From Sphaerobacteraceae bacterium (lineage in GTDB: Bacteria > Chloroflexota > Chloroflexia > Thermomicrobiales > Thermomicrobiaceae), in NCBI GenBank assembly GCA_007695115.1, contig REEK01000097.1:1-64000 (forward strand): DNA of 64,000 nt, written 5' to 3'. This document shows positions 1 to 64,000 of this stretch, one piece after another. Below the pieces are notes generated by a model. It made no database searches. It had not been told where the DNA came from and saw only the letters and a list, made by a program, of their open reading frames with translations. Position 1 is the first letter of the stretch, and each line of letters begins with the position of its first letter. The translations under genes and the position numbers were made by a program.

Positions 1-1
1 A

Positions 2-1126
2 GCCGGGCAATCGCTGATTCTGCGAGAGTCCGACGCCTCACGATCCGTCTGGTTGTTGATCGGCCTGGTTGTCCTGGCCTGGTGGCGAGGTCGGTCCCGT
101 TCGGAACCGTCCCTCGAAACAGCCTACTCGCTGCTCAGGTACGGGCTGATCTGGCTGGCTGTCGGAGCGATTCTGACCCTGATCGTTGGCCCGGACGCGT
201 TCCTGATCACCGAATACCTGACGCCAGCGCTCGCCGGCTTCGTTGTCGCCTGCCTGATCAGCGTGGCGATCGCCCGGCAACCAGAATTCGATCATCCGGC
301 AGCGCCCCAGAATGGCTGGGTCTGGGCGCTGATTCTCATCGTCCCCACCCTGGTGATCGCCGGGTTCGCGGTGTCCGCCACCGGCGTGCTGACCAGGGAC
401 ACGCTTGATCTGATGATTACCGTGATCTCTCCCGTCATCTGGTTGATCCGGTTCCTGCTCCAGGCCGCGATCCTCACATTGGCCGTGATCGCATTTGTGC
501 TCATCTCGCCACTGATCTGGTTTCTGGAACGTCAGGGGTTCGAGCCGATGGAGAGCTTCCCCGAGCTCGACCTTTCACCCGGTACCGGCATTGAAGCCGA
601 CGATGCTGGAGGCATCGGACTGACCGTCGATGACCCGGTCAGGTATCTCATCGTCGGAATCATCCTGCTGCTCATCTTGCTTGCGCTCATCCGATACATG
701 TTCCGGCGACGACGGCGCTGGTCTCACCGCGACGATCCACAAACGTCATCGTTGATCGACTGGCGCCAGGCGCAGCCAGCCTTGCTGGCACGCATCCGGG
801 GGTGGGTATCCGCAATGATCGGCCGGCAACCAGACGACCTGCCTGCTGGTCCGGAATGGGAAGCAACCCGGAGAATCAGGCTCGTCTACCGGCAATTCCT
901 TCGGCACCAGCAGCAGGCGGATTGTCCACGATCACCCCACGAAACCCCGGTCGCGTTCGCTCACAGGCTGAGCAAGGATGAACCCGATCTGCGAGACGAG
1001 CTGACCCAGATCACTGAGGCGTACATGTGGGCACGCTATGCAGGAAAGCCAGCGCCAGCAGATCTGGCCGACGCAACAGAAGCCGCTTGGAACCTGATTT
1101 ATGCGCAAAACAAATCTTCCGCATAG
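2..1126 (+). CDS. DUF4129 domain membrane protein, 5' partial
   Basis: The frame is open to the left edge of the window, so the gene starts upstream; the first possible in-window start (TTG at 53) is not needed. The visible part has several hydrophobic segments in the first half, one more near codon 215, then an Arg-rich stop-transfer stretch (FRRRRRW). The C-terminal ~90 residues (RRIRLVYRQFL ... TPVAFAHRL ... Y.WARYAG) match the DUF4129 domain, which usually sits at the C-terminus of membrane proteins linked to transglutaminase-like proteins. The domain call is by pattern recognition. The biochemical role is unknown. A promoter for the next operon starts about 90 bases after the stop. Confidence 0.75.
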   Translation, partial: AGQSLILRESDASRSVWLLIGLVVLAWWRGRSRSEPSLETAYSLLRYGLIWLAVGAILTLIVGPDAFLITEYLTPALAGFVVACLISVAIARQPEFDHPAAPQNGWVWALILIVPTLVIAGFAVSATGVLTRDTLDLMITVISPVIWLIRFLLQAAILTLAVIAFVLISPLIWFLERQGFEPMESFPELDLSPGTGIEADDAGGIGLTVDDPVRYLIVGIILLLILLALIRYMFRRRRRWSHRDDPQTSSLIDWRQAQPALLARIRGWVSAMIGRQPDDLPAGPEWEATRRIRLVYRQFLRHQQQADCPRSPHETPVAFAHRLSKDEPDLRDELTQITEAYMWARYAGKPAPADLADATEAAWNLIYAQNKSSA

Positions 1127-1213
1127 TACCTTTTGATACACCCCGACCTGAAGTGGGTTACCACACAGCCGTATAAAGAAGATTCTTAGGGTTTGTTATG
1201 CGGTTTCAGTGAT

Positions 1214-1243
1214 TTGACGGAGTTCGCGAAAGGATAGTAGACT
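1214..1243 (+). promoter_or_regulatory. Sigma70-type promoter of ABC module 1
   Basis: TTGACG at 1214-1219 and TAGACT at 1238-1243 are separated by 18 bases, 160 bases ahead of the lipoprotein start at 1403. The same -10 hexamer TAGACT occurs ahead of module 2 (5549) and of the MFS gene at 58020. The intergenic stretch 1127-1402 holds nothing else recognisable. Confidence 0.6.
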
Positions 1244-1402
1244 AGCTCATCATTCGGTGACGAAGCGCGTTTCCATCCCCACTCCCGACGCACCTTTTCT
1301 GACGAGCAGAATGAGGAAACTGTCGGGCCGACGGGATCAACGCACTGCTTCATCATCGGAGGACCTATTACTCAGCATAAGTCACCTGAGGAGGAAGACT
1401 TG

Positions 1403-3235
1403 ATGCGCGATCCGAGAGAATTGGCTCAGCTGCTCAACGCAGCCCCAATGAGCCGCCGTTACCTGCTTCAGCGCGCCGCGCTGCTGGGTGTGTCGCTGCC
1501 GATCTTCGGTTCACTCCTTGCTGCTTGCGAGGATGACGATACCGATGATGACGAACCGGACGTCGCCGACGATACCGACGATGACGAGCCAGCAGTCGAC
1601 CCCGATGACGACGAAGTAGATGACGAAGAAGTAGATGACGAAGAAGACGACCACGAAGATGATGATGAAGAGCCGGTAGACGATCATGATGACGAAGAAG
1701 ACGATCATGATGATGACGTCGCCGATGGCCAGGATGGTGGACGCCTGATCCTGCTGGGTCACCACCCACTGGAATCGCTCCATCCAGACGATGACGGCCC
1801 GACCGTCACCTGGACCGGTATCAACGCGATCCACGAGCCGCTGATCGGTATCGATCACGCATTCGAGCTCGAGATGGTCCTCGCCACTGACTATGAGATC
1901 AGCGATGACGGCATGGAATACACCGTCATGCTGCGCGAAGACGTCCTCTTCCACGACGGCGAAGAGTTCAACTCCGAAGACGTCAAGTTCACCTACGAGT
2001 GGTTCATGGACGAAGAAAACGCTGCCGTCACGGCGGCAGACTTTGTGTCGGTCGATGAGGTCGAAGCCCCGGATGACTACACGATCGTCGTTCACATGGC
2101 TGAAGCCGACGCATCGTTCCTCCGTAACGGACTCAACGCCATGATCCTGGGCTCTCACCACCACGAAGAACTCGGCTACGAAGGCTACAGCGCCGATCCA
2201 ATCGGCACCGGCCCCTTCAAGCTCGTGGAGTGGGATCCAGACGATCACACCCTGGTCGAGGCATTCGAAGATCACTGGGACGGACGACCGCACCTGGATG
2301 AGATCGACATTCGTGTCATTCCTGAAGGTTCTGTCCGCGTACTCGAGCTCGAGACCGGCGGCGCCGACTCCTCCATCTGGATGGTCGGTGTTGATGATGC
2401 CGTTCGAATGCACGAGGAAGCCGATGATCTCGGGATTGTCTCCTACCAGACATCCAGTGTTTCACTGAACCACTTCCCGATGAACAACACCCGCGATTAC
2501 TTCCAGGAGCGCGAAGTTCGCCAGGCGATGATGCACGCCATCAACCGTGACCAGGTGATCGACTCCGTCTTCGCTGGCGCCGCCACCAAGGCAACTGCCA
2601 ACCTGGCGCCGTCGCTTGAAGAATGGTACGACCCAGATGTGCGGGAATATGAATTCAACCCGGACGGTGCGATCGAGATCATGGAAGATGCCGGCTGGGA
2701 ACGCAACGGCGATGGCATCTGGGAGAAGGACGGCGTCGTCATGGAGTGGGAATGTATCGTTCTCACCGGTGACGAAGCTCGTCGCCCGGAAGCCGAGATG
2801 GTCCAGGAATTCCTGAACCAGGTTGGCTTCAACATGCAGATCATCGAAGACCCGCAAGGCTCCACTCCAATGCGTGAGGGGACCGGGGACATGGCGCTCT
2901 TCAACTGGACATACGGCGGCACCAACGGTGAGCCGGATGCCCGCGTAACGCTCAGCTCGGGTGGTGGAAACAACTTCAACCACTACAGCAGCGACGAGAT
3001 GGACGAACTTCTCGTCGAAGGTGTTCGTGAGCCAGATCCGGCAGCGCGTGCCGAGATCTACAGCCAGGTGCAGCAGCAGTTCGCTGAAGATGTCCCATGC
3101 CTCTACATGATGTTCTGGGACTGGTTCAACCAGTGGAACCAGCGAGTCCACGGTCTGCCCTCCCCGGATGAGGTAACCGCAGGCTCCAACCTGTATCGAA
3201 ACACGCAGCTTCGCCAGCTCTGGATCGAAGAGTAA
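1403..3235 (+). CDS. Peptide/solute ABC transporter substrate-binding lipoprotein (SBP family 5), module 1
   Basis: A 610-residue extracytoplasmic solute receptor of the DppA/OppA family. The N-terminus carries a twin-arginine motif (SRRYLLQ, Arg18-Arg19) followed by a lipobox LLAAC with Cys42, so it is probably Tat-exported and lipidated. Residues about 43-108 are an extremely Asp/Glu-rich spacer with His. The SBP_bac_5 domain follows (for example YEISDDGMEYTVMLREDV, DPIGTGPF, VRQAMMHAINRDQVI). Start ATG 1403 is preferred over TTG 1400 because GAGGAGGAAG lies just upstream. Two permease genes follow, but no ATPase gene. The substrate cannot be read from sequence; di/oligopeptides are the usual family ligands. 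Confidence 0.9.
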   Translation: MRDPRELAQLLNAAPMSRRYLLQRAALLGVSLPIFGSLLAACEDDDTDDDEPDVADDTDDDEPAVDPDDDEVDDEEVDDEEDDHEDDDEEPVDDHDDEEDDHDDDVADGQDGGRLILLGHHPLESLHPDDDGPTVTWTGINAIHEPLIGIDHAFELEMVLATDYEISDDGMEYTVMLREDVLFHDGEEFNSEDVKFTYEWFMDEENAAVTAADFVSVDEVEAPDDYTIVVHMAEADASFLRNGLNAMILGSHHHEELGYEGYSADPIGTGPFKLVEWDPDDHTLVEAFEDHWDGRPHLDEIDIRVIPEGSVRVLELETGGADSSIWMVGVDDAVRMHEEADDLGIVSYQTSSVSLNHFPMNNTRDYFQEREVRQAMMHAINRDQVIDSVFAGAATKATANLAPSLEEWYDPDVREYEFNPDGAIEIMEDAGWERNGDGIWEKDGVVMEWECIVLTGDEARRPEAEMVQEFLNQVGFNMQIIEDPQGSTPMREGTGDMALFNWTYGGTNGEPDARVTLSSGGGNNFNHYSSDEMDELLVEGVREPDPAARAEIYSQVQQQFAEDVPCLYMMFWDWFNQWNQRVHGLPSPDEVTAGSNLYRNTQLRQLWIEE

Positions 3236-3273
3236 TTCAGGCGGCGAACCACCGTCCTGAACGAAAAGCTGCT

Positions 3274-3305
3274 GGAGGGAACCGACACGCGGTTCCCTCC
3301 GTTTT
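3274..3305 (+). terminator. Intrinsic terminator/attenuator between SBP and permease
   Basis: A perfect 10-bp stem (3274-3283 with 3291-3300, 7-nt loop) is followed by GTTTT. It lies inside the transporter operon, 38 bases after the lipoprotein stop, and probably lets only part of the transcripts continue into the permeases, giving excess binding protein. Confidence 0.75.
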
Positions 3306-3357
3306 GCCGCCGGGCTCGTATGCACACCTTCGTGCGTGTGGGGAATGACACAGCACT

Positions 3358-4284
3358 ATGCTCAACTACGTCATCCGACGACTATTGCAGGGCATGCTGA
3401 CGATCTTCATCGTCAGTATCATCACGTTCTCCCTGATGCACATTTCACCGGGAGACCCGATCGAGGCATTCGTCGGTGAACGACCGCTGACCAGTGAGCA
3501 GATCGAACTGCTTCGTCAGCGCTGGGGCCTTGATCTACCAATCCATGAGCAGTACATCAACTGGATGTCACGCATGGTCCGCGGTGACTTTGGTGACTCC
3601 ATCATGCGGCCGGGGCAGACGATCAACACCATGATCGCCAACGCCGCACCGGCAACGATCTATTTGAATGTCTATACACTGCTTGTCTCCATCGGTATCG
3701 CTATACCGCTCGGGGTTATTGCTGGTGTTAAACGCTATTCGGCACTGGATTACAGCAGTATGCTCGTCGCCGTTCTGGGTATCTGCATCCCCAACTTCTG
3801 GCTGGCGCTCATGCTCCTGCTGCTGTTCGGCCTGACGCTGGGATGGTTACCGGTTTCCGGTGTTGCCAGCTGGCATGGCTGGATTCTGCCTGTGGCGGTT
3901 CTGGCAACTGCCGAGACAGCGTTGCTTGCCCGCCTCATGCGTAGCTCGACAATCGAAGTATTGACCGAAGACTATGTGCGCACGGCGCGAGCCAAAGGAC
4001 TACCGAACTACACGGTGATTATTCGCCACGCAGTCCGCAACGCCATGCTGCCGATCACCTCGATCATCGGCTACCGCATTGCGTTCATGCTCAGCGGCAC
4101 GATCATTGTGGAGCAGATCTTCGCCATTCCCGGGCTGGGGCGCCTGTTTATCAGTGCGGTCTACCGATCTGACTATCAGGTTGTCCAGGCTATGGTGCTC
4201 CTGTTCGCCGTTGTAATCGTGCTCGTCAATATCCTGACGGATATCCTCTATGCCTATATTGATCCGCGTATCCGGCTAGGGTAG
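3358..4284 (+). CDS. ABC transporter permease, DppB type, module 1
   Basis: A 308-residue inner-membrane permease of the BPD_transp_1 family (DppB/OppB/GsiC-like). It begins with the typical signature (VIRRLLQGM ... SLMHISPGDP), has about six membrane segments, and carries the EAA loop that contacts the ATPase at about residues 204-233 (EDYVRTARAKGL ... RNAMLPI). It ends YAYIDPRIRLG, the usual ending of this subunit. It pairs with the permease at 4320 and is paralogous to the gene at 7725. Confidence 0.93.
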   Translation: MLNYVIRRLLQGMLTIFIVSIITFSLMHISPGDPIEAFVGERPLTSEQIELLRQRWGLDLPIHEQYINWMSRMVRGDFGDSIMRPGQTINTMIANAAPATIYLNVYTLLVSIGIAIPLGVIAGVKRYSALDYSSMLVAVLGICIPNFWLALMLLLLFGLTLGWLPVSGVASWHGWILPVAVLATAETALLARLMRSSTIEVLTEDYVRTARAKGLPNYTVIIRHAVRNAMLPITSIIGYRIAFMLSGTIIVEQIFAIPGLGRLFISAVYRSDYQVVQAMVLLFAVVIVLVNILTDILYAYIDPRIRLG

Positions 4285-4319
4285 GGGACGATGCTCATTA
4301 GCGGAAGTAGTTCAACACC

Positions 4320-5255
4320 ATGAGTTCTTCTGAACAGGATCAGACTTCACAGCGACGCGCCACGAGTGCGGGGGATGATAACGCGCTGCAGAAACTGGCT
4401 GGCCAGGAGCGTGAGCATCGCTCAGAGTTTCGACGCGCCTGGAACCGGTTCAAGCGGTATAGACCGGCCTTCGTCGGGCTCTTTTTCATCGGCATACTGT
4501 GTATTATCGCGCTCTTCCCAGGGTTTCTCGCGCCTTATTCGGCAACCGAGTTCCCCACAACGCGAGGAGCCCCACTGTCGTGGGATCACCCGCTGGGTGC
4601 CGATGAAATCGGCCGCGATATTCTGAGCCGGATGATCTACGGCACCCGGGTGGCGTTGATCGTTGCCCTCACAGCCACCTTCATCTCGGTTGGGATCGGC
4701 GTCATCATCGGATCGGCTGCCGGGTACTTCGGCGGTTGGGTCGATTCGATCCTCTCACGGTTGATCGATGCCGTGATGGCGATCCCGCTGCTCGTGCTGA
4801 TTATCGCCTTCGTGGCGGTGTTGGGAGCGGGGCTGTTTACCACTGTCCTTGCGATCGGCATGGCGATCTGGGCGCAGTATGCCCGTGTCATGCGTGCCGA
4901 TATCATGAGTCTTCGTGAGCGTGATTACGTGCTGGCGGCCCGAACCATCGGAGCCAGCACCACACGGATCATTGCCCGGCACATGATCCCGAACGCACTC
5001 GCCCCGATTATCGTGATCGCGACGCTCTCGGTTGGTAGCGTGATCATTCTCGAAGCGGCGCTTTCGTTCCTCGGACTCGGAGTGCAACCTCCGAATCCAT
5101 CCTGGGGCGGAATGCTCTCGGAAGGGCGCCAGCATATGCGTACCTACGCGCATATCAGCATCATTCCGGGGATCGCAATCACGCTGACCGTGCTCGCCTT
5201 CAACCTGGTTGGTGATGCCTTGCGGGACGCGCTCGATCCGCATCAGCGAGAGTAA
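4320..5255 (+). CDS. ABC transporter permease, DppC type, module 1
   Basis: A 311-residue second permease (DppC/OppC/GsiD-like). A hydrophilic N-terminus of ~45 residues with the SEFRRAWNRFKRYRPAFVG entry motif (OppC_N) is followed by about six membrane segments. The EAA loop starts near residue 199 (RERDYVLAARTIGA ... MIPNALAPI), and the end GDALRDALDPHQRE is typical. The ribosome-binding site is weak (GCGGAAG upstream). It is the last gene of module 1; a strong hairpin follows the stop and no ATPase genes follow, so ATP hydrolysis must come from proteins encoded elsewhere. Confidence 0.93.
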   Translation: MSSSEQDQTSQRRATSAGDDNALQKLAGQEREHRSEFRRAWNRFKRYRPAFVGLFFIGILCIIALFPGFLAPYSATEFPTTRGAPLSWDHPLGADEIGRDILSRMIYGTRVALIVALTATFISVGIGVIIGSAAGYFGGWVDSILSRLIDAVMAIPLLVLIIAFVAVLGAGLFTTVLAIGMAIWAQYARVMRADIMSLRERDYVLAARTIGASTTRIIARHMIPNALAPIIVIATLSVGSVIILEAALSFLGLGVQPPNPSWGGMLSEGRQHMRTYAHISIIPGIAITLTVLAFNLVGDALRDALDPHQRE

Positions 5256-5289
5256 TACAGCAGCACGCACTGGCAAGAATCGACAGCTC

Positions 5290-5325
5290 GAAGAGCCACT
5301 CTTACCTGGGAGTGGCTCTTCCTCT
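5290..5325 (+). terminator. Intrinsic terminator of ABC module 1
   Basis: A perfect 12-bp stem (5290-5301 with 5310-5321, 8-nt loop) is followed by the pyrimidine tract CTCTTT. It lies 34 bases after the permease stop. The rest of the 440-base gap 5256-5695 holds only the promoter at 5525 and an untranslated leader. Confidence 0.75.
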
Positions 5326-5524
5326 TTCGCCCACCGGCATGAATTCGCGGTCTCGATCACCCACGCATCACCCATTCAATGCTGAATTCAATGTACGGCA
5401 TCTCTCGTTGCGCAAACACGCATAAACCAGCAACGCGACAGGATGCATCGGCGGGTTATCCAGAACAGAACATATGCTTTCGGCATCGTGCGCTCCGCAC
5501 AGCAGGACGGAATTTCACAGAAAA

Positions 5525-5554
5525 TTGAAACAGTTGCAGACTGCGTGCTAGACT
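5525..5554 (+). promoter_or_regulatory. Sigma70-type promoter of ABC module 2
   Basis: TTGAAA at 5525-5530 and TAGACT at 5549-5554 are 18 bases apart. TGC directly before the -10 gives an extended -10 (TGnTAGACT). The leader to the start codon is about 135 bases. The core TGCTAGACTNACTCC is repeated at 57886 ahead of another gene. Confidence 0.65.
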
Positions 5555-5695
5555 AACTCCATCGACATTGCTGGGGAAACGAGCAGATCAGCTCCATACA
5601 AACACCCGCGAATCGCAGGGGGCTTTGTCCCGTTTGATGAGTACGGGCAGGAACTGGCATTCTTCTCGTTCGCCACAACAGGAGGAGGAAATCCT

Positions 5696-7495
5696 ATGGC
5701 AGACCCTCGAGATCTCGAGAAGATTCTAACGGCGTTGCCGATGAGCCGCCGTTTGCTGCTCAAGCGAGCAGCGCTTCTCGGTGCAACCGTACCGGTTGTC
5801 GGCACATTGCTGGCTGCCTGTGAGGATGACGATACGGACGATGACGTCGCTGATGATATCGACGACGACGAACCCGCTGTCGACACCGATGACACGGACG
5901 ACGTCGCCGATACCGACGACGACGATGAGCCGGTTGACGACACCGACGATGACGAACCGGCTGACGATGCCGATGATGTCGACGATGACGACCGCTACGG
6001 CGGGGAAATCGTGATTCTCGGCCATCACGAGATCGAGAGTCTCAGCCCGGACGATCGCGGACCAACTGTTCACTGGGCCATGATCACCAACATTCATGAC
6101 GGCCTCGTTGCTATCGACTGGCACTACGAGATCGAGCATGAGCTGGCTCACGATTATGAAGTCACTGACGACGGGATGGAATACACCTTCCATCTCGAAG
6201 AAGGCGTTATGTTCCACGACGGTGAAGAATTCACCGCTGAAGACTGCGTCTACAACTTCGAATTCCACATGGACGAAGACAACGCAACGGTGCTTGGTGG
6301 CGACTACACGGCTATCGATTCCGTCGAAGCTGTCGATGACTACACCTTCGTTGTCAACATGTCCGAGACCGACGCATCATTCCTGCGCCGTGCCGCAAAG
6401 AATGAGATCGTCGCAGCTCACCACCATGAGGAAATCGGCGAAGACAACTACAAGAGCGATCCAATCGGCACCGGCCCGTTCATGGTCGAAGATTACAGCC
6501 CGGCCGAATTCTGCCGGCTGGCTGCATTCGAAGATCACTGGCGCGGACGCCCGTATGTAGACTACCTGACCGAGGAGATCATCCCGGAAGGCTCCGTCCG
6601 AACGCTGCAGCTGCAGACCGGCGAAGCCCACAGCATCGTCTGGCCACCGGTTATCGACGACGATCTGGAGCTCGAAGAAGATCCAGATTTCGATTCCTAC
6701 GTGGTCCCGACCCTGTCCCTCAACCACTTCCCGCTGAACAACCAGCACGAGGTGTTGAGCGACGTTGCTGTTCGACAGGCAATGCTCTACGCAACCGACC
6801 GCGATCAGGTTATCGACGACGTGTTCCTCGGCGCCGCCACCAAGGCGACCGCCAACCTGGCACCGACGCTCGAGCCGTTCTACAACCCGGATGTCAAGGA
6901 GTACCCATACGATCCCGAGATGGCCGAAGAGGTCCTCGAGGAAGCCGGCTGGGAGCTCAACGGCAACGGAATCCGTGAGCGCGACGGCGTGGAATGCCAC
7001 TTCGTCTGTACCGCGATCACCGGTGACGAAGCCCGCCTGCCAGAAGCCGAAGTCGTCCAGCAGTACCTGGCCGCAGTCGGCATCGACATGGAGATCCAGG
7101 AAGCGCCGCTGGCAACCATTCAGGAAGGCCAGCGAGACGGCACCATTGATGCCTCGCTCTACAACTGGACCTATGGCGGCACCGACGGAGAGCCAGATGG
7201 CACAGCCACGCTGCACTCCACCGCTCGCAACAACTGGAACCTCTGGGAGAACGATCGCGTCGACGAGCTTCTCAACCTCGGCCTTCTCGAGGTCGACGAA
7301 GATGATCGAGTACCGATCTACCACGAGATCCAGGAGATCGTTGCCGAAGAAGCACCGATGCTCTTCATGATGTACTGGGACTGGTTCCAGCACTGGAGCG
7401 TCAACGTTCAGGGCCGCCCTGACACGGACGACCTCCTGTCGACCGGTTCGACACTCATCCGCTACATCCGCGACTTCTACCTCGTCGAGGACTAG
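5696..7495 (+). CDS. Peptide/solute ABC transporter substrate-binding lipoprotein (SBP family 5), module 2
   Basis: A 599-residue paralogue of the lipoprotein at 1403. The signal has the same layout: SRRLLLKR with Arg18-Arg19, lipobox LLAAC with Cys42, then an Asp-rich spacer to about residue 100. The SBP_bac_5 domain shares blocks with module 1 (DGMEYTF, DPIGTGPF, DRDQVIDDVFLGAATKATANLAP, MMYWDWF). The start is fixed by GGAGGAGGAA upstream of the ATG. The divergent binding-domain core suggests a different ligand from module 1; this is inference. Confidence 0.9.
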   Translation: MADPRDLEKILTALPMSRRLLLKRAALLGATVPVVGTLLAACEDDDTDDDVADDIDDDEPAVDTDDTDDVADTDDDDEPVDDTDDDEPADDADDVDDDDRYGGEIVILGHHEIESLSPDDRGPTVHWAMITNIHDGLVAIDWHYEIEHELAHDYEVTDDGMEYTFHLEEGVMFHDGEEFTAEDCVYNFEFHMDEDNATVLGGDYTAIDSVEAVDDYTFVVNMSETDASFLRRAAKNEIVAAHHHEEIGEDNYKSDPIGTGPFMVEDYSPAEFCRLAAFEDHWRGRPYVDYLTEEIIPEGSVRTLQLQTGEAHSIVWPPVIDDDLELEEDPDFDSYVVPTLSLNHFPLNNQHEVLSDVAVRQAMLYATDRDQVIDDVFLGAATKATANLAPTLEPFYNPDVKEYPYDPEMAEEVLEEAGWELNGNGIRERDGVECHFVCTAITGDEARLPEAEVVQQYLAAVGIDMEIQEAPLATIQEGQRDGTIDASLYNWTYGGTDGEPDGTATLHSTARNNWNLWENDRVDELLNLGLLEVDEDDRVPIYHEIQEIVAEEAPMLFMMYWDWFQHWSVNVQGRPDTDDLLSTGSTLIRYIRDFYLVED

Positions 7496-7528
7496 TCCTG
7501 ACGACGTACGCAGTTCACTGACATGGGA

Positions 7529-7567
7529 GCCGGGTGGCGCATTGTTCATACAATTGCCCCACCCGGC
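7529..7567 (+). terminator. Hairpin between SBP and permease, module 2
   Basis: A 9-bp perfect outer stem (7529-7537 with 7559-7567) encloses a second imperfect stem. There is no U-tract. It sits in the same place as the attenuator of module 1, so it may be an mRNA-stability or partial-termination element rather than a full terminator. Confidence 0.45.
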
Positions 7568-7724
7568 AACTTCCGGAAGTAGCTGTAGCCAAGTCACCAC
7601 AGATGAGACTCTCAGTCTGACGGTTATCCAGAATTCAGGAACGTATAACTGTAAGAAGTCCGGGCGAAATGCAAGAGACCGGAGAACCCGCCTGTAGCGG
7701 GGGACGTGAGAACAGGGACTCATA

Positions 7725-8651
7725 ATGCTGACCTATATCATCCGGCGACTTCTCCAGGGCATGGTCGTTATTCTTCTGGTGACGGTATTCACCTTCGGGC
7801 TGATGCACCTGGCGCCAGGGGATCCGATCGACATCATGGTGGGTGAAGCTCGGGTAACCGATGAGCAGATCGAGCGCATCCGTGCTCAGTGGGGACTGGA
7901 CAGACCGGTTCACGAACAGTACTTCGTCTGGCTTGGGAATGCCTTCCAGGGTGATTTCGGCCAGTCAGTGGTGCGCCGCGGAACCGATGTATCCGAGATG
8001 GTCACCGAAGCCGCCTGGGTAACGTTACAGCTCAATATCCTGGCGATGATCGTATCGATCGGCATCGCCTTGCCAGTCGGGATGATCGCGGCAATCCGTC
8101 GCTATTCAACCTTCGATTATGTCAGCATGCTCGGAGCGACACTCGGTGTTGCCCTGCCGAACTTCTGGGTCGGCCTGATGCTGATCTTCCTCTTTGCGGG
8201 CACGTTCGGGATATTGCCCAGTTCAGGCTTACGCACCTGGAGTGCTTTCATCCTGCCCGTTGCAGTCCTGGCGCTGGAACAGACCGCGTTGCTCGCGCGT
8301 ATGATGCGCAGTTCCACGATCGACGTGATGACTCAGGATTTCGTCAATGTTGCTCGGGCAAAAGGTCTCGCTGAGTTTCCGGTGATCTTCCGCCATATCG
8401 CCCGAAACGCGTTGCTACCGGTGGTCACGATTATCGGCTACCGTCTGTCCTTCATCCTCAGTGGCACCATCGTCGTTGAGACCGTATTCAGTGTGCCGGG
8501 ACTCGGACAGCTATTCGTCACGTCAGTACAACGCCTCGATTACCAGGTGATGCAGGCGATCGTACTCCTGTTCGCAGTTGCGGTCGTAGTCGGCAACCTG
8601 CTGACAGATTTGACGTACGCCTACATCGATCCACGGATCCGGATCCAGTAA
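7725..8651 (+). CDS. ABC transporter permease, DppB type, module 2
   Basis: A 308-residue permease, equal in length to its paralogue at 3358 and alike throughout (IIRRLLQGM ... LMHLAPGDPID ... EQIERIRAQWGLDRPVHEQY). The EAA loop is near residue 204 (QDFVNVARAKGL). The ending YAYIDPRIRIQ is typical. ACAGGGA upstream serves as ribosome-binding site. The stop is 18 bases before the next gene, so both permeases are co-translated from one message. Confidence 0.93.
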   Translation: MLTYIIRRLLQGMVVILLVTVFTFGLMHLAPGDPIDIMVGEARVTDEQIERIRAQWGLDRPVHEQYFVWLGNAFQGDFGQSVVRRGTDVSEMVTEAAWVTLQLNILAMIVSIGIALPVGMIAAIRRYSTFDYVSMLGATLGVALPNFWVGLMLIFLFAGTFGILPSSGLRTWSAFILPVAVLALEQTALLARMMRSSTIDVMTQDFVNVARAKGLAEFPVIFRHIARNALLPVVTIIGYRLSFILSGTIVVETVFSVPGLGQLFVTSVQRLDYQVMQAIVLLFAVAVVVGNLLTDLTYAYIDPRIRIQ

Positions 8652-8669
8652 CAGAGGGGGGACTCAGCT

Positions 8670-9596
8670 ATGTCAGAGACATCGGAAGATCGGCCGGTGC
8701 AACGCTCCCAAACGGAATCTGGATCTTCGGAACTGGCCAGACTGCAGACCAATCAGCGGTCAGAGTTTCGTCGCGCCCTGAACCGGTTCATGCGATACCG
8801 GGCCGGGCTCGTCGGACTCGGATTCATCGTGATCCTGACAATACTCGCAATCTTTCCGATGGTCTTTGCCCCGGAAAATCCGACCGAGATTTTCCCTGGA
8901 ATGCGCGGGGCGTCACCGTCGTCTGACTTCTGGCTTGGAAACGACCATGTGGGCAGAGATGTTCTCAGCCGGACGATCTGGGGAGCCCAGACGGCTCTCC
9001 TCGTCGGTGTGCTCGCCACCACAATTACGGCAGTCCTCGGGGTTGCCATTGGAGCCATTGCCGGCTATTTCGGTGGCTGGACAGACTCGATACTGTCACG
9101 CTTGATCGATACCGTCATGGCGGTGCCGCTGCTGGCGATCCTGCTGGTACTGGCTGCTGTCCTTGGGCCGAGCCTGAGGAACGTGATTCTTATCATCGGG
9201 GCGTTAGTCTGGACACAGTTTGCTCGCGTTGTGCGGGCAGACATGATGAGCCTGCGGGAACGTGATTACGTTCTGGCTGCCAGAGCCATTGGTGCAAAGG
9301 CGCCCCGGCTGATCATGCGGCATATGCTGCCGAACATCCTTGGGCCAGTCATCGTGATGTTCACGCTCGGTATCGGGAGCATCATCATTCTGGAAGCCGC
9401 GCTATCGTTCCTAGGTCTCGGGGTTCAACCGCCGACACCATCCTGGGGGCGCTCCCTCTCGGACGCACGGCCGCACATCATGCGATTCCCGCACATGGCG
9501 ATCGTGCCCGGCGTGATGATCACGCTGACCGTGCTGGCCTTCAACCTGATCGGTGATGGGCTACGAGACGCGCTCGACCCACGCCAGCGCGAGTAG
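8670..9596 (+). CDS. ABC transporter permease, DppC type, module 2
   Basis: A 308-residue partner permease with a hydrophilic N-terminus, the SEFRRALNRFMRYRAGLVG motif, about six membrane segments, the EAA loop RERDYVLAARAIGA, and the end GDGLRDALDPRQRE. AGGGGGGAC precedes the ATG. It is paralogous to the gene at 4320. A terminator-like hairpin follows at 9655, so the peptidase gene beyond may be only partly co-transcribed. Confidence 0.93.
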   Translation: MSETSEDRPVQRSQTESGSSELARLQTNQRSEFRRALNRFMRYRAGLVGLGFIVILTILAIFPMVFAPENPTEIFPGMRGASPSSDFWLGNDHVGRDVLSRTIWGAQTALLVGVLATTITAVLGVAIGAIAGYFGGWTDSILSRLIDTVMAVPLLAILLVLAAVLGPSLRNVILIIGALVWTQFARVVRADMMSLRERDYVLAARAIGAKAPRLIMRHMLPNILGPVIVMFTLGIGSIIILEAALSFLGLGVQPPTPSWGRSLSDARPHIMRFPHMAIVPGVMITLTVLAFNLIGDGLRDALDPRQRE

Positions 9597-9654
9597 GACG
9601 AGTAGTTCGGAACGAGCTACCGTTTGCACAAGCGGAAAAGTCATGCGAAAACAG

Positions 9655-9690
9655 ACGAGAGGGCCATCTTGGTCCTCTCGTTCGCGTTTA
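9655..9690 (+). terminator. Terminator-like hairpin after ABC module 2
   Basis: An 11-bp stem with one G-T pair (9655-9665 with 9671-9681, 5-nt loop) is followed by TCGCGTTT. The short T-run makes it a weak or partial terminator ahead of the M81 peptidase gene. Confidence 0.55.
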
Positions 9691-9720
9691 CTACGACTCA
9701 TAGCGAAAGGGGTCATCGCA

Positions 9721-11226
9721 ATGCGTGTCGCAATCGGTGGCATCAGCCACGAGAGCAGCACCTTCTCCACCGTTCCAACCACATTGCAGCATTTCTACGA
9801 GCGCGGCTACCATGAGGCAGACGACCTCATGAGCGCCTTTACCGGCACAAAATCTGCCCTCGGCGGGTTCATCGATGCGGCACAGGTCGCTGGCTACGAC
9901 GTTGTCCCGACGATGATGGCCTCCGCCGTTCCAGCCGGGCCGGTTACCGCCGAAGCAACCGAAACGCTGACGAAGCGACTGGCCGAGATGATTCAACAGG
10001 TCAAAGACACCGGGCCGCTCGATGGCGTTTTGCTCTCCCTGCACGGAGCGATGGTCTCCGAGCTCGATGACGATGGCGAGAGCTACATCGTACGAAAGGT
10101 CCGGGAGGTCGTCGGACCAGACCTGCCGGTAATCGTCGAACTCGATCTTCACGGCAACATCACCCAGGAGCTGGTCGATCTCGCCTCGGTCTGCGTTGCC
10201 TACGATGAGTATCCGCACACCGATCCCTACGAGCGCGGCTACGAGGCCGGAATTCACATGGCGGAGATCGTCCGTGGTGGCAAGAAGCCGACCCCGGTCA
10301 TCGTCAAGGTCCCGCTCTTGACCGCCATCCAGCGTCAGCACACCCACGCTGAGCCGATGCTGACCTTCAAGCGGCTGGCTCGGGAGATCGAGCACGAGCG
10401 CGGCATCATGAACGTCAGCTACCTGCCCGGCTTCCCGTTTGCCGACATCGCGCCGACCAACTTCAGCATCATCGTCACCGCTGATAACGACGAAGCACAT
10501 GCCCGGGACGCCGCCAACCGGCTCGCGACCTACCTCTGGAGCATCAAGGACGAGTTCCGGGTGGAGCCAAAGCCGGTCGATCTGGCGGTTACCGACGCCA
10601 TGAAGAGCAGCGTCAAGCCGATCGTGCTGGCCGACATCAGCGACAACCCGGGTGGTGGTGGACCGGCCGACGGCACCGTTCTGCTCGAAGCATTGCTCCG
10701 GCTCGGTGCCACCAACACTGCACTGGTGCCGATGGTCGATCCGGAATCGGTGAAAGCAGCCCAGGCAGCTGGCGAGGGCAATCCCGTCCAGCTCAAGCTC
10801 GGCGCGAAAGTCGACAATATGCACGGCGAACCGCTCGATGTCTCCGGAACCGTGGTCCGTCTCACCGACGGCAAATTCGTCCACACCGGTCCGATGAACA
10901 CCGGCGTGCAGGTCGATCTGGGCGATACCGCGGTGGTCGAACTGGACGGCCAGAACGGCGGCAAGGTCAAGGTTGTGGTGACGTCACTGCGCTACCAGCC
11001 GACCGATCTGGAAGTCCTGCGATCCCAGGGAATCGAGCCAACCGAGCAACAGATCCTGGTGGTGAAGTCTTCTGTTCATTTCCGTGCCGCATTCACGCCG
11101 ATTGCCGCGGAGATCGTGGAAGTCAACACACCCGGTCTGACGAACCCGGACCTGACCTTGCTCGAGTATCACAAGCTGGCGCGCCCGATCTATCCGTTCG
11201 ATGCAGACATGACCTGGGAGCCGTAA
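9721..11226 (+). CDS. M81 family metallopeptidase (MlrC-like)
   Basis: A 501-residue protein of the M81/microcystinase C family, named for MlrC, which opens linearised microcystin and small peptides in a zinc-dependent way. It opens MRVAIGGISHESSTFS, typical of the family. Asp142-x-His144 lies in LDLHGN and His166 in DEYPHTDPYERG; the 22-residue spacing between the two His agrees with what I recall of MlrC's metal site. A longer frame begins upstream at 9553, inside the permease gene, but ATG 9721 has GAAAGGGG at the right distance. Its position after a peptide transporter suggests it processes imported small peptides or amides; no cyanotoxin link is implied. Confidence 0.88.
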   Translation: MRVAIGGISHESSTFSTVPTTLQHFYERGYHEADDLMSAFTGTKSALGGFIDAAQVAGYDVVPTMMASAVPAGPVTAEATETLTKRLAEMIQQVKDTGPLDGVLLSLHGAMVSELDDDGESYIVRKVREVVGPDLPVIVELDLHGNITQELVDLASVCVAYDEYPHTDPYERGYEAGIHMAEIVRGGKKPTPVIVKVPLLTAIQRQHTHAEPMLTFKRLAREIEHERGIMNVSYLPGFPFADIAPTNFSIIVTADNDEAHARDAANRLATYLWSIKDEFRVEPKPVDLAVTDAMKSSVKPIVLADISDNPGGGGPADGTVLLEALLRLGATNTALVPMVDPESVKAAQAAGEGNPVQLKLGAKVDNMHGEPLDVSGTVVRLTDGKFVHTGPMNTGVQVDLGDTAVVELDGQNGGKVKVVVTSLRYQPTDLEVLRSQGIEPTEQQILVVKSSVHFRAAFTPIAAEIVEVNTPGLTNPDLTLLEYHKLARPIYPFDADMTWEP

Positions 11227-11244
11227 CAGAGCCCCCGATTGGCC

Positions 11245-11325
11245 CGATGTAGGGGCGCACGCCCCCGGTGCGCCCGATATTCGCACGCAGGCCCCCGGTC
11301 GACAGAGGCGTCGACCCCTACATCG
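11245..11325. repeat. Interspersed palindrome family A, copy 1
   Basis: The ends are inverted repeats (CGATGTAGGGG at 11245-11255, CCCCTACATCG at 11315-11325). Inside are two successive hairpins (first stem 11253-11260 with 11268-11275). Copies 2 and 3 are at 12749 and 63493. Each is followed shortly by a family B palindrome. Confidence 0.75.
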
Positions 11326-11361
11326 ATCGCAGATTAGACGTTGATTGCCGCCCTCTCGTCT

Positions 11362-11402
11362 CCCCCTTTCCCGGAATTGGGAGAGGGGTCGGGGTGAGGG
11401 CC
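11362..11402 (+). repeat. Interspersed palindrome family B, copy 1
   Basis: A degenerate copy of the unit CCCCTCTCCCA-NNNN-TGGGAGAGGGG followed by a G-rich tail ending GGTGAGGGCC. It ends 16 bases before the next start codon, so it lies in the leader of the CapA-like gene. Four other copies occur in the window. Confidence 0.7.
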
Positions 11403-11418
11403 CTGAAAGGACTTATCC

Positions 11419-12726
11419 ATGCCGCGTGAAATCACCGTGACCGCAACCGGAGACTCGCTCATATCCCGCCGGATGCCCGAGTATCGAGACGCCGAGTACC
11501 AGCAGATGCTCCAGTTGATTCGCTCTGCCGACGTCGCCTTCACCAACACCGAAATCGTGATGAGCAACTTCGAGGGCTCGCCAGTGGTCGATAGTGGCGG
11601 CGGCAATATCTCCACCGATCCGCGCATGGCGGCCGACATCCGGCGGATGGGCTTCAACCTCACTGCCTTCGCCAACAACCACACCCTCAATTACGGCGAG
11701 CACGGCTGCCTGGAAACCCTGCGCGTGCTGCGAGAGAACGATTTCGCCGTCGCCGGTGCTGGCAAACACCTGGCTGAAGCCCGACGGCCGGCCTATCTGG
11801 ATACCGCCAGCGGCCGCGTCGGGCTCATGGGTTGCGCCTCGACCTTCGGCGCTGGCCAGCATGCCGGAGAGCAGCGCCCGGACGTATCGGGCCGACCCGG
11901 CGTCAACCCGCAGCGATATGACCGGCTCTTCGTGGTCGATCAGGAGCACTACGACGCTATCAAGCGCGTCGCCGAGAAGACCGGTGCCGAGAAATGGCGC
12001 CAGTGGCGTGTCGATATGGGCTTCGGGCAGCCACCGAAGCGTGATGGCGAGCTGGTACTGGCCGATCGCTCCTTCATCGTCGGTGACGAATTCGACATTC
12101 GCACGGAACCGCACGAGAAAGACCTGGCTGGCAACACGAAATCAGTCAGCGATGCAGCATCCGTCTCGCATCTGACCATTGCCAGCATCCATGCCCACGA
12201 ACCGAAGAATGAGATGTGGGAAGCAGCCGACTTCATCCCGGAGTTCGCCCGTGCCTGCATCGATGCCGGTGCCGATATGGTGGTCGGCCACGGCCCGCAC
12301 ATGCTTCGAGGGCTGGAGATCTACAAGGGTAAGCCGATCTTCTACTCACTCGGCAACTTCATCTTCCAGCACGAGACCGTCCAGCACATGCCAGCCGATG
12401 ACTACACATCGCTGGCGGTCGATCCATCGGCCAGCGCCGTTGAGCTGTTTCAACACGTCAGCGCCAACGGAACCCGCAGTTTCGTATCGAAGGATCCGTA
12501 CTGGGAGACCGTGCTGCCGATGGTCAAATTCGTCGATGGCGAGCTGTCCGAGATCAAGCTGCATCCGTTGTCACTCGGCCCGGGGCAGCCAATCCCGGAT
12601 CGCGGTGTCCCACGAATGGCAACACCCGATCACGGCCAGAAGATCCTGGAGTGGATGGCCGAACTGTCGAAGCCATACGGCACCGACATCACCATCGACC
12701 GCGCAACCGGCATCGTCAAGCTGTAG
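11419..12726 (+). CDS. CapA family metallophosphoesterase-like protein
   Basis: A 435-residue member of the CapA/PGA_cap family, the calcineurin-like fold found in poly-gamma-glutamate capsule synthesis proteins. Visible family blocks are VTATGDSLISRR near the N-terminus, FTNTEIV, FANNHTLNYG (metal-binding Asn-His), ASIHAHE, and GADMVVGHGPHMLRGLEIY ... FYSLGNFIF near residues 290-315. There is no signal peptide or membrane anchor, unlike classical CapA. GAAAGGA precedes the ATG. It lies after the M81 peptidase and transporters, so a role in processing peptide-like substrates is possible but unproven. Confidence 0.85.
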   Translation: MPREITVTATGDSLISRRMPEYRDAEYQQMLQLIRSADVAFTNTEIVMSNFEGSPVVDSGGGNISTDPRMAADIRRMGFNLTAFANNHTLNYGEHGCLETLRVLRENDFAVAGAGKHLAEARRPAYLDTASGRVGLMGCASTFGAGQHAGEQRPDVSGRPGVNPQRYDRLFVVDQEHYDAIKRVAEKTGAEKWRQWRVDMGFGQPPKRDGELVLADRSFIVGDEFDIRTEPHEKDLAGNTKSVSDAASVSHLTIASIHAHEPKNEMWEAADFIPEFARACIDAGADMVVGHGPHMLRGLEIYKGKPIFYSLGNFIFQHETVQHMPADDYTSLAVDPSASAVELFQHVSANGTRSFVSKDPYWETVLPMVKFVDGELSEIKLHPLSLGPGQPIPDRGVPRMATPDHGQKILEWMAELSKPYGTDITIDRATGIVKL

Positions 12727-12748
12727 GCAATGGGACCCAGTTCAAGCC

Positions 12749-12828
12749 CGATGTAGGGGTCGACGCCCCTGTCGACCCGGGGCCTGCGTGCGAACATGGG
12801 GCGTACAGGGTCGTACGCCCCTACATGA
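12749..12828. repeat. Interspersed palindrome family A, copy 2
   Basis: Terminal inverted repeats ATGTAGGGG (12751-12759) and CCCCTACAT (12818-12826) enclose two perfect hairpins: GGGTCGAC/GTCGACCC and GGGGCGTAC/GTACGCCCC. The stem bases differ from copy 1, but pairing is kept. Confidence 0.75.
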
Positions 12829-12856
12829 TCCACGACACCGCCCCAACGCATTCTCT

Positions 12857-12896
12857 CCCCTCTCCTAGTTTTGGGAGAGGGGTCGGGGGTGAGGGC
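12857..12896 (+). repeat. Interspersed palindrome family B, copy 2
   Basis: CCCCTCTCC and its partner GGGAGAGGGG flank a short loop, followed by TCGGGGGTGAGGGC. It lies 28 bases after family A copy 2, in the same A-then-B order as at 11245-11402. Confidence 0.75.
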
Positions 12897-12925
12897 TGTC
12901 GAAATCGGTAGAGGCCAGCCCGTGA

Positions 12926-14170
12926 ATGACCCCGGACCGTATACTTTCAGGTCGACGGTTCGTCCGCTGCACCGGAATCGATGGCCCCGTGATCGCTCCC
13001 GCTCCACAATCGGCACCCATCGGCGTCTACATCCATGTCCCGTACTGTGCCCGCATCTGCCCATACTGCGATTTCAATGTCTATGCCCGGCATCAGAACG
13101 AGCATGGCGATTATGTCGAGTCACTACTTGCCGAGATCGACCTCATCGCCAGACAGGAACCCGATCGGGAGATCGCCACGATCTTCATCGGCGGGGGAAC
13201 GCCGTCGCTATTGCCATCGGATGACATCGGCCGAATGCTGGATCGGCTCAGCAGCCAGTTCTCGATTGACCACAACGCAGAAATCACCATGGAAGCCAAT
13301 CCCGAAGGGCTGGAAGCCGATTACCTGAGGAACCTGCGACGTTCTGGCATCAATCGTCTGAGCATCGGCATTCAGACCCACCAGGCGCGCGGCTTGAAGG
13401 TCCTCGGCCGGGCACACAAACCGGAGACACCGATCCGCGGCATTGCCGCCGCCCGGGACGCCGGATTCGACAACCTGAGTCTCGATTTCATCTTCGGCTG
13501 GCCGGGTCAGACCGATGAAGACTGGGCACACGATCTCGACACGATCCTGGAGATCAACCCCGAGCATGCCTCGATGTACTCGCTGATCATCGAGCCGAAC
13601 ACGCCCTATCAGACGGCGGTCGATCGCGGCATTCTGGTGCCGGTCGATGACGAGCGTGTCTCCGGAATGTATGAAGCAACGCTGGATCGAATGGCCGCGG
13701 CTGGCTGGGATCACTACGAGATCTCCAACTGGGCACGCACGCCGGAGTATCGCTCGCGCCACAACCTGATCTACTGGCGCAATGCCGAGTACATCGCCCT
13801 CGGCCCCGGTGCTCACGGCCATCTGAACGGCGAGCGCTACAGCAATATCCGGTTACCGGCGAACTACATGAAGTCGATCGGGGCTGGAACGCTGCCGATC
13901 GCGGAAACCGAAGCAATCGCTCAGACAACTGCCATCGCCGAGACGATGATGCTCGGATTGCGACTCACCACCGATGGCGTCTCCGCGTCCGCTTTCCAGC
14001 AGCGTCACGGGCTGGCAATGACGTCGATCTATGGCGAGACCATCGAATTTCTCCGGTCGATCAACATGCTGGAGTGGCACGGTGATTCGCTGCGTCTGAC
14101 GCGCTCTGGATTGTTGATCGCCAACGAAGTGGCCGAGCGATTCCTCGATCCCGTGCTGCCCGGTCGTTAG
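12926..14170 (+). CDS. hemW: HemW-like radical SAM protein
   Basis: A 414-residue homologue of HemW, once annotated as oxygen-independent coproporphyrinogen III oxidase and now regarded as a heme-binding chaperone for respiratory enzymes. The radical SAM cluster motif is Cys41-x3-Cys45-x2-Cys48 in YCARICPYC. Then come the GGGTPSLL SAM motif, EANPEGL, RLSIGIQT and the HemW C-terminal domain. HemW and true HemN are told apart by the N-terminus and by residues I cannot test here. Two starts are possible: ATG 12926 and GTG 12989. Neither has a strong ribosome-binding site; the later one would give a length closer to typical HemW. Confidence 0.88.
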   Translation: MTPDRILSGRRFVRCTGIDGPVIAPAPQSAPIGVYIHVPYCARICPYCDFNVYARHQNEHGDYVESLLAEIDLIARQEPDREIATIFIGGGTPSLLPSDDIGRMLDRLSSQFSIDHNAEITMEANPEGLEADYLRNLRRSGINRLSIGIQTHQARGLKVLGRAHKPETPIRGIAAARDAGFDNLSLDFIFGWPGQTDEDWAHDLDTILEINPEHASMYSLIIEPNTPYQTAVDRGILVPVDDERVSGMYEATLDRMAAAGWDHYEISNWARTPEYRSRHNLIYWRNAEYIALGPGAHGHLNGERYSNIRLPANYMKSIGAGTLPIAETEAIAQTTAIAETMMLGLRLTTDGVSASAFQQRHGLAMTSIYGETIEFLRSINMLEWHGDSLRLTRSGLLIANEVAERFLDPVLPGR

Positions 14171-14300
14171 CACGTCACCGAACGAGAACCTCATCAGAGA
14201 TTCTTGACACCACACTTGATTCCCGCCACAATAGACAACACTACAAATCAGGCAACAATCACGCACACGTATGATCGGTCACCCACACAGGGAGGCAGTC

Positions 14301-15122
14301 ATGGTTCACGATCAGGATACCTTGCTGACCCGGGTTCCCTCTCGAGACGGAACCGAGATCGGCTACTTCTCGACCGGAACGGGGCCTCCGCTTCTGCTCG
14401 TCCATGGCAGTCTCGGCGACCACACACGGTGGGACGCGCTCAGGCCCCATCTGGAGCCTCATTTCACCGTGCACGCAATGGACCGTCGCGGACGTGGTGC
14501 CAGCGGGGACAGTCCGGATTACCGGATCGAGCGAGAGTATGAAGATGTCGCCGCAGTCATCGACTCTATCGCCGAATCTGCTGGCACTCCAGTCGATGTC
14601 TATTGCAGTTCGTATGGCGGGCTATGCACGTTCGGCGCGACATCGATGACCTCGAACATCCGCCGCCTGGCCCTCTATGAGGCGTGGCCCGCAATTGATC
14701 CGCAGCAGATGGCGGAGTCACCCGAACAGCTGAAGCAGCTCGATGATCTGCTGGCGAAGGGGGACAGAGAGGCTGCGCTGGTATTTGCCTATCGAAAAGT
14801 GCTCGGGATGTCCGATGACCAGTTGGAGTTGCTTCGCTCCCAGCCTGCCTGGCCAGCTCGCCTCGCTGCAGCACACACGATTCCCCGCGAAGCACGCGCA
14901 TTCGGTCAGGTTGCGTTCGATCCCAACCAGGCGAACAAGATCACGGTGCCTACGCTTCTCCTCATCGGTACAGAGAGTCCCGTCTGGGGGCCGCAGGCCA
15001 GCGAAGTAGCGGCTGCATTGCCCGACGCCCGCATCGCGGTACTCGAAGGACAGGGGCACGTTGCCGACCTCATGGCTCCTGAACTCGTCGCCGGGGCGCT
15101 ACTGCCGTTCCTGCTCGAGTAA
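14301..15122 (+). CDS. Alpha/beta hydrolase
   Basis: A 273-residue alpha/beta-hydrolase-fold enzyme. The oxyanion region LLLVHGSLGDHTRW, the DRRGRGASG loop, and a C-terminal catalytic His in EGQGHVADLMAPE are visible. The nucleophile elbow reads C102-S-S104-Y-G106-G, so the first Gly of the usual G-x-S-x-G is replaced by Cys. Ser104 is the likely nucleophile. AGGGAGG at 14288-14294 selects ATG 14301 over the in-frame ATG at 14271. The substrate is unknown. A perfect 10-bp hairpin follows the gene. Confidence 0.85.
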   Translation: MVHDQDTLLTRVPSRDGTEIGYFSTGTGPPLLLVHGSLGDHTRWDALRPHLEPHFTVHAMDRRGRGASGDSPDYRIEREYEDVAAVIDSIAESAGTPVDVYCSSYGGLCTFGATSMTSNIRRLALYEAWPAIDPQQMAESPEQLKQLDDLLAKGDREAALVFAYRKVLGMSDDQLELLRSQPAWPARLAAAHTIPREARAFGQVAFDPNQANKITVPTLLLIGTESPVWGPQASEVAAALPDARIAVLEGQGHVADLMAPELVAGALLPFLLE

Positions 15123-15182
15123 GCCAGCGCTGCGTCAGATCATCACCACTCCCGGTCGACACCTGACGCTTGCCAATCCCCA

Positions 15183-15206
15183 ATTCCTGACCCACAGGTC
15201 AGGAAT
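15183..15206 (+). terminator. Hairpin after the alpha/beta hydrolase
   Basis: A perfect 10-bp stem (15183-15192 with 15197-15206) with 4-nt loop CACA. It is followed by CTCTCGTTGTG rather than a clean U-tract, so termination is plausible but not certain. Confidence 0.45.
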
Positions 15207-15247
15207 CTCTCGTTGTGCCACCCGAACACATAACTGTGCGGCTGTTT

Positions 15248-15276
15248 CTGACATTCCTGCGCCGCTGGGCTAGAAT
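15248..15276 (+). promoter_or_regulatory. Sigma70-type promoter of the nucleotidyltransferase gene
   Basis: CTGACA at 15248-15253 and TAGAAT at 15271-15276 are 17 bases apart, 62 bases ahead of the ATG at 15338. Confidence 0.6.
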
Positions 15277-15337
15277 CGAAACGGGTCAATGTCGGCCTGA
15301 ATGATTCGGCCGCTATGAGAGGAACGCTGACATTCGC

Positions 15338-16747
15338 ATGCAGGAAGACCTGACCACGCTCGCGCTCCGGAACTTGCCGGCGCCAATGCAGACCGTTACC
15401 AGCGCACTGGCACAAGCATTTGCCAGTCATGATCGGCAACTGTTCCTTGTTGGTGGCTCGGTTCGGGATCTCCTGCTCGGCAATATCGCCGCGGATCTCG
15501 ACTTTACGACCGATGCCCGGCCGAAAGAGACGCTGGAAATCGGCGAAGCTGCCGGTGCCACCAGCACTTATACCGTCGGAGAGCGTTTCGGCACCGTCGG
15601 CCTGGTTTTCGGCGAACAGGTGGTTGAAATCACCACATTCCGGTCAGAAACTTACCCGACCAGTGATCGACGACCAGTTGTCGAGTTCGGCGATTCGATC
15701 GACGGCGATCTCTCCCGGCGCGATTTCACGATCAACGCAATCGCTGTGGATGCGATCACCGGCGCATTGATCGATCCGTTCGATGGCCGCCGGCATCTCG
15801 AAGGTCGGCGCATCGAAGCCGTTGGCGACGCACCTTCCCGGTTTGCCGAGGATCCGCTGCGTATTCTCAGAGCCGCCAGATTTGCGTCCCAACTCGGGTT
15901 CGATGTCGAGCCGGAAACCCGCAGTGCAATGGCCCAACTTGCCTATCGATTGCCAGACATCAGCACCGAACGTATTGCCGCCGAGCTGAATCGCTTGCTG
16001 ATCGGTATCGCCCCATCCAACGGTATGCAACTGATGCGGGATACCGGCGTGCTCCAGTTCACGATTCCGGAGCTAATGGATATTGCTCATGATGAGATCC
16101 AGGGACGCCACAAAGATATCTGGGATCACACGATGCAGGTGCTGGACAAAACGCCACCACGGCTTGCCGTCCGCTGGGCAGCCCTGCTGCACGACGCTGG
16201 CAAGCCGCGCACCCGTTCGATGGATTCGGACGGAGAGGTCCACTTCTTCGGCCACGAGCGCGTCGGTGCCGATATGGCCCGACGGACACTTCGCCGCCTG
16301 ACCCAGGAGCGCAACCTGACAAAGCGAGTCAGCCGACTCGTCGATCTCCATCTGCGCCCGGCCGGGTACGACGACAGCTGGACCGATAGCGCCGTTCGCC
16401 GGCTGATGGTCGAAGTCGGTGATGAACTGGACGATCTGCTCGATCTGGCCGCGGCCGACGTCACCTCAGCCCGGGAGCATCGGCAACGGGACGCATCCCG
16501 CAGAAATCAGGGCCTGCGAGCGCAAATCGCCCGGGTTCGGGAAGAGGCGGAGCTGGACCAGCTGCAGAGCCCGATCGATGGCAACGATCTGATGGCAGCG
16601 TTCGACCGAAAACCGGGTCGCTGGATCGCCACGGTCAAGGATCAGCTCCGAGAGATGGTTATTGACGGCGAGCTACGGCACGACGATAAAGAACGCGCAA
16701 TGGAGATCGCTCGCGAACTGGTCGCAGGTCTCGACGACGAAAGTTAA
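15338..16747 (+). CDS. CCA tRNA nucleotidyltransferase / poly(A) polymerase family protein
   Basis: A 469-residue class II nucleotidyltransferase. The head domain shows LVGGSVRDLLLG (about residues 37-48) and the catalytic D-L-D pair soon after. Then come RRDFTINAIAVD, the EDPLRILRAARFASQLGF nucleotide-recognition region, and a C-terminal HD domain with LLHDAGKP near residue 285. The family adds CCA to tRNA 3' ends or A tails to RNA; sequence alone does not separate CCA-adding from A-adding activity here. The HD domain fits a CCA-adding enzyme with phosphohydrolase function. GAGAGGA lies about 17 bases before the ATG, rather far. Confidence 0.88.
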   Translation: MQEDLTTLALRNLPAPMQTVTSALAQAFASHDRQLFLVGGSVRDLLLGNIAADLDFTTDARPKETLEIGEAAGATSTYTVGERFGTVGLVFGEQVVEITTFRSETYPTSDRRPVVEFGDSIDGDLSRRDFTINAIAVDAITGALIDPFDGRRHLEGRRIEAVGDAPSRFAEDPLRILRAARFASQLGFDVEPETRSAMAQLAYRLPDISTERIAAELNRLLIGIAPSNGMQLMRDTGVLQFTIPELMDIAHDEIQGRHKDIWDHTMQVLDKTPPRLAVRWAALLHDAGKPRTRSMDSDGEVHFFGHERVGADMARRTLRRLTQERNLTKRVSRLVDLHLRPAGYDDSWTDSAVRRLMVEVGDELDDLLDLAAADVTSAREHRQRDASRRNQGLRAQIARVREEAELDQLQSPIDGNDLMAAFDRKPGRWIATVKDQLREMVIDGELRHDDKERAMEIARELVAGLDDES

Positions 16748-16776
16748 CTGACTGAACCCGGAGGAAGTGGACACCG

Positions 16777-18447
16777 ATGGCCGACCTGTTGCAGTTCGAT
16801 AATGCGTTCTACGAGCTTGCTGCACTGCTTGTCATCGCCATCATTGTCGGCGCCATCGCCACACTCCTCCGGCAGCCGCTGATTATCTCGTTTATCGCGG
16901 TCGGCATTATCGCCGGACCAGCCTGGTTGAGCATCATCCAGGAGCAGGAAGCGTTCGAGCTACTCGCCAATATCGGTATCGCACTCTTGCTCTTCGTGGT
17001 CGGTCTCAAACTGGATATCGGGTTGATACGTCAATCCGGTCCGGTAGCGCTCTACACCGGTCTCGGGCAGGTTCTCTTCACGTCAATCATCGGCTTCGGG
17101 ATCGCACTGCTGCTCGGCATCAGCATGTTGCACGCACTCTATGTTGCCGTTGCCCTGACGTTCTCCAGCACGATTATCATTGTCAAACTGCTCTCGGATA
17201 AACGGGAGATCGACTCCCTGCACGGCCGAATCGCCATCGGACTGCTCATCGTCCAGGACATCGTTGTGGTGCTGGTGATGATCGGGCTGACCGCATTCGG
17301 CGCCGGAGACGGCGATGAAACGTCTTTGCTGCGAGAAGCCGGACGAGTGCTGGTCTACGGCACGCTGTTCGTTGGCAGTATCGTGCTGATTACCCGCTAC
17401 GCCATCGGGCCGATCTTCCGGATCTTCGCCCGCTCGCAGGAACTGCTTGTCCTCGGAGCGATCGGCTGGGCGCTGATTCTGGCCGCATCCGGTGACATGC
17501 TCGGGCTGAGTAAAGAGGTCGGAGCGTTCATCGCTGGTGTCTCGCTCGCCTCGACCCCGTTCCGGGAGGCGATCGGTACCCGTCTGGTCAGCTTGCGAGA
17601 CTTCCTGCTGTTGTTCTTCTTCCTGTCCCTCGGAGCCGATCTCGATCTGTCCCGACTCAGTGAGCAGATTGCCCCGGCGCTCGCCTTCTCGGCATTCGTG
17701 CTGATCGGCAATCCGATCATCGTTATGACGATCACAGGCCTCCTGGGCTACCGCAAGCGAACCGGGTTCCTCTCTGGATTGACGGTTGCCCAGATCAGCG
17801 AGTTCTCACTCATTCTGGCCGCAATGGGCCTTGCCGTCGGCCATATTGATGAAGATACGCTGGGGCTGATCACGCTCGTCGGACTGGTGACTATTGGTAC
17901 GTCCACGTATCTGATTCTGTACTCGCACCAGATCTACGAGCGTATCGGCAAGTATCTCTCGATCTTCGAGCGGGAGCACGACATCGAAAAGACCCTCGGT
18001 GACGATGACAGCTACCAGCCAGACATCATCGTCTACGGTCTCGGCCGCTACGGTGGCAACCTGGTTCCAGAGCTGCAGAAGCGTGGTTACAGCGTGCTCG
18101 GCGTTGATTTCGATCCGCAGATGGTTCAGCTCTGGCATCAACTCGGTCTGCACGCACAGTACGGCGATGCCGAAGACCCGGAATTCCCCGGTTCACTGCC
18201 GACTGGCGCAAAATGGATCATCTCCACAATGCGGGACGAGCAGGTCAGCCGGGCCCTGCTGCATGGACTGGAACACCACGGCTACCCATGCAATGTCGCG
18301 GTGACCGCCGATCGCGACAGCATCGCTGAACGGCTACGGGATGAAGGTGCCGATCTGATTCTCATGCCGTATCCGGATGCCGCGAAGGAAGCCGCTGACA
18401 TCCTGGACGAGAAACTCAACCGGAACGGCGTGGTCGAGACCGAATAG
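16777..18447 (+). CDS. CPA2 cation:proton antiporter with TrkA-N domain (KefB-like)
   Basis: A 556-residue membrane protein. Residues 1 to about 390 form roughly 12 hydrophobic segments of the Na+/H+ exchanger fold (FVVGLKLDIGLI, LTFSSTIIIVKLLSDKREI, GLLIVQDIVVVLVM). From about residue 414 a cytosolic Rossmann domain follows, with the nucleotide motif VYGLGRYGG of the TrkA-N/RCK family. The arrangement is that of KefB/KefC and related K+ or Na+ efflux systems gated by nucleotides or redox ligands. GGAGGAAG precedes the ATG. The 3' end lies 11 bases from the end of the convergent thioredoxin-like gene. Confidence 0.9.
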   Translation: MADLLQFDNAFYELAALLVIAIIVGAIATLLRQPLIISFIAVGIIAGPAWLSIIQEQEAFELLANIGIALLLFVVGLKLDIGLIRQSGPVALYTGLGQVLFTSIIGFGIALLLGISMLHALYVAVALTFSSTIIIVKLLSDKREIDSLHGRIAIGLLIVQDIVVVLVMIGLTAFGAGDGDETSLLREAGRVLVYGTLFVGSIVLITRYAIGPIFRIFARSQELLVLGAIGWALILAASGDMLGLSKEVGAFIAGVSLASTPFREAIGTRLVSLRDFLLLFFFLSLGADLDLSRLSEQIAPALAFSAFVLIGNPIIVMTITGLLGYRKRTGFLSGLTVAQISEFSLILAAMGLAVGHIDEDTLGLITLVGLVTIGTSTYLILYSHQIYERIGKYLSIFEREHDIEKTLGDDDSYQPDIIVYGLGRYGGNLVPELQKRGYSVLGVDFDPQMVQLWHQLGLHAQYGDAEDPEFPGSLPTGAKWIISTMRDEQVSRALLHGLEHHGYPCNVAVTADRDSIAERLRDEGADLILMPYPDAAKEAADILDEKLNRNGVVETE

Positions 18448-18458
18448 CGTCGGGGCGG

Positions 18459-19022
18459 CTACCAGACCCGCGTCGGAATCCGCGTCGCCCAGATCGAATC
18501 CGGAAACAGCTCCTGGAGTTTGTACCAGATCGGGTACATCTCATCATTGGAGTGGGTCTTGAGGTACGTGGCAATCGCCAGCCAGTACAGCACTTCATCG
18601 GCCAGCTTGCCGTCTGGATCCCGCTCAAAGGCGGCTTCCAGACGCTGAATCGCTGCATCCATCCGGGTCCAGCGCAGATCGACGTGTGCCTCACCGAGAT
18701 CCAGGATCGTCAGAAACTCACGCGGCGGCAGGAAGTTCACACTCCGGTAGTGCACCGTGCCCCGGCGATCGGCGAACAGCAGGGTTGGCGTCCAGATCAC
18801 GTTGAGCGGGCGCACCATCGCACGCGGGCTCTTGAAGAGATCGAGCTTCAGCAGCACGAATCGCTCGGAAAGCTGACGGTGAACTTCGGGATCGGGATAC
18901 GTCACGGTATCCAGCTCTTCGCAGCCGCGTCAGGGATCCTTCATCACATCGATGAAGAGCGGCTTGCGTTCATCGAGCGAGCGCTGGCACGCCGCGTCGA
19001 AATCATTCTCCCAGTGCAGCAT
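18459..19022 (-). CDS. Selenocysteine-containing thioredoxin-like protein with TPR-like C-terminus (UGA = Sec31)
   Basis: Read through one in-frame TGA (18930-18932), the frame runs 187 residues from ATG 19022 to TAG 18459. The TGA is codon 31 in DP-U-R-G-C-EELD, so selenocysteine would replace the first Cys of a CxxC site, with Cys34 as resolving residue. The thioredoxin fold is supported by the beta-strand PLFIDV before the site and the cis-proline motif IWTPTLLF. The last ~65 residues look TPR-like (YWLAIATYLKT ... LFPDSIWATR). GAGGGGAG lies at good distance before ATG 19022, which overlaps the upstream DinB stop as TAATG, implying coupling. A truncated call from GTG 18905 would lack the active site and a good ribosome-binding site. 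Alternatives are a sequencing error or a pseudogene. It probably acts as a thiol/selenol oxidoreductase, since no signal peptide is seen. Confidence 0.82.
18895..18932 (-). promoter_or_regulatory. Candidate bacterial SECIS hairpin after the UGA codon
   Basis: On the minus strand the TGA (18932-18930) is followed, after 17 bases, by a perfect 6-bp stem GGAUAC (18912-18907) / GUAUCC (18900-18895) with loop CGUGAC. The loop begins 23 nt after UGA and has G as second base. This fits the bacterial SECIS consensus as I remember it: a small hairpin inside the coding region, apical loop about 16-37 nt downstream of UGA, G among the first two loop bases. Binding by SelB is inferred. Confidence 0.65.
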
Positions 19023-19525
19023 TATGGCTGCTCCCCTCGATCACGAATCCCCAGCATCCGCATCCGCCACCGCTCGGCCTCGCTGGCATGATTGGCCACG
19101 TGTCGGGCAATCAACCGCCGAAAGAACGAACGGAGCGGCTCCACGGTACCGGTCGGGTATGGTCCTTTGCGTTCCAGCTCATCATCCTGAATCTGATCGA
19201 GACACTCGATCACGCGAGCCCAGGCATTTCTGAGATCTTCGGCCGCTTCCGGCCACGGCTGAATTCCCCGCACGGCCGCCTGATCATGGTTCCAGGCGTC
19301 AACGTCGCGGATCGGTCGGGCTGGTGGCTGTTTGGCGCGAATACGCTCCACCGAATCAATAATCTCATGGTGCCAGTCCGCCATATGCCCGGCCATATCC
19401 CGGGCAGACCACACCCCGCTGATCGGCTTCATTTCCAGATCGGTGGTCTCGAATCCCTCCAGCGCAGCGAAGAAGCGCTCGTGGGCCTCGTTGATCTCCT
19501 GCTTCAGTTCGCTTACCCGTACCAC
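19022..19525 (-). CDS. DinB/YfiT-like four-helix-bundle protein
   Basis: A 167-residue protein of the DinB superfamily. The helical pattern includes WSARDMAGHMADWHHEII with candidate metal-binding His residues and a late His pair in ARHVANHASEAERW. Members include metal-dependent thiol (bacillithiol, mycothiol) transferases as well as many proteins of unknown role. The start GTG 19525 has GGGAGG six bases upstream. Its stop overlaps the start of the thioredoxin-like gene (TAATG), so the two are one translationally coupled unit. This pairing makes a thiol-related role attractive but unproven. Confidence 0.75.
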   Translation of the reverse strand: MVRVSELKQEINEAHERFFAALEGFETTDLEMKPISGVWSARDMAGHMADWHHEIIDSVERIRAKQPPARPIRDVDAWNHDQAAVRGIQPWPEAAEDLRNAWARVIECLDQIQDDELERKGPYPTGTVEPLRSFFRRLIARHVANHASEAERWRMRMLGIRDRGEQP

Positions 19526-19638
19526 TGGACCTCCCTGACCGGGGTTGCACGCACATCATCTGCAGATGCTACCAGAGACAGCCGATCACCAGAAAAACCG
19601 AAACCGCCAGCACAAATATATGTTAAGACCATGCTAAG

Positions 19639-20538
19639 ATGCTGTTCATGACTGCACTGGCTACGCTGATGGTGCTCGGCTCGGCACTGATGCACGCAAC
19701 CTGGAACATGCTGGCAAAGCGCAGCTCTCACCCGCTGGCGTTTCTCTGGTTGGTCAACATTGCCTCGCTCATCATCTTTCTGCCGGTATTTCTCTGGGCA
19801 CTGATTCAGAACGGGCTCCCCGCAAACGCCTGGCCATTCGTTATCGCCACCGGCGTGCTGCACATTCTCTACATCTCGTTTCTCTCACAGGCGTACCGCT
19901 ACGGCGCGCTCTCGATTACCTACCCGATCTCCCGAGGCACCGGGGTAGCGCTCGTTCCAATCTTCGCAATTCCGCTGCTGGGCGAAGAGCTATCGATCTT
20001 CGGACTGGCTGGTATCGGCCTGGTGCTAATCGGGATCATCGGCCTGCATCTCCGGGATATCCTGACAATCTTCAGGCCGTCCAGCGATGGTGTTCTGATG
20101 CAGGACAGGCTGGCATCCAACCGTGGGGCCCTCTACGCGCTGATCACCGGGCTGACGATCGCGGCCTACTCGCTGGTCGACAAGGCCGGGGTTGAACGGG
20201 CCAATTCGCTGGTCTACGGCTACACCATCTTCATCAGCATGACGCTCGGGCTGACCCCTTACGTCCTGCGCTATCACTGGAACGACGCCGTGACCGAGTT
20301 CCGGAACAACCCGTGGCTGATCGCTCTCGGCGGGCTGTTCGTGCAGGGAACCTATCTTATCGTCCTGGCCGCGATGACCATCGCGCCGGTGAGCTACATC
20401 GTGCCATTGCGGGAGGTCAGCGTACTTTTCGGCGCCATTCTCGGGGCGATCTTCCTGAAAGAAGTGCTGACCGGCGCCAGAATCCTGGCTGCCGTCGTCA
20501 TCACGCTCGGGGTCATCGGCATTGCGGTGTTCGGATAG
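19639..20538 (+). CDS. EamA/DMT-family transporter
   Basis: A 299-residue membrane protein with about ten hydrophobic segments in two repeats, as in the drug/metabolite transporter superfamily. Typical blocks are SALMHATWNMLAKRS at the start, YPISRGTGVALVPIFAIPLLGE in the first half, and ISYIVPLREVSVLFGAILG-like residues with a LKEVL turn in the second EamA unit. The substrate cannot be deduced. ATG 19639 and ATG 19648 are both possible starts. It diverges from the DinB-like gene across a 113-base spacer. Confidence 0.85.
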   Translation: MLFMTALATLMVLGSALMHATWNMLAKRSSHPLAFLWLVNIASLIIFLPVFLWALIQNGLPANAWPFVIATGVLHILYISFLSQAYRYGALSITYPISRGTGVALVPIFAIPLLGEELSIFGLAGIGLVLIGIIGLHLRDILTIFRPSSDGVLMQDRLASNRGALYALITGLTIAAYSLVDKAGVERANSLVYGYTIFISMTLGLTPYVLRYHWNDAVTEFRNNPWLIALGGLFVQGTYLIVLAAMTIAPVSYIVPLREVSVLFGAILGAIFLKEVLTGARILAAVVITLGVIGIAVFG

Positions 20539-20628
20539 CGAATTCACTGTGCGTTGAGTGGTTCGATTTCAATTAAGATGCCGTATACTGGCAACCACGG
20601 TCAGTGAACGGGAAGCGGTACCGATCCT

Positions 20629-21969
20629 ATGAGTGCGAAACCTCCAGAACCGGGCCACCCCCGGGAGCAAGACCAGAAACCAGAGGACAAGCCCGCTCCG
20701 GCCGGCCCCCGAGGGTTCCTGCGCACATTCTCCTCATTCCGGAATCGCAACTACCGTCTCTTCTACATCGGCCAACTCTTCTCGGTCACCGGAACCTGGG
20801 TGCAGCGTATCGCGCTGGCCTGGCTGGTGCTGGAGCTGACCGATTCTTCGTTCCTGCTCGGTGCCGTGACGGCGCTACAGTTCACCCCGATCATGTTGCT
20901 CTCGCTCTTCGGTGGAGTGATTGCCGACCGGCTTCCCAAACGCCCGGTGATCATCGCCATGCAGGCGTTGATGGCGGTGCAGGCATTAGGCCTCGGCTTA
21001 CTGGTGCTCACCGACATCGTCGAGGTCTGGCATGTCTTCGCCTTATCGGCGGTCCACGGGATAGCGGTGGCGATCGAGAACCCGACCCGGCAGGCATTCG
21101 TGGCCGAGATGGTCGGCAGAGATCAGATCGCCAACGCGGTGGCGCTCAATTCCAGCCTGTTCAACTCCGCACGCATGTTTGGTCCGGCCATCGGTGGTGT
21201 AATGATCGCCGCGTTCGGTCTCGCGGTTCCATTCCTCATCAATGCAGTCAGCTTCGCCTTCGTTATCGGTGCGCTGGCAATGATCCGGAGCTCGGAACTG
21301 CATCTGGTGAAGGAGAAGGTCACCGGCAACCTGTTCGAGCAGTTCAAGGATGGCATTCGCTTCTCCCTGACCACCCCACCAGTGTTGATGATCATCATCG
21401 TGATGTCATTCGTTGGATTGTTCGGATACAACTTCAGTCTGATCCTGCCGCTGATCGCCCGATATGTTCTGGATACGGGCGCACTTGGCTTTGGCGGGCT
21501 GACGTCGGCGATGGCGGTGGGCTCAGTCGTGGCGGCGCTCTTCGTGGCCTACATCAGCAAGCCGACCGAGAAAATGTTCATGTTCGGCGGGATCACCTTC
21601 AGTATCTCGCTGGCACTGGTTGGGCTCTCCACACTCTTGCCGCTGACGGTGGCACTGCTGATTGGCCTGGGTGCGGCGAGTATTGTATTCACTGCCACCG
21701 CCAACTCCCGGTTGCAGCTCCTGGCGCCACCGGAGATGCGCGGACGGGTGATGGGTGTCTATATCTTTCTGTTTCAGGGAACCGCCCCACTCGGCAACCT
21801 GTTCATTGGGTGGCTTGCGGACGTCTGGTCCGTCTCTGGCACGATCGTCGTGAGCGCGGCGCTCTGCGGTGTCGGGATCCTGCTCGGTTTGCTCTATCGC
21901 CTCAAGCACAAGATCGCCGACGACCCCGAATCAGAGTGGGAACGCCGCCAATCCTCCATGGCTGATTGA
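20629..21969 (+). CDS. MFS transporter (MFS_3 / EntS-like)
   Basis: A 446-residue major facilitator with a hydrophilic ~30-residue N-terminus and then about twelve membrane segments. Family marks are FRNRNYRLFYIGQLFSVTGTW, LFGGVIADRLPKRPVII between helices 2 and 3, and PTRQAFVAEMVGRDQIANA. These belong to the MFS_3 group, which includes enterobactin exporter EntS and many uncharacterised exporters. A near-consensus -10 TATACT at 20584-20589 lies 40 bases ahead. A frame-shifted reading frame of similar length covers the same DNA and is a shadow. Confidence 0.88.
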   Translation: MSAKPPEPGHPREQDQKPEDKPAPAGPRGFLRTFSSFRNRNYRLFYIGQLFSVTGTWVQRIALAWLVLELTDSSFLLGAVTALQFTPIMLLSLFGGVIADRLPKRPVIIAMQALMAVQALGLGLLVLTDIVEVWHVFALSAVHGIAVAIENPTRQAFVAEMVGRDQIANAVALNSSLFNSARMFGPAIGGVMIAAFGLAVPFLINAVSFAFVIGALAMIRSSELHLVKEKVTGNLFEQFKDGIRFSLTTPPVLMIIIVMSFVGLFGYNFSLILPLIARYVLDTGALGFGGLTSAMAVGSVVAALFVAYISKPTEKMFMFGGITFSISLALVGLSTLLPLTVALLIGLGAASIVFTATANSRLQLLAPPEMRGRVMGVYIFLFQGTAPLGNLFIGWLADVWSVSGTIVVSAALCGVGILLGLLYRLKHKIADDPESEWERRQSSMAD

Positions 21970-21970
21970 T

Positions 21971-22132
21971 CTGCACAACCAGGCTCCTTACTTGTGCACT
22001 CTGCACAAGACTCTCCTCCAGACTTCGTGCAAGATTCCATAGTTCTGCTCCGCATCTCCAGCTACGATTTGGTATCGGAATGTGGAGTCGCATTCCGGTA
22101 TGCCGGGCAACGAAGCCCGGCACCATTGTGCA
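21971..22132. promoter_or_regulatory. Cluster of TTGTGCA/TGCACAA half-sites ahead of glnA
   Basis: Exact half-sites lie at 21972-21978, 21992-21998, 22002-22008 and 22126-22132, with a degenerate one at 22026-22033. The middle two form the 8-bp dyad CTTGTGCA-CTC-TGCACAAG (21991-22009). Centre spacings of 10 and 20 bases place the first three on one DNA face. This looks like a cooperative regulator site controlling glutamine synthetase. Confidence 0.55.
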
Positions 22133-22168
22133 GACGCCGGTCGAGATACGGCAGAAAGGGCAGATACC

Positions 22169-23545
22169 GTGATCGATACAAGTCATGTTGGCGCCGGAAT
22201 GAACGCTCCAAGTGGAGACGAAGTTCTCGCCAAATGCGATGAACTGGGCGTTCAGTTCATCAACCTGCAGTTCACAGACGTCATGGGCATCGTCAAGAGC
22301 GTTACCGTTCCCATCGAAGTCTTCCCGGAAGTCATTGAGAACGGCCAGTGGTTCGACGGCTCGTCGATCGCCGGCTTTGCCCGGATCGCCGAGAGCGACA
22401 TGTTTCTCATGCCGGATCTCTCGACCTTTGCCATTATTCCCTGGGAGCGAGAGCGAAACGTTACCGCACGCGTGATCTGCTGGGTCCATAACCCGAACGG
22501 TGACATCTTCCCTGGCGACCCGCGTGCGGTACTTCTCCGCCAGCTCGAGCGAGCCGCAAAGCTCGGGTACAAGTTCAACACCGGACCAGAGCCAGAGTTC
22601 TTCCTTCTTGAGAAGGACGCAGCCGGCCACATCAAGACACCAACTCCCCACGACAGTGGCGGATACTTCGATCTCTCAACCGACCGCGGCACCGAAGTCC
22701 GCAAGGACATGATGCGCGCGCTGATCGAGATGGGCATCAAGGTCGAAGCTGGTCACCATGAGGTCGCAATTGGACAGCACGAGATCGATTTCGAGTATGA
22801 CAACGCACTGGCCACCGGCGATCAGGTGCTGACATTCAAGTACACCCTGAAGGCGATTGCTGAGCAGCACGGCCTGCACGCGACCTTCATGCCGAAGCCA
22901 ATCGAGGGCATCAACGGCTCCGGTATGCACACCCACCAGAGTCTCGCCAGTCTCGAAACCGGAGACAACGCGTTTGCCGATGCAGACGATGGCTACGGAC
23001 TGTCGAGCCTGGCCAAGCAGTTCATCGCCGGTCAGCTGGCACACGCCCGGGGTATGTCCTCGGTGATTGCGCCGCTCGTGAACTCCTATCGACGACTGGT
23101 ACCTGGCTTCGAAGCGCCGGTGTACATCAGCTGGGCACGTCAGAACCGCTCGGCACTGATTCGCGTTCCATCGATCCGTCACGGCAAGGTCGCGGCAACT
23201 CGTGTCGAGCTTCGCTGCCCGGATCCCGCATCAAACCCGTACCTGGTCTACGCTGTCTCGCTGGCAGCCGGCCTCGATGGTATCGAGAACAAGCTGGAGC
23301 TTCCGGAGCCGGTCGAGGAAAACCTGTATCTCTTCACCGATGAAGACCTGAAGCGTCGCAACGTCCAGATGCTTCCCGCCACACTGGGTGAAGCGATCCA
23401 GGAAATGGCCAGCGACGAAGTGGTTCGGGATGCACTCGGCGAGCACGTCTTCGAGCGTCTGACCGAAGCCCAGCAGCAAGACTGGGATGCCTTCCGACAG
23501 AATGTCAGCCAGTGGGAACTGGATCGATACCTGTCGATTTACTAA
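22169..23545 (+). CDS. glnA: Glutamine synthetase, type I
   Basis: A 458-residue GSI that makes glutamine from glutamate, ammonia and ATP. The beta-grasp domain (QFTDVMGIVKSVTVP, DGSSIAGF) precedes the catalytic domain with the metal and glutamate-binding blocks PEPEFFL, HHEVAIGQHEIDF, and NGSGMHTHQSL, and the late segment RVPSIRHGKVAATRVELRCP. No Tyr-adenylylation loop with the classical NLYDLP motif is seen; the region reads ENLYLFTDEDLKRRNV, so regulation by adenylylation is doubtful. GTG 22169 is chosen because AGAAAGGG lies 8 bases ahead; ATG 22199 lacks such a site and the frame start at 22082 is too far upstream. Confidence 0.92.
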   Translation: MIDTSHVGAGMNAPSGDEVLAKCDELGVQFINLQFTDVMGIVKSVTVPIEVFPEVIENGQWFDGSSIAGFARIAESDMFLMPDLSTFAIIPWERERNVTARVICWVHNPNGDIFPGDPRAVLLRQLERAAKLGYKFNTGPEPEFFLLEKDAAGHIKTPTPHDSGGYFDLSTDRGTEVRKDMMRALIEMGIKVEAGHHEVAIGQHEIDFEYDNALATGDQVLTFKYTLKAIAEQHGLHATFMPKPIEGINGSGMHTHQSLASLETGDNAFADADDGYGLSSLAKQFIAGQLAHARGMSSVIAPLVNSYRRLVPGFEAPVYISWARQNRSALIRVPSIRHGKVAATRVELRCPDPASNPYLVYAVSLAAGLDGIENKLELPEPVEENLYLFTDEDLKRRNVQMLPATLGEAIQEMASDEVVRDALGEHVFERLTEAQQQDWDAFRQNVSQWELDRYLSIY

Positions 23546-23572
23546 TGGCGGTCACCTGCGGATGACTCGCAT

Positions 23573-23610
23573 GGTGAGGTCGGTGGCTGCCCTGCCGACC
23601 TCGCCGTTTT
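23573..23610 (+). terminator. Intrinsic terminator of glnA
   Basis: An 11-bp stem with one G-T pair (23573-23583 with 23595-23605) is followed by GTTTT, 28 bases after the glnA stop. Confidence 0.75.
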
Positions 23611-23635
23611 GTCCGGGAGTTTGACGACAGGGTAT

Positions 23636-24337
23636 CTATCCTGCCGTCAGCTCCCGGACAACTGCGTAGACCTGCTCCACGTCCTCCAGCGTCGGAAACA
23701 CCACATCCGGGCCATGATCGGCCAGTTCATCGATTCCGTACCGTCCGGTGGCAACCGCCACCACCCGACTTCCACTCGCTTTCGCTGCCTCAATGTCTCT
23801 CGGCGTGTCTCCGATCAGCACCACCTGTCCCGGCTGCGGAGCGAAACCGGTTTGTACCCGAACCAGATCAACGGCCACCGGCACCAGTTCATGGCGATGG
23901 TCAGCCGAATCGCCAAAGGCACCATACGGAAAGTAGTTGCCGATCCCCGCCGCGGCGAGCTTCGCCCGGGCCACGCCTGTTGCGTTGCCGGTGAGGACAC
24001 TGAGGATGAATTCCGGCGCCATCCGTGCGATCAGCGCTTCCACGCCGGGCAACAGCCAGCTTCGGCGCTCACCGTCACCGAGCAACTCGACGTAGCGTTC
24101 ACCCATACGATGCATCGTCTGAGCCAGCCCCTGTCGGATCGTCTCCAGCGGCATCGACTCTTTCTCCAGTGCCAGGCGAACGATCTGTGAATCGAGCATC
24201 CCGCCGAGGGGAACGCCTTCGAGCGATGCCTGAACGCCGTAGACCTCAGCCACGGCATCCAGAAGTGCCTGCTGGTGAACGGGATCTCCCGGTTTGAGCA
24301 AGGTGCCATCGATATCGAACAGAATCAGTGGGGTCAC
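23636..24337 (-). CDS. HAD family hydrolase (phosphoglycolate phosphatase-like)
   Basis: A 233-residue haloacid dehalogenase-type phosphatase. Motif I is LFDIDGTLL, motif II is SVLTGNATG, and motif IV is LIGDTPRDIEAAKASG. A helical cap lies between motifs I and II, as in the subfamily with phosphoglycolate phosphatase and beta-phosphoglucomutase. The substrate is not determinable. GTG 24337 is chosen because GGAG lies just upstream; the frame can be extended by ten codons to 24367. It converges on glnA across a terminator. Confidence 0.85.
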   Translation of the reverse strand: MTPLILFDIDGTLLKPGDPVHQQALLDAVAEVYGVQASLEGVPLGGMLDSQIVRLALEKESMPLETIRQGLAQTMHRMGERYVELLGDGERRSWLLPGVEALIARMAPEFILSVLTGNATGVARAKLAAAGIGNYFPYGAFGDSADHRHELVPVAVDLVRVQTGFAPQPGQVVLIGDTPRDIEAAKASGSRVVAVATGRYGIDELADHGPDVVFPTLEDVEQVYAVVRELTAG

Positions 24338-24479
24338 TCGATCTCCAGTTCCTGTTTGGGGCCACACCGGCCTCCGGCACGTTTCTCCAGCATCCTACCG
24401 CGGATTCCCGCGCTTCGATCGATCTGCGACAATATCACGCACAGACATCGCTCTACCGAATTGTTCAGAGGAGAACCGT

Positions 24480-25667
24480 ATGGATACCGCAGACGTCGTC
24501 GTGATTGGTGCCGGAGCCAATGGCACCAGCACGGCATTCCACCTGGCAAAAGCCGGAGTCAAGAAGGTCGTCGTTCTGGAACAAAGCCATCTCGCCTCCG
24601 GGGCCACCGGCAAGAGCGGGGCACTCGTCCGGATGCACTACACCAACGAGCCAGAGACACGACTCGCCGTCGAAAGCTTCAAGTATTTCGAGAACTGGAA
24701 TGAGATGGTGGGAGGCGATTGCGGACTGAACCAGATCGGCCTCTTCGTCTTCACACCGCCGGATCGCTACGACGATCTGGAGGCAAACGTCGCCATGCAG
24801 CGCGAGGTTGGCGCCGAAACCTACCTGCTGAGCGCTGATGAGGCGGCCGAGATCGATTCCTCGGTCTCGTTCCACGACGTCAGCCACGTCGCCTATGAGC
24901 CACGCTCCGGCTATGCCGATCCGAGCGCCACCGTCTACTCACTGGCACGAGCAGCGATGGGCATGGGCGTGGACTTCCGGTTCGATACGCCCGTCACCCG
25001 GATCCTGACCGAGGGAGATCGGGTCACCGGCGTCGAGACCGCGAACGGGGTGATCCAGACCTCCAGCGTCGTCGTCGCGGCCGGAGCCTGGGCCAACAAG
25101 CTCTTCCAGCCGATCGGTATCACCTTGCCGCTAGAACCAAAGTACGCCCGGGTGAGCGTCTTCCGCTGGTCGTTTGATCGGCCAGAGAAGCACATGACTT
25201 ATATCGACCGGATCAACGGCACCTGGTCACGTCCTACCGACGGCAACTGCACGCTGATTGGTGCGGAGATCGGCGTGCGCGAAACGGACGATCCGGACAA
25301 CTATCAGGAAGCGCCCTCCCAGGACTACATCAACCACTGCCGGCAGCAGCTGATCAACCGGTTCCCGGTCATGCGGCACAGCACCATGCGTGGCACCTGG
25401 GCCGGAATCCTGATGCGGAGCGGCGACTCTCGACCACTGATCGGTGCGCTCGATCAGTATCAGGGGCTGTACTGTATGACCGGAGATAGCGGTACATCGT
25501 TCAAGACCAGTCCGGCCATCGGCAAATGTCTCTCGGAACTGGTGACTGACGGGAGAAGCACCACCGTCGACCTGACGCCGTTCCGCCCGTCGCGGTTCGA
25601 CGAGGGCAAGCCATGGGTCGATGAGCACAACTACGGGGCCGATGACGAGGACACGATCTCGCGCTGA
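24480..25667 (+). CDS. FAD-dependent oxidoreductase (DAO / sarcosine oxidase-like)
   Basis: A 395-residue flavoenzyme of the D-amino-acid oxidase superfamily. The FAD-binding Rossmann motif VVVIGAGANGTSTAFHLAKAG-like segment starts at residue 6, with E35 (LEQSHLASGATGKSG) as ribose ligand region. The C-terminal GLYCMTGDSGTSFKTSPAIG is the second FAD-contact block. Homologues oxidise sarcosine, dimethylglycine, glycine or other secondary amines. GAGGAGAA precedes ATG 24480; the frame extends upstream but without such a site. The flavin-linking residue, if any, is not evident. Confidence 0.87.
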   Translation: MDTADVVVIGAGANGTSTAFHLAKAGVKKVVVLEQSHLASGATGKSGALVRMHYTNEPETRLAVESFKYFENWNEMVGGDCGLNQIGLFVFTPPDRYDDLEANVAMQREVGAETYLLSADEAAEIDSSVSFHDVSHVAYEPRSGYADPSATVYSLARAAMGMGVDFRFDTPVTRILTEGDRVTGVETANGVIQTSSVVVAAGAWANKLFQPIGITLPLEPKYARVSVFRWSFDRPEKHMTYIDRINGTWSRPTDGNCTLIGAEIGVRETDDPDNYQEAPSQDYINHCRQQLINRFPVMRHSTMRGTWAGILMRSGDSRPLIGALDQYQGLYCMTGDSGTSFKTSPAIGKCLSELVTDGRSTTVDLTPFRPSRFDEGKPWVDEHNYGADDEDTISR

Positions 25668-25837
25668 TCTGTCACTGCTGTTCCGGAGTCCCGCCGCTGA
25701 ATAGGGCTTTTTGGTCACCGGGAATCGAGTTCGCTGTCTACTCGACGAGCGCCAGACCGTCCGTCACCATGGACTCACGGTAGTTTGCTCAGCCCACGCT
25801 ATCGCATGGGAACACACCACCCAAGCCCCCAGGATGA

Positions 25838-25873
25838 GGCGGCCCTGATCAACAATCAGAGCCGTCTCTCTTT
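25838..25873 (+). terminator. Intrinsic terminator after the FAD oxidoreductase
   Basis: A stem of 6 plus 5 bp with one internal mismatch (25838-25843/25861-25866 and 25845-25849/25855-25859) is followed by TCTCTTTT. It lies 170 bases after the oxidoreductase stop and 70 before the MgtC-like gene. Confidence 0.65.
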
Positions 25874-25942
25874 TGCACGATTTCGGTAAACAGGCGATAA
25901 TCGAGAATTCTTCGGTAGCCGCGTTCTGGAAAGTCACTATCC

Positions 25943-26425
25943 ATGGACGAATACGATGCGCTAATTCGAATACTTGTCGCCACCATTCTGGGGGCGATGC
26001 TCGGCCTCGAGCGGGAATGGACGGCCAAACCAGCCGGGCTGCGAACCCACATGCTGGTGGCTGAGGGCAGCGCACTGTTTATGGTCGGGGCAATTCTCAT
26101 CGCGGAAACCACCGATACTGGCGCCTTCGCGGTGATCGATCCGACCCGTGTTGGGTCGACGATCGTCACCGGGGTCGGATTTCTCGGTGCCGGAATGATC
26201 CTGCGATCCGGAGACCGGATTCAGGGGCTGACCACCGCAGCGGGGATCTGGGTTGCCGCGGCAATCGGGATGCTGGTTGGCTCAGGATTCTTCATCGTCG
26301 CGGTTTTCGGAACCGTGCTCAGCCTCGCCACGCTGATCGGGCTGCGATTCATAGAAAGAAAACTCCTCAGACCGCGCACCGCGGCCATGCTGAGCGAAGA
26401 TGAGGAAGACGATCAGAACACTTAG
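25943..26425 (+). CDS. MgtC/SapB family membrane protein
   Basis: A 160-residue membrane protein with four to five hydrophobic segments. Family marks are GAMLGLEREWTAKPAGLRTHMLV near the start and GVGFLGAGMILRSGDRIQGLTTAAGIWVAAAIG in the middle. MgtC proteins modulate adaptation to low magnesium and phosphate, not magnesium transport itself. The C-terminus is short and acidic, so the protein lacks the long soluble domain of some MgtC versions. No M-box riboswitch is recognisable upstream. GGAAAG lies 10 bases before the ATG. Confidence 0.88.
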   Translation: MDEYDALIRILVATILGAMLGLEREWTAKPAGLRTHMLVAEGSALFMVGAILIAETTDTGAFAVIDPTRVGSTIVTGVGFLGAGMILRSGDRIQGLTTAAGIWVAAAIGMLVGSGFFIVAVFGTVLSLATLIGLRFIERKLLRPRTAAMLSEDEEDDQNT

Positions 26426-26484
26426 ACCGGGCGACGCCGCAAGTCAGCATCACCCGGTTCGGAATCGTTGAGGTCTTGTGTCGA

Positions 26485-27039
26485 CTAGCTGAACTGCTGG
26501 CCGAACGTGTTGTGGCTAACGATCTCCGTCAATGGATTGCGGCCAGATGCGGCCGGGTTCGGTCGTGGATCCTTGGCAGAAACACGATGCCCGATCGCCA
26601 CTACAGAGCGGGCGGTTCGATCCGCGGGAATCCCCAGAATCTCTTTGCCCTTCTCCTGCAGTGATTCATCCCCGTACCAGGCGGTACCAGCGCCAAGGCC
26701 GAGCAGGTGTGCGGCGATCATCAGTCGCTCGGTTACCCGGCCCTCATCGTACGCTTCACTGTTGGAATTCTTGCCATCCAGGACAATCGCAATGGCGAAC
26801 GAAGACTCTGCCACCCAGTTGATCGGTGTGCGGAGCTCGCTAATCGCCTTCAGCTTGTCATCATCATCGACCACGATGAAGTGCCAAGGCTGGGTATTCC
26901 GGGAGCTACCGGTCCAGCGGGCGATCTCCAGCAACTGGCTGATGATCTCCTTCGACACTGGCTTGTCTTCGTACTGGCGGACCTGTCGGACTTTGTTGAG
27001 CTGATTCAGGACCTCGTCTACGTTGTCGATTCTCGCCAT
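26485..27039 (-). CDS. Nitroreductase family protein
   Basis: A 184-residue FMN-dependent oxidoreductase of the nitroreductase fold. The marks are RQYEDKPVSKEIISQLLEIARWTGSSRN-like N-terminal FMN site, QPWHFIVVDD, and a later LGLGAGTAWYGD segment. Such proteins reduce nitro compounds, quinones or flavins with NAD(P)H; the substrate is unknown. GAAGGGA lies 7 bases before ATG 27039; a TTG one codon earlier is less likely. Confidence 0.87.
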   Translation of the reverse strand: MARIDNVDEVLNQLNKVRQVRQYEDKPVSKEIISQLLEIARWTGSSRNTQPWHFIVVDDDDKLKAISELRTPINWVAESSFAIAIVLDGKNSNSEAYDEGRVTERLMIAAHLLGLGAGTAWYGDESLQEKGKEILGIPADRTARSVVAIGHRVSAKDPRPNPAASGRNPLTEIVSHNTFGQQFS

Positions 27040-27094
27040 CAATTGATCCCTTCTCTACTATTCCAGAAACTGTGGGGTTCGACCGGTATACAGC

Positions 27095-27745
27095 CTAGAC
27101 CGGATCGAACTCGGACAACGGCGCTCGACGGTCCCGCTCCAGCCAGAAGCTCAGCCGCTCCCGCCTGACGGATTCGGGCAGCTTCGGCTCATCGTAGCTT
27201 CCAGTGGCCCGGCGTTGTCTCAGCGCCTCATAGAGCGTAACAGCGCAGGCCACAGAAATATTCAGGCTCTGCACCATGCCCATCATCGGAATAAGGAGGC
27301 TTCCGTCGGCCTCGTCCACGGCAAGATCGCTGCATCCGCGCATCTCATTACCAAACACAACCGCAGTTGGTCGGACCAGATCCAGCGCATGCAGATCATG
27401 ACAATCCTCGCGAAGCGCGGTGGCCAGAATCTGGAACCCATCCTCTCGGAGTCTGGCATAGCATTCTGGAATCGAGTCGTGCCGTTCGATCTCAAGCCAT
27501 TTCAGCGCAGAGGCGGAGACGTCCTTGCTCAGCTTCGGCTCGGCCTCAAAGGTATAGACCAGATGGACCCGGGAGACTCCGACCGCATCACAGGAGCGCA
27601 GAACCGCGCTGATGTTATGCCGATCGTGGACATTCTCGAGCACCACAGTCAGATCTGGTTGACGCTGCCGGAGAACGGTCTTCATCCGTTCCAGGCGTCG
27701 TTCACTTATCGGACGGTCGTTGTTCGTGCAATCATTCATATTCAT
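27095..27745 (-). CDS. TrmH-like (SpoU) RNA 2'-O-methyltransferase
   Basis: About 216 residues. SPOUT-class marks are LENVHDRHNISAVLRSCDAVGV (motif 1), ALVFGNEM-like VVFGNEMRGCS (motif 2) and IPMMGMVQSLNISVACAVTLYEALRQRR (motif 3). The N-terminus ERRLERMKTVLRQRQPDLTVV is that of TrmH, which methylates G18 of tRNA. ATG 27745 is chosen by homology; no clear Shine-Dalgarno site precedes it, while TAGAAT 8 bases ahead could be a -10 box giving a nearly leaderless mRNA. The start is therefore uncertain; the frame runs to 27784. Confidence 0.87.
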   Translation of the reverse strand: MNMNDCTNNDRPISERRLERMKTVLRQRQPDLTVVLENVHDRHNISAVLRSCDAVGVSRVHLVYTFEAEPKLSKDVSASALKWLEIERHDSIPECYARLREDGFQILATALREDCHDLHALDLVRPTAVVFGNEMRGCSDLAVDEADGSLLIPMMGMVQSLNISVACAVTLYEALRQRRATGSYDEPKLPESVRRERLSFWLERDRRAPLSEFDPV

Positions 27746-27813
27746 GAACAGGATTCTACGGGGCAGAGCGGAACAGCTCAACACTGAGTTTGCCCGGCCA
27801 GGAAAAGGACAGT

Positions 27814-28923
27814 ATGAACCATACAGATCAGCGCTGGCAGGAGAGCAACCCCGATCTGGTATCGATCATCCGGGATGAGGTCACCGCCAGCGGCCCGATC
27901 TCTTTCGAGCGATTCATGGATCTGGCGCTCTATCATCCGGAACATGGCTACTATCGGGCGGAATCACCGGCACCCGGTCGAGCTGGCGACTTTCTGACAG
28001 CTCCGGAAGCTCACCCGATATTCGGCGCCGTGCTGGCAGGCCAGATCGTTGCCTTCGATGCCGCGCTCGGCCATCCAGCGCCGTTCACGATCATCGAATA
28101 CGGGGCCGGTTCCGGCAAACTGATCCGTCCGCTCCTCGCAGAGATCAGGCAGAAACTGCCGGACCTGTATGCCCGGATCAGCTATACGCCGGTAGAACTC
28201 AACGTCACCCGTCGTACCGAGCTAATCCAGCATCTGGCCGACGGTGGCCATCAGGAACGGCTCTCGGAGGACACCAACCCGTCAACAGTTATCGGATGCG
28301 TGCTGGCCAACGAGTTCATCGACGCGTTTCCTGCCCGGCGGTTCGTCCAGCAGGGCGACACGCTCCACGAGATTCATGTCGACTGGCAGGACGGGTGGTT
28401 CGCCGAGGTCACAACACCCGTCGACGATAGCGCCACACGGGAATATCTGGAGCGACACGGATACGACCTGCAACCCGGAGAACAGTTCGAACTCCACCCG
28501 GGGATCGAGCGATGGGTTCAGGATGTCGATCAGGCGTTGAGCCGTGGCTCAGTGCTGATCATCGACTACGGCTACCCGGCGCAGGAGCTGTTCAATGACC
28601 ATCGCCGCAACGGCACCGTGCGGGCGTATCACCAGCACGGCGTAACCACCGAGCTCTACCGGGGAATCGGCCGGCAGGATCTCACCGCACACGTCAACTT
28701 CAGTGAACTGCAGTGGCAGGCCGAACAGCACGGATTCACGCTGGATAGATTGACGACGCAGGCCGAGTTGCTGGAGTCGCTGGGGCTGGGTGAGCGGCTC
28801 TTCGCACTGCAATCGAGCAATTCGATCACCTCGGACGAATACCTGGCGACCCGGGCGGCAGTGCTCCGGATGATCGACCCCGGAGCAATGGGGCGCTTCC
28901 GGGTAATGATGTTGTCCCGATAG
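27814..28923 (+). CDS. SAM-dependent methyltransferase, NDUFAF7/MidA-like (COG1565)
   Basis: A 369-residue member of the family that includes mitochondrial NDUFAF7. Marks are ISFERFMDLALYHPEHGYY near the start, GDFLTAPEAHPIFGAVLA, the SAM-binding EYGAGSGKL, ANEFIDAFPARRF, and LIIDYGYPAQELF. In mitochondria the homologue methylates an arginine of complex I; the bacterial role is less clear. AAAAGGA precedes ATG 27814; the frame starts a little earlier at a TTG. It diverges from the TrmH-like gene with only ~70 bases between. Confidence 0.88.
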   Translation: MNHTDQRWQESNPDLVSIIRDEVTASGPISFERFMDLALYHPEHGYYRAESPAPGRAGDFLTAPEAHPIFGAVLAGQIVAFDAALGHPAPFTIIEYGAGSGKLIRPLLAEIRQKLPDLYARISYTPVELNVTRRTELIQHLADGGHQERLSEDTNPSTVIGCVLANEFIDAFPARRFVQQGDTLHEIHVDWQDGWFAEVTTPVDDSATREYLERHGYDLQPGEQFELHPGIERWVQDVDQALSRGSVLIIDYGYPAQELFNDHRRNGTVRAYHQHGVTTELYRGIGRQDLTAHVNFSELQWQAEQHGFTLDRLTTQAELLESLGLGERLFALQSSNSITSDEYLATRAAVLRMIDPGAMGRFRVMMLSR

Positions 28924-29280
28924 GCGAGCGCACCGGCAAGCAAACAGATGTCCCCGGTACTGCCGTATCCATGGCCCAAACAGGTAGTACCAGGGCGGTA
29001 CAAAAGGTACTGTCTCACTGCATGATATTTAGCCATACTCTATGTGGTTGCAGGGACGTTCAGCGGCGTTCCAGGGCACCGTCGTCGTTTCTGCACTTAA
29101 CCTGCAACCATTTCCGACTCCTCCTGGATCCTGCTGGTATAGCAGTCAGCAGTTTTGGGTCAGGCGACTAGACAACTAGCCGCTCCACGACGAGAGGTAC
29201 CGGCTTCAGCACCCGGTACCTCTCGTCATGTCTGGCGTTGTATCCTCATCCACACAAGAACATGGAAAGGATGCAGCGCT
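28924..29280. other. Non-coding gap with a 15-bp hairpin
   Basis: No gene is supported in these 357 bases. The main structure is a perfect 15-bp stem, 29189-29203 with 29213-29227, with a 9-nt loop, ending 53 bases before the next start codon. No U-tract follows it, so it could be a terminator remnant or a leader structure of the next gene. Confidence 0.6.
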
Positions 29281-29736
29281 ATGACGATCGGAACCGCACA
29301 AGGTGAGGTGCTTCCTGACTTCACCCTCCCGGATACTCACGGCACCAGCGTCTCCAGTCGCAGCTACTACATGCGTCGGATCATGATCGTCGGGGCCATG
29401 CCTTCGACGGTTGACACCGACTGGATGCATTGGCTCAAACAGCTCTCGGGAGACGTGGAATCGATTCCCGAGCCTGACGCCGTCTGCCTGGTCCTGACCG
29501 CATCAGACTGCCCGGATCTTCCGGATCTCAACCCACGGGTGAAGGTCCTCTTCGATGATGATTTCGCAGCACGGACGAAGCTGAATCTCCAGTCGGACTC
29601 CGGAGAAGGCTGCCTGATCGTCACCAACCGTCACGGCCTCATCTATCACGTTTCAACAGGCCGACCTCATGACGCGGGGATGAATCCACGCGACCTTCCG
29701 GAGTGGGTCGAGTTCATCGCCTGTCGCTGCTCCTGA
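29281..29736 (+). CDS. Peroxiredoxin/thioredoxin-fold-like protein
   Basis: A 151-residue protein beginning like an AhpC/TSA protein (GEVLPDFTLPDTHGTSVSSRSY). The usual peroxidatic Thr-x-x-Cys motif is missing: the position after the first strand reads IMIVGAMPSTVDTDW. The remaining pattern (VLFDDDFAARTKLNL ... LIVTNRHGLIYHVSTGRP) fits a redoxin fold. Cysteines are at the C-terminus (FIACRCS). It may be a degenerate, non-peroxidase member. AAAGGATG precedes the ATG. Confidence 0.65.
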   Translation: MTIGTAQGEVLPDFTLPDTHGTSVSSRSYYMRRIMIVGAMPSTVDTDWMHWLKQLSGDVESIPEPDAVCLVLTASDCPDLPDLNPRVKVLFDDDFAARTKLNLQSDSGEGCLIVTNRHGLIYHVSTGRPHDAGMNPRDLPEWVEFIACRCS

Positions 29737-29747
29737 GCCCGCGGAAG

Positions 29748-30167
29748 CTACCCCTGACTGGACAAACGGCCATGATCGACCATCAGGCAGCGATCCATCA
29801 CCACATCAAGCCCAGCATCGCTGGCCATCGCAGCCGCCGACTCGTTGACGACGCCGATCTGAAACCAGATCGCTCTGGCGCCGACGGCCACCGCATCCCG
29901 GGCAATCTCCTCCACCGCATCTGGTCGCCGGAAGACATCGACGATATCGATCGGATACGGCACGTCTTCGAGGCGCTGATAAGCCGTCTCACCAAGTACC
30001 TCACGAGTGTTGGGGTTCACCGGCACGATCCGGTATCCCTGATCCTGCAGATACTTCGCCACGCGGAAGCTGTCTCGATGTTCCCTGGGGGACAGTCCCA
30101 CCACCGCAATCGTCCTGGCGCCAGAAATTACCTGTCGCAGTTCGTCGTCCGTCTCGATCCGGGGCAT
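29748..30167 (-). CDS. CoA-binding protein (YccU-like)
   Basis: A 139-residue Rossmann-fold CoA-binding domain protein. Marks are RTIAVVGLSPREHRDSFRVA, GYRIVPVNPNTREVLGE, DIVDVFRRPDAV and ARAIWFQIGVVNE. These small proteins resemble the CoA-binding part of succinyl-CoA synthetase; their physiological role is unclear. GGATGGAG selects ATG 30167; earlier in-frame starts are at 30179 and 30215. Confidence 0.87.
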   Translation of the reverse strand: MPRIETDDELRQVISGARTIAVVGLSPREHRDSFRVAKYLQDQGYRIVPVNPNTREVLGETAYQRLEDVPYPIDIVDVFRRPDAVEEIARDAVAVGARAIWFQIGVVNESAAAMASDAGLDVVMDRCLMVDHGRLSSQG

Positions 30168-30260
30168 GTTCAACTCCATCCTGATATGACGAGCGGGTGA
30201 GCCAGAATGACCCACCCGCCTCCGTTTGCACTGGTCCCGTGAACTCGATCGCGTCGGGCT

Positions 30261-31565
30261 CTAGCTTACTTTTGCAGCCGCCGCAAAGCCGTTCTCGAGA
30301 TCCCAGGTCAGATCATCGAGATCTTCGATACCAACGGAGAGCCGGATCGTTCCCGGGCCGATTCCGCCAGCCTTCAGCTCGGATTCCGGAAGCTGCCGGT
30401 GCGTGGTGCTGGCCGGATGAATCACCAGGCTCTTGGCATCGCCGACGTTGGCCAGGTGGCTCCAGAGCTGCAGATTCTCGATGAACGCCTGTCCGGCTTC
30501 CCGGCCACCCTTCAGATCGAAGGTGAAGACCGCCCCCGGGCCTTTCGGTGCGTACTTCTTGGCCAGCGCGTGATACCGGTTGCTCTCCAGCCCCGGATAG
30601 CTGACCGATTCGACCTGCGCGTGGGATTCGAGATACTTCGCGACACCAAGCGCGTTCTCGACGTGGCGGTCCATCCGAAGTGAGAGTGTCTCCAGCCCGA
30701 GAATGAACATGAACGCGTTGAACGGGCTGAGCGCCGCGCCCATGTCACGCAGCGTTTCGGCACGAAGCTTCAGCAAGAACGAAAGTGGGCCGAACGTCTC
30801 GTTGAAAACGAGTCCGTGATACGCCTCGGTCGGTTCCGTCAGATCCGGGAATTTGCCGTTGTTCCAATCGAAGGCACCACTATCGATCACGATGCCACCG
30901 ATGCTGGTGCCGTGTCCGCCGATGAACTTGGTGGCGGAATGGACCACGATGGTTGCGCCATGTTCGATCGGGCGACAGAGATACGGGGTGGCAAACGTGC
31001 TGTCCACCACCAGCGGAACGCCAGCCTCGTTGGCAATCGGCACGACACTATCGAAGTCGAGGATTGTCCCGCTCGGGTTGCCGATCGTCTCGGCATAGAA
31101 GATCTTGGTGTTGTCCTGGACGGCATCTCGCCAATTCTGCGGGTCGTCCGGATCGACGAGCGTCAGCTCCACCGACATCCGCCGAAAGAGGTTACGCAGC
31201 TGTGCTGTGGTGCCGCCATACAGCGCGTTGGATGCAACCACATGATCGCCAGGGTTGAGGAGCGTCATGAAAACCGACATCTGGGCAGCCTGCCCACTGG
31301 AGAACGATACGGCGCCGATGCCACCTTCGAGGCTGGCAACTCGCTGCTCGAACGCATCCAGGGTCGGGTTCATAATGCGTGTATAGATGTTGCCAAACTG
31401 CTCCAGATTGAACAGTGATGCGGCATGCTCGGAATCTTCGAAGACGTAGCTTGTCGTCTGATAGATCGGCAACGCGCGAGATCCGGTCTCAGAATCCGGC
31501 TTCTGGCCGGCATGAACCGAACGTGTATTGAATCCGAGCTGTCGTTCCTGCTCGCTAGCTCCCAT
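30261..31565 (-). CDS. metY: O-acetylhomoserine sulfhydrylase (MetY-like)
   Basis: A 434-residue PLP enzyme of the Cys/Met-metabolism family. It opens GFNTRSVHAGQKPDSETGSRALPIYQTTSY, has SSGQAAQ for phosphate binding, and the PLP lysine in HSATKFIGGHGTSIGG. The length and the LFNLEQFGNIYTRIMNPT block indicate O-acetylhomoserine aminocarboxypropyltransferase rather than the shorter cystathionine synthase. With MetE in the same window it would complete homocysteine-to-methionine synthesis. AGGAG precedes the ATG. Confidence 0.9.
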   Translation of the reverse strand: MGASEQERQLGFNTRSVHAGQKPDSETGSRALPIYQTTSYVFEDSEHAASLFNLEQFGNIYTRIMNPTLDAFEQRVASLEGGIGAVSFSSGQAAQMSVFMTLLNPGDHVVASNALYGGTTAQLRNLFRRMSVELTLVDPDDPQNWRDAVQDNTKIFYAETIGNPSGTILDFDSVVPIANEAGVPLVVDSTFATPYLCRPIEHGATIVVHSATKFIGGHGTSIGGIVIDSGAFDWNNGKFPDLTEPTEAYHGLVFNETFGPLSFLLKLRAETLRDMGAALSPFNAFMFILGLETLSLRMDRHVENALGVAKYLESHAQVESVSYPGLESNRYHALAKKYAPKGPGAVFTFDLKGGREAGQAFIENLQLWSHLANVGDAKSLVIHPASTTHRQLPESELKAGGIGPGTIRLSVGIEDLDDLTWDLENGFAAAAKVS

Positions 31566-31661
31566 AATGCTCTCCTGCTTTCATCTTGATCAAATGAACG
31601 ACCGCCAACGCGGTTCGTTCACACTCCTGCCCGCATGATTCGTGCATCGCGGCATCACGAA

Positions 31662-32729
31662 CTAGAACGGCGCTTCCACGCCGACTTCTCGTCCGATCTC
31701 ACGAATCTGTTCAACCACAACTGGATGGACCGGTATTCCGTTTGCCCGTCGATCGGCTTCTGCCTCGTACTCCGGCTCGCCCGGAATCAAGACTCGATCG
31801 ACCCCATCCAGAGTCTCCATCGCCCGTAGCTCCTGGATCATCTGGTCGATGCCGTCCTTGAAATCTTCTTCCCTGGCAAAGGCGTCGATCCGCCAGGCCA
31901 TGAAGGCGTGACCGGTCTGAGTCGGCCCCGGAACTTCATCCCGGCTACCTTTGACGTAGCGTCCCCACGGGCCACTGGCTAGCTGTCCACAGAGCATCTC
32001 GATGAACAGACCCAGGCCGTAGCCCTTCTGTCCGCTCGTCTCCCGAGTACCGCCAAGCGGTGTCAACGCCACAGCCTCATGCGGGTTTGTGGTGATGTTT
32101 CCATCCTTGTCGACCGCCCATCCGGCCGGAATCGGCTTGTTGGAGCGCTGGGCGATCTCGATCTTGCCCCAGGCCACGGTGCTGGTTGCCGCGTCGAGCA
32201 GAATCGGTTTTTCCTTACCAGCCGGGATGGCTGCGGCAATCGGTGCAGTGCTCAGATAGGCGTGTTTGGCACCAGTAGGAACCACCAGTGGGGTGGCGTT
32301 GGTCATGGCAACCCCGCAGAGACCGTCTTCGAGCGCCATCGCGGCGTAATACCCCGCGATACCGAAGTGGTTGCTGTTCCGGACAGTGGTCATACAGAGA
32401 CCGATATCCTTCGCTTTGGCGATACAGCGCTTCATCGCTTCGATCGATGCCGGGTGGCCCATGCCGTTGTCCGCGTCGAGCGCCAGTGTGGCCGGAGTCT
32501 CGGTAATCACCGTCATCTTCGGATCAGTGTTTACCAGACCGTCCCGCAGGCGATCGGTATACATCTTCATTCGCGGCACGCCGTGGGAATCAATGCCCTG
32601 CACGTCCGATGCAATCAATACGTCAGCCACCTGATCGGCCTCTTCACGTTTAACTCCGAAGCCGACCATCACATCAGAGGTGAACTGCCAGAGCGCGTCG
32701 ACCGAAATTCGACTGGTCTCAGTTACCAT
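31662..32729 (-). CDS. Ldh family (malate/L-lactate dehydrogenase-like) oxidoreductase
   Basis: A 355-residue NAD(P)-dependent dehydrogenase of the Ldh_2 family, unrelated to the Rossmann MDH/LDH. Marks are DVQGIDSHGVPRMKMY, RNSNHFGIAGYYA, NATPLVVPTGA, and LDAATSTVAWGKIEIA. Family members reduce keto acids such as ureidoglycolate, malate, sulfolactate or imino acids; the substrate is open. ATG 32729 has AAGGCGGA upstream; a GTG at 32744 is the far end of the frame. Confidence 0.88.
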   Translation of the reverse strand: MVTETSRISVDALWQFTSDVMVGFGVKREEADQVADVLIASDVQGIDSHGVPRMKMYTDRLRDGLVNTDPKMTVITETPATLALDADNGMGHPASIEAMKRCIAKAKDIGLCMTTVRNSNHFGIAGYYAAMALEDGLCGVAMTNATPLVVPTGAKHAYLSTAPIAAAIPAGKEKPILLDAATSTVAWGKIEIAQRSNKPIPAGWAVDKDGNITTNPHEAVALTPLGGTRETSGQKGYGLGLFIEMLCGQLASGPWGRYVKGSRDEVPGPTQTGHAFMAWRIDAFAREEDFKDGIDQMIQELRAMETLDGVDRVLIPGEPEYEAEADRRANGIPVHPVVVEQIREIGREVGVEAPF

Positions 32730-32960
32730 GTTTTCCGCCTTCACTTCGCCACTTCAGGCCGTACCCCATTGTCACGGCCACGCCCGCTCATCATACCCGA
32801 GAATCCCTCGCGCTTCCTCTATCCAGCGAACTACTGACGCGAGATCATTGAAATGCGATACTGTAGCCAAATGAGAACGTATTCGCGACGCGTTCACACA
32901 AATCGCTTATTGCCTGAAGGTTCGCCGGAACGAAAATCACTTCATCAGGGGAGGAACTCG

Positions 32961-33833
32961 ATGATCAAGTCGGTACTGGTGCCGCTAGATAGCTCCGAAC
33001 TCGCCGAACAGGCGCTCAGCTATGCAATACCCATTGCTGATCGGCACAACGCCGAGCTCCATCTGGTGTTCGTGATCAACCCGGACGCAGAGGCCTCGGA
33101 CGAGGACAACGCTCGTGCCTATCTCGCCGAAATTACAACGAAGCTTCAAATCAAAGCGAAAGTTCATGTTCGTCTGGGATCTCCGGCTGACGAGATCATC
33201 GAAACGGGCGATGATCTGCCTGATCCGCTGATCGTGATGACCACGCACGGCCGCACTGGAATCGGCCGCTGGATCTACGGATCGGTTGCCGACAAAGTCG
33301 TCCACGCATCGGAAGCTCCGGTCCTGCTGCTGCGTTCCGAAGCTGGCGAGCTCGATGGGGGCAACATCGCCCGCATCGTGGCACCGGTCGATGGCTCGGC
33401 CTACTCCGAAGCTGCACTCTCGTTTGCCAAGTCGATGGCAAGAACGTTCGATTCAGAACTCCACGTTACCCGCGTAGCCGAGACGGCCAGCCTCTACAGC
33501 AGCCTTGGATATGAGACCTATGCGCCGGGGGCAGGTCAGCCGATGACCGACGTCGTGGAATACATGGTGAACCAGACACACAAGTACGTCTCGGAGGTCA
33601 CCGCAGAGCTGCGGGAGCAGGGATTCAACGCACAGGGCGTGGTGCTGGAAGGATTCGCCGGCGAAGAGATCCTTGGCTACGAGCGCAAAGTAGAGCCGCA
33701 ACTCATCGTCATGGCAACTCGCGGCCGATCGGGCTTCGATCGGTTCGTCTTCGGTAGCGTGGCTGAGCGTGTCCTGAAGTCCGGCAAGACACCTGTTCTC
33801 ATGGTGAAACCGCAGGGAGCGCTCGAAGAATAG
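32961..33833 (+). CDS. Universal stress protein, tandem UspA domains
   Basis: A 290-residue protein with two UspA domains. The first begins IKSVLVPLDSSELAEQAL and has the ATP-binding pattern THGRTGIGRWIYGSV; the second begins ARIVAPVDGSAYSEAAL and has TRGRSGFDRFVFGSV. Both keep G-x2-G-x(~8)-G-S, so both probably bind ATP. GGGGAGGAA precedes ATG 32961. A strong terminator follows directly. Confidence 0.92.
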   Translation: MIKSVLVPLDSSELAEQALSYAIPIADRHNAELHLVFVINPDAEASDEDNARAYLAEITTKLQIKAKVHVRLGSPADEIIETGDDLPDPLIVMTTHGRTGIGRWIYGSVADKVVHASEAPVLLLRSEAGELDGGNIARIVAPVDGSAYSEAALSFAKSMARTFDSELHVTRVAETASLYSSLGYETYAPGAGQPMTDVVEYMVNQTHKYVSEVTAELREQGFNAQGVVLEGFAGEEILGYERKVEPQLIVMATRGRSGFDRFVFGSVAERVLKSGKTPVLMVKPQGALEE

Positions 33834-33860
33834 ACGAATCAACCTCAGATGGAACAACAG

Positions 33861-33897
33861 ACTCCCTAGCTCCGTAGAAACGGAGCGAGGGAGTTTT
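33861..33897 (+). terminator. Intrinsic terminator of the universal stress gene
   Basis: A 7+7-bp stem with one internal mismatch (33861-33867/33888-33894, 33869-33875/33880-33886), tetraloop AGAA and trailing TTTT. Confidence 0.85.
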
Positions 33898-33928
33898 CGT
33901 CTGTCAGGTCTGTTCAGCCTGATCGGGG

Positions 33929-35206
33929 CTACCAGTAGGTCATTGCATCCAGGAACAGGTTACGCAAATCATCCGGGGAAGCCGGGCGGGGCGAGAGCTT
34001 CGTCACCCGCTCCTGCGGCAGCGTTCCCTTGACCAGATCATCAACGTCATCCTCGGTAAATCCGACGGCTTTCAGGCCATTCGGCATCTGAACACGCTTC
34101 ATGATGTCGATTGTCGCCTGGGCCAGGCCTTCGCCGATCTCTTCTGGATCGTTGGTATCCAGCGGATAGCCGAGCAGCCCCGATGCCCACTTGTGTCTCT
34201 CCGGTGATGCGACGGCGGTAAACCGGAAGACCGCCGGAGCGTTGAGGATCACCGACATACCGTGCGGGATGATCGGCTTGTCTGGCGGATACCCTTCCGG
34301 AACATAATCCCGCACCATCCCGGAAACCGGATAGGACATACCGTGCGGCAGATGAACCCCGGCGTTGCCAAAACCGATCCCGGCATACGCTGCAGCGAGG
34401 AGCATATCGCTCCGCGCATCCTCGTTTTCCGGATTGAAGACGGCTTCATCGATACTGGCCGCCATCATCTCGATCGCCCGTGCCGCCCAGATATCGCTGA
34501 TCGGGTTGGAGCCCTGATAGGCTGGCCGATGGGATGGCGTCTGCGCCGCTTCGCGCTGATCGAATGAGATTGCCGTCAGCGACTCCACCGCATGGCTCAG
34601 CACGTCCAGAGCTGAACAGGCAGCCACCATCTGCGGCATGCTGCGGGTGTTATCTGGATCGATAATCCCCAGGCTCGGCCGCAACGCTCGGTGGGCGATA
34701 CCGGTCTTGGCGTGCATCTCCACAAAATCGAAGATCGTCGTACCGGTCGTCTCACTGCCGGTTCCGGCAGTCGTCGGGATCGCAATCAGTGGCTTGAGCG
34801 GCCCCGGCACTGGTGTGCCTGCACCGATCGGCGGGTTGACGTAGGTCAGGAAATCAGCCGGATAGGTCGAGTAGAGGTTGGCGGCCTTGGCGGTGTCGAT
34901 ACTCGATCCACCACCGATCGCTACAAATCCATCGAACCGGCCCTCCACGGCGAAATCGATCGCTTCCCGGAATGACTGATCAGTCGGTTCCACTCGAGAT
35001 TGATCGTAGAGAACCGCATCGAGACCCGCTTCTTTCAGAGCGGTCATGGCCGTCTCCACTGACGGACTCGAAGACAGGCGGGGATCAGTCACCACCATTA
35101 CCCGGGTCGATCCCAGCCGGACCATGTCCTGCCCGACTTCCCGGGTGACTCCGGCACCAAACTTGATGCTGGAGGTATCCATTGTGAACGCGGTTTCCTT
35201 TGGCAT
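33929..35206 (-). CDS. Iron-containing alcohol dehydrogenase, HOT-like
   Basis: A 425-residue group III dehydrogenase. Marks are SIKFGAGVTREVGQDM, AIGGGSSIDTAKAANLY, PTTAGTGSETTGTTIFDF, and the metal ligands in SALDVLSHAVES, HLPHGMSYP and IPHGMSV. The overall layout and the segment SHRPAYQGSNPISDIWA match hydroxyacid-oxoacid transhydrogenase (human ADHFE1), which oxidises 4-hydroxybutyrate with 2-oxoglutarate as acceptor. AGGGAG selects ATG 35206. Confidence 0.88.
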   Translation of the reverse strand: MPKETAFTMDTSSIKFGAGVTREVGQDMVRLGSTRVMVVTDPRLSSSPSVETAMTALKEAGLDAVLYDQSRVEPTDQSFREAIDFAVEGRFDGFVAIGGGSSIDTAKAANLYSTYPADFLTYVNPPIGAGTPVPGPLKPLIAIPTTAGTGSETTGTTIFDFVEMHAKTGIAHRALRPSLGIIDPDNTRSMPQMVAACSALDVLSHAVESLTAISFDQREAAQTPSHRPAYQGSNPISDIWAARAIEMMAASIDEAVFNPENEDARSDMLLAAAYAGIGFGNAGVHLPHGMSYPVSGMVRDYVPEGYPPDKPIIPHGMSVILNAPAVFRFTAVASPERHKWASGLLGYPLDTNDPEEIGEGLAQATIDIMKRVQMPNGLKAVGFTEDDVDDLVKGTLPQERVTKLSPRPASPDDLRNLFLDAMTYW

Positions 35207-35316
35207 CGGGCACTCCCTGTCTGCTTCGATCAAGCACTGGTTCGATTGCGGCACGTGATGCTGAGGTTATAGCAGACAACCTATCCCAGCGAGTATCGAT
35301 TGTCCAGTCAGGGAGG

Positions 35317-36345
35317 CTACTGCGTTTTCGAACAGCGCACTACGTCCCGCACCGGGCGACGGGATACCGGTTCATTGCCGGTGGCGTAGCCCATTCGGAT
35401 GAGGAGCTGGGGAGGGCCGCTGCGACCGGTAACCTGTCGCAGCTCATCACGCAGATCCGGGTTCTGGCACGCCTGATTCATGAACGAAGCAGATACGCCT
35501 TCCATCTCGGCCCGCAGTAGCATGCGTTGCAGCGCCTCACCGGTCCGAAACCAGTCCAGTGGTCTGTCCGCCCCGCTTCCGATCACGCAGAGCACCGGAG
35601 ACGTGCAAAGCAGATCACGGTCGCGTGACGGCCATTGCTGGCCGGGATCAGCATCGCGCGAGCCGAGGGTTTCCCAATCAAGCGCGGTCGGCACGGACCA
35701 TCCGCTTCGTCGAGACAGATCATCCGAGCCAATCCAGGCCCGCCGCTCTGCCTCGAAGGCGGCATTGTTGATCTGAAGATGATGCGCTCGCACAACGAGA
35801 TCGGCAATCGCCGCGCGGGCATCGCTCGATTCGGCGAAGTACAGCCAGCAGCCATACGCCGACGCAGTCCAGATTAGACGACGTTGTAGCTCATGTGGCA
35901 CCGGACGTGGCTGAAACGGGCCGCGGATCGTTCGGCGACGGCGGATGCTCCGGAACATCGCATCGTCCAGATGATCGGATTTGTGTGATCGCCCGATACG
36001 GACACGGGCCAGAAGATCCGGCGCATCCGGATCTGGCAGATATTGCACCGAGACCTCGTTGCCAAAATGCTGAATCGCAACCAGCAGGTTGGTCAATGCA
36101 GCCCCGCAACTGATCAGCATATCGCGCCCGTCCGGATCTGAAACCGGCAGGAGCCGGGAACGATCGGCAAACAACTCGATCGCATCATCGTGGGGGGTAA
36201 ACAGCCAGGGTTGGGTGTTGTTGACCGAGGGAGCCAGCACCGCGTAGTTGATACAGAAGACAAGCTGATCAGCCCTGGATCCGTTTCGAGGGAAATCCGC
36301 ATCACTGGTTTTCCAGGGGTCGTCGCTCAAATAGATCTCGGCCAT
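35317..36345 (-). CDS. Acg-like nitroreductase family protein
   Basis: A 342-residue protein with two nitroreductase-like halves. The first half has INYAVLAPSVNNTQPWLF, a flavin-site motif seen in Acg-type proteins of mycobacteria. The second has RRTIRGPFQPRPVP and a C-terminal LLIRMGYATGNEPVSRRPVRDVV. Acg proteins bind FMN but may not reduce nitro compounds; a role in flavin sequestration has been proposed for them. The 172 bases between this start and the helicase stop hold nothing recognisable. Confidence 0.82.
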   Translation of the reverse strand: MAEIYLSDDPWKTSDADFPRNGSRADQLVFCINYAVLAPSVNNTQPWLFTPHDDAIELFADRSRLLPVSDPDGRDMLISCGAALTNLLVAIQHFGNEVSVQYLPDPDAPDLLARVRIGRSHKSDHLDDAMFRSIRRRRTIRGPFQPRPVPHELQRRLIWTASAYGCWLYFAESSDARAAIADLVVRAHHLQINNAAFEAERRAWIGSDDLSRRSGWSVPTALDWETLGSRDADPGQQWPSRDRDLLCTSPVLCVIGSGADRPLDWFRTGEALQRMLLRAEMEGVSASFMNQACQNPDLRDELRQVTGRSGPPQLLIRMGYATGNEPVSRRPVRDVVRCSKTQ

Positions 36346-36517
36346 CAGCCCACCCGGCCCCGTCTGTCCCAGTCATGTCACACCAGTCCACACGAATTCG
36401 CACGACTAACAATAGACTCAGGGCAGTGACACCCCTGTGTCTGACCATCCGGATGGCGTGTAGAAGTCGTTACAGTGTGAGAGGGACAGATGATACCGAC
36501 CCGCCGGTTAGCGCCGC

Positions 36518-39496
36518 TCAGGTCCAGAGCGTTCGCATCTGCGTGGTGACGTCGAAGAGATCCTCGCCAGCTTGAACACGCATGATGGCCTGGGCCTCCG
36601 GCGATCGCTGGAAGAGTGCGGTGCCGGAGCTGATGTGCCGATTCCAGGCTTTCTCGAAATGCTGCACCAGGTCTCGATTACGCCCCAGCACTTCCGGAAC
36701 CTGATGATAGACGACTCGTTCGCCAGTCCGACCATCACGCAGGTAGCGAAGACCCAGTTGCAGCGACGCGAACACCGACGCCGGAGGTTCCGAGATGTAG
36801 CGCGGGATGATGTACCGTGGCGCGATCAGCGAGGAGAGCAGTTCGTCCAGCGATGTAGCGAAGAGCTCGCTGGCGTGATCGTCGACACCGGTCAGATAGC
36901 AACGGTAATAGCCGTCATCCTGCACCACGATCTGCAGCGAATCCTCAGTGAGCGTGGCAGGCAGCAGTCCAGCATCCCGGAGTGATTCCAGCAGCACCAG
37001 TCCGAAGTCCTCCAGATTGTCAGACGGTCCAAGCCCGGTAACCGCCGTATGAAATCGCTGCAGTGTCCAATACCCACCACCGACACCGATCGCCACCGGA
37101 AGAATCAGCCCGGCCGGAAGCGCGCCGGCAATTCCGGTGCCCACCAGTGTGGAGCCGGCCGCGAACACCGTCAGCCCACCTCTGGTCAGGAGATCGCCGG
37201 TCAGTGTCTGACCCGCCTCACCTCTGGCAACACGACGATTGGGAACCCCGAACGAGCGATCGGCGCGAACCCGGATCGTCGTCAACTCGACGTTGTCATA
37301 CGGCTCGCCGAGCCTCCATCGCTCCCGGGCCATGCGGCGCTCTGTGGCGCGCCGAAGCAATGTCTGGTTGATCTCCGGAATCTCCTCCGGGAGTGGTGGC
37401 CCAAACGGCGACAGCGAATGGTGAACGTGCGAAACGCCGGACTCGATCTCCCCTTCCCGGTTCGGGGCGAAGTAGGAGTGATGCTTCCGCACGAACCGAT
37501 CGTAGTCGGCGGTACCTCGAGGATGTTCAGGGTCGATACAGATCACATCCCAGTTGTTGGCGACCTTGCCCGGCAGATCCGGATCGAGCCGGATCGAGCG
37601 CCCCCGCATCTGATGCACGGCCGTGGCCGAGCTGGCGGTCGTCAGATCGACCAGCACATTGACCCGTCGTGCGTCCCAGCCCTCCCCGAGCAACCCGCGG
37701 GTACCGACCAGACACTGGCAATGGCCGGACTGAAAGAACTCGGTAATGAGCGGAACATAGCTCCGGGAAGACCAGCCACCGCCAGGGGCCGAGAGCCGCA
37801 CCGTTTGGCCATCCTCGTATTGCTGATCACCGGCCATCCCCGTCAGCTGCAACCGCTCCGCCAGATCAGCATCCTCGCCGTGCAGCCAGTCTCGAAACCG
37901 GCGTGCTGTCTCGTTCGAACAGGCAACGGTCTGCGCCGTCATCAGCATTGGGTTGAGGCGAGACACGTCATTGTCAGCCAGTAGCGTCTCCAGGAGCAGA
38001 ATTGCACTGCCGGCCTGCGGGTCGAGCACGCCCCGAAGTTGAGCCACCAGATCGCTGCTGGTTCGTTCGTAATCGCAGAGGACGAGCGCCCTGAGATCCG
38101 GACCGAGTTCGTCTGACTCCACCCCGATGATCGTGGCTGCCGCCAGACCTTTGCTGGCTGAGTGAGACAGCACCCGATCGACCGGTGAGACGTGCCGCCG
38201 GATCCCGCGGCCGGTCAGAACGTAGCCGAGCGGCGGTAAGGCGGCCCGGATCTTCTCCCAGGCAGCTTCATCGCGGGGATCGTCACTCAACCGCAACAGA
38301 TGAACGGCATAGTCTTCGATCAGTGCCACCCAGTCGTCCGCCGTCATCGGTTGTCGATGGGGCTCACGGAGACGTATACCGTCCGGCGGCGCGATGTCGA
38401 ATCGATGAAACAGTCGCAGTGCGGCTCGAACCAGCTCCGGATTGTCACGTTCGAATCGCACCCAGCTCACCCCGGCACCCGAACTGCCGAACCGCTCTAG
38501 TGTCCGCTGATTGATCCACTCCAGAAACGAGCGTGAGGCGAAGCGGTGATCCAGCATCTCCGTAATCAGCTCTTCGAACCGAATGTGCTGCTCGGCAATG
38601 TATTCGCCCTCACGAGACAGCGGTCTGGTGATGTAGCCCAGCTCCTGATACGGCGCCAGATCGCCTTCCCGCACCACCGCAGGGGTGGGAACCTCGAAAT
38701 CCGCATAGCCGAACAACCAGCGGTAGAGGCCGGATTCACGTTCGCTGAGGTCGCGCGGAGGCGTGGCAGTCAGGCCGACAACCAGTGTGTCGGACCCGAT
38801 CCGCTCCACCAGCGCCCGGATCAGATAACCCCACATCTCGAGCAGGTGGTGACATTCATCCAGCACGATCGTGCAAGAGGGGTAAGCGGCGATACGTTCC
38901 ACCAGATCGTGGCCATTGGGGTGCAGCAGATCCAGCAGGCGTTCCGGTTCGTCTCCCCGGGCAATCATCCGACGGACCCGACGCCGGTAGCGGCTGAGAT
39001 CCCGCCGGTATTGCTGGCTATCTGCACGCTGCATCTGCTCGATTTCCGACCGTGCCTGAGCCAGGGGCACACCTCGATCGCGCTGGATCGTCTGAGTCCA
39101 GAGATCGATCACGATCTCGTCGAGCTCTTCGTGCTCGGGGTTGAGATTGCAGAGAGACTGGTAGGTCAGAAAGGAGATCGCGGCATCTTCGTCAGGCTGT
39201 AGCGTTGCCGGGACCGAATCTGGCTGAAAATTCTGCCATTCCCGCAGCCACTGGTTCTGCACTGCGGTATTCGGACAAAAGACAACCGCAGGGTTCCCGG
39301 CCCGCCGGATGATCTCGAGCCCGACTGCGGTCTTTCCCGCGCCCGGTGGCAACACCAGATAGCACCGATGCTGATGATCCGGGGCACGATTGTCGTACGC
39401 ATCCAGCGCCAGGGCCTGATAACGCCGGAATGGCCACCGGAACGACATCTCCTGAAGACGGCTGGCTACCAGGGATTCCTCAGCAGGCTCGCTCAC
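36518..39496 (-). CDS. Large SF2 DEAD/DEAH-type helicase with predicted membrane hairpin
   Basis: 992 residues. The N-terminal ResIII/SF2 core has FRRYQALALDAY (Q-like motif), Walker A LPPGAGKTAVGL (residues 49-60), the Walker B box LDECHHLL near 210, GLTATPPR (motif III), and the helicase C part GTRGLLGEGWDARRVNVLVDL ... HQMRGRSIRLDP (motifs V, VI). After about residue 765 come two hydrophobic stretches (GGLTVFAAGSTLVGTGIAGA and LPAGLILPVAIGVGGGYW), DNA about 37065-37190, that look like a transmembrane hairpin. A ~180-residue C-terminal domain of unknown kind follows. Nucleic-acid remodelling is expected, but the target is unknown. GTG 39496 has GAAGGG upstream. The next upstream gene ends 20 bases away. 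Confidence 0.82.
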   Translation of the reverse strand: MSEPAEESLVASRLQEMSFRWPFRRYQALALDAYDNRAPDHQHRCYLVLPPGAGKTAVGLEIIRRAGNPAVVFCPNTAVQNQWLREWQNFQPDSVPATLQPDEDAAISFLTYQSLCNLNPEHEELDEIVIDLWTQTIQRDRGVPLAQARSEIEQMQRADSQQYRRDLSRYRRRVRRMIARGDEPERLLDLLHPNGHDLVERIAAYPSCTIVLDECHHLLEMWGYLIRALVERIGSDTLVVGLTATPPRDLSERESGLYRWLFGYADFEVPTPAVVREGDLAPYQELGYITRPLSREGEYIAEQHIRFEELITEMLDHRFASRSFLEWINQRTLERFGSSGAGVSWVRFERDNPELVRAALRLFHRFDIAPPDGIRLREPHRQPMTADDWVALIEDYAVHLLRLSDDPRDEAAWEKIRAALPPLGYVLTGRGIRRHVSPVDRVLSHSASKGLAAATIIGVESDELGPDLRALVLCDYERTSSDLVAQLRGVLDPQAGSAILLLETLLADNDVSRLNPMLMTAQTVACSNETARRFRDWLHGEDADLAERLQLTGMAGDQQYEDGQTVRLSAPGGGWSSRSYVPLITEFFQSGHCQCLVGTRGLLGEGWDARRVNVLVDLTTASSATAVHQMRGRSIRLDPDLPGKVANNWDVICIDPEHPRGTADYDRFVRKHHSYFAPNREGEIESGVSHVHHSLSPFGPPLPEEIPEINQTLLRRATERRMARERWRLGEPYDNVELTTIRVRADRSFGVPNRRVARGEAGQTLTGDLLTRGGLTVFAAGSTLVGTGIAGALPAGLILPVAIGVGGGYWTLQRFHTAVTGLGPSDNLEDFGLVLLESLRDAGLLPATLTEDSLQIVVQDDGYYRCYLTGVDDHASELFATSLDELLSSLIAPRYIIPRYISEPPASVFASLQLGLRYLRDGRTGERVVYHQVPEVLGRNRDLVQHFEKAWNRHISSGTALFQRSPEAQAIMRVQAGEDLFDVTTQMRTLWT

Positions 39497-39516
39497 CAGT
39501 CCGAACCCTTCAGTGA

Positions 39517-40827
39517 TCAGGCTGCAGGGCGGGTCTGCTGACGACGTCGAGGATGCTCCGGCTTTCGAGCCAGCAAGAACAGAAGTGATCCAGACGCCAC
39601 CACCACGCCAAGAATGGTGAATGCCAGTTGATAGTCACCAATCGCATCTGCCATCAAACCAGCGAGGATCGGCCCGCCCATCATCCCGAACATCACGATC
39701 AGGCCAGACAGCCCCATGATGGTGGCGAAGGAGCGACGGCCGAAGAAGTCGGCCCGGATCGGCATCATCAAGACCCCCCGCACACCGTGGGCAATACCTT
39801 GAACCACCGCAAAGAGCAACACCATCCAGAATGCACTTGCCCAGCCGAGCATGATGATCGCAAACCCGGAGCCGAGCATGCAGCCGGCTGCCAGATATTG
39901 CTTGTTCAGACGGTCCCCGAGAAATCCACCGAACAGATTGCCGAAAATCGAGAATGCGGTCAGCAGGGCAATGACACTGGCGCCCCGGGTCAGACTGTAT
40001 CCCAGGCTCTCGTTCATGTGAACTACGGCGTGAACCATCACGGTACCAACTACCAGCACACCGAGCGCATGGCCAAATGAAATGAACCAGAAGGCTGAAG
40101 TTCGCAACGCCTGCCGGGGAGAGAAATCGTAGCGGTCATCGTACTCGATCGCCTTGACCGCGGCCTCATCGGTCTCGTCGATGATCTCGCCATCAGGACG
40201 GAGCCCGTACTGCTCGGGAGTGTGCCGGAACACCTGAGCCAGAGGAATGCCGACTACCAGCACCAGAATACCGGAGCCGAACGCGGTTGCTCGCCAGCCA
40301 AATGTCGAAAGCGAGACCGCAACGGCTGGAACCATGAGTCCACCAAGGCCCATACCAACATGGACAATACCCATCGCCGAGGAGCGCCGCTTCTGAAACC
40401 AGTTGACGACCGTGGCGCCGATCGACTTGAACCCGGCCATACTGACGCCAACCGCCATCAGCAGGAAGGTTGCGTAGAACGTCCAGAGTGAATTGATCTG
40501 GCTGAATGCCAGAAACCCGATCCCGAAGATCACCATGCCGATGGTCATCACCATCCGGGGGCCCCACTTGTCGAGCATCCAGCCCTGGATCGGGCCGAGC
40601 AGGCCGCTCTCGGCCTGTTGGGCGGAGAAGGCAACGGAGAACGCGGTACGGCTCCAGTTGAACTCCTGTTGCATGACAAGTACGTATGAGCCGAAGGCCT
40701 GCATCAGCAAACCGGTTGTAATCGCCTGAATCCAGATACCGGCGGCAACGATCCACCAGCCATAGAACAGGCCACTGGTTCGACGTCGCACCCATTCGGT
40801 GCTGATCAACGAGAGTTCCTCTTTCAT
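39517..40827 (-). CDS. MFS transporter, OFA/monocarboxylate type
   Basis: A 436-residue major facilitator with about twelve membrane segments. Marks are FYGWWIVAAGIWIQAI at helix 1, GPIQGWMLDKWGPRMVM after helix 2, and GFLGDRLNKQYL in the second half. This is the oxalate:formate antiporter/monocarboxylate-like group often carrying small organic acids. A central hydrophilic loop separates the halves. It is probably co-transcribed with the cupin gene upstream. Confidence 0.88.
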   Translation of the reverse strand: MKEELSLISTEWVRRRTSGLFYGWWIVAAGIWIQAITTGLLMQAFGSYVLVMQQEFNWSRTAFSVAFSAQQAESGLLGPIQGWMLDKWGPRMVMTIGMVIFGIGFLAFSQINSLWTFYATFLLMAVGVSMAGFKSIGATVVNWFQKRRSSAMGIVHVGMGLGGLMVPAVAVSLSTFGWRATAFGSGILVLVVGIPLAQVFRHTPEQYGLRPDGEIIDETDEAAVKAIEYDDRYDFSPRQALRTSAFWFISFGHALGVLVVGTVMVHAVVHMNESLGYSLTRGASVIALLTAFSIFGNLFGGFLGDRLNKQYLAAGCMLGSGFAIIMLGWASAFWMVLLFAVVQGIAHGVRGVLMMPIRADFFGRRSFATIMGLSGLIVMFGMMGGPILAGLMADAIGDYQLAFTILGVVVASGSLLFLLARKPEHPRRRQQTRPAA

Positions 40828-40973
40828 TGGCCCTGGAGATGCAGGCGGGGAGCGTGCATCTCGTTTCCCGTGCGCCGGGATGCGCGCCGGGAACTACGAC
40901 AGATTCGTATCCTTTTCTACCACGCGGTAGACAATCGTCAACTGTCGCAGACAGGTGTATGCGAGCGTTCTGG

Positions 40974-41336
40974 TCACTCCGCCGGTGCGTCGTACCACTC
41001 GGGAGGTCCGACATTGGTGATGCTGATGTGTGTCATCGACATGCCAGGTGCTGCGCCGTGCCAGTGTTTTTCGCCCGGGCCGGTGTAGATCACATCGCCG
41101 GGATAGATCATCGTCTCTTCGTTCTCATCGCCAACACGTCCTTCCCCGTCGAGCACGAAAAGAATCTGCTCTCCCGGGTGCATATGCCAGTGCGTGCGGG
41201 CGCCGTTCTCGAACTTCACCACTGAGAGACTCATTCCACCTTCGCGCTGGGAGTCCATGACTCGCTGAAGCCAGACTTCGCCGGTGAACGTATCACCCTG
41301 TGATGCGCGAGTCTCGCCCTTCCGCACAACCTTCAC
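40974..41336 (-). CDS. Small cupin-domain protein
   Basis: A 120-residue single-domain cupin. The first cupin motif is THWHMHPGEQILFVLDGEGRVG and the second PGDVIYTGPGEKHWHGA, giving a typical His2-Glu-His metal site. Members include dioxygenases, isomerases and uncharacterised binding proteins, so no reaction can be assigned. AGGGAG lies 8 bases before GTG 41336, which is preferred over TTG 41342. The MFS gene follows after 146 bases. Confidence 0.88.
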   Translation of the reverse strand: MKVVRKGETRASQGDTFTGEVWLQRVMDSQREGGMSLSVVKFENGARTHWHMHPGEQILFVLDGEGRVGDENEETMIYPGDVIYTGPGEKHWHGAAPGMSMTHISITNVGPPEWYDAPAE

Positions 41337-41436
41337 GGCCAACTCTCCCTCGTTCCTCTCGAAAGCGACTCAAATCAACAGCCTCATCCTAAATGAGTCG
41401 CTGCGGGGTGTCTACGAAAACACGACCGTCCCGGGA

Positions 41437-42672
41437 TCAGAACTGCGCAATGATCGCCCCGCCCGCTGCAGTCAGAATAACCACCAGCCAGGGTGGCAAC
41501 TTCCAGAACGCCAGCAGCGCAAAGGCAACCAGTGCCAATGCGAAATCGATCGGTCGCAGAATCGCGCTGGTGAAAACGGGATCGTAGAGCGCGGCCAGCA
41601 GAAGCCCGACCACCGCGGCATTGATCCCTTTCAGCGCGGTCTGGAATCCGACTCGGGTGCGAAGTTGATCCCAGAACGGTAGCGCCCCGAATACAAGCAG
41701 GAACGACGGGACGAAGATCGCTACCAGGGCGATCGTTCCGCCAATCCATCCTGCCGGTGACATTGTGGAGACCGCACCCAGATAGGCCGCAAACGTAAAG
41801 AGTGGTCCGGGTACTGCCTGAGCCGCACCGTATCCGGCCACGAAGTCGTCTGGATGCACCCAGCCCGGCGGAACCACTTCCGACTGGATCAGCGGCAGCA
41901 CCACGTGCCCGCCACCGAAGACCAGCGATCCGGTCCGGTAGAAGCTGTCAACCAGATCGAACGCATAGTTATCGACAACCAGCCTGGCCAACGGTAATCC
42001 ACCGAGCAACAGCAGGAATACGACGATACTGCCGATCGCAAACGTCCGGCTGATCGGCACCCGCAATGGGGTGATGGTTCCCAGATCACTCCGTGCCAGA
42101 AACAGCCAGCCAATCAGGCCGCCGAGCACGATCACGCCGACCTGCATGCCGACGAAGGGCCAGGCCAGCACAAGAATCGCCGCCGCGACGGCGATACTGG
42201 CGCGCTCTCGATCCGGGCAGAGATTCGTCGCCATTCCCCAGAGCGCCTGAGCGACCACGGCAACCGCCACGATCTTCAAGCCGTTGAGCCATCCAGAATC
42301 GGCGATATCACCCCAGGCCGATACGCCATAGGCAAAGAGGATCAAGATGATCGCCGATGGCAGGGTGAACCCCAGCCAGGCGCCCAGCGCTCCCCTGATG
42401 CCTGCGCGTGTCAGCCCGATCGCAATGCCGACCTGACTACTTGCTGGCCCGGGCAGAAACTGACACAGCGCCACGATATCGGCGTAGGTCTGCTCATCGA
42501 ACCACTTTCGGCGCTCGACGAACTCCTCGCGGAAATACCCGAGGTGCGCCACCGGCCCACCGAATGAGGTAAACCCCAGCCGGGTAAAGATCGAGAGCAC
42601 CTGCAGCGCCGAGCCGCGTCCATCGAGCTCCGACCCTGACTTATCCTGGTCCTTCTCGGGTGCTTCGGACAT
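41437..42672 (-). CDS. chrA: Chromate transporter, two-domain ChrA
   Basis: A 411-residue membrane protein with two CHR domains. The first has FTSFGGPVAHLGYFREEFV and CQFLPGPASSQVGIAIG; the second has GSLVFGGGHVVLPLIQSEVV and GYGAAQAVPGPLFTFAAYLG. Together about ten hydrophobic segments. Long-chain ChrA proteins export chromate by proton-linked antiport; some homologues may carry sulfate or other anions. GGGAG selects ATG 42672; the frame extends to 42732. Confidence 0.9.
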   Translation of the reverse strand: MSEAPEKDQDKSGSELDGRGSALQVLSIFTRLGFTSFGGPVAHLGYFREEFVERRKWFDEQTYADIVALCQFLPGPASSQVGIAIGLTRAGIRGALGAWLGFTLPSAIILILFAYGVSAWGDIADSGWLNGLKIVAVAVVAQALWGMATNLCPDRERASIAVAAAILVLAWPFVGMQVGVIVLGGLIGWLFLARSDLGTITPLRVPISRTFAIGSIVVFLLLLGGLPLARLVVDNYAFDLVDSFYRTGSLVFGGGHVVLPLIQSEVVPPGWVHPDDFVAGYGAAQAVPGPLFTFAAYLGAVSTMSPAGWIGGTIALVAIFVPSFLLVFGALPFWDQLRTRVGFQTALKGINAAVVGLLLAALYDPVFTSAILRPIDFALALVAFALLAFWKLPPWLVVILTAAGGAIIAQF

Positions 42673-42863
42673 CCATCTGCTCCCACCCCTGTGAACAATA
42701 TCCGAACGACTGCCGCGCTCCACAACCGGCACCCGGAAATGTCGCGCAATCCTGGCAGAACGTCAATTGAATCTATCGAGATGGTATGTCACCTCCCGGC
42801 TGCCACCGGATGCGGTACCATTCCACGCCGGAGTAGCGGTCTGATTTGAACGGATGAGCCAGC

Positions 42864-43577
42864 GTGGAACGAATACCGTCACTTGAGAATCCAGAACGCA
42901 TTCTGATTGTCGGCGCGCATCCGGATGATCCGGACGCATTTTGCGGTGGATCTGTTGCCGCATGGACCGATAGCGGCGCCGAAGTCTGGTATGTGGTGGT
43001 GACGTCGGGAGACAAAGGGATTCCGGACACCGAGACCGATCTCGAAACGTTCACCGAGACCCGTGAGCAGGAGCAGCTCAACTCGGCGGAGTACCTCGGG
43101 GCACAGGGCGTGACGTTCCTGCGCTATATCGATGGAGAAGTGTTCGATTCACTGGAGCTTCGGGAGCGGATCACGCTGGAGATCCGTCGCTTCAAACCGG
43201 ACCTCATCATCACCCATGATCCACTGACGCGAAATTATCGACAGCACCCGGACCACCGGGCAGTCGGGTTTGCCACGATCCATTCGGCTTTCCCCAGCAG
43301 CCATCTGCCGACATTTTTCCCGAAACATGCCGAAGATGGGATCGAGCCTCACGTGACCAGCAACATGCTGCTCTTTGGATCCGATCAGCCAGATACCTTT
43401 ATCGACATCAGCGCAACGTTCGATCGCAAGATTGAAGCGCTGGAGATGCACGTCAGCCAGGAATCTGCCTTCCACGGCGAACTGCGAGAGCGAATGCAGC
43501 GCCGCTCGGCCACGGCCGGAGAAGAGTCCGGTGAATACGAACTGGCCGAGGCGTTCCTGTACGTCGATCTGGGGTAG
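42864..43577 (+). CDS. PIG-L family deacetylase
   Basis: A 237-residue LmbE-type zinc deacetylase. Marks are ILIVGAHPDDPDAFCGG with the metal-binding HPDD motif, VVVTSGDKG, and RNYRQHPDHRAVGF with the later catalytic His. Family members remove acetyl groups from N-acetylglucosamine conjugates, for example in mycothiol or bacillithiol synthesis. A thiol-cofactor role would fit the DinB-like protein elsewhere in the window, but this is only a possibility. GTG 42864 has a weak ribosome-binding site. Confidence 0.88.
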   Translation: MERIPSLENPERILIVGAHPDDPDAFCGGSVAAWTDSGAEVWYVVVTSGDKGIPDTETDLETFTETREQEQLNSAEYLGAQGVTFLRYIDGEVFDSLELRERITLEIRRFKPDLIITHDPLTRNYRQHPDHRAVGFATIHSAFPSSHLPTFFPKHAEDGIEPHVTSNMLLFGSDQPDTFIDISATFDRKIEALEMHVSQESAFHGELRERMQRRSATAGEESGEYELAEAFLYVDLG

Positions 43578-43606
43578 ATGTTCGCTGGGCGGGGCGACAC
43601 GGAGAG

Positions 43607-43630
43607 CCTGTCCTGAGCAAAGCCGAATGG
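43607..43630. repeat. Short interspersed motif with CCTGAGCAAAGCCGAA core
   Basis: A 24-base stretch after the PIG-L stop, resembling a small interspersed element I associate with many bacterial genomes. Only one copy is seen here, so the repeat call rests on recall, not on the window. Confidence 0.35.
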
Positions 43631-43657
43631 GGCGCCTGTCACCGAACGTTTGACGCC

Positions 43658-43698
43658 CCCCTCTCCCAGAGTTGGGAGAGGGGTCAAGGCTGAGGGCC
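43658..43698 (+). repeat. Interspersed palindrome family B, copy 3
   Basis: A perfect 11-bp stem, CCCCTCTCCCA (43658-43668) with TGGGAGAGGGG (43673-43683), 4-nt loop, then the TGAGGGCC tail. It lies between the convergent PIG-L and YceI genes and abuts the YceI stop. No family A partner is present. Confidence 0.75.
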
Positions 43699-43699
43699 T

Positions 43700-44245
43700 C
43701 TACTCGTTCACGACCAGTTGGGCGTCGATCGTGATGCCCACGTTCTCCCCAACCAGCACACCACCGGCTTCCATTGCCTGGTTCCAGGTCAGGGCGAACT
43801 CCTTACGATCGATCTCAGTCTTTGCACTGACCCCGATACGCGTACCCCCGAATGGATCCGCGATCACATCCGTGAAACTGGTCTTCAAGGTAACCGGCCG
43901 CGTTACGTCGCGAACCGTCAGATCGCCGTGAACATCATATTCACCGTTGCCGCGAGACTGAACACTGGTGCTCGTGAACGTCAGGGCCGGGAAGGTTTCG
44001 ACATCCAGAAAGTCGGCCGACCGCAGATGGCCGTCGCGATTCTCATCACGCGTGTCGATGCTGCTGGCATCGATCTGCACGGTGATCGATCCTTCTTCAA
44101 TGTTCTGCGGATCGAATTCAGCGGTACCAGAGAAACTGGTGAAGTTCCCCCGAACCGTGGAGATCATCATGTGCCGGACTGAGAATCCGACTTCACTGTG
44201 CGAACCATCGATGCTCCACTGACGGACTCCAACTTGCGTGTTCAT
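43700..44245 (-). CDS. YceI family protein
   Basis: About 181 residues forming a YceI lipocalin-like barrel that binds polyisoprenoids or similar amphiphiles. Marks are WSIDGSHSEVGFSVRHMMISTVRGNFTSFSG, ITVQIDASSIDTRDENRDGHLRSADFLDVETFP, and ALTFTSTSV. No signal peptide is seen, so it is probably cytoplasmic. The start is either ATG 44245 or TTG 44257, the latter having AAAGG 7 bases ahead; the frame reaches 44371. It diverges from an HxlR regulator and has a good promoter with an overlapping dyad. Confidence 0.87.
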   Translation of the reverse strand: MNTQVGVRQWSIDGSHSEVGFSVRHMMISTVRGNFTSFSGTAEFDPQNIEEGSITVQIDASSIDTRDENRDGHLRSADFLDVETFPALTFTSTSVQSRGNGEYDVHGDLTVRDVTRPVTLKTSFTDVIADPFGGTRIGVSAKTEIDRKEFALTWNQAMEAGGVLVGENVGITIDAQLVVNE

Positions 44246-44292
44246 CTGCTGAGCCAATTGAATACCTTTTCCTGTGCAATAAGTACGATCGT

Positions 44293-44337
44293 CGTAGTCA
44301 CTACGCCTATGATACTTATGCACGCCGGCAGTGTCAA
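44293..44337 (-). promoter_or_regulatory. YceI promoter with dyad operator
   Basis: On the minus strand TTGACA (44337-44332) and TATCAT (44314-44309) are 17 bases apart. Immediately downstream, around the expected transcription start, is the dyad CGTAGT-C-ACTACG (44293-44305). Its TAGT/ACTA core resembles operators of HxlR/DUF24 regulators, and the divergent neighbour is such a regulator. Confidence 0.65.
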
Positions 44338-44387
44338 GGGATCTGCTACAATAGTGATCTAGGCGTTTCAAACGAGGGAAAAGAGCA

Positions 44388-44780
44388 GTGACACAGACAC
44401 ATCATGAATCCGGAATTTGCCCGGTCGCCAATGCCGCCAAGCTCTTTGGTGATCACTGGACCCTGCTGCTGATTCGCGATCTGGCCAGTGGCTGCCGGCG
44501 CTTCCAGCAATTGCAGATGTCGACAGGTATCAGCCCTGGCGTCCTCTCATCGCGTTTGCGGATGCTCGAGCAAGCTGGATTGATCACCCGCAAACAGTTC
44601 CCAGAGATCCCGCCACGCGTTGAGTACAGCCTGACCGAGAAAGGTCGCGCGGCTGTCCCGCTGATCGATCAGCTACGGATCTACGGTGAGCAGTGGCTTG
44701 CCGACACAGAATGTCCGGCTGAGGAATCCGTTAAAGAAATGGAAGAAGCCGAGGGCGCTACCGCCAGCACAGCTGGCTAG
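44388..44780 (+). CDS. HxlR/DUF24 family winged-helix regulator
   Basis: A 130-residue MarR-like winged helix protein. Marks are CPVANAAKLFGDHWTLLLIRDL, FQQLQMSTGISPGVLSSRLRMLEQAGLI and the wing PPRVEYSLTEKGRAAVPLIDQLR. Cys11, just before the first helix, matches the redox-sensing cysteine of YodB/HypR-type members; another Cys is near the C-terminus. It probably represses the divergent YceI gene and senses electrophiles or oxidants; this is inference from context. The start is GTG 44388. Confidence 0.88.
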   Translation: MTQTHHESGICPVANAAKLFGDHWTLLLIRDLASGCRRFQQLQMSTGISPGVLSSRLRMLEQAGLITRKQFPEIPPRVEYSLTEKGRAAVPLIDQLRIYGEQWLADTECPAEESVKEMEEAEGATASTAG

Positions 44781-45015
44781 GGCGCGACTCGTCGATTGCA
44801 TGCCAGTGCCGAACAGCGGCGCTGGCATACGTGTATTCCGGGAATTTTCCGCCCCGGCACGTGATGTGCGGCGATTGCGGAGTGTGCTTCGGGCGACGAG
44901 ACGGTCGCATTTTATACGACCGGACTTGAAGCATCGTGTATTCTTTTTAGTCGGTGATATTGGTTGTGTCACAGCGGTACGATCCGTGTGACCACTATGA
45001 GAGGAGCTCCATTCA

Positions 45016-47358
45016 ATGGCTCAGAGTTCACTACTCGGCTATCCGCGGATAGGCAGAAAGCGTGAGCTCAAGCGCGCAGTTGAGCGGTACTGGTCCGGAA
45101 AAAATTCGGAGCAGGACGTCGTCAACACAGCGAGTGAGATTCGCAAAGCTGCCTGGGGTATTCAGAACAAGCACGGGATCGATCAGATTCCGGTTAATGA
45201 TTTCTCGTATTATGATCATGTGCTCGACACGATCTGCCTGATGGGTATCGTGCCGGAGCGTTATAACTTCAATTCCTCGAAGGTTGATATTGACACCTAT
45301 TTTGCGATGGCTCGAGGCGCAGCAGGCAAAAGCAATGATGCAGATTGCTCATGCGGAAATCCGGCGTCGCACTCTTCTGTTTCGGCGCTCGAACTGACGA
45401 AGTGGTTTGATACCAACTATCACTATCTCGTACCAGAATTTGATGCTGGAACACCAAAGCTCGCGAGTGACAAACCATTCGTGGAGTTCGACGAAGCCAA
45501 GAAAGAACTTGGCAAAGCACCGAAGCCGGTCCTCGTTGGTCCGGTAACGCTGATTCTGCTCGGGAAGTCCCACACCAAGCCACTGGCCGAGCACCTGGCT
45601 GATCTGCTGCCGATCTATGCCGAGATCCTCAGCAAACTCAAGGATGCTGGTGCCGAGTGGGTACAGATCGACGAGCCGACACTGGTCGAGGATCGCACTG
45701 ACGAAGAGCGCTCCCTCTACCAGCAGGCGTACGCCGGTCTGGCAAGCCAGAGCAACCGCCCGAAGATCATGCTGCAGACCTACTTCGAGTCCCTCAATGG
45801 TAACTGGGACACCGCAGTTGGCCTGCCGGTCGAAGGCCTCGGCCTCGATTTCGTCCGCAACGATGAGAACCGTGAAGCCCTCAAGAAGAATGGCTTCCCG
45901 CAAGACAAGGTTCTCGGAGCGGGTGTCGTCAACGGTCGGAACGTCTGGCGCTCTAACCTGAATGACAAGCTGACGTTGCTGGAAGAGATCGCACAGACGG
46001 TCGACAAGGACCGCATGTGGGTTCAGCCGTCCTCCTCGCTTCTGCATCTTCCGCATGATCTCGATCTGGAAGAGAAGCTGGACCAGGACGTCAAGAACAT
46101 CCTTGCCTTTGCGCAGGAGCGACTCGAAGAGATCCGCGTTCTCACCAAGGGCCTGAACGAAGGCCGCAACGCCGTCAAGGCGGAGCTGGACGCGAACCAG
46201 AAGATCTTCGATCAGGCAATGAAGTCGACCCGCATCTACAACGCGCAGGCTCAGGAACGCGTTGCCAGTGTGACCGAAGCCGACTTCAGCCGCAACTCGC
46301 CGTTCCGCGAGCGGATTGCCAGGCAGCAGGCAGTACTGAAGCTGCCGGAATACCCGACCACAACGATCGGGAGTTTCCCGCAGACGAAGGAAGTCCGGTC
46401 GATGCGTGCCAAGTGGAAGAAAGGCAGCATCTCAGACCAGGAATACTGGAACTTCATGCGGGAGCGCACCAAGGAAGTCATCAAGCAGCAGGAAGACATC
46501 GGCCTCGACGTGCTGGCGCACGGAGAGTTCGAGCGCACCGACATGGTCGAGTTCTTCGCTGAGAAGCTCGAAGGCATGGCGGTCACCGAGCACGCCTGGG
46601 TTCAGTCCTACGGCAGTCGCTGCGTTCGCCCGCCGATCGTCTACGGTGATGTCTATCGCCCAGAGCCGATGACCGTCGACATGATCGCGTTTGCCCAGCA
46701 GCAGACCGACAAGCCGATGAAGGGTATGCTCACCGGACCGGTGACGATCCTGAACTGGTCATTCGAGCGGGAAGACATTCCGCCGTACCAGACCGCCAAC
46801 CAGATCGCGCTGGCGCTGCTGGACGAAGTGACTGACCTGCAGAAGGCAGGCATTCGCGTCATTCAGGTGGACGAGCCGGCCCTGCGTGAGGGTCTGCCGC
46901 TCCGCAGCCGCAAGCGTGAAGAGTATCTGGACTGGTCCGTCCGATCGTTCCGGTTGGCAACATCCACCGGAGTCGACGACGAGACCCAGATCCACACGCA
47001 CATGTGCTATGCAGAGTTCAACGAGATCATCGCCGCCATCGAAGCACTCGATGCCGACGTGATTTCGGTCGAGAACAGCCGCAGCCACGCCGAGTTGCTG
47101 CAGGCGTTCACCGATCACAAGTACGAGCGGCACATTGGCCCGGGCGTCTACGACGTTCACTCCGCACAGGTCCCGAACACCGAGGACATGGTGGAGATGC
47201 TCCAGCGCAGCAGCAAGGTGCTGCCAGAAGAGCAGATCTGGGTCAACCCGGACTGTGGTCTGAAGACCCGTGGCAACGAAGAGGTCTGGCCGTCGCTGAA
47301 GAACATGGTTGACGCCGCGAAGGAAATTCGCGCCCGCCAGCCAGTCGGCGCCGACTAG
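45016..47358 (+). CDS. metE: Cobalamin-independent methionine synthase
   Basis: 780 residues, full length for MetE, which transfers methyl from 5-methyltetrahydropteroyl-triglutamate to homocysteine. The N-terminal half starts with LGYPRIGRKRELKRAVERYW. The C-terminal catalytic barrel starts near TTTIGSFPQT. Zinc ligands His662 and Cys664 (HMCY) and Cys747 (NPDCGLKTR) are present, with a conserved Glu expected between. GAGAGGAG precedes the ATG. The 235-base upstream region holds no recognisable SAM or cobalamin riboswitch. A family B palindrome lies 26 bases after the stop. Confidence 0.95.
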   Translation: MAQSSLLGYPRIGRKRELKRAVERYWSGKNSEQDVVNTASEIRKAAWGIQNKHGIDQIPVNDFSYYDHVLDTICLMGIVPERYNFNSSKVDIDTYFAMARGAAGKSNDADCSCGNPASHSSVSALELTKWFDTNYHYLVPEFDAGTPKLASDKPFVEFDEAKKELGKAPKPVLVGPVTLILLGKSHTKPLAEHLADLLPIYAEILSKLKDAGAEWVQIDEPTLVEDRTDEERSLYQQAYAGLASQSNRPKIMLQTYFESLNGNWDTAVGLPVEGLGLDFVRNDENREALKKNGFPQDKVLGAGVVNGRNVWRSNLNDKLTLLEEIAQTVDKDRMWVQPSSSLLHLPHDLDLEEKLDQDVKNILAFAQERLEEIRVLTKGLNEGRNAVKAELDANQKIFDQAMKSTRIYNAQAQERVASVTEADFSRNSPFRERIARQQAVLKLPEYPTTTIGSFPQTKEVRSMRAKWKKGSISDQEYWNFMRERTKEVIKQQEDIGLDVLAHGEFERTDMVEFFAEKLEGMAVTEHAWVQSYGSRCVRPPIVYGDVYRPEPMTVDMIAFAQQQTDKPMKGMLTGPVTILNWSFEREDIPPYQTANQIALALLDEVTDLQKAGIRVIQVDEPALREGLPLRSRKREEYLDWSVRSFRLATSTGVDDETQIHTHMCYAEFNEIIAAIEALDADVISVENSRSHAELLQAFTDHKYERHIGPGVYDVHSAQVPNTEDMVEMLQRSSKVLPEEQIWVNPDCGLKTRGNEEVWPSLKNMVDAAKEIRARQPVGAD

Positions 47359-47383
47359 ATCGCTGAAACGAAATCTGCACGCT

Positions 47384-47426
47384 GGCCCCTCTCCCAGTAT
47401 TGGGAGAGGGGCCGGGGGTGAGGGCC
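47384..47426 (+). repeat. Interspersed palindrome family B, copy 4
   Basis: The cleanest copy: a perfect 13-bp stem (47384-47396 with 47401-47413), loop GTAT, then GGGGGTGAGGGCC. It follows metE and may end or protect its mRNA, though no U-tract is present. Confidence 0.8.
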
Positions 47427-47550
47427 AATCACGTGGCCCATTGACGGGAGGGCGTTGCGCCCTCCCGTTTTTCATGTCCATCACCGCATGATGCGTTATC
47501 CTGTTTTCGGGAAATGCCGGCTGGGACTGACTGGAGCAGGAGCATCTGAC

Positions 47551-48723
47551 ATGAGTACACGCGCATCGCAACGAGTGGCATCGCTCGGCACAACGGTGTT
47601 TGGAGAAATGAGCCGAATGGCCGGCGAGCTTGGTGCCGTCAATCTGGGGCAGGGCTTCCCGGAATTCTCCGGCCCGGATGTCGTGAAAACCGCCGCCAAA
47701 CAGGCGATCGACGATAACAAGAATCAATACGCACCACCGCAGGGGATTCCGCGTTTACGACAGGCGATTGCCGATACGTACCAGCAGGCCTACGGGCTGG
47801 AAGCTGACGTCGAGCAGGAGATCACCGTCACCACGGGAGCTACCGAGGCGTTGCTGGCGTCGATGCTCGGGCTGCTCGATCCGGGTGATGAAGTGGTGGT
47901 CTTCGAGCCGTTCTATGACGCCTATCCGGCGCAGATTTCGTTTGCCGGGGGTAAGACCGTACCGGTACGGCTGAATACACCGGACTGGTCGTTCGATCCA
48001 GACGAACTGGCCGGCGCCTTTTCCGAGCGAACACGCGCCATCCTGATCACCAACCCGCACAACCCGACCGGCAAGGTCTTCACGGAAGAAGAGCTCGACC
48101 TCATCGCCGATCTGTGCCAGACGCATGATGTAGTCGCCATTACCGATGAAGTCTATGATCGTCTGGTCTATGATGGCGCCGTTCATATCCCGATCGCCAC
48201 CCGACCAGGGATGCGGAACCGCACGATCACCATCAATTCCACCGGGAAAACGTTCAGCATGACGGGCTGGAAGATCGGCTACGCGATTGCCGCGCCGGAA
48301 CTGACCGCCGCCATTCGTGGCGCCCACCAGTTCATTACGTTCGCCACTTCCACGCCATTTCAGGAGGGCATGGCAACCGGGATGGAAGCGGCCCTGGAAT
48401 CGGACTACTACGACCAGCTCGCCGCACGCTACACCAGTCTGCGAAACATCATGAAGCAGGGTCTGGAAGGCGCCGGATTGCCGATCCTCCCGGCCGAGGG
48501 CAGCTTCTTTCTGCTGGCCGATGCGGCAGGACGCGGATTCGAAGACGATGTCAGCTTCTGTATGCACCTGCTGAGAGAAATCGGCGTGGCGGCGATTCCA
48601 CCGTCGGCGTTCTACGCCGATCCATCAACTGCGCCGATACTCGCCCGGTTCTGTTTTGCCAAGGAGCCAGCAACGCTGGAAGAAGCGAACCGACGCCTGG
48701 GCGCCCTTCGAGCATCCCGATAA
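47551..48723 (+). CDS. PLP-dependent aminotransferase, class I/II
   Basis: A 390-residue fold type I aminotransferase. Marks are VNLGQGFPEFSGPDVVK, NQYAPPQGIPRLRQAIA, ITVTTGATEALLASMLGLLDPGDEVVVFEP-like segments, NPHNPTGKVF, ITDEVYDRLVYDG, and the PLP lysine in NSTGKTFSMTGWKIGY. The set is typical of methionine/kynurenine-glutamine transaminases (YbdL/KAT-like), consistent with its place next to metE and a role in methionine salvage. AGGAGCATCTGAC precedes ATG 47551; the frame begins upstream at 47455. Confidence 0.9.
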   Translation: MSTRASQRVASLGTTVFGEMSRMAGELGAVNLGQGFPEFSGPDVVKTAAKQAIDDNKNQYAPPQGIPRLRQAIADTYQQAYGLEADVEQEITVTTGATEALLASMLGLLDPGDEVVVFEPFYDAYPAQISFAGGKTVPVRLNTPDWSFDPDELAGAFSERTRAILITNPHNPTGKVFTEEELDLIADLCQTHDVVAITDEVYDRLVYDGAVHIPIATRPGMRNRTITINSTGKTFSMTGWKIGYAIAAPELTAAIRGAHQFITFATSTPFQEGMATGMEAALESDYYDQLAARYTSLRNIMKQGLEGAGLPILPAEGSFFLLADAAGRGFEDDVSFCMHLLREIGVAAIPPSAFYADPSTAPILARFCFAKEPATLEEANRRLGALRASR

Positions 48724-48774
48724 CCGGGCAAGCCCGGATGATCACAGAAGACACAGCGCTGTTCCTCGATCAGA

Positions 48775-48804
48775 GAACCAGAGCCCTTTGCAGGGCTCTG
48801 GTTC
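48775..48804. terminator. 13-bp hairpin between convergent genes
   Basis: A perfect 13-bp stem (48775-48787 with 48792-48804), loop TTGC, between the aminotransferase and the SIMPL gene, which converge. There is no U-tract on either side, but position suggests a shared 3' end element. Confidence 0.55.
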
Positions 48805-48831
48805 GGGGGGTGTGGGATTGGCGGGAACAAA

Positions 48832-49779
48832 CTACTCGATCGCGTAGGTGATGTAGACGTTCACGCTGATTACCTGCTCACCCGGCTCGATTCGAGACAT
48901 CATCTCGCCTTCGGCCGCTTCTTCCATCGCCATGTCGAAATCATCCATCCGCATGGCCGGGCCTGACGGCGAATGCTCGTCGATTTTCAAGGGGGCTCCA
49001 GCTGAGACACCGGTCAACTCCGCCAGGTGCTCGGCCTTGGCACGAGCCTCGTCGACCGCCATCTCCCGGGCCTGCTCGATCGCTTCCTGGCGATCTTCGA
49101 CCTCGAAACGAATATTGGCGACCCGGTTCGCGCCGTTATCCAGCGCAGTGTCGATCACCTCACCGGTCATATCGATGTCGGCAATTCGGACCTGCACCAT
49201 CTGGGTCAGCACATACGTCTGTGTACCGGTACCCGGATCGACCTCAACGTCATCTTCGTCATCGGTTACTGCGTCATCTTCCTCGTCAGTGACTGCATCA
49301 TCGTCGTCGTCGGTTACTGCGTCATCTTCCTCGTCAGTGACTGCATCATCGTCGTCAGCTTGACTGGCCGGGGCATCCGGAGCGACGACATCCTGCTCCG
49401 CCTCGGACCTCATCGGCTCGACCTGTTCATCTCGCACCCAGATGTCGTAGGCAGTCGTCCGAATGTCTGCCTCGTCGATACCCAGATCCAGCAGCGCATC
49501 GATCATGTCGTTCATTCGCTCGTCAGCTTCGGCGCGGATTGAATCCAGATCGCTGCCTTCGAGCTCCACCCCGAGCGTCACCTGAGCGACATCTGGCGAG
49601 ACACTGATCTGACCATGGCCCTCAACGCTGATTCCACGATCATCCATCATTCTCTGCGCCTGCACGGACTGCGGAGATGGGCTACTGTCTCCACCGGCGA
49701 TCAGAAACGCACCCACCGCACCTGTAAGAACGAGTGCGACTGCCGCAACCGCGGCCAGTAATCGCTGTGCTCCATTCAT
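48832..49779 (-). CDS. SIMPL (DUF541) domain exported protein with acidic repeats
   Basis: A 315-residue protein. An N-terminal hydrophobic anchor (RLLAAVAAVALVLTGAVGAFLIAGG) is followed by a SIMPL/DUF541 domain: ISVEGHGQISVSPDVAQVTLGVE, then ADERMNDMIDALLDLGIDEADIRT, and after an insert ANRVANIRFEVEDRQEAIEQAREMAVDEARAKAEHLAEL. The insert holds four 8-residue AVTDxxDD repeats. SIMPL proteins are exported, often found in oxidative stress contexts, and have no known catalytic role. CTGGAG selects ATG 49779. It is third in an ECF sigma/anti-sigma operon. Confidence 0.85.
   Translation of the reverse strand: MNGAQRLLAAVAAVALVLTGAVGAFLIAGGDSSPSPQSVQAQRMMDDRGISVEGHGQISVSPDVAQVTLGVELEGSDLDSIRAEADERMNDMIDALLDLGIDEADIRTTAYDIWVRDEQVEPMRSEAEQDVVAPDAPASQADDDDAVTDEEDDAVTDDDDDAVTDEEDDAVTDDEDDVEVDPGTGTQTYVLTQMVQVRIADIDMTGEVIDTALDNGANRVANIRFEVEDRQEAIEQAREMAVDEARAKAEHLAELTGVSAGAPLKIDEHSPSGPAMRMDDFDMAMEEAAEGEMMSRIEPGEQVISVNVYITYAIE
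49264..49357. repeat. Tandem repeat inside the SIMPL gene
   Basis: A 48-base unit is repeated twice almost exactly (49264 and 49312), each made of two diverged 24-base units coding for AVTDEEDD and AVTDDDDD-type peptides. Repeat number could vary between strains by slippage. Confidence 0.8.
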
Positions 49780-49874
49780 ATCAAGTCTCCAGACTTTCCA
49801 CGGGCACATCGGCCCGATATCCTGAGTAGATTGTTCCCGCATTCGGGCCATTCGCCCGGTGCTTCTGATCTGAT

Positions 49875-49900
49875 GACGTCGCGCTGTCGCGGAATGTTCC
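49875..49900 (-). promoter_or_regulatory. Candidate ECF-sigma promoter of the SIMPL gene
   Basis: On the minus strand GGAAC (49900-49896) and CGTC (49878-49875) are 17 bases apart, a layout seen in many ECF promoters. The ECF sigma gene two genes upstream would be the obvious user. This is a weak motif that occurs by chance. Confidence 0.35.
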
Positions 49901-49945
49901 AGCGAGCGGGCAGTCAATAGTAAAACGCGAAACGTTCAGGGTTCG

Positions 49946-50788
49946 TTATCGTGGAGATTGAGAAGATCCCGGCCACACGCGTGGCAAGACGAAGCCAGCC
50001 ACCAGCAGGACCGCGGTCAAGAGAGCGAGACCGATCCCCGACCACTGCAGCAGTGACAACCCACCGTCGGTCTCGTCCACCGGCTGGATACCGGGCATGG
50101 CATCGTCTTCAGCAGTACCGGCCACGGGATGATCGGCATCGTCCGTCGCGGCATCATCGTCCGGGGCAAGCTCGACCGCAGGCTGATCAGTCGGTTCTTC
50201 TGGCGACTCCGGAGCCTCTTCAGCAACCGGCAGGTCCTCTTCCTCTTCCGGAGCTGCCGACTCGAGTTCTGCATCTGGCGCGGCTTCCTCGGCCGCGTCC
50301 ATCGCGGCATCTTCATCAGTGGACATGATGGATGGCTCGTCGGCCCGCTCTTCCTCAGCAGGAGCCTCAATGTCGGCCGATTCCTGCATAGTAGTGAACT
50401 CAGTAGCGGAATCATCGCTTCCGGTTGTGCTGAACAGATCCGCGGTAATCACCATGACCAGCAATACGGCCGCCGCCAGCCCCGCCCACCGAAACCGCGA
50501 CTGGTTTCGAACGATCCATGGCTGAATTTCCACCGGATCCGATGCCGGAGCGGGGTTCGTGCCAACATCGGCCGGCGTCAACCGGAAGGATCGGGGAACC
50601 TCGGGCTCCGGGAGATCAGCCAGAAGGGCAGAAATCGTCTGCTGAGCGGCCAGCTCTTCGCGGCAGTCCGCACAGTGGGCAAGATGCTGTTCGATGGTCG
50701 ATCGCTGCTCACTCGTCAGCGTCTCACCATCGGCATACGCCGAAAGGTCTTCGATCGGGATATGCTGGTTGTTCTTACCCGCGGTCAT
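49946..50788 (-). CDS. Zinc-finger anti-sigma factor, membrane-bound
   Basis: A 280-residue protein. The N-terminal zf-HC2/ZAS domain has YADGETLTSEQRSTIEQHLAHCADC-type sequence with the H-x3-C-x2-C zinc site. One membrane segment is near residues 108-127 (AGLAAAVLLVMVITADLF), and a second near residue 250 (GIGLALLTAVLLVAGFVLP). The ~120 residues between them, probably outside the membrane, are very rich in Asp, Glu and Pro. It should hold the ECF sigma factor inactive and release it upon an envelope signal. GAGG precedes the ATG. Confidence 0.88.
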   Translation of the reverse strand: MTAGKNNQHIPIEDLSAYADGETLTSEQRSTIEQHLAHCADCREELAAQQTISALLADLPEPEVPRSFRLTPADVGTNPAPASDPVEIQPWIVRNQSRFRWAGLAAAVLLVMVITADLFSTTGSDDSATEFTTMQESADIEAPAEEERADEPSIMSTDEDAAMDAAEEAAPDAELESAAPEEEEDLPVAEEAPESPEEPTDQPAVELAPDDDAATDDADHPVAGTAEDDAMPGIQPVDETDGGLSLLQWSGIGLALLTAVLLVAGFVLPRVWPGSSQSPR

Positions 50789-50848
50789 AGACTGGCCTCA
50801 ACACCACTTTCGGATTCGATCCATTCTCCAGACACACCACCAGCACGG

Positions 50849-51472
50849 TTATGTCTTGCTATCACTTTGACGCCAGGCACGCTCGTAGAGTTCCCTCGCC
50901 TGCTCATCAGACTGCAGGACATCTCGCAATCGGAGCCGTCCACGGCTGATCCGGGACTTCACTGTCCCCAGTGAAGCTCCAGTGATATCCGTAATCTCAT
51001 CATAGGAGTACCCGTGAATGTCGAAGAGGGCCACCGCAGTGCGCTGGTCGTGGGAAAGCTGTTGCAATGCCCGTTCGAGGTATTCCGAGAGCTGGCTGCG
51101 GCTGGCGAAGCTGTCCGGATGCTCGGAAACCGGCTCAACCGTCCACTCTGGCTGGGTTTCGACCGGCTGGGCATCCAGCGATGCAGCTGGGCGGCGACGT
51201 TGGGCGCGGATCATGTCATAGCAGCGGTTGGTGGCAATGCGCGCCAGCCAGGATTTCAGCGAGCCGCCCTGATACTGCTCCAGCGCCCCATACGCCTTGA
51301 TGAACGTATCCTGAGCGGCATCCTCTGCCAGAGACGCATCACCAAGAATTCGCACGCAGATGCGGTAGATCAGCGTCTGGAAGTCATCAACAATCTGGTT
51401 GAATGCTTCCAGATCACCACCTCTGGCACTGGCGATGAGCTGCTGGTACCTGTCGTGTTCCGTTTCGGACAT
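50849..51472 (-). CDS. ECF RNA polymerase sigma factor
   Basis: A 207-residue sigma-70 family factor. Region 2 covers about residues 18-88 (FQTLIYRICVRILGDASLAEDAAQDTFIKAY, SWLARIATNRCYDMIR). Region 4 covers about 135-185 (LSHDQRTAVALFDIHGYSYDEITDI, GTVKSRISRGRLRL). A ~45-residue linker rich in Pro and Gln separates them. It heads an operon with its anti-sigma and the SIMPL protein, suggesting an envelope-stress regulon. No ribosome-binding site is obvious. Confidence 0.92.
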   Translation of the reverse strand: MSETEHDRYQQLIASARGGDLEAFNQIVDDFQTLIYRICVRILGDASLAEDAAQDTFIKAYGALEQYQGGSLKSWLARIATNRCYDMIRAQRRRPAASLDAQPVETQPEWTVEPVSEHPDSFASRSQLSEYLERALQQLSHDQRTAVALFDIHGYSYDEITDITGASLGTVKSRISRGRLRLRDVLQSDEQARELYERAWRQSDSKT

Positions 51473-51635
51473 CGCGATTATCGAAACTCCGTCGAATGCT
51501 GCAGGGTTACCTCGTCGGCTGCATGTCTACCATGCTGACTTCTGCCCTAGTCTCTCAAATCATGCTACGATTTCGCTGGGAATGGTGGTCAGTTGGGCCA
51601 AATGGGCTATCTCACCTCACATCATCATGTACTAC

Positions 51636-51687
51636 ACTATCGATAGTAACACCGTGGGTGCTGATTGGTTTGCCAATCACGGGTGAT
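51636..51687. promoter_or_regulatory. Three dyads upstream of the response regulator
   Basis: ACTATCGATAGT (51636-51647, perfect palindrome), TGATTGG-TTTG-CCAATCA (51662-51679), and ATCAC-GG-GTGAT (51676-51687) lie close together in the gap between the divergent ECF sigma gene and the response regulator. They are candidate protein-binding sites. Confidence 0.45.
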
Positions 51688-51733
51688 GAGGTAGTGTACG
51701 CCGATGCTGACAGTAGCGGAATCAGGCAGCAAC

Positions 51734-52423
51734 ATGAGTGACGCGAAACCGGACACAATAACGGTCGCCCTTGCCGACGATCATGTTCTCTTCAGGCAGG
51801 CGCTCCGGCACCTGCTCGATTCCGAGAGCGACATTCATGTCGTTGGGGAAGCCAGCGACGGTCGGGCAATTCAGACCCTGGTCGAACAACACCAGCCGGA
51901 TGTCATTCTGATGGACATCAACATGCCCGGGATCGATGGTGTGACGGCCACGCGTGAACTGAAATCGCAGCTGCCAGACATCCGCATTATCATCCTCACC
52001 ATGTTTTCCGAAGACGGTCATGTCATTCGTGCGGTCCGCGCCGGTGCCGATGCTTACCTGCTGAAGAACAGCGAGTCATCTCGTGTCGTGGATGCGATTC
52101 GCGCCGTCCGGCGGGGGGAATCGATCATCGAGCCACAGCTCGCCTCGAAACTCCTCTCGGAATTCCGTCGCGTGTCCGACGTGCGAGAAGACGATTCCAT
52201 GGGCGGTTTGACATCACGGGAGATGGATCTGCTCCGCCTTGTCGCCAGCGGCATGAGCAACAAGGAGATCGCCCAGCACCTCAGCCTCGCCGAGAGCACG
52301 GTAAAGAATCGGCTCTCCCTCCTCTTCGAAAAGCTGGGCGTCAAAGATCGCACACAGGCCGCAATCTACGCACTTTCTCACGGGCTGATCCCGCTTTCCC
52401 GGGATGGTGAAGAGACGTACTGA
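51734..52423 (+). CDS. NarL/FixJ family response regulator
   Basis: A 229-residue two-component regulator. The receiver domain has the acidic pair (ALADDHVLFRQAL), the phospho-accepting Asp in DVILMDINMPGIDG, and the Lys in YLLKNSES. The C-terminal LuxR-type HTH is GLTSREMDLLRLVASGMSNKEIAQHLSLAESTVKNRLSLLFEKLGV. No histidine kinase gene is adjacent, so it is an orphan in this window. ATG 51734 is the likely start; an in-frame ATG at 51704 is possible. Confidence 0.92.
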   Translation: MSDAKPDTITVALADDHVLFRQALRHLLDSESDIHVVGEASDGRAIQTLVEQHQPDVILMDINMPGIDGVTATRELKSQLPDIRIIILTMFSEDGHVIRAVRAGADAYLLKNSESSRVVDAIRAVRRGESIIEPQLASKLLSEFRRVSDVREDDSMGGLTSREMDLLRLVASGMSNKEIAQHLSLAESTVKNRLSLLFEKLGVKDRTQAAIYALSHGLIPLSRDGEETY

Positions 52424-52446
52424 TCGTTTCATCAAATGAATGCGTG

Positions 52447-52477
52447 ACCCCCGATGCACTCGTATGCCGGGGGTTTT
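52447..52477 (+). terminator. Intrinsic terminator of the response regulator
   Basis: ACCCCCG (52447-52453) pairs with CGGGGGT (52468-52474), with an inner GCA/TGC step, and TTT follows. Confidence 0.8.
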
Positions 52478-52600
52478 CTGTTTACTTGCGCAGGTGGTGG
52501 AGCGTATCAGTCGCCGCACTCATTTCGTCGAACAGTTGACAGGGCGCTGCAGCAGGGGTGAAATGGCCACTGCTGATCGTTTGCGGGTAGAGGATGTTGT

Positions 52601-53944
52601 GTGGCGCCTGAAGATCTGGTGAGAGACATCACCAAACTGATGCGTGAAGGAAATCGGGAAGAGCTGATCTCCCTGCTGAGGAACTCCGCCCGCGAGGGCC
52701 GGCTATCCGACGCGCTCGCCACCCTGTCGACCCGAGAGATTCACGAGCTGGCCGACACACTCGGTGATGACGCCTTTGGTGAACTCCTCGGTGAGCTGGA
52801 TCCATCAGATGCCGCTCAGTTGCTGACCCGGCTGGCCATCCGCGATGCCGCGGATGTCCTCGAGGCCATGGACCCGGACGACGCGGCCGACGTCGTTGGT
52901 GAATTCGACGACGCAGCCGCCAACCGCTTCCTCATCGAGATGGAGCCGGTAGAGGCCGCCGAACTCCGACAGCTCCTCTCCTACCCACCGGATACCGCCG
53001 GTGGCCGGATGACGCCCGCCTTCATCGCCATCTCGCCTGACTTGCGAGCAGATCAGGCGGTCGTCGCATTGCGTCAACTGTCAGAAGAAGCCGAAACGAT
53101 CTACTACGTCTACGTCACGGACGAGCAGGATCACCTCATCGGAGTGCTCTCACTGCGCCACCTGGTCCTGAGCCCGCCGAACACTCCAGTGCGAAACGTG
53201 ATGGTAACGGACATCGTCACCGTGCGAGTCGATGCCGATCAGGAAGAAGCTGCGCGTGTTCTGACTGATAATGATCTGCTCGCGTTGCCGGTTGTCAATC
53301 ATGACGGCAAATTAGAGGGAATTATCACGGCGGACGATATCGCCGATATTCTTGAACAAGAGGCGACGGAGGACTTCCAGCGGGTAGCTGGTGTCGTACC
53401 CCTTCAGCAAAGCCTGCGAGACGTGAGTGCCTGGGTTCTCTACAAGAACCGGATCCGATGGCTCGTTATCCTCGTGTTTGTGAATGTCTTCTCTGGCGCA
53501 GCCATCGCCTCATTTGAGGAGACGATCGAGACCGTTGTTGCGCTCGTCTTCTTCCTGCCACTCCTTATCGATAGTGGCGGCAATGCCGGGGCTCAGTCTG
53601 CAACGCTGGTTATCCGGGCATTGGCAACCGGAGAGGCCAAATTACGCGACTGGGGTCATCTGTTTGCCAAAGAGATCCTGACCGCAGGCGCGATGGGGCT
53701 GACAATGGCAGTAGCAGTCTCCTGGCTCGGCATCTGGCGCGGAGGGTTCGAAGTTGGACTCGTCGTCATGATTACCATGATTCTCATTGTGCTGGTGGGC
53801 AGCCTCATCGGGATGTCGCTCCCGTTCATCCTTACGCGGGTCGGAATTGACCCGGCGGTTGCCAGTGGCCCGCTTGTAACGTCTCTCGCCGACATCTGTG
53901 GTGTAATGATCTACTTCTCAATCGCAACATGGTACCTGTTATAG
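52601..53944 (+). CDS. mgtE: Magnesium transporter MgtE
   Basis: 447 residues, the usual MgtE length. The N domain (ISLLRNSAREGRLSDALATL ... LEAMDPDDAADVV) is followed by a CBS pair (about residues 135-255) and then five membrane segments containing the pore motif PLLIDSGGNAGAQSATLVIRALA. MgtE is a Mg2+ channel gated by cytosolic Mg2+ through the N and CBS domains. The start is GTG 52601 with GAGGATG upstream. No magnesium riboswitch is recognised in the 177-base upstream gap. Confidence 0.94.
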   Translation: MAPEDLVRDITKLMREGNREELISLLRNSAREGRLSDALATLSTREIHELADTLGDDAFGELLGELDPSDAAQLLTRLAIRDAADVLEAMDPDDAADVVGEFDDAAANRFLIEMEPVEAAELRQLLSYPPDTAGGRMTPAFIAISPDLRADQAVVALRQLSEEAETIYYVYVTDEQDHLIGVLSLRHLVLSPPNTPVRNVMVTDIVTVRVDADQEEAARVLTDNDLLALPVVNHDGKLEGIITADDIADILEQEATEDFQRVAGVVPLQQSLRDVSAWVLYKNRIRWLVILVFVNVFSGAAIASFEETIETVVALVFFLPLLIDSGGNAGAQSATLVIRALATGEAKLRDWGHLFAKEILTAGAMGLTMAVAVSWLGIWRGGFEVGLVVMITMILIVLVGSLIGMSLPFILTRVGIDPAVASGPLVTSLADICGVMIYFSIATWYLL

Positions 53945-54051
53945 TCATGGTCTCAGTTGCAGACGGTTTTTTTCACGATTGATCCTTCTTCGATATACTC
54001 GAGACACCAGGTGTGAATAGTTCATCCCAAAAGGACCGGTGGAAGGTTCCA

Positions 54052-54258
54052 ATGTCCTACGATCCAGATGAGCACCGGCAGGCATCACCAGAGCCAGGTT
54101 CAGACGTTGAACAGGGTTCAGAGCCGATCACCGAACTCGAAGACGACGAGGAAGACGAAGAGATCCCCGTCGGGTTGATGATCGCTCTCGTCATTCTGGC
54201 AGTCGTGATCGCCGTGATCTATCTCACACTCGGTGGCGGACACAATCATTTTCATTAG
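54052..54258 (+). CDS. Small single-span membrane protein with His-rich tail
   Basis: A 68-residue protein of unknown function. A hydrophilic acidic N-terminal half (ELEDDEEDEEIP) precedes one membrane segment (VGLMIALVILAVVIAVIYLTL), and the C-terminus is GGGHNHFH, a possible metal-binding tail. GGAAGG precedes ATG 54052. Codon pattern and the clean hydrophobic span support it as a real gene. It lies after mgtE, so an accessory role in cation handling is conceivable, without evidence. Confidence 0.7.
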   Translation: MSYDPDEHRQASPEPGSDVEQGSEPITELEDDEEDEEIPVGLMIALVILAVVIAVIYLTLGGGHNHFH

Positions 54259-54388
54259 GCCGGTCCCGTCATCAGCATTCTGGACCCTCCTCACCAGCGG
54301 TAGAATCGAGCGCCGCAACATTGAGCGATTCAGATGACTGATGCGGTGCGCTCCGGCATCCGTCGGTTTATTGCAGAGGAACTTTCCC

Positions 54389-55897
54389 GTGAATAACGGT
54401 AGGCGTCGACCGCTCACGTGGCTACTGCCCATTCTCGGTGTCGTACTGATAGCAGGGCAGCCGAGTGGTGTTGCCCGGGCAACCGATTCATTACTGATCG
54501 AACGTCCGGAATTCCAGCAGGTCTGGGACCGTACCGAAGCGCCAGTTGCCAACGGAGATTCCCCGCGCTCGTGGCTCTGGGGGCCCGAACCACGTACCGG
54601 GAAGATGGTCGAACGATATCTGGAGTCCCCGAACGAGGAACGCGCCGTTCAGTACTTCGATAAAGGCCGGATGGAGATCAATGATCCAGCTGCAGACCCA
54701 TCTGATCCCTGGTTTGTCACCAGCGGTCTGTTGACACGGGAACTGATCAGCGGGGAGCTTCAGATTGGTGATGACGCGTTCCTGAGCACAGGAAGCGGCG
54801 CGCGCATTCAGGTGGCCGGCGACCACATGAACCCGTTCCCGCAGTATCGACATCTCGATGCGGTCGTGGATCAGGGCAACCCGGATCGAACCGGCGAGAT
54901 TGCCGACAAAGTCCTGACGCCCGACGGGCTCGATCCCGCCGCCCAGCCGCCTGATGATCCCCGGGGCAAATTTGCGCACTACATCACCTATCTCGGGCCG
55001 GAAGGGTTTGACGTCGGGTTCAACATCCCTGAGGCATTCTGGGACTATCTGAACGCCCCAGGGACCGTCTATGATCAGGCTGGCAACCCGACCATCGCCG
55101 ATCCGCTCTTCGACTGGATCTTCGTGATGGGGTTCCCGATCGCCGACGCCTTCTGGGCCGAGGTTCCGGTCAACAACGTCTCCCAATGGGTGCTGATTCA
55201 GCCATTCGAGCGACGGGTACTCACTTACACCCCGGCCAACGCGCCGGAGTGGCAGGTGGAGATGGGAAACATCGGTCAGCACTACCGGGACTGGCGCAGC
55301 CAGTACTTCCCCGTTGCAGATAACAACGGCGACAGGTCCAACTTTGCGCTCTATGACGATGCAGACTGGCACTTCCGGATCACCACCGGTGGAGATGAGA
55401 TCTGGGAGATGACATCGTCAACTGACAGCTTTATCCCTGGCTCCTCGCTCTATGCCCGGAATGAATACCGGCTGGACGGCTTGCGTACTACCTACTGGTC
55501 TGCCGGCGAAGAGGGGCTCTTCCTGCATGGCTGGGACCTGCGCGACGGCCAGCGCGCGCTCGTCGATATGGTGGTCTACAGTCCGGCTCTTCACGTGCTG
55601 CCAGACGAGTGGGCTCCTGCCGAGATCACCACCGACGCGACCGCCATCTCACTGCTCAGCGACCCTGAGACGGAATCGATCACCTTCAACACGGTCACCA
55701 GGCAACTGGTATCAACCTACACTGGGGTGTTCCAGACATGGCGCGTGGAGAGTTCTGATTTCGACAACGCTGCAATGCGTCACGATCTCGGCCAGACGTT
55801 CTGGTTCGAACCGGAAATCGGAACCGTCATGTGGCGGTTCGACAGCCAGGCCTCAGCCATGCTTCTGAATAGCTCACTGCTGGATAACGACGATTAG
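54389..55897 (+). CDS. Exported protein of a Chloroflexota-type repeat family, unknown function
   Basis: A 502-residue protein with a Sec-type signal peptide (PLTWLLPILGVVLIAGQPSGVARA). The mature part has SWLWGPEPRTGKMVERYLESPNEE-like and AVQYFDKGRMEINDP segments, then LIQPFERRVLTYTPANAPEWQVEMGNIGQHY near residue 290. Such blocks are common in secreted Chloroflexota proteins; no activity is known to me. The last ~190 residues form a separate beta-rich region. GTG 54389 is chosen for the GAGGA upstream; ATG 54341 is in frame earlier. Confidence 0.75.
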   Translation: MNNGRRRPLTWLLPILGVVLIAGQPSGVARATDSLLIERPEFQQVWDRTEAPVANGDSPRSWLWGPEPRTGKMVERYLESPNEERAVQYFDKGRMEINDPAADPSDPWFVTSGLLTRELISGELQIGDDAFLSTGSGARIQVAGDHMNPFPQYRHLDAVVDQGNPDRTGEIADKVLTPDGLDPAAQPPDDPRGKFAHYITYLGPEGFDVGFNIPEAFWDYLNAPGTVYDQAGNPTIADPLFDWIFVMGFPIADAFWAEVPVNNVSQWVLIQPFERRVLTYTPANAPEWQVEMGNIGQHYRDWRSQYFPVADNNGDRSNFALYDDADWHFRITTGGDEIWEMTSSTDSFIPGSSLYARNEYRLDGLRTTYWSAGEEGLFLHGWDLRDGQRALVDMVVYSPALHVLPDEWAPAEITTDATAISLLSDPETESITFNTVTRQLVSTYTGVFQTWRVESSDFDNAAMRHDLGQTFWFEPEIGTVMWRFDSQASAMLLNSSLLDNDD

Positions 55898-56305
55898 GCC
55901 CAACCCCGTTCGGGCGTAACCCCGGTCACAAATATTGCACTTCTAGGTAATTTATCGTCCTCATGGGCCGATGGTCCCACGGCTGACCTCATTTCCGACA
56001 TCAATTGAAACGTTTTCGGTATGATGACGTTATGAATAGTGACGCTGTGGTCTGAACCTGTTCAAACCCGGTTGTCGATGATGCGTCGGACGGGTAGCGT
56101 GCGCGACACTCACCCTGGTAGCACAACCCACCGGTGGACAAAACAGAACAATTCGACACGCTGACTGACTCGGCAACAACCTGTCAATCAGCGATACGTT
56201 GGGAGGAGATATCTGGTGACCGGACCTGACTGGGGCGCCCTCACCCTCATTCCACCATTCCCTGGTGTTGTGGGATCTGCTCGTTCAACAACGGGGAGAT
56301 CATAG
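55898..56305. other. 408-base intergenic region
   Basis: No gene is supported. It is slightly more AT-rich around 56000-56040, where TTGAAACGTTTT and TATGAT (56020-56025) occur without a well-spaced promoter pair. Nothing else is recognised. Confidence 0.5.
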
Positions 56306-57757
56306 ATGGCTAGATCACGCAATTGGAAACAGATCCTGACCGGCAGGAGGCTGAACCGCCGCACGCTGCTCAAAGGCGCGGCCGCATCCGCCGCCGGTAT
56401 TGCCGGACTCTCGGCAACGAGAACCGGAACGGAAACGGGAAACATCGTTTCGAGTCCGGTACAAACAGCCCGTGCTCAGGATTTCTGGGGGGTGTCCAAG
56501 GTCTATTTCGATCAGACCGGGCATCATCTTCAGGATGATTTTCTTCAGGCCTGGCAGGCAAACGGCGGTCTGCGCACGTTCGGCTACCCGATTTCGGAAC
56601 GCATGGAGGAGGACGACCGGGTAGTTCAGTATTTCGAACGTGCCCGCTTCGAACTGCATCCGGAACACGAAGGCACTCAGTACATCGTTCAGGCAACATT
56701 GCTTGGTAGCTGGGTAACCCGTGAGCGTCGCCAGGATGGTGAAGCACCGTTCGAGCGGACCGATCCGCCAGAAGAGACCGTCTCCGGCCGGCAATATTTC
56801 CCGCAGACCGGTCACACCCTCTCCTACGGATTCAAGACCTACTGGGAGCAGAACGGCGGGCTCTACGTCTTCGGGTACCCGATCTCTGGAGAGTTCTCCG
56901 AGCACAACCGGGACACCGGGCGTGAGCATACGGTTCAGTATTTCGAGCGAGCCCGCTTCGAGTGGCACCCTGAGCATCAGGGAACACCGTACGAAGTGCT
57001 GCTTGGCCGCATGGGAGCCGAATACGCGGATGCCAATGGCATCGACACCAGCCGTGTTTCCCAGGATAGCAATTCGATCCGGGCCTTCCCCGGCCTGATG
57101 GACCCGAACTGGTCCCGTGCAGTGCGCACGCAGGATGGCCACGCGATCGGCATTATCACCGCAAGCAGCGTCAACATCCGGTCATCGCCCAGCCTGAACG
57201 CCAGCATCATTGGCACAACCTACAATCGTCACCCGCACATTCTGCAGGGCATGGTTGCTGGTGATTCCATTGGTGAGATCCCGGCCTGGTACAAACTTGG
57301 TGAGAATCGATACATTGCCGCGGCGTGGATGGCACCATTCATCGCCCCGAATCCTCCTCGCACCTACACTGGGCGATGGGTTGACGTCAACCTGTCTCGC
57401 TTCTACGCCATTGCCTACGATGGCAATATCCCGGTCTACGCCGCGATTATCACCGCGGGGCGGGACGGCCGTACCCCGATCGGTGAGTTCCAGGTGCTCC
57501 GCCGCGTCCGCAGTGAAACGATGGACTCGGCTACCGTTGGCATCCCGCAGGGACACCCGGAGTATTACTATCTGGAGAACGTCCAGTACACGCAGTATTT
57601 CCGGGCTGGTGGCTACGCAATGCACGAGAACTACTGGTCGCACCCGAGCGCCTATGGCCGGTTCTCCAGCAACGGCTGTGTTGGCCTGTTCCTCGAAGAC
57701 GCACGATTCTTCTGGAACTTCCTGAGTATCGGGTCCCGGATTCACATCCACTTCTAG
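56306..57757 (+). CDS. Tat-exported L,D-transpeptidase with duplicated repeats and SH3-like domain
   Basis: A 483-residue protein. The Tat signal has NRRTLLKGAAASAAGIAG with Arg18-Arg19. Two copies of a ~75-residue unit follow (TGHHLQDDFLQAWQANGGL ... VQYFERARFELHPEH and TGHTLSYGFKTYWEQNGGL ... VQYFERARFEWHPEH). Then an SH3-like domain (ASSVNIRSSPSLNASIIG) and a C-terminal YkuD catalytic domain with His440, His446, Gly451 and nucleophile Cys458 (MHENYWSHPSAYGRFSSNGC order). The YkuD domain forms or attaches 3-3 peptidoglycan cross-links or transfers to proteins. It acts outside the membrane. A strong terminator follows. Confidence 0.9.
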   Translation: MARSRNWKQILTGRRLNRRTLLKGAAASAAGIAGLSATRTGTETGNIVSSPVQTARAQDFWGVSKVYFDQTGHHLQDDFLQAWQANGGLRTFGYPISERMEEDDRVVQYFERARFELHPEHEGTQYIVQATLLGSWVTRERRQDGEAPFERTDPPEETVSGRQYFPQTGHTLSYGFKTYWEQNGGLYVFGYPISGEFSEHNRDTGREHTVQYFERARFEWHPEHQGTPYEVLLGRMGAEYADANGIDTSRVSQDSNSIRAFPGLMDPNWSRAVRTQDGHAIGIITASSVNIRSSPSLNASIIGTTYNRHPHILQGMVAGDSIGEIPAWYKLGENRYIAAAWMAPFIAPNPPRTYTGRWVDVNLSRFYAIAYDGNIPVYAAIITAGRDGRTPIGEFQVLRRVRSETMDSATVGIPQGHPEYYYLENVQYTQYFRAGGYAMHENYWSHPSAYGRFSSNGCVGLFLEDARFFWNFLSIGSRIHIHF

Positions 57758-57792
57758 GCCCGGCACCGAAGAGACAATACACGTACCCGGCA

Positions 57793-57824
57793 CGAGGCGG
57801 TCACTGATGACCGCCTCGCTTTTT
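57793..57824 (+). terminator. Intrinsic terminator of the L,D-transpeptidase
   Basis: A perfect 11-bp stem (57793-57803 with 57808-57818), loop CTGA, then CTTTTT. Confidence 0.88.
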
Positions 57825-57864
57825 GACCGTGGGCCGTATGGTGAACGTTGCGTTCACCATACGG

Positions 57865-57893
57865 TTGCCTGTTACTTCGACTGCTGCTAGACT
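57865..57893 (+). promoter_or_regulatory. Extended -10 promoter of the MFS gene
   Basis: TTGCCT (57865-57870) and TAGACT (57888-57893) are 17 bases apart, with TGC before the -10. Nine of the bases after TGC match the promoter at 5549. A 20-base near palindrome GTGAACGTTGCGTTCAC lies just upstream at 57841. Confidence 0.6.
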
Positions 57894-58019
57894 GACTCCT
57901 GTTGGCAGGGAACAGGGACCATTACAACTCGATCCGCCCGGGCCGGTGCAGCCGCACGCGGCTCCAAACGTTTGTCTGCCCCGTTCCTCACATTCAGCTT
58001 TCAGGAAGGTGCTGGAGCG

Positions 58020-59246
58020 GTGCGGATACCACCCCGCTGGATTCTGGTTGTCTCGGTTGCCACCGGGGCGGCAATCATGGGAGATTCACTCCTCTATGCC
58101 GTCCTCCCGGTAATCTGGGAAGATCTCGGCCTGACAGCCGGGATGGTTGGCATCATCCTGAGCATCAACCGGTTCGTCCGCATGGTGACCAACCCGATTG
58201 CCGGGTGGGTGGCCGGCCGGATTGGCGTCCGGCTGCCGTTCATGCTCGCTGTGATCGTGGCTGCCGGATCCACTCTCGCCTATGGGATCGGCCTCGGTGT
58301 TGCCGGATTTCTGGTGGCTCGATGCCTCTGGGGGCTCTGCTGGTCGTTCCTGCGACTCGGAGGGCAACTTGCCGCGATCGAATCAGGTGTCGACGGTCGA
58401 CGTGGCTTCTACCTCGGCTTCTTCTCCGGAATCACGCGCGCCGGTAGTTTCATCGCTGTGGTAATCGGCGGATTCCTCACGGATATCATCAGCTTTGAAG
58501 TGACGATCTATCTGTTCACCGCCATCGGTGCGCTGGCCGGGCTCTGGACATTTCGCGAATGGCGCAAGCAGCCAGAGTTCATTCCTCCTGAGAAAGACCA
58601 CGGCGTTGCCCAGTACCAGGAACCACCAGCCCCGCAAGCCCGGGCATGGTGGATGGCCGTCGGAACACTGTTCTCGCTCACGTTTCTCCACGGGCTGGCC
58701 ATCAGCGGACTGGTTACCGCGACACTCGGCTACCTGATTGCCGATCGCTACGCGGACGGCGTGGACCTGGCATTCGTGACGATCGGCGTCGCGTCGTTCA
58801 CCGGGCTGCTGCTGGGCAGCCGGTTTCTGGCTGATGCGATCTGGGCACCAGTGGCCGGGCACTCCAGCGATCGATGGGGGCGCCTTCCGTTCTTCATCAT
58901 CATGGCGACGATCCAGGTTGTTGCGCTGGCGTTTCTGGGCGCCTTCGATCTGCTGATCTGGACGATCCTTGGGGCCCTGCTGCTCTTCTTCGCGGCAACC
59001 GCTGTGCAGGTATCGATGGATGCCGTAGCCGGTGATCTGGCGGTCCACGGCAACCGGGCAACAGTGATGAGCTGGTACGCCACCTCGCACGATGTGGGGG
59101 CAGCCATCGGACCGATTATTGGCTACTCGATCGGTATCTCCATCGGCCTTGCCACTGTTTATCCGGCAACCGCCGGTATCTTCGCGATCGTGGCGCTGGT
59201 ATTCGTAATCGTGCAGCGCAAGGTAAGATCAATCGCAGCGCGCTAG
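58020..59246 (+). CDS. MFS transporter
   Basis: A 408-residue major facilitator with about twelve membrane segments and a central cytosolic loop rich in charged and Pro residues. Marks are SLLYAVLPVIWEDLGLTAGM in helix 1, NRFVRMVTNPIAGWVAGRIG for the 2-3 loop, and APVAGHSSDRWGRLPFF in the second half. The substrate is unknown. AGGAAGG favours GTG 58020; the frame extends to a TTG at 57972. Confidence 0.85.
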   Translation: MRIPPRWILVVSVATGAAIMGDSLLYAVLPVIWEDLGLTAGMVGIILSINRFVRMVTNPIAGWVAGRIGVRLPFMLAVIVAAGSTLAYGIGLGVAGFLVARCLWGLCWSFLRLGGQLAAIESGVDGRRGFYLGFFSGITRAGSFIAVVIGGFLTDIISFEVTIYLFTAIGALAGLWTFREWRKQPEFIPPEKDHGVAQYQEPPAPQARAWWMAVGTLFSLTFLHGLAISGLVTATLGYLIADRYADGVDLAFVTIGVASFTGLLLGSRFLADAIWAPVAGHSSDRWGRLPFFIIMATIQVVALAFLGAFDLLIWTILGALLLFFAATAVQVSMDAVAGDLAVHGNRATVMSWYATSHDVGAAIGPIIGYSIGISIGLATVYPATAGIFAIVALVFVIVQRKVRSIAAR

Positions 59247-59262
59247 TCACAAAGAAACCCTG

Positions 59263-59299
59263 TTGACATACGTATGACATTCTGTTACTGTACTGTCAT
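59263..59299 (+). promoter_or_regulatory. TetR gene promoter with inverted repeats
   Basis: TTGACA (59263-59268) and TACTGT (59286-59291) are 17 bases apart. CATACGTATG (59267-59276) is a perfect palindrome overlapping the -35, and ATGACA (59274-59279) / TGTCAT (59294-59299) form an inverted repeat flanking the -10. The layout suits autorepression by the TetR protein encoded next. Confidence 0.55.
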
Positions 59300-59334
59300 T
59301 CGCGGCGGTACGGATCTATTGGTCTGGAGAACAT

Positions 59335-59958
59335 GTGACAGATAGCGGGACACTTCGAGATCAACAAGCAGATTTCACCCGCCAGATGGTCATGGAGGCC
59401 GCCAAGCGGGTGATCGACACCTATCCGATCGAGGAGTTCACCATCCAGAAGATCGCCGATGAAGCCGGTATGTCGCATCGAACGGTGTACCGGTACTACC
59501 CGACGAGACAGGCGCTTCTGGATGCCTTTACAGACTGGATAGAAGACGTTGTTGCACCACTTCCCGAGAATCTTATCGAAGACCCGAACGATGTAACCGC
59601 CACGGTGCGTCTGGCGTTCGATCGGTTCGATCATTACGCTCCGTACTTCCGTGCCGGTTTGATTCTGGCATCTCAGGGGGAGCCGCTTCGGCCCCACCGG
59701 CAAAAGGATCGTGACCGGCAGGTTCGCGAAGAACTCGCCGAGTTGCTGGAGCCGCTGGAACCGGAACGAGCCGAAGAGGCCTATGCAGTGCTGCGCCATC
59801 TACTTGGCGCGCATACCTGGCACGTTCTGCATGACCGGTTTCAGCTCCACGATGGACGGGCCGGTGAGTCGGTAGCCTGGGCGCTCGGGGTGCTGATCGA
59901 AGCGATCAAGAATGGGAATTACCCGAAGGCTCGGGGTGTACGGGACACAGATAAATAG
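59335..59958 (+). CDS. TetR/AcrR family transcriptional regulator
   Basis: A 207-residue regulator. The N-terminal HTH is MEAAKRVIDTYPIEEFTIQKIADEAGMSHRTVYRYYPTRQALLDAF. The remaining ~140 residues are helical and variable, as in ligand-binding TetR domains. The start is GTG 59335 with GGAGA upstream. It is followed in the same direction, 74 bases on, by the PEP-synthase-like gene, which it may control with itself. Confidence 0.9.
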   Translation: MTDSGTLRDQQADFTRQMVMEAAKRVIDTYPIEEFTIQKIADEAGMSHRTVYRYYPTRQALLDAFTDWIEDVVAPLPENLIEDPNDVTATVRLAFDRFDHYAPYFRAGLILASQGEPLRPHRQKDRDRQVREELAELLEPLEPERAEEAYAVLRHLLGAHTWHVLHDRFQLHDGRAGESVAWALGVLIEAIKNGNYPKARGVRDTDK

Positions 59959-60032
59959 CTGATTCGTCCGGGTCCGGCGTTGGGGCGCCGCACGGGCAAT
60001 CACATGGAAAACTGGATAGACGGAGAGGAAGC

Positions 60033-62525
60033 ATGATGGTGGTCGGTGATCAGAGCACAGGTTCGGCAACTACTGGTCAGGTCTTTATCCATCTCAATGA
60101 CGCGGTCGATGCCGATCGCATCGGCGGCAAGGCCGCCACACTGGCGCTTCTGGCTCGACGCGGATTCCCGACGCTCACCGGGATGGTGCTTCCCGCCGAC
60201 CAGGTCGATTCGTTCCTCGAAGATCCTCACCAGGCGCTTCCTGCGATCGCCCAGATGCTGGATCAACTCGGGGGCGGCCCAGTAGCCGTTCGATCCTCTG
60301 GACTCGCTGAAGACCAGCAGGACGCCTCTCACGCCGGACAGTTCTCCACCGTGCTGGACGTCAGTGGGGAGCGCGACGTCTTCGACGCGATTACCCGGGT
60401 GGTACGTTCCGGCCAGTCTGATCGCGTTGCCCTCTACCGTTCAGCGATTGCGTCCGGGGAATATCAGCCAGACGGCACCGCGGTACTGATCCAGCCGATG
60501 TTGCAACCGGTGGCTGCCGGAGTCGCGTTCTCTGCCGATCCGGGAACCGGAGATCGCGATGTGGTCGTGATCAACGCCGTGCCAGGTGTTGGCGCCAACC
60601 TGATGGATGGCACTGTCACCGGTGAGGAATGGCGTGTCCACGATGATCGTGCCGAGTGCCAGTCCCAAGCCCCCGTCTGTCTCTCGATTGATGATGTTCA
60701 TCGCATTAGCGAACTGGCCCGCCGGGTTGAGGAGTCGTTCGATGGCGTCCCACAGGACATCGAGTGGGCCATCGCCGGGGACGATCTGATCCTGCTTCAG
60801 TCCCGGCCGATTACCGCACTTCCCGTCAAACCAGCGCTTCCCGAGCTTGAGGGATTCTGGACCAAAGAGCTGGAGCACTTCGTCCCACCAGTGTCGCTCA
60901 TGACCTGGTCAATCCATCAGCCGAACCTGTATCAGGCAACCCAGGCTGCACTGGAAGCGTTCGGGGTACTTTTCGAAGCGATCGATATCACCTACCGGGC
61001 TGGAGAAATGTACGAGTCCGAAATCCCACTCGGTGGCGGAAAGCCGGACGAGAGCGCCCCCCCACCGTGGTGGCTCTTCGGGGTTCTGGCGCGGGTAGTG
61101 CCCGATATGCGCCAGCGGATGCGTCTGGCTCGGGAAGCGATCGATACTGATCTCGAAGGGCAGATCCTGCACCGTTGGGAGTCAGAGTGGTCATTCGAGC
61201 TGGAAGCAACGTCGGCGAACCTTCGTGCAGTTGAGCTCGATTCGCTATCCGATGCCGCGATGGCCACGCAACTCGACATCCTGCGCTCATTTACGAAAAG
61301 AGCGTTCTACATCCACTTTCAGCTTGCGTTTCCATGCATCCTCCCGGTCTACCGCCTGATCACACTGTGCGAGGAACTCTTCGGGTGGGATGAGCATCAG
61401 ACGCTTCGACTCATGCACGGGACATCCCACGGAACCAGCGTTGCATCCCGGGATCTCGATCGCCTCGCAGCGATGATTCAGCAAGATCCTCTGGCCAGTG
61501 CGTTATTCGAAGATCGCGGACTGACCCTCGATCAGCTACATGCCGAATGCCCCGGGATTGCCTCCGAAATCAACCGTCATCTGAAGAACTATGGAATACG
61601 CGTAATCCAGAATGAACTGGCAAACCTGACCTATCTGGAGAAGCCATCCCTCACCCTGCAATTCATTCGAGATCGACTCCGCGGGGAACCCGGCAACCAA
61701 GCAGACACTGCTGACACGATTGCTCAGGCAGCGCTGGAGGAAGCCAGCACGCTCCTGTCGATGCGGTCTGAATCCGACAGAATGCGATTCGATCAGACAC
61801 TGGAGCGCGCTCGCCTCGCATACGGAACGCGTGATTCCAACGTCTATCTGACACTTGGACATCCCTGGGGATTGCTGCGCCTGGGCCTGCTGGAAGCTGG
61901 GAGACGGCTTCAGCAGCAAGGTGTTCTCAAAACCCGGGACGATGTCTTCTATTGCACCTTCGAGGAAGTGCAGGCTGCCATCCGGGGAAAGGCTCCCGGC
62001 GGGCTGGGTGAGACGGCGCATCGCCGGCGCATGGAAGCACGGTGGACCCTTGCCAACCCGGGGCCGGATACGATCGGCGTCGAGCCCGGGATGCCTGATT
62101 TTCGCGGTCTTCCGAAGGAGGCACGGGATATCCATGTAGGCCTGATATGGGCAATGGATCGACTTCGTGCCCCGAGACAGGCTCAGACATCAGACGCCGG
62201 GGTGATCTCCGGAGTTCCGGCGTCACCGGGGCGATACCAGGGCACAGTCCGCATCATCCGGAACGAGCAGGAATTCTCCCGGCTCGAGGCTGGGGACGTG
62301 CTGGTCTGCCCGTCGACATCGTCCTCATGGACGATGCTCTTCGGAACCGTCGGGGCACTGGTGACCGACCAGGGCGGCTCGCTCTCCCATCCGGCAATTA
62401 TCGCCCGGGAGCATGGGATTCCGGCGGTGGTCGCCACGGTCAATGCAACCGAAAAACTTACAGACGGACAAATCGTGGTGGTCGATGGCTCCACCGGGCG
62501 GGTGGAGTCAGTCGACGCAGGCTGA
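60033..62525 (+). CDS. PEP-synthase-like phosphotransferase (PPDK_N plus PEP-utiliser domains; possibly rifampin phosphotransferase-like)
   Basis: 830 residues. The N-terminal ATP-grasp (PPDK_N) part has IGGKAATLALLARRGFPT and AVRSSGLAEDQQDASHAGQF near residues 85-105, and QDIEWAIAGDDLILLQSRPI near 245. A ~450-residue central region has no recognised motif. The C-terminal PEP-utiliser swivelling domain has the phospho-His in GGSLSHPAIIAREHGIPAVV (His786). There is no separate C-terminal PEP/pyruvate-binding barrel as in PEP synthase, so the order ATP-grasp, central domain, His domain matches rifampin phosphotransferase (Rph) and related small-molecule dikinases. The TetR neighbour would fit inducible resistance. 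Substrate unproven. GAGAGGAAG precedes ATG 60033. Confidence 0.82.
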   Translation: MMVVGDQSTGSATTGQVFIHLNDAVDADRIGGKAATLALLARRGFPTLTGMVLPADQVDSFLEDPHQALPAIAQMLDQLGGGPVAVRSSGLAEDQQDASHAGQFSTVLDVSGERDVFDAITRVVRSGQSDRVALYRSAIASGEYQPDGTAVLIQPMLQPVAAGVAFSADPGTGDRDVVVINAVPGVGANLMDGTVTGEEWRVHDDRAECQSQAPVCLSIDDVHRISELARRVEESFDGVPQDIEWAIAGDDLILLQSRPITALPVKPALPELEGFWTKELEHFVPPVSLMTWSIHQPNLYQATQAALEAFGVLFEAIDITYRAGEMYESEIPLGGGKPDESAPPPWWLFGVLARVVPDMRQRMRLAREAIDTDLEGQILHRWESEWSFELEATSANLRAVELDSLSDAAMATQLDILRSFTKRAFYIHFQLAFPCILPVYRLITLCEELFGWDEHQTLRLMHGTSHGTSVASRDLDRLAAMIQQDPLASALFEDRGLTLDQLHAECPGIASEINRHLKNYGIRVIQNELANLTYLEKPSLTLQFIRDRLRGEPGNQADTADTIAQAALEEASTLLSMRSESDRMRFDQTLERARLAYGTRDSNVYLTLGHPWGLLRLGLLEAGRRLQQQGVLKTRDDVFYCTFEEVQAAIRGKAPGGLGETAHRRRMEARWTLANPGPDTIGVEPGMPDFRGLPKEARDIHVGLIWAMDRLRAPRQAQTSDAGVISGVPASPGRYQGTVRIIRNEQEFSRLEAGDVLVCPSTSSSWTMLFGTVGALVTDQGGSLSHPAIIAREHGIPAVVATVNATEKLTDGQIVVVDGSTGRVESVDAG

Positions 62526-62605
62526 GAGGAGGCCAGAGCCGGGCGTGGAACCTTTGGGGCTACTTGACTGCAGATGATGCGTGAAAGACATTGGGGAGTG
62601 TTCTC

Positions 62606-63418
62606 ATGGAACAACAGAACGGTGCAACACTGAAAGTCACACGAGGCAAGCGGATCGGACTCGGGGTTCTCGGACTGGTCATCGTGTTCTTGATGGCCGG
62701 ACCGCCGGACTTCGCCGCGGCAATGATCTTCACCGGCTGGAGCGACAATCTGGACGGTGGCGCGCACCAGTTTCACATCGTGATGCGCGGCGTCGGTGGG
62801 GTCGTCTTGACTGCGATTGGATTGGTTCTGATTCTGCGACCGCAATGGTCCCTCGGAGTCGCCAAGGTGGCGATTGCAACCGGGATCTCCTACCCGGTGG
62901 GTGGCTTGCTGGGGCTCTTCGTCTGGCCTCCGGTGATCATCTATCCGATCGTGGCTGTCATCGTGGCAGGGATAATCTTCGCGATGTTCCGTCACCAGCT
63001 GCCGGGAAGTGCTGAGATGCCGAGCGCTGTGCCCAGCCGGATGCTGCTGATCACCACCGCGATTATCGCCGTGCCGCTGTTCGGTTTTGCCCTGAGCGAG
63101 GCCGCCTTGCAGCGCGGGCCGGAGCTGGTTCATGGTGAGCTGGGTCACTGGGCCGGTGGTGCCGCGATGGCGGTGAAGATCATGCTGTTCGGCGTCTTCG
63201 CATCGATGAAGTGGCCCGGCTGGCGGGTTCCGGCGTATTCGGCCGCGTTTTCGCTGCTGATGTTCGGGTTCGCCTCGATCATGATGCCGAACCAGGCCTC
63301 GAGCGTTGGTGAGCTGTGGGGTGCGCTGGCGCTGTTGAGCGGCGTGGCGTTCGTCGCCGTCGCCGAGATGGAAGGACGCCTGGCTCCGAAGACCGCCGTT
63401 CAGCCGGTGAGTGGGTAG
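62606..63418 (+). CDS. Multispan membrane protein of unknown function
   Basis: A 270-residue protein with about eight hydrophobic segments and short loops. No recognised family motif is seen. Notable residues are GHWAGGAAMAVKIM late in the sequence and DNLDGGAHQFHIVMRGVG early, with His near membrane boundaries. GGGGAG lies before ATG 62606; a TTG at 62591 is in frame. It follows the PEP-synthase-like gene after 80 bases and may share its transcript. Confidence 0.7.
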   Translation: MEQQNGATLKVTRGKRIGLGVLGLVIVFLMAGPPDFAAAMIFTGWSDNLDGGAHQFHIVMRGVGGVVLTAIGLVLILRPQWSLGVAKVAIATGISYPVGGLLGLFVWPPVIIYPIVAVIVAGIIFAMFRHQLPGSAEMPSAVPSRMLLITTAIIAVPLFGFALSEAALQRGPELVHGELGHWAGGAAMAVKIMLFGVFASMKWPGWRVPAYSAAFSLLMFGFASIMMPNQASSVGELWGALALLSGVAFVAVAEMEGRLAPKTAVQPVSG

Positions 63419-63492
63419 GATCGGGTCGAAGTCGTACATTCCGACACCAAAGTATCCGAACAGGCGGACCATACATTGGCCCGTCTGTTTTC

Positions 63493-63571
63493 TATGCAGG
63501 GGCGCACGACCCTGTGCGCCTGCGGACTCGCCGGGTGACCCGGGACGACAGGGGCGTCGGCCCCTACATCG
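63493..63571. repeat. Interspersed palindrome family A, copy 3
   Basis: Left end ATGCAGGGG (one mismatch to the family), right end CCCCTACATCG. Inside are two hairpins: GGCGCAC/GTGCGCC and GGG(A)CGAC/GTCG(G)CCC. Confidence 0.7.
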
Positions 63572-63637
63572 GGGGACAGATATGCGCGGATCGCGACGGA
63601 TCCGTTGGTTTGGATCGGCACGCGTGCCAGCGGCGAT

Positions 63638-63678
63638 GGCCCTCACCCCCGACCCCTCTCCCAATACTGGGAGAGGGG
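63638..63678 (-). repeat. Interspersed palindrome family B, copy 5
   Basis: The inverted orientation of the family: GGCCCTCACCCCCGA, then CCCCTCTCCCA, loop ATAC, TGGGAGAGGGG. It lies 66 bases after family A copy 3 and 34 bases from the gltX stop. Confidence 0.78.
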
Positions 63679-63711
63679 AGTCATCTTGGAGCACGTCATC
63701 GCGGCGGATGT

Positions 63712-64000
63712 TTACGCCGAGTGAGCCTGGAGTTTCTGGATGGCGATGTCGATGCGAGCGAGGACGGTGTCCCGGCCGAGGACGCGCAAGGTCTCGAACA
63801 ATCCGGGGGAAACGGTGCGGCCGCTGACGGCGACGCGGATCGGCATGAACATCTGACCGGCTTTGAGGCCGATCTCTTCGGCGAGCTCCCGCAGTTTGGC
63901 TTCGAGCGCTTCTTCATCGGAGAAGTCGATATCAGCCAGGCCCTCCCGGGCGGCTTTGAGGCCGGCCAGGGCGGTCTCCGGCTCGGTCTTGCGCGGCACC
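63712..64000 (-). CDS. gltX: Glutamyl-tRNA synthetase, C-terminal fragment
   Basis: The last ~96 residues of a gene that continues beyond the right edge. The anticodon-binding domain ending is clear: EEIGLKAGQMFMPIRVAVSG, RTVSPGLFETLRVLGRDTVLAR. This is the canonical C-terminus of bacterial GltX. The frame is open to the edge, so GTG 63999 should not be taken as the start. Confidence 0.9.
   Translation of the reverse strand, partial: VPRKTEPETALAGLKAAREGLADIDFSDEEALEAKLRELAEEIGLKAGQMFMPIRVAVSGRTVSPGLFETLRVLGRDTVLARIDIAIQKLQAHSA

Follow-up and report, generated by a model that had tools for sequence, protein, structure and literature searches.

Does the single TGA that interrupts an open reading frame on the minus strand of this Sphaerobacteraceae contig end translation, or does it specify selenocysteine (Sec) within a longer protein? 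In the window (the whole stretch of 64,000 nucleotides analysed here), positions 19022 to 18459 translate as MLHWENDFDAACQRSLDERKPLFIDVMKDP-U-RGCEELD...IPTRVW*, with only one in-frame TGA. The preliminary description had placed this TGA at 18930-18932 in a frame of 187 codons and read it as Sec in a U-R-G-C motif, and both the codon and the frame were confirmed on the minus strand. We consider it very probable that the region 18459-19022 encodes a cytoplasmic, Sec-containing thioredoxin-fold oxidoreductase of 187 aa in which UGA is decoded as Sec, with the insertion predicted at residue 31. The features of the locus are listed below.

18459..19022, minus strand: putative selenoprotein gene, 187 aa, Sec at residue 31, TAG stop; a Thioredoxin_7-like domain (residues ~1-110) and a TPR-like helical tail (~121-180)
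18930..18932, minus strand: UGA codon for the predicted Sec31, first position of the U-R-G-C redox motif
18921..18923, minus strand: Cys34 codon (TGC), putative resolving Cys of UxxC, invariant
18895..18912, minus strand: bSECIS-like hairpin GGAUAC-CGUGAC-GUAUCC, six perfect pairs and a 6-nt loop
19023..19038, minus strand: Shine-Dalgarno-like GAGGGGAG and spacer before the ATG, read directly from the sequence
19022..19525, minus strand: DinB_2-family ORF (167 aa), upstream and overlapping
18459..18905, minus strand: 148-aa ORF from an internal GTG, without the active site, from standard table-11 calling

The start of the long frame has the signals that had been proposed for it: a Shine-Dalgarno-like sequence lies 8 nt 5′ of the ATG, which itself shares bases with the TAA stop of the DinB_2-family ORF (TAATG). 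Standard ORF calling starts instead at the GTG at 18905, yielding 148 aa and losing the UxxC active site, exactly the kind of truncation by automatic calling that had been anticipated. The DinB_2-family ORF is probably co-transcribed with the selenoprotein gene, and DinB-type proteins include thiol-dependent transferases. However, only 4 of 25 compared neighbourhoods retain the two genes side by side, and a different gene turns up in eight of the loci at no fixed distance. As the gene neighbourhood is poorly conserved, we draw no operon-based function from it, and it lends no support to any activity other than a thiol-disulfide-type reaction.

Of 61 searched genomes belonging to the order, 34 gave near full-length matches; named records identify the group as the Thermomicrobiales (Thermomicrobiaceae, Sphaerobacter, Thermomicrobium and Thermalbibacter). 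Residue 31 was read in 30 of these loci, 23 of which carry TGA and seven a Cys codon (TGC or TGT); of the four further matches, one (L084, in G023) has TGA at this position and the other three each hold one internal TGA. TGA is present as well in Thermalbibacter longus, which is an isolate. A profile search of 400 genomes of the phylum added eight loci from other Chloroflexota lineages, all with TGA at residue 31, and a named-genome search added an Actinomycetota metagenome-assembled genome, which may be misbinned, with the same codon. The weaker Cys-bearing matches of the phylum search are other thioredoxin-like proteins, many of them in frames of 600-700 aa.

The expectation that homologues would show Cys or Sec at position 31 was therefore borne out in the relatives read. 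Because dozens of genomes conserve the full frame, including the 30 codons 5′ of the TGA, and because codon 31 is TGA, TGC or TGT wherever it was read, the interrupted frame is not a chance occurrence. Among closer relatives, third codon positions are the most frequent sites of substitution upstream of the TGA, a coding-like pattern.

A bSECIS search around the UGA had been proposed, and a bSECIS-like hairpin was found downstream of it. In the source gene, the hairpin occupies nt 18-35 after the UGA; its loop is separated from the UGA by 23 nt and has a G at its second position, and the hairpin fits the bSECIS model described previously (PMC13188914). Folding energies are -10.8 kcal/mol for the 45 nt that follow the UGA and only -6.0 kcal/mol for the 18-nt hairpin alone. 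Taken by itself, the source-gene hairpin has just a marginal advantage over synonymous shuffles (p = 0.058), and a fold stability test of the 56-nt region found no unusual stability (z = -0.08). It is from comparison across the family, not from the source sequence alone, that support for a putative SECIS element comes.

All Sec forms examined have such a hairpin. In a first register, comprising 25 loci, 100% of stem cells pair over 24 distinct sequences, and sliding the partner columns by 1-3 positions lowers the pairing to at most 62%. Both sides of the stem have changed at two pairs, from A-U to G-C and from G-C to C-G; the covariation score was reached by none of 500 shuffles, which keep relatedness, so that this count is not a probability. 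In a second register, found in L024-L026, in L032, L034, L036 and L084, and in L087, the hairpin is displaced by approximately 7 nt towards the UGA, so that 16-17 nt separate the UGA from the loop, again with G in the first two loop positions. This arrangement suggests a register shift of the SECIS-like hairpin within one family. Five of the seven Cys forms have no hairpin; L018 retains a weak, eroded one and L043 has a weak hairpin elsewhere.

The presence of Sec machinery in the organism had been presumed, and the source genome, a 98.5% complete draft of 186 contigs, encodes all four components: a tRNA-Sec gene (selC) with anticodon TCA (74.7 bits), selB (361 bits), selA (524 bits) and selD (367 bits), all above cut-off. 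Across the order, selB or selC was detected in 24 of 27 Sec-form genomes versus 1 of 7 Cys-form genomes (Fisher p = 4e-4); this test counts genomes, not independent events, of which the tree shows only two, and the 27 include the three genomes in which residue 31 was unread and one internal TGA is present. Ordinary long-arm tRNAs also attain lower scores, so selC was counted only from 63.7 bits upwards; one such candidate, L002, at 47.3 bits in the selC search, is a tRNA-Leu. Clear selC was not found in nine Sec-form assemblies and selB over the cut-off was not found in five; both were undetected in three Sec-form drafts, G030 (77% complete), G039 (75% complete) and G035 (8% contaminated).

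In a tree built with residue 31 masked, the Cys forms are nested in two places inside the Sec forms, and we therefore regard Sec as ancestral and Cys as derived twice. One event unites genera g24 and g33 of family f5, lineages with no Sec machinery detected. The other is represented by G010, a Cys-form genome in the source genus that keeps selB. The preliminary description had mentioned Cys-containing relatives of the same layout; seven were found, but the tree derives these Cys forms from the Sec form. The G010 locus (L018, G010:C418:3583-4134) combines a Cys codon, a retained selB and a weak, eroded hairpin, a combination that suggests a recent replacement of Sec by Cys.

These comparisons bear directly on other explanations of the TGA. 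Were it a real stop, the region would comprise a 30-aa leader ORF and a separate ORF of 148 aa, or else a pseudogene. Standard ORF calling does give the 148-aa ORF, yet the 30 codons that precede the TGA show protein conservation throughout the order and in lineages outside it, the TGA is exchanged only for Cys codons, and the downstream ORF would lose the UxxC half of a thioredoxin fold; a recent pseudogene is ruled out by the occurrence of the same TGA in many lineages. We regard a genuine stop as very unlikely. An error of sequencing or assembly in a Cys codon (TGC or TGT) might be suspected in a draft of so many contigs, but the same TGA appears in many independent assemblies, including that of the isolate T. 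longus, and is always accompanied by the SECIS-like hairpin, which makes such an error extremely improbable. General suppression, in which the UGA would be read through as an amino acid other than Sec, draws on the fact that UGA readthrough can occur in bacteria. Against it stand the exclusive replacement of UGA by Cys in homologues, the location of most Cys forms where Sec machinery was not found, and the covarying hairpin at the expected distance, and we give this explanation very little credence.

On the Sec reading, SelB would deliver Sec-tRNA(UCA) to codon 31 under the guidance of the hairpin that lies 18-35 nt 3′ of the UGA, and the ribosome would thereby make the full protein of 187 aa. 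The Pfam models Thioredoxin_7 (PF13899) and Thioredoxin_2 (PF13098) match this protein over their cut-offs, and an AlphaFold2 model, folded with Cys in place of Sec, places four to five helices after a thioredoxin domain (mean pLDDT 96). TPR models match 7 of 29 family members. C34, W77 and P79 are among the invariant residues of the family alignment, and the [CU]xxC motif together with Pro79 of WTPT, the cis-Pro position as judged from sequence, falls within the thioredoxin fold. The model thus lends support to the layout proposed earlier, namely a thioredoxin fold with a WTPT loop of the cis-Pro type and a TPR-like tail. No N-terminal signal peptide is evident in the sequence, and the protein is therefore likely to be cytoplasmic.

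In thioredoxins, the residue at the first position of the motif attacks and the second Cys resolves. Because of this biochemistry and the positions of the two residues in the motif, we assign the attacking role to Sec31 and the resolving role to Cys34. The Sec31 selenolate would attack a substrate disulfide, or another oxidised sulfur, and Cys34 would resolve the mixed selenide-sulfide, with Pro79 presumably lining the active site; a reductase would then recycle the selenoprotein. The helices of the TPR-like tail probably serve to recognise another protein. The gene itself, the Sec machinery genes, the Sec/Cys exchange at residue 31, the covarying hairpin and the confident fold model are direct results; Sec insertion, the direction in which the redox reaction runs, and what the tail does and binds are predicted.

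A different function is conceivable for the same Sec-containing protein. It could be a chaperedoxin like CnoX (YbbN), which shields client proteins during folding and passes them on to chaperones, that is, a thioredoxin-TPR holdase to which Sec would add a redox repair activity. E. coli YbbN was the top structural match in Foldseek, where it and the DsbD gamma domain were the best matches among solved structures, and both YbbN and our protein have a thioredoxin domain followed by TPR or TPR-like repeats. However, CnoX is approximately 285 residues long versus 187 here, the whole-chain TM-score (TMq) is only 0.41-0.46, a poor overall superposition indicating that the arrangement or number of the repeats differs, and the tail spans about 70 residues. 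E. coli CnoX has SxxC and no Sec motif. In sequence, the protein is nearer to DsbD gamma, the best solved-structure sequence match (E 3e-9), which also aligns over the thioredoxin domain with a target-normalised TM-score of 0.71-0.76. We therefore consider a chaperedoxin role attractive but unlikely.

The Sec-containing oxidoreductase that we favour also differs from DsbD as a whole: it has no alpha or membrane domains, it carries Sec in place of Cys and it has an extra helical tail. The full DsbD model scores 36.4 bits against a cut-off of 330, and the match covers the gamma domain only. Among catalogued selenoproteins, the closest in kind are the thioredoxin-fold UxxC entries of PMC13188914 (Table 1), Sec-Trx (PF00085) and the ‘Thiol:disulfide interchange protein’ (PF13098, UxxC). 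These are alike in fold and in having Sec at the first CxxC position, but in our protein Thioredoxin_7 is the best domain match and a TPR-like tail is present. No entry in the 119-entry selenoprotein table of that review describes a thioredoxin domain with a TPR-like tail, and the review does not mention Chloroflexota. Its PF13098 entry is broad, and in principle a relative might fall within it.

Among NCBIfam models (June 2026), none fits the family. The best, TsoB (NF045694; 47.8 bits against a curated cut-off of 805) and the Trx7/PDZ (seleno)protein (NF041199; 21.8 bits against 300), fall far below their cut-offs. They too combine a Thioredoxin_7-like or DsbD-gamma-like domain with a selenoprotein and match our protein weakly and locally, but their Sec motifs (UxxxxU; CxxU) and architectures differ from those of the U-R-G-C protein. 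Titles and abstracts found for selenoproteins of Sphaerobacter or Thermomicrobium, or for thioredoxin-TPR selenoproteins, included none on this family. The portions of the deep-Sep paper (PMC12013277) and of a 2022 review (PMC9312934) covered by a term search name no such family, and a plasmid search returned ordinary thioredoxin and DsbD domains only. The protein thus appears to represent a selenoprotein family that has gone unannotated, though its general kind is familiar; other database records may already annotate it. A more ambitious picture, which we put forward tentatively and hold to be improbable in its entirety, is of an uncatalogued family that is Sec-ancestral in Chloroflexota, acts as a Sec-dependent chaperedoxin, has a SECIS in two registers and has changed to Cys twice, once without detected Sec machinery.

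The locus adds a probably unlisted family to the approximately 119 prokaryotic selenoprotein families catalogued in 2026 (PMC13188914), and one whose members standard ORF calling cuts to a form without the active site. Its Sec and Cys forms make up a natural series, in which Sec machinery accompanies some members and not others, that allows us to ask why Sec is kept or lost, and the family-wide SECIS-like hairpin, with its apparent register shift, how SelB tolerates a change in hairpin position.

Further Sec candidates emerged in the relatives and in the source genome. One genome from another Chloroflexota lineage (G249) carries two divergent Sec-form paralogues, L086 and L101. In the source genome, an in-frame TGA occurs within ACAGUASK in SelD (L049, G000:C39:27511-28437) and within RIUHSS in two FdhA-like genes (L103, G000:C48; L104, G000:C107). 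These contexts match the UxxK motif listed for SelD and the UH motif listed for FdhA families (PMC13188914); SelD and the two FdhA-like genes are therefore likely to be selenoproteins as well, and Sec use in this genome very probably extends beyond the thioredoxin-like protein.
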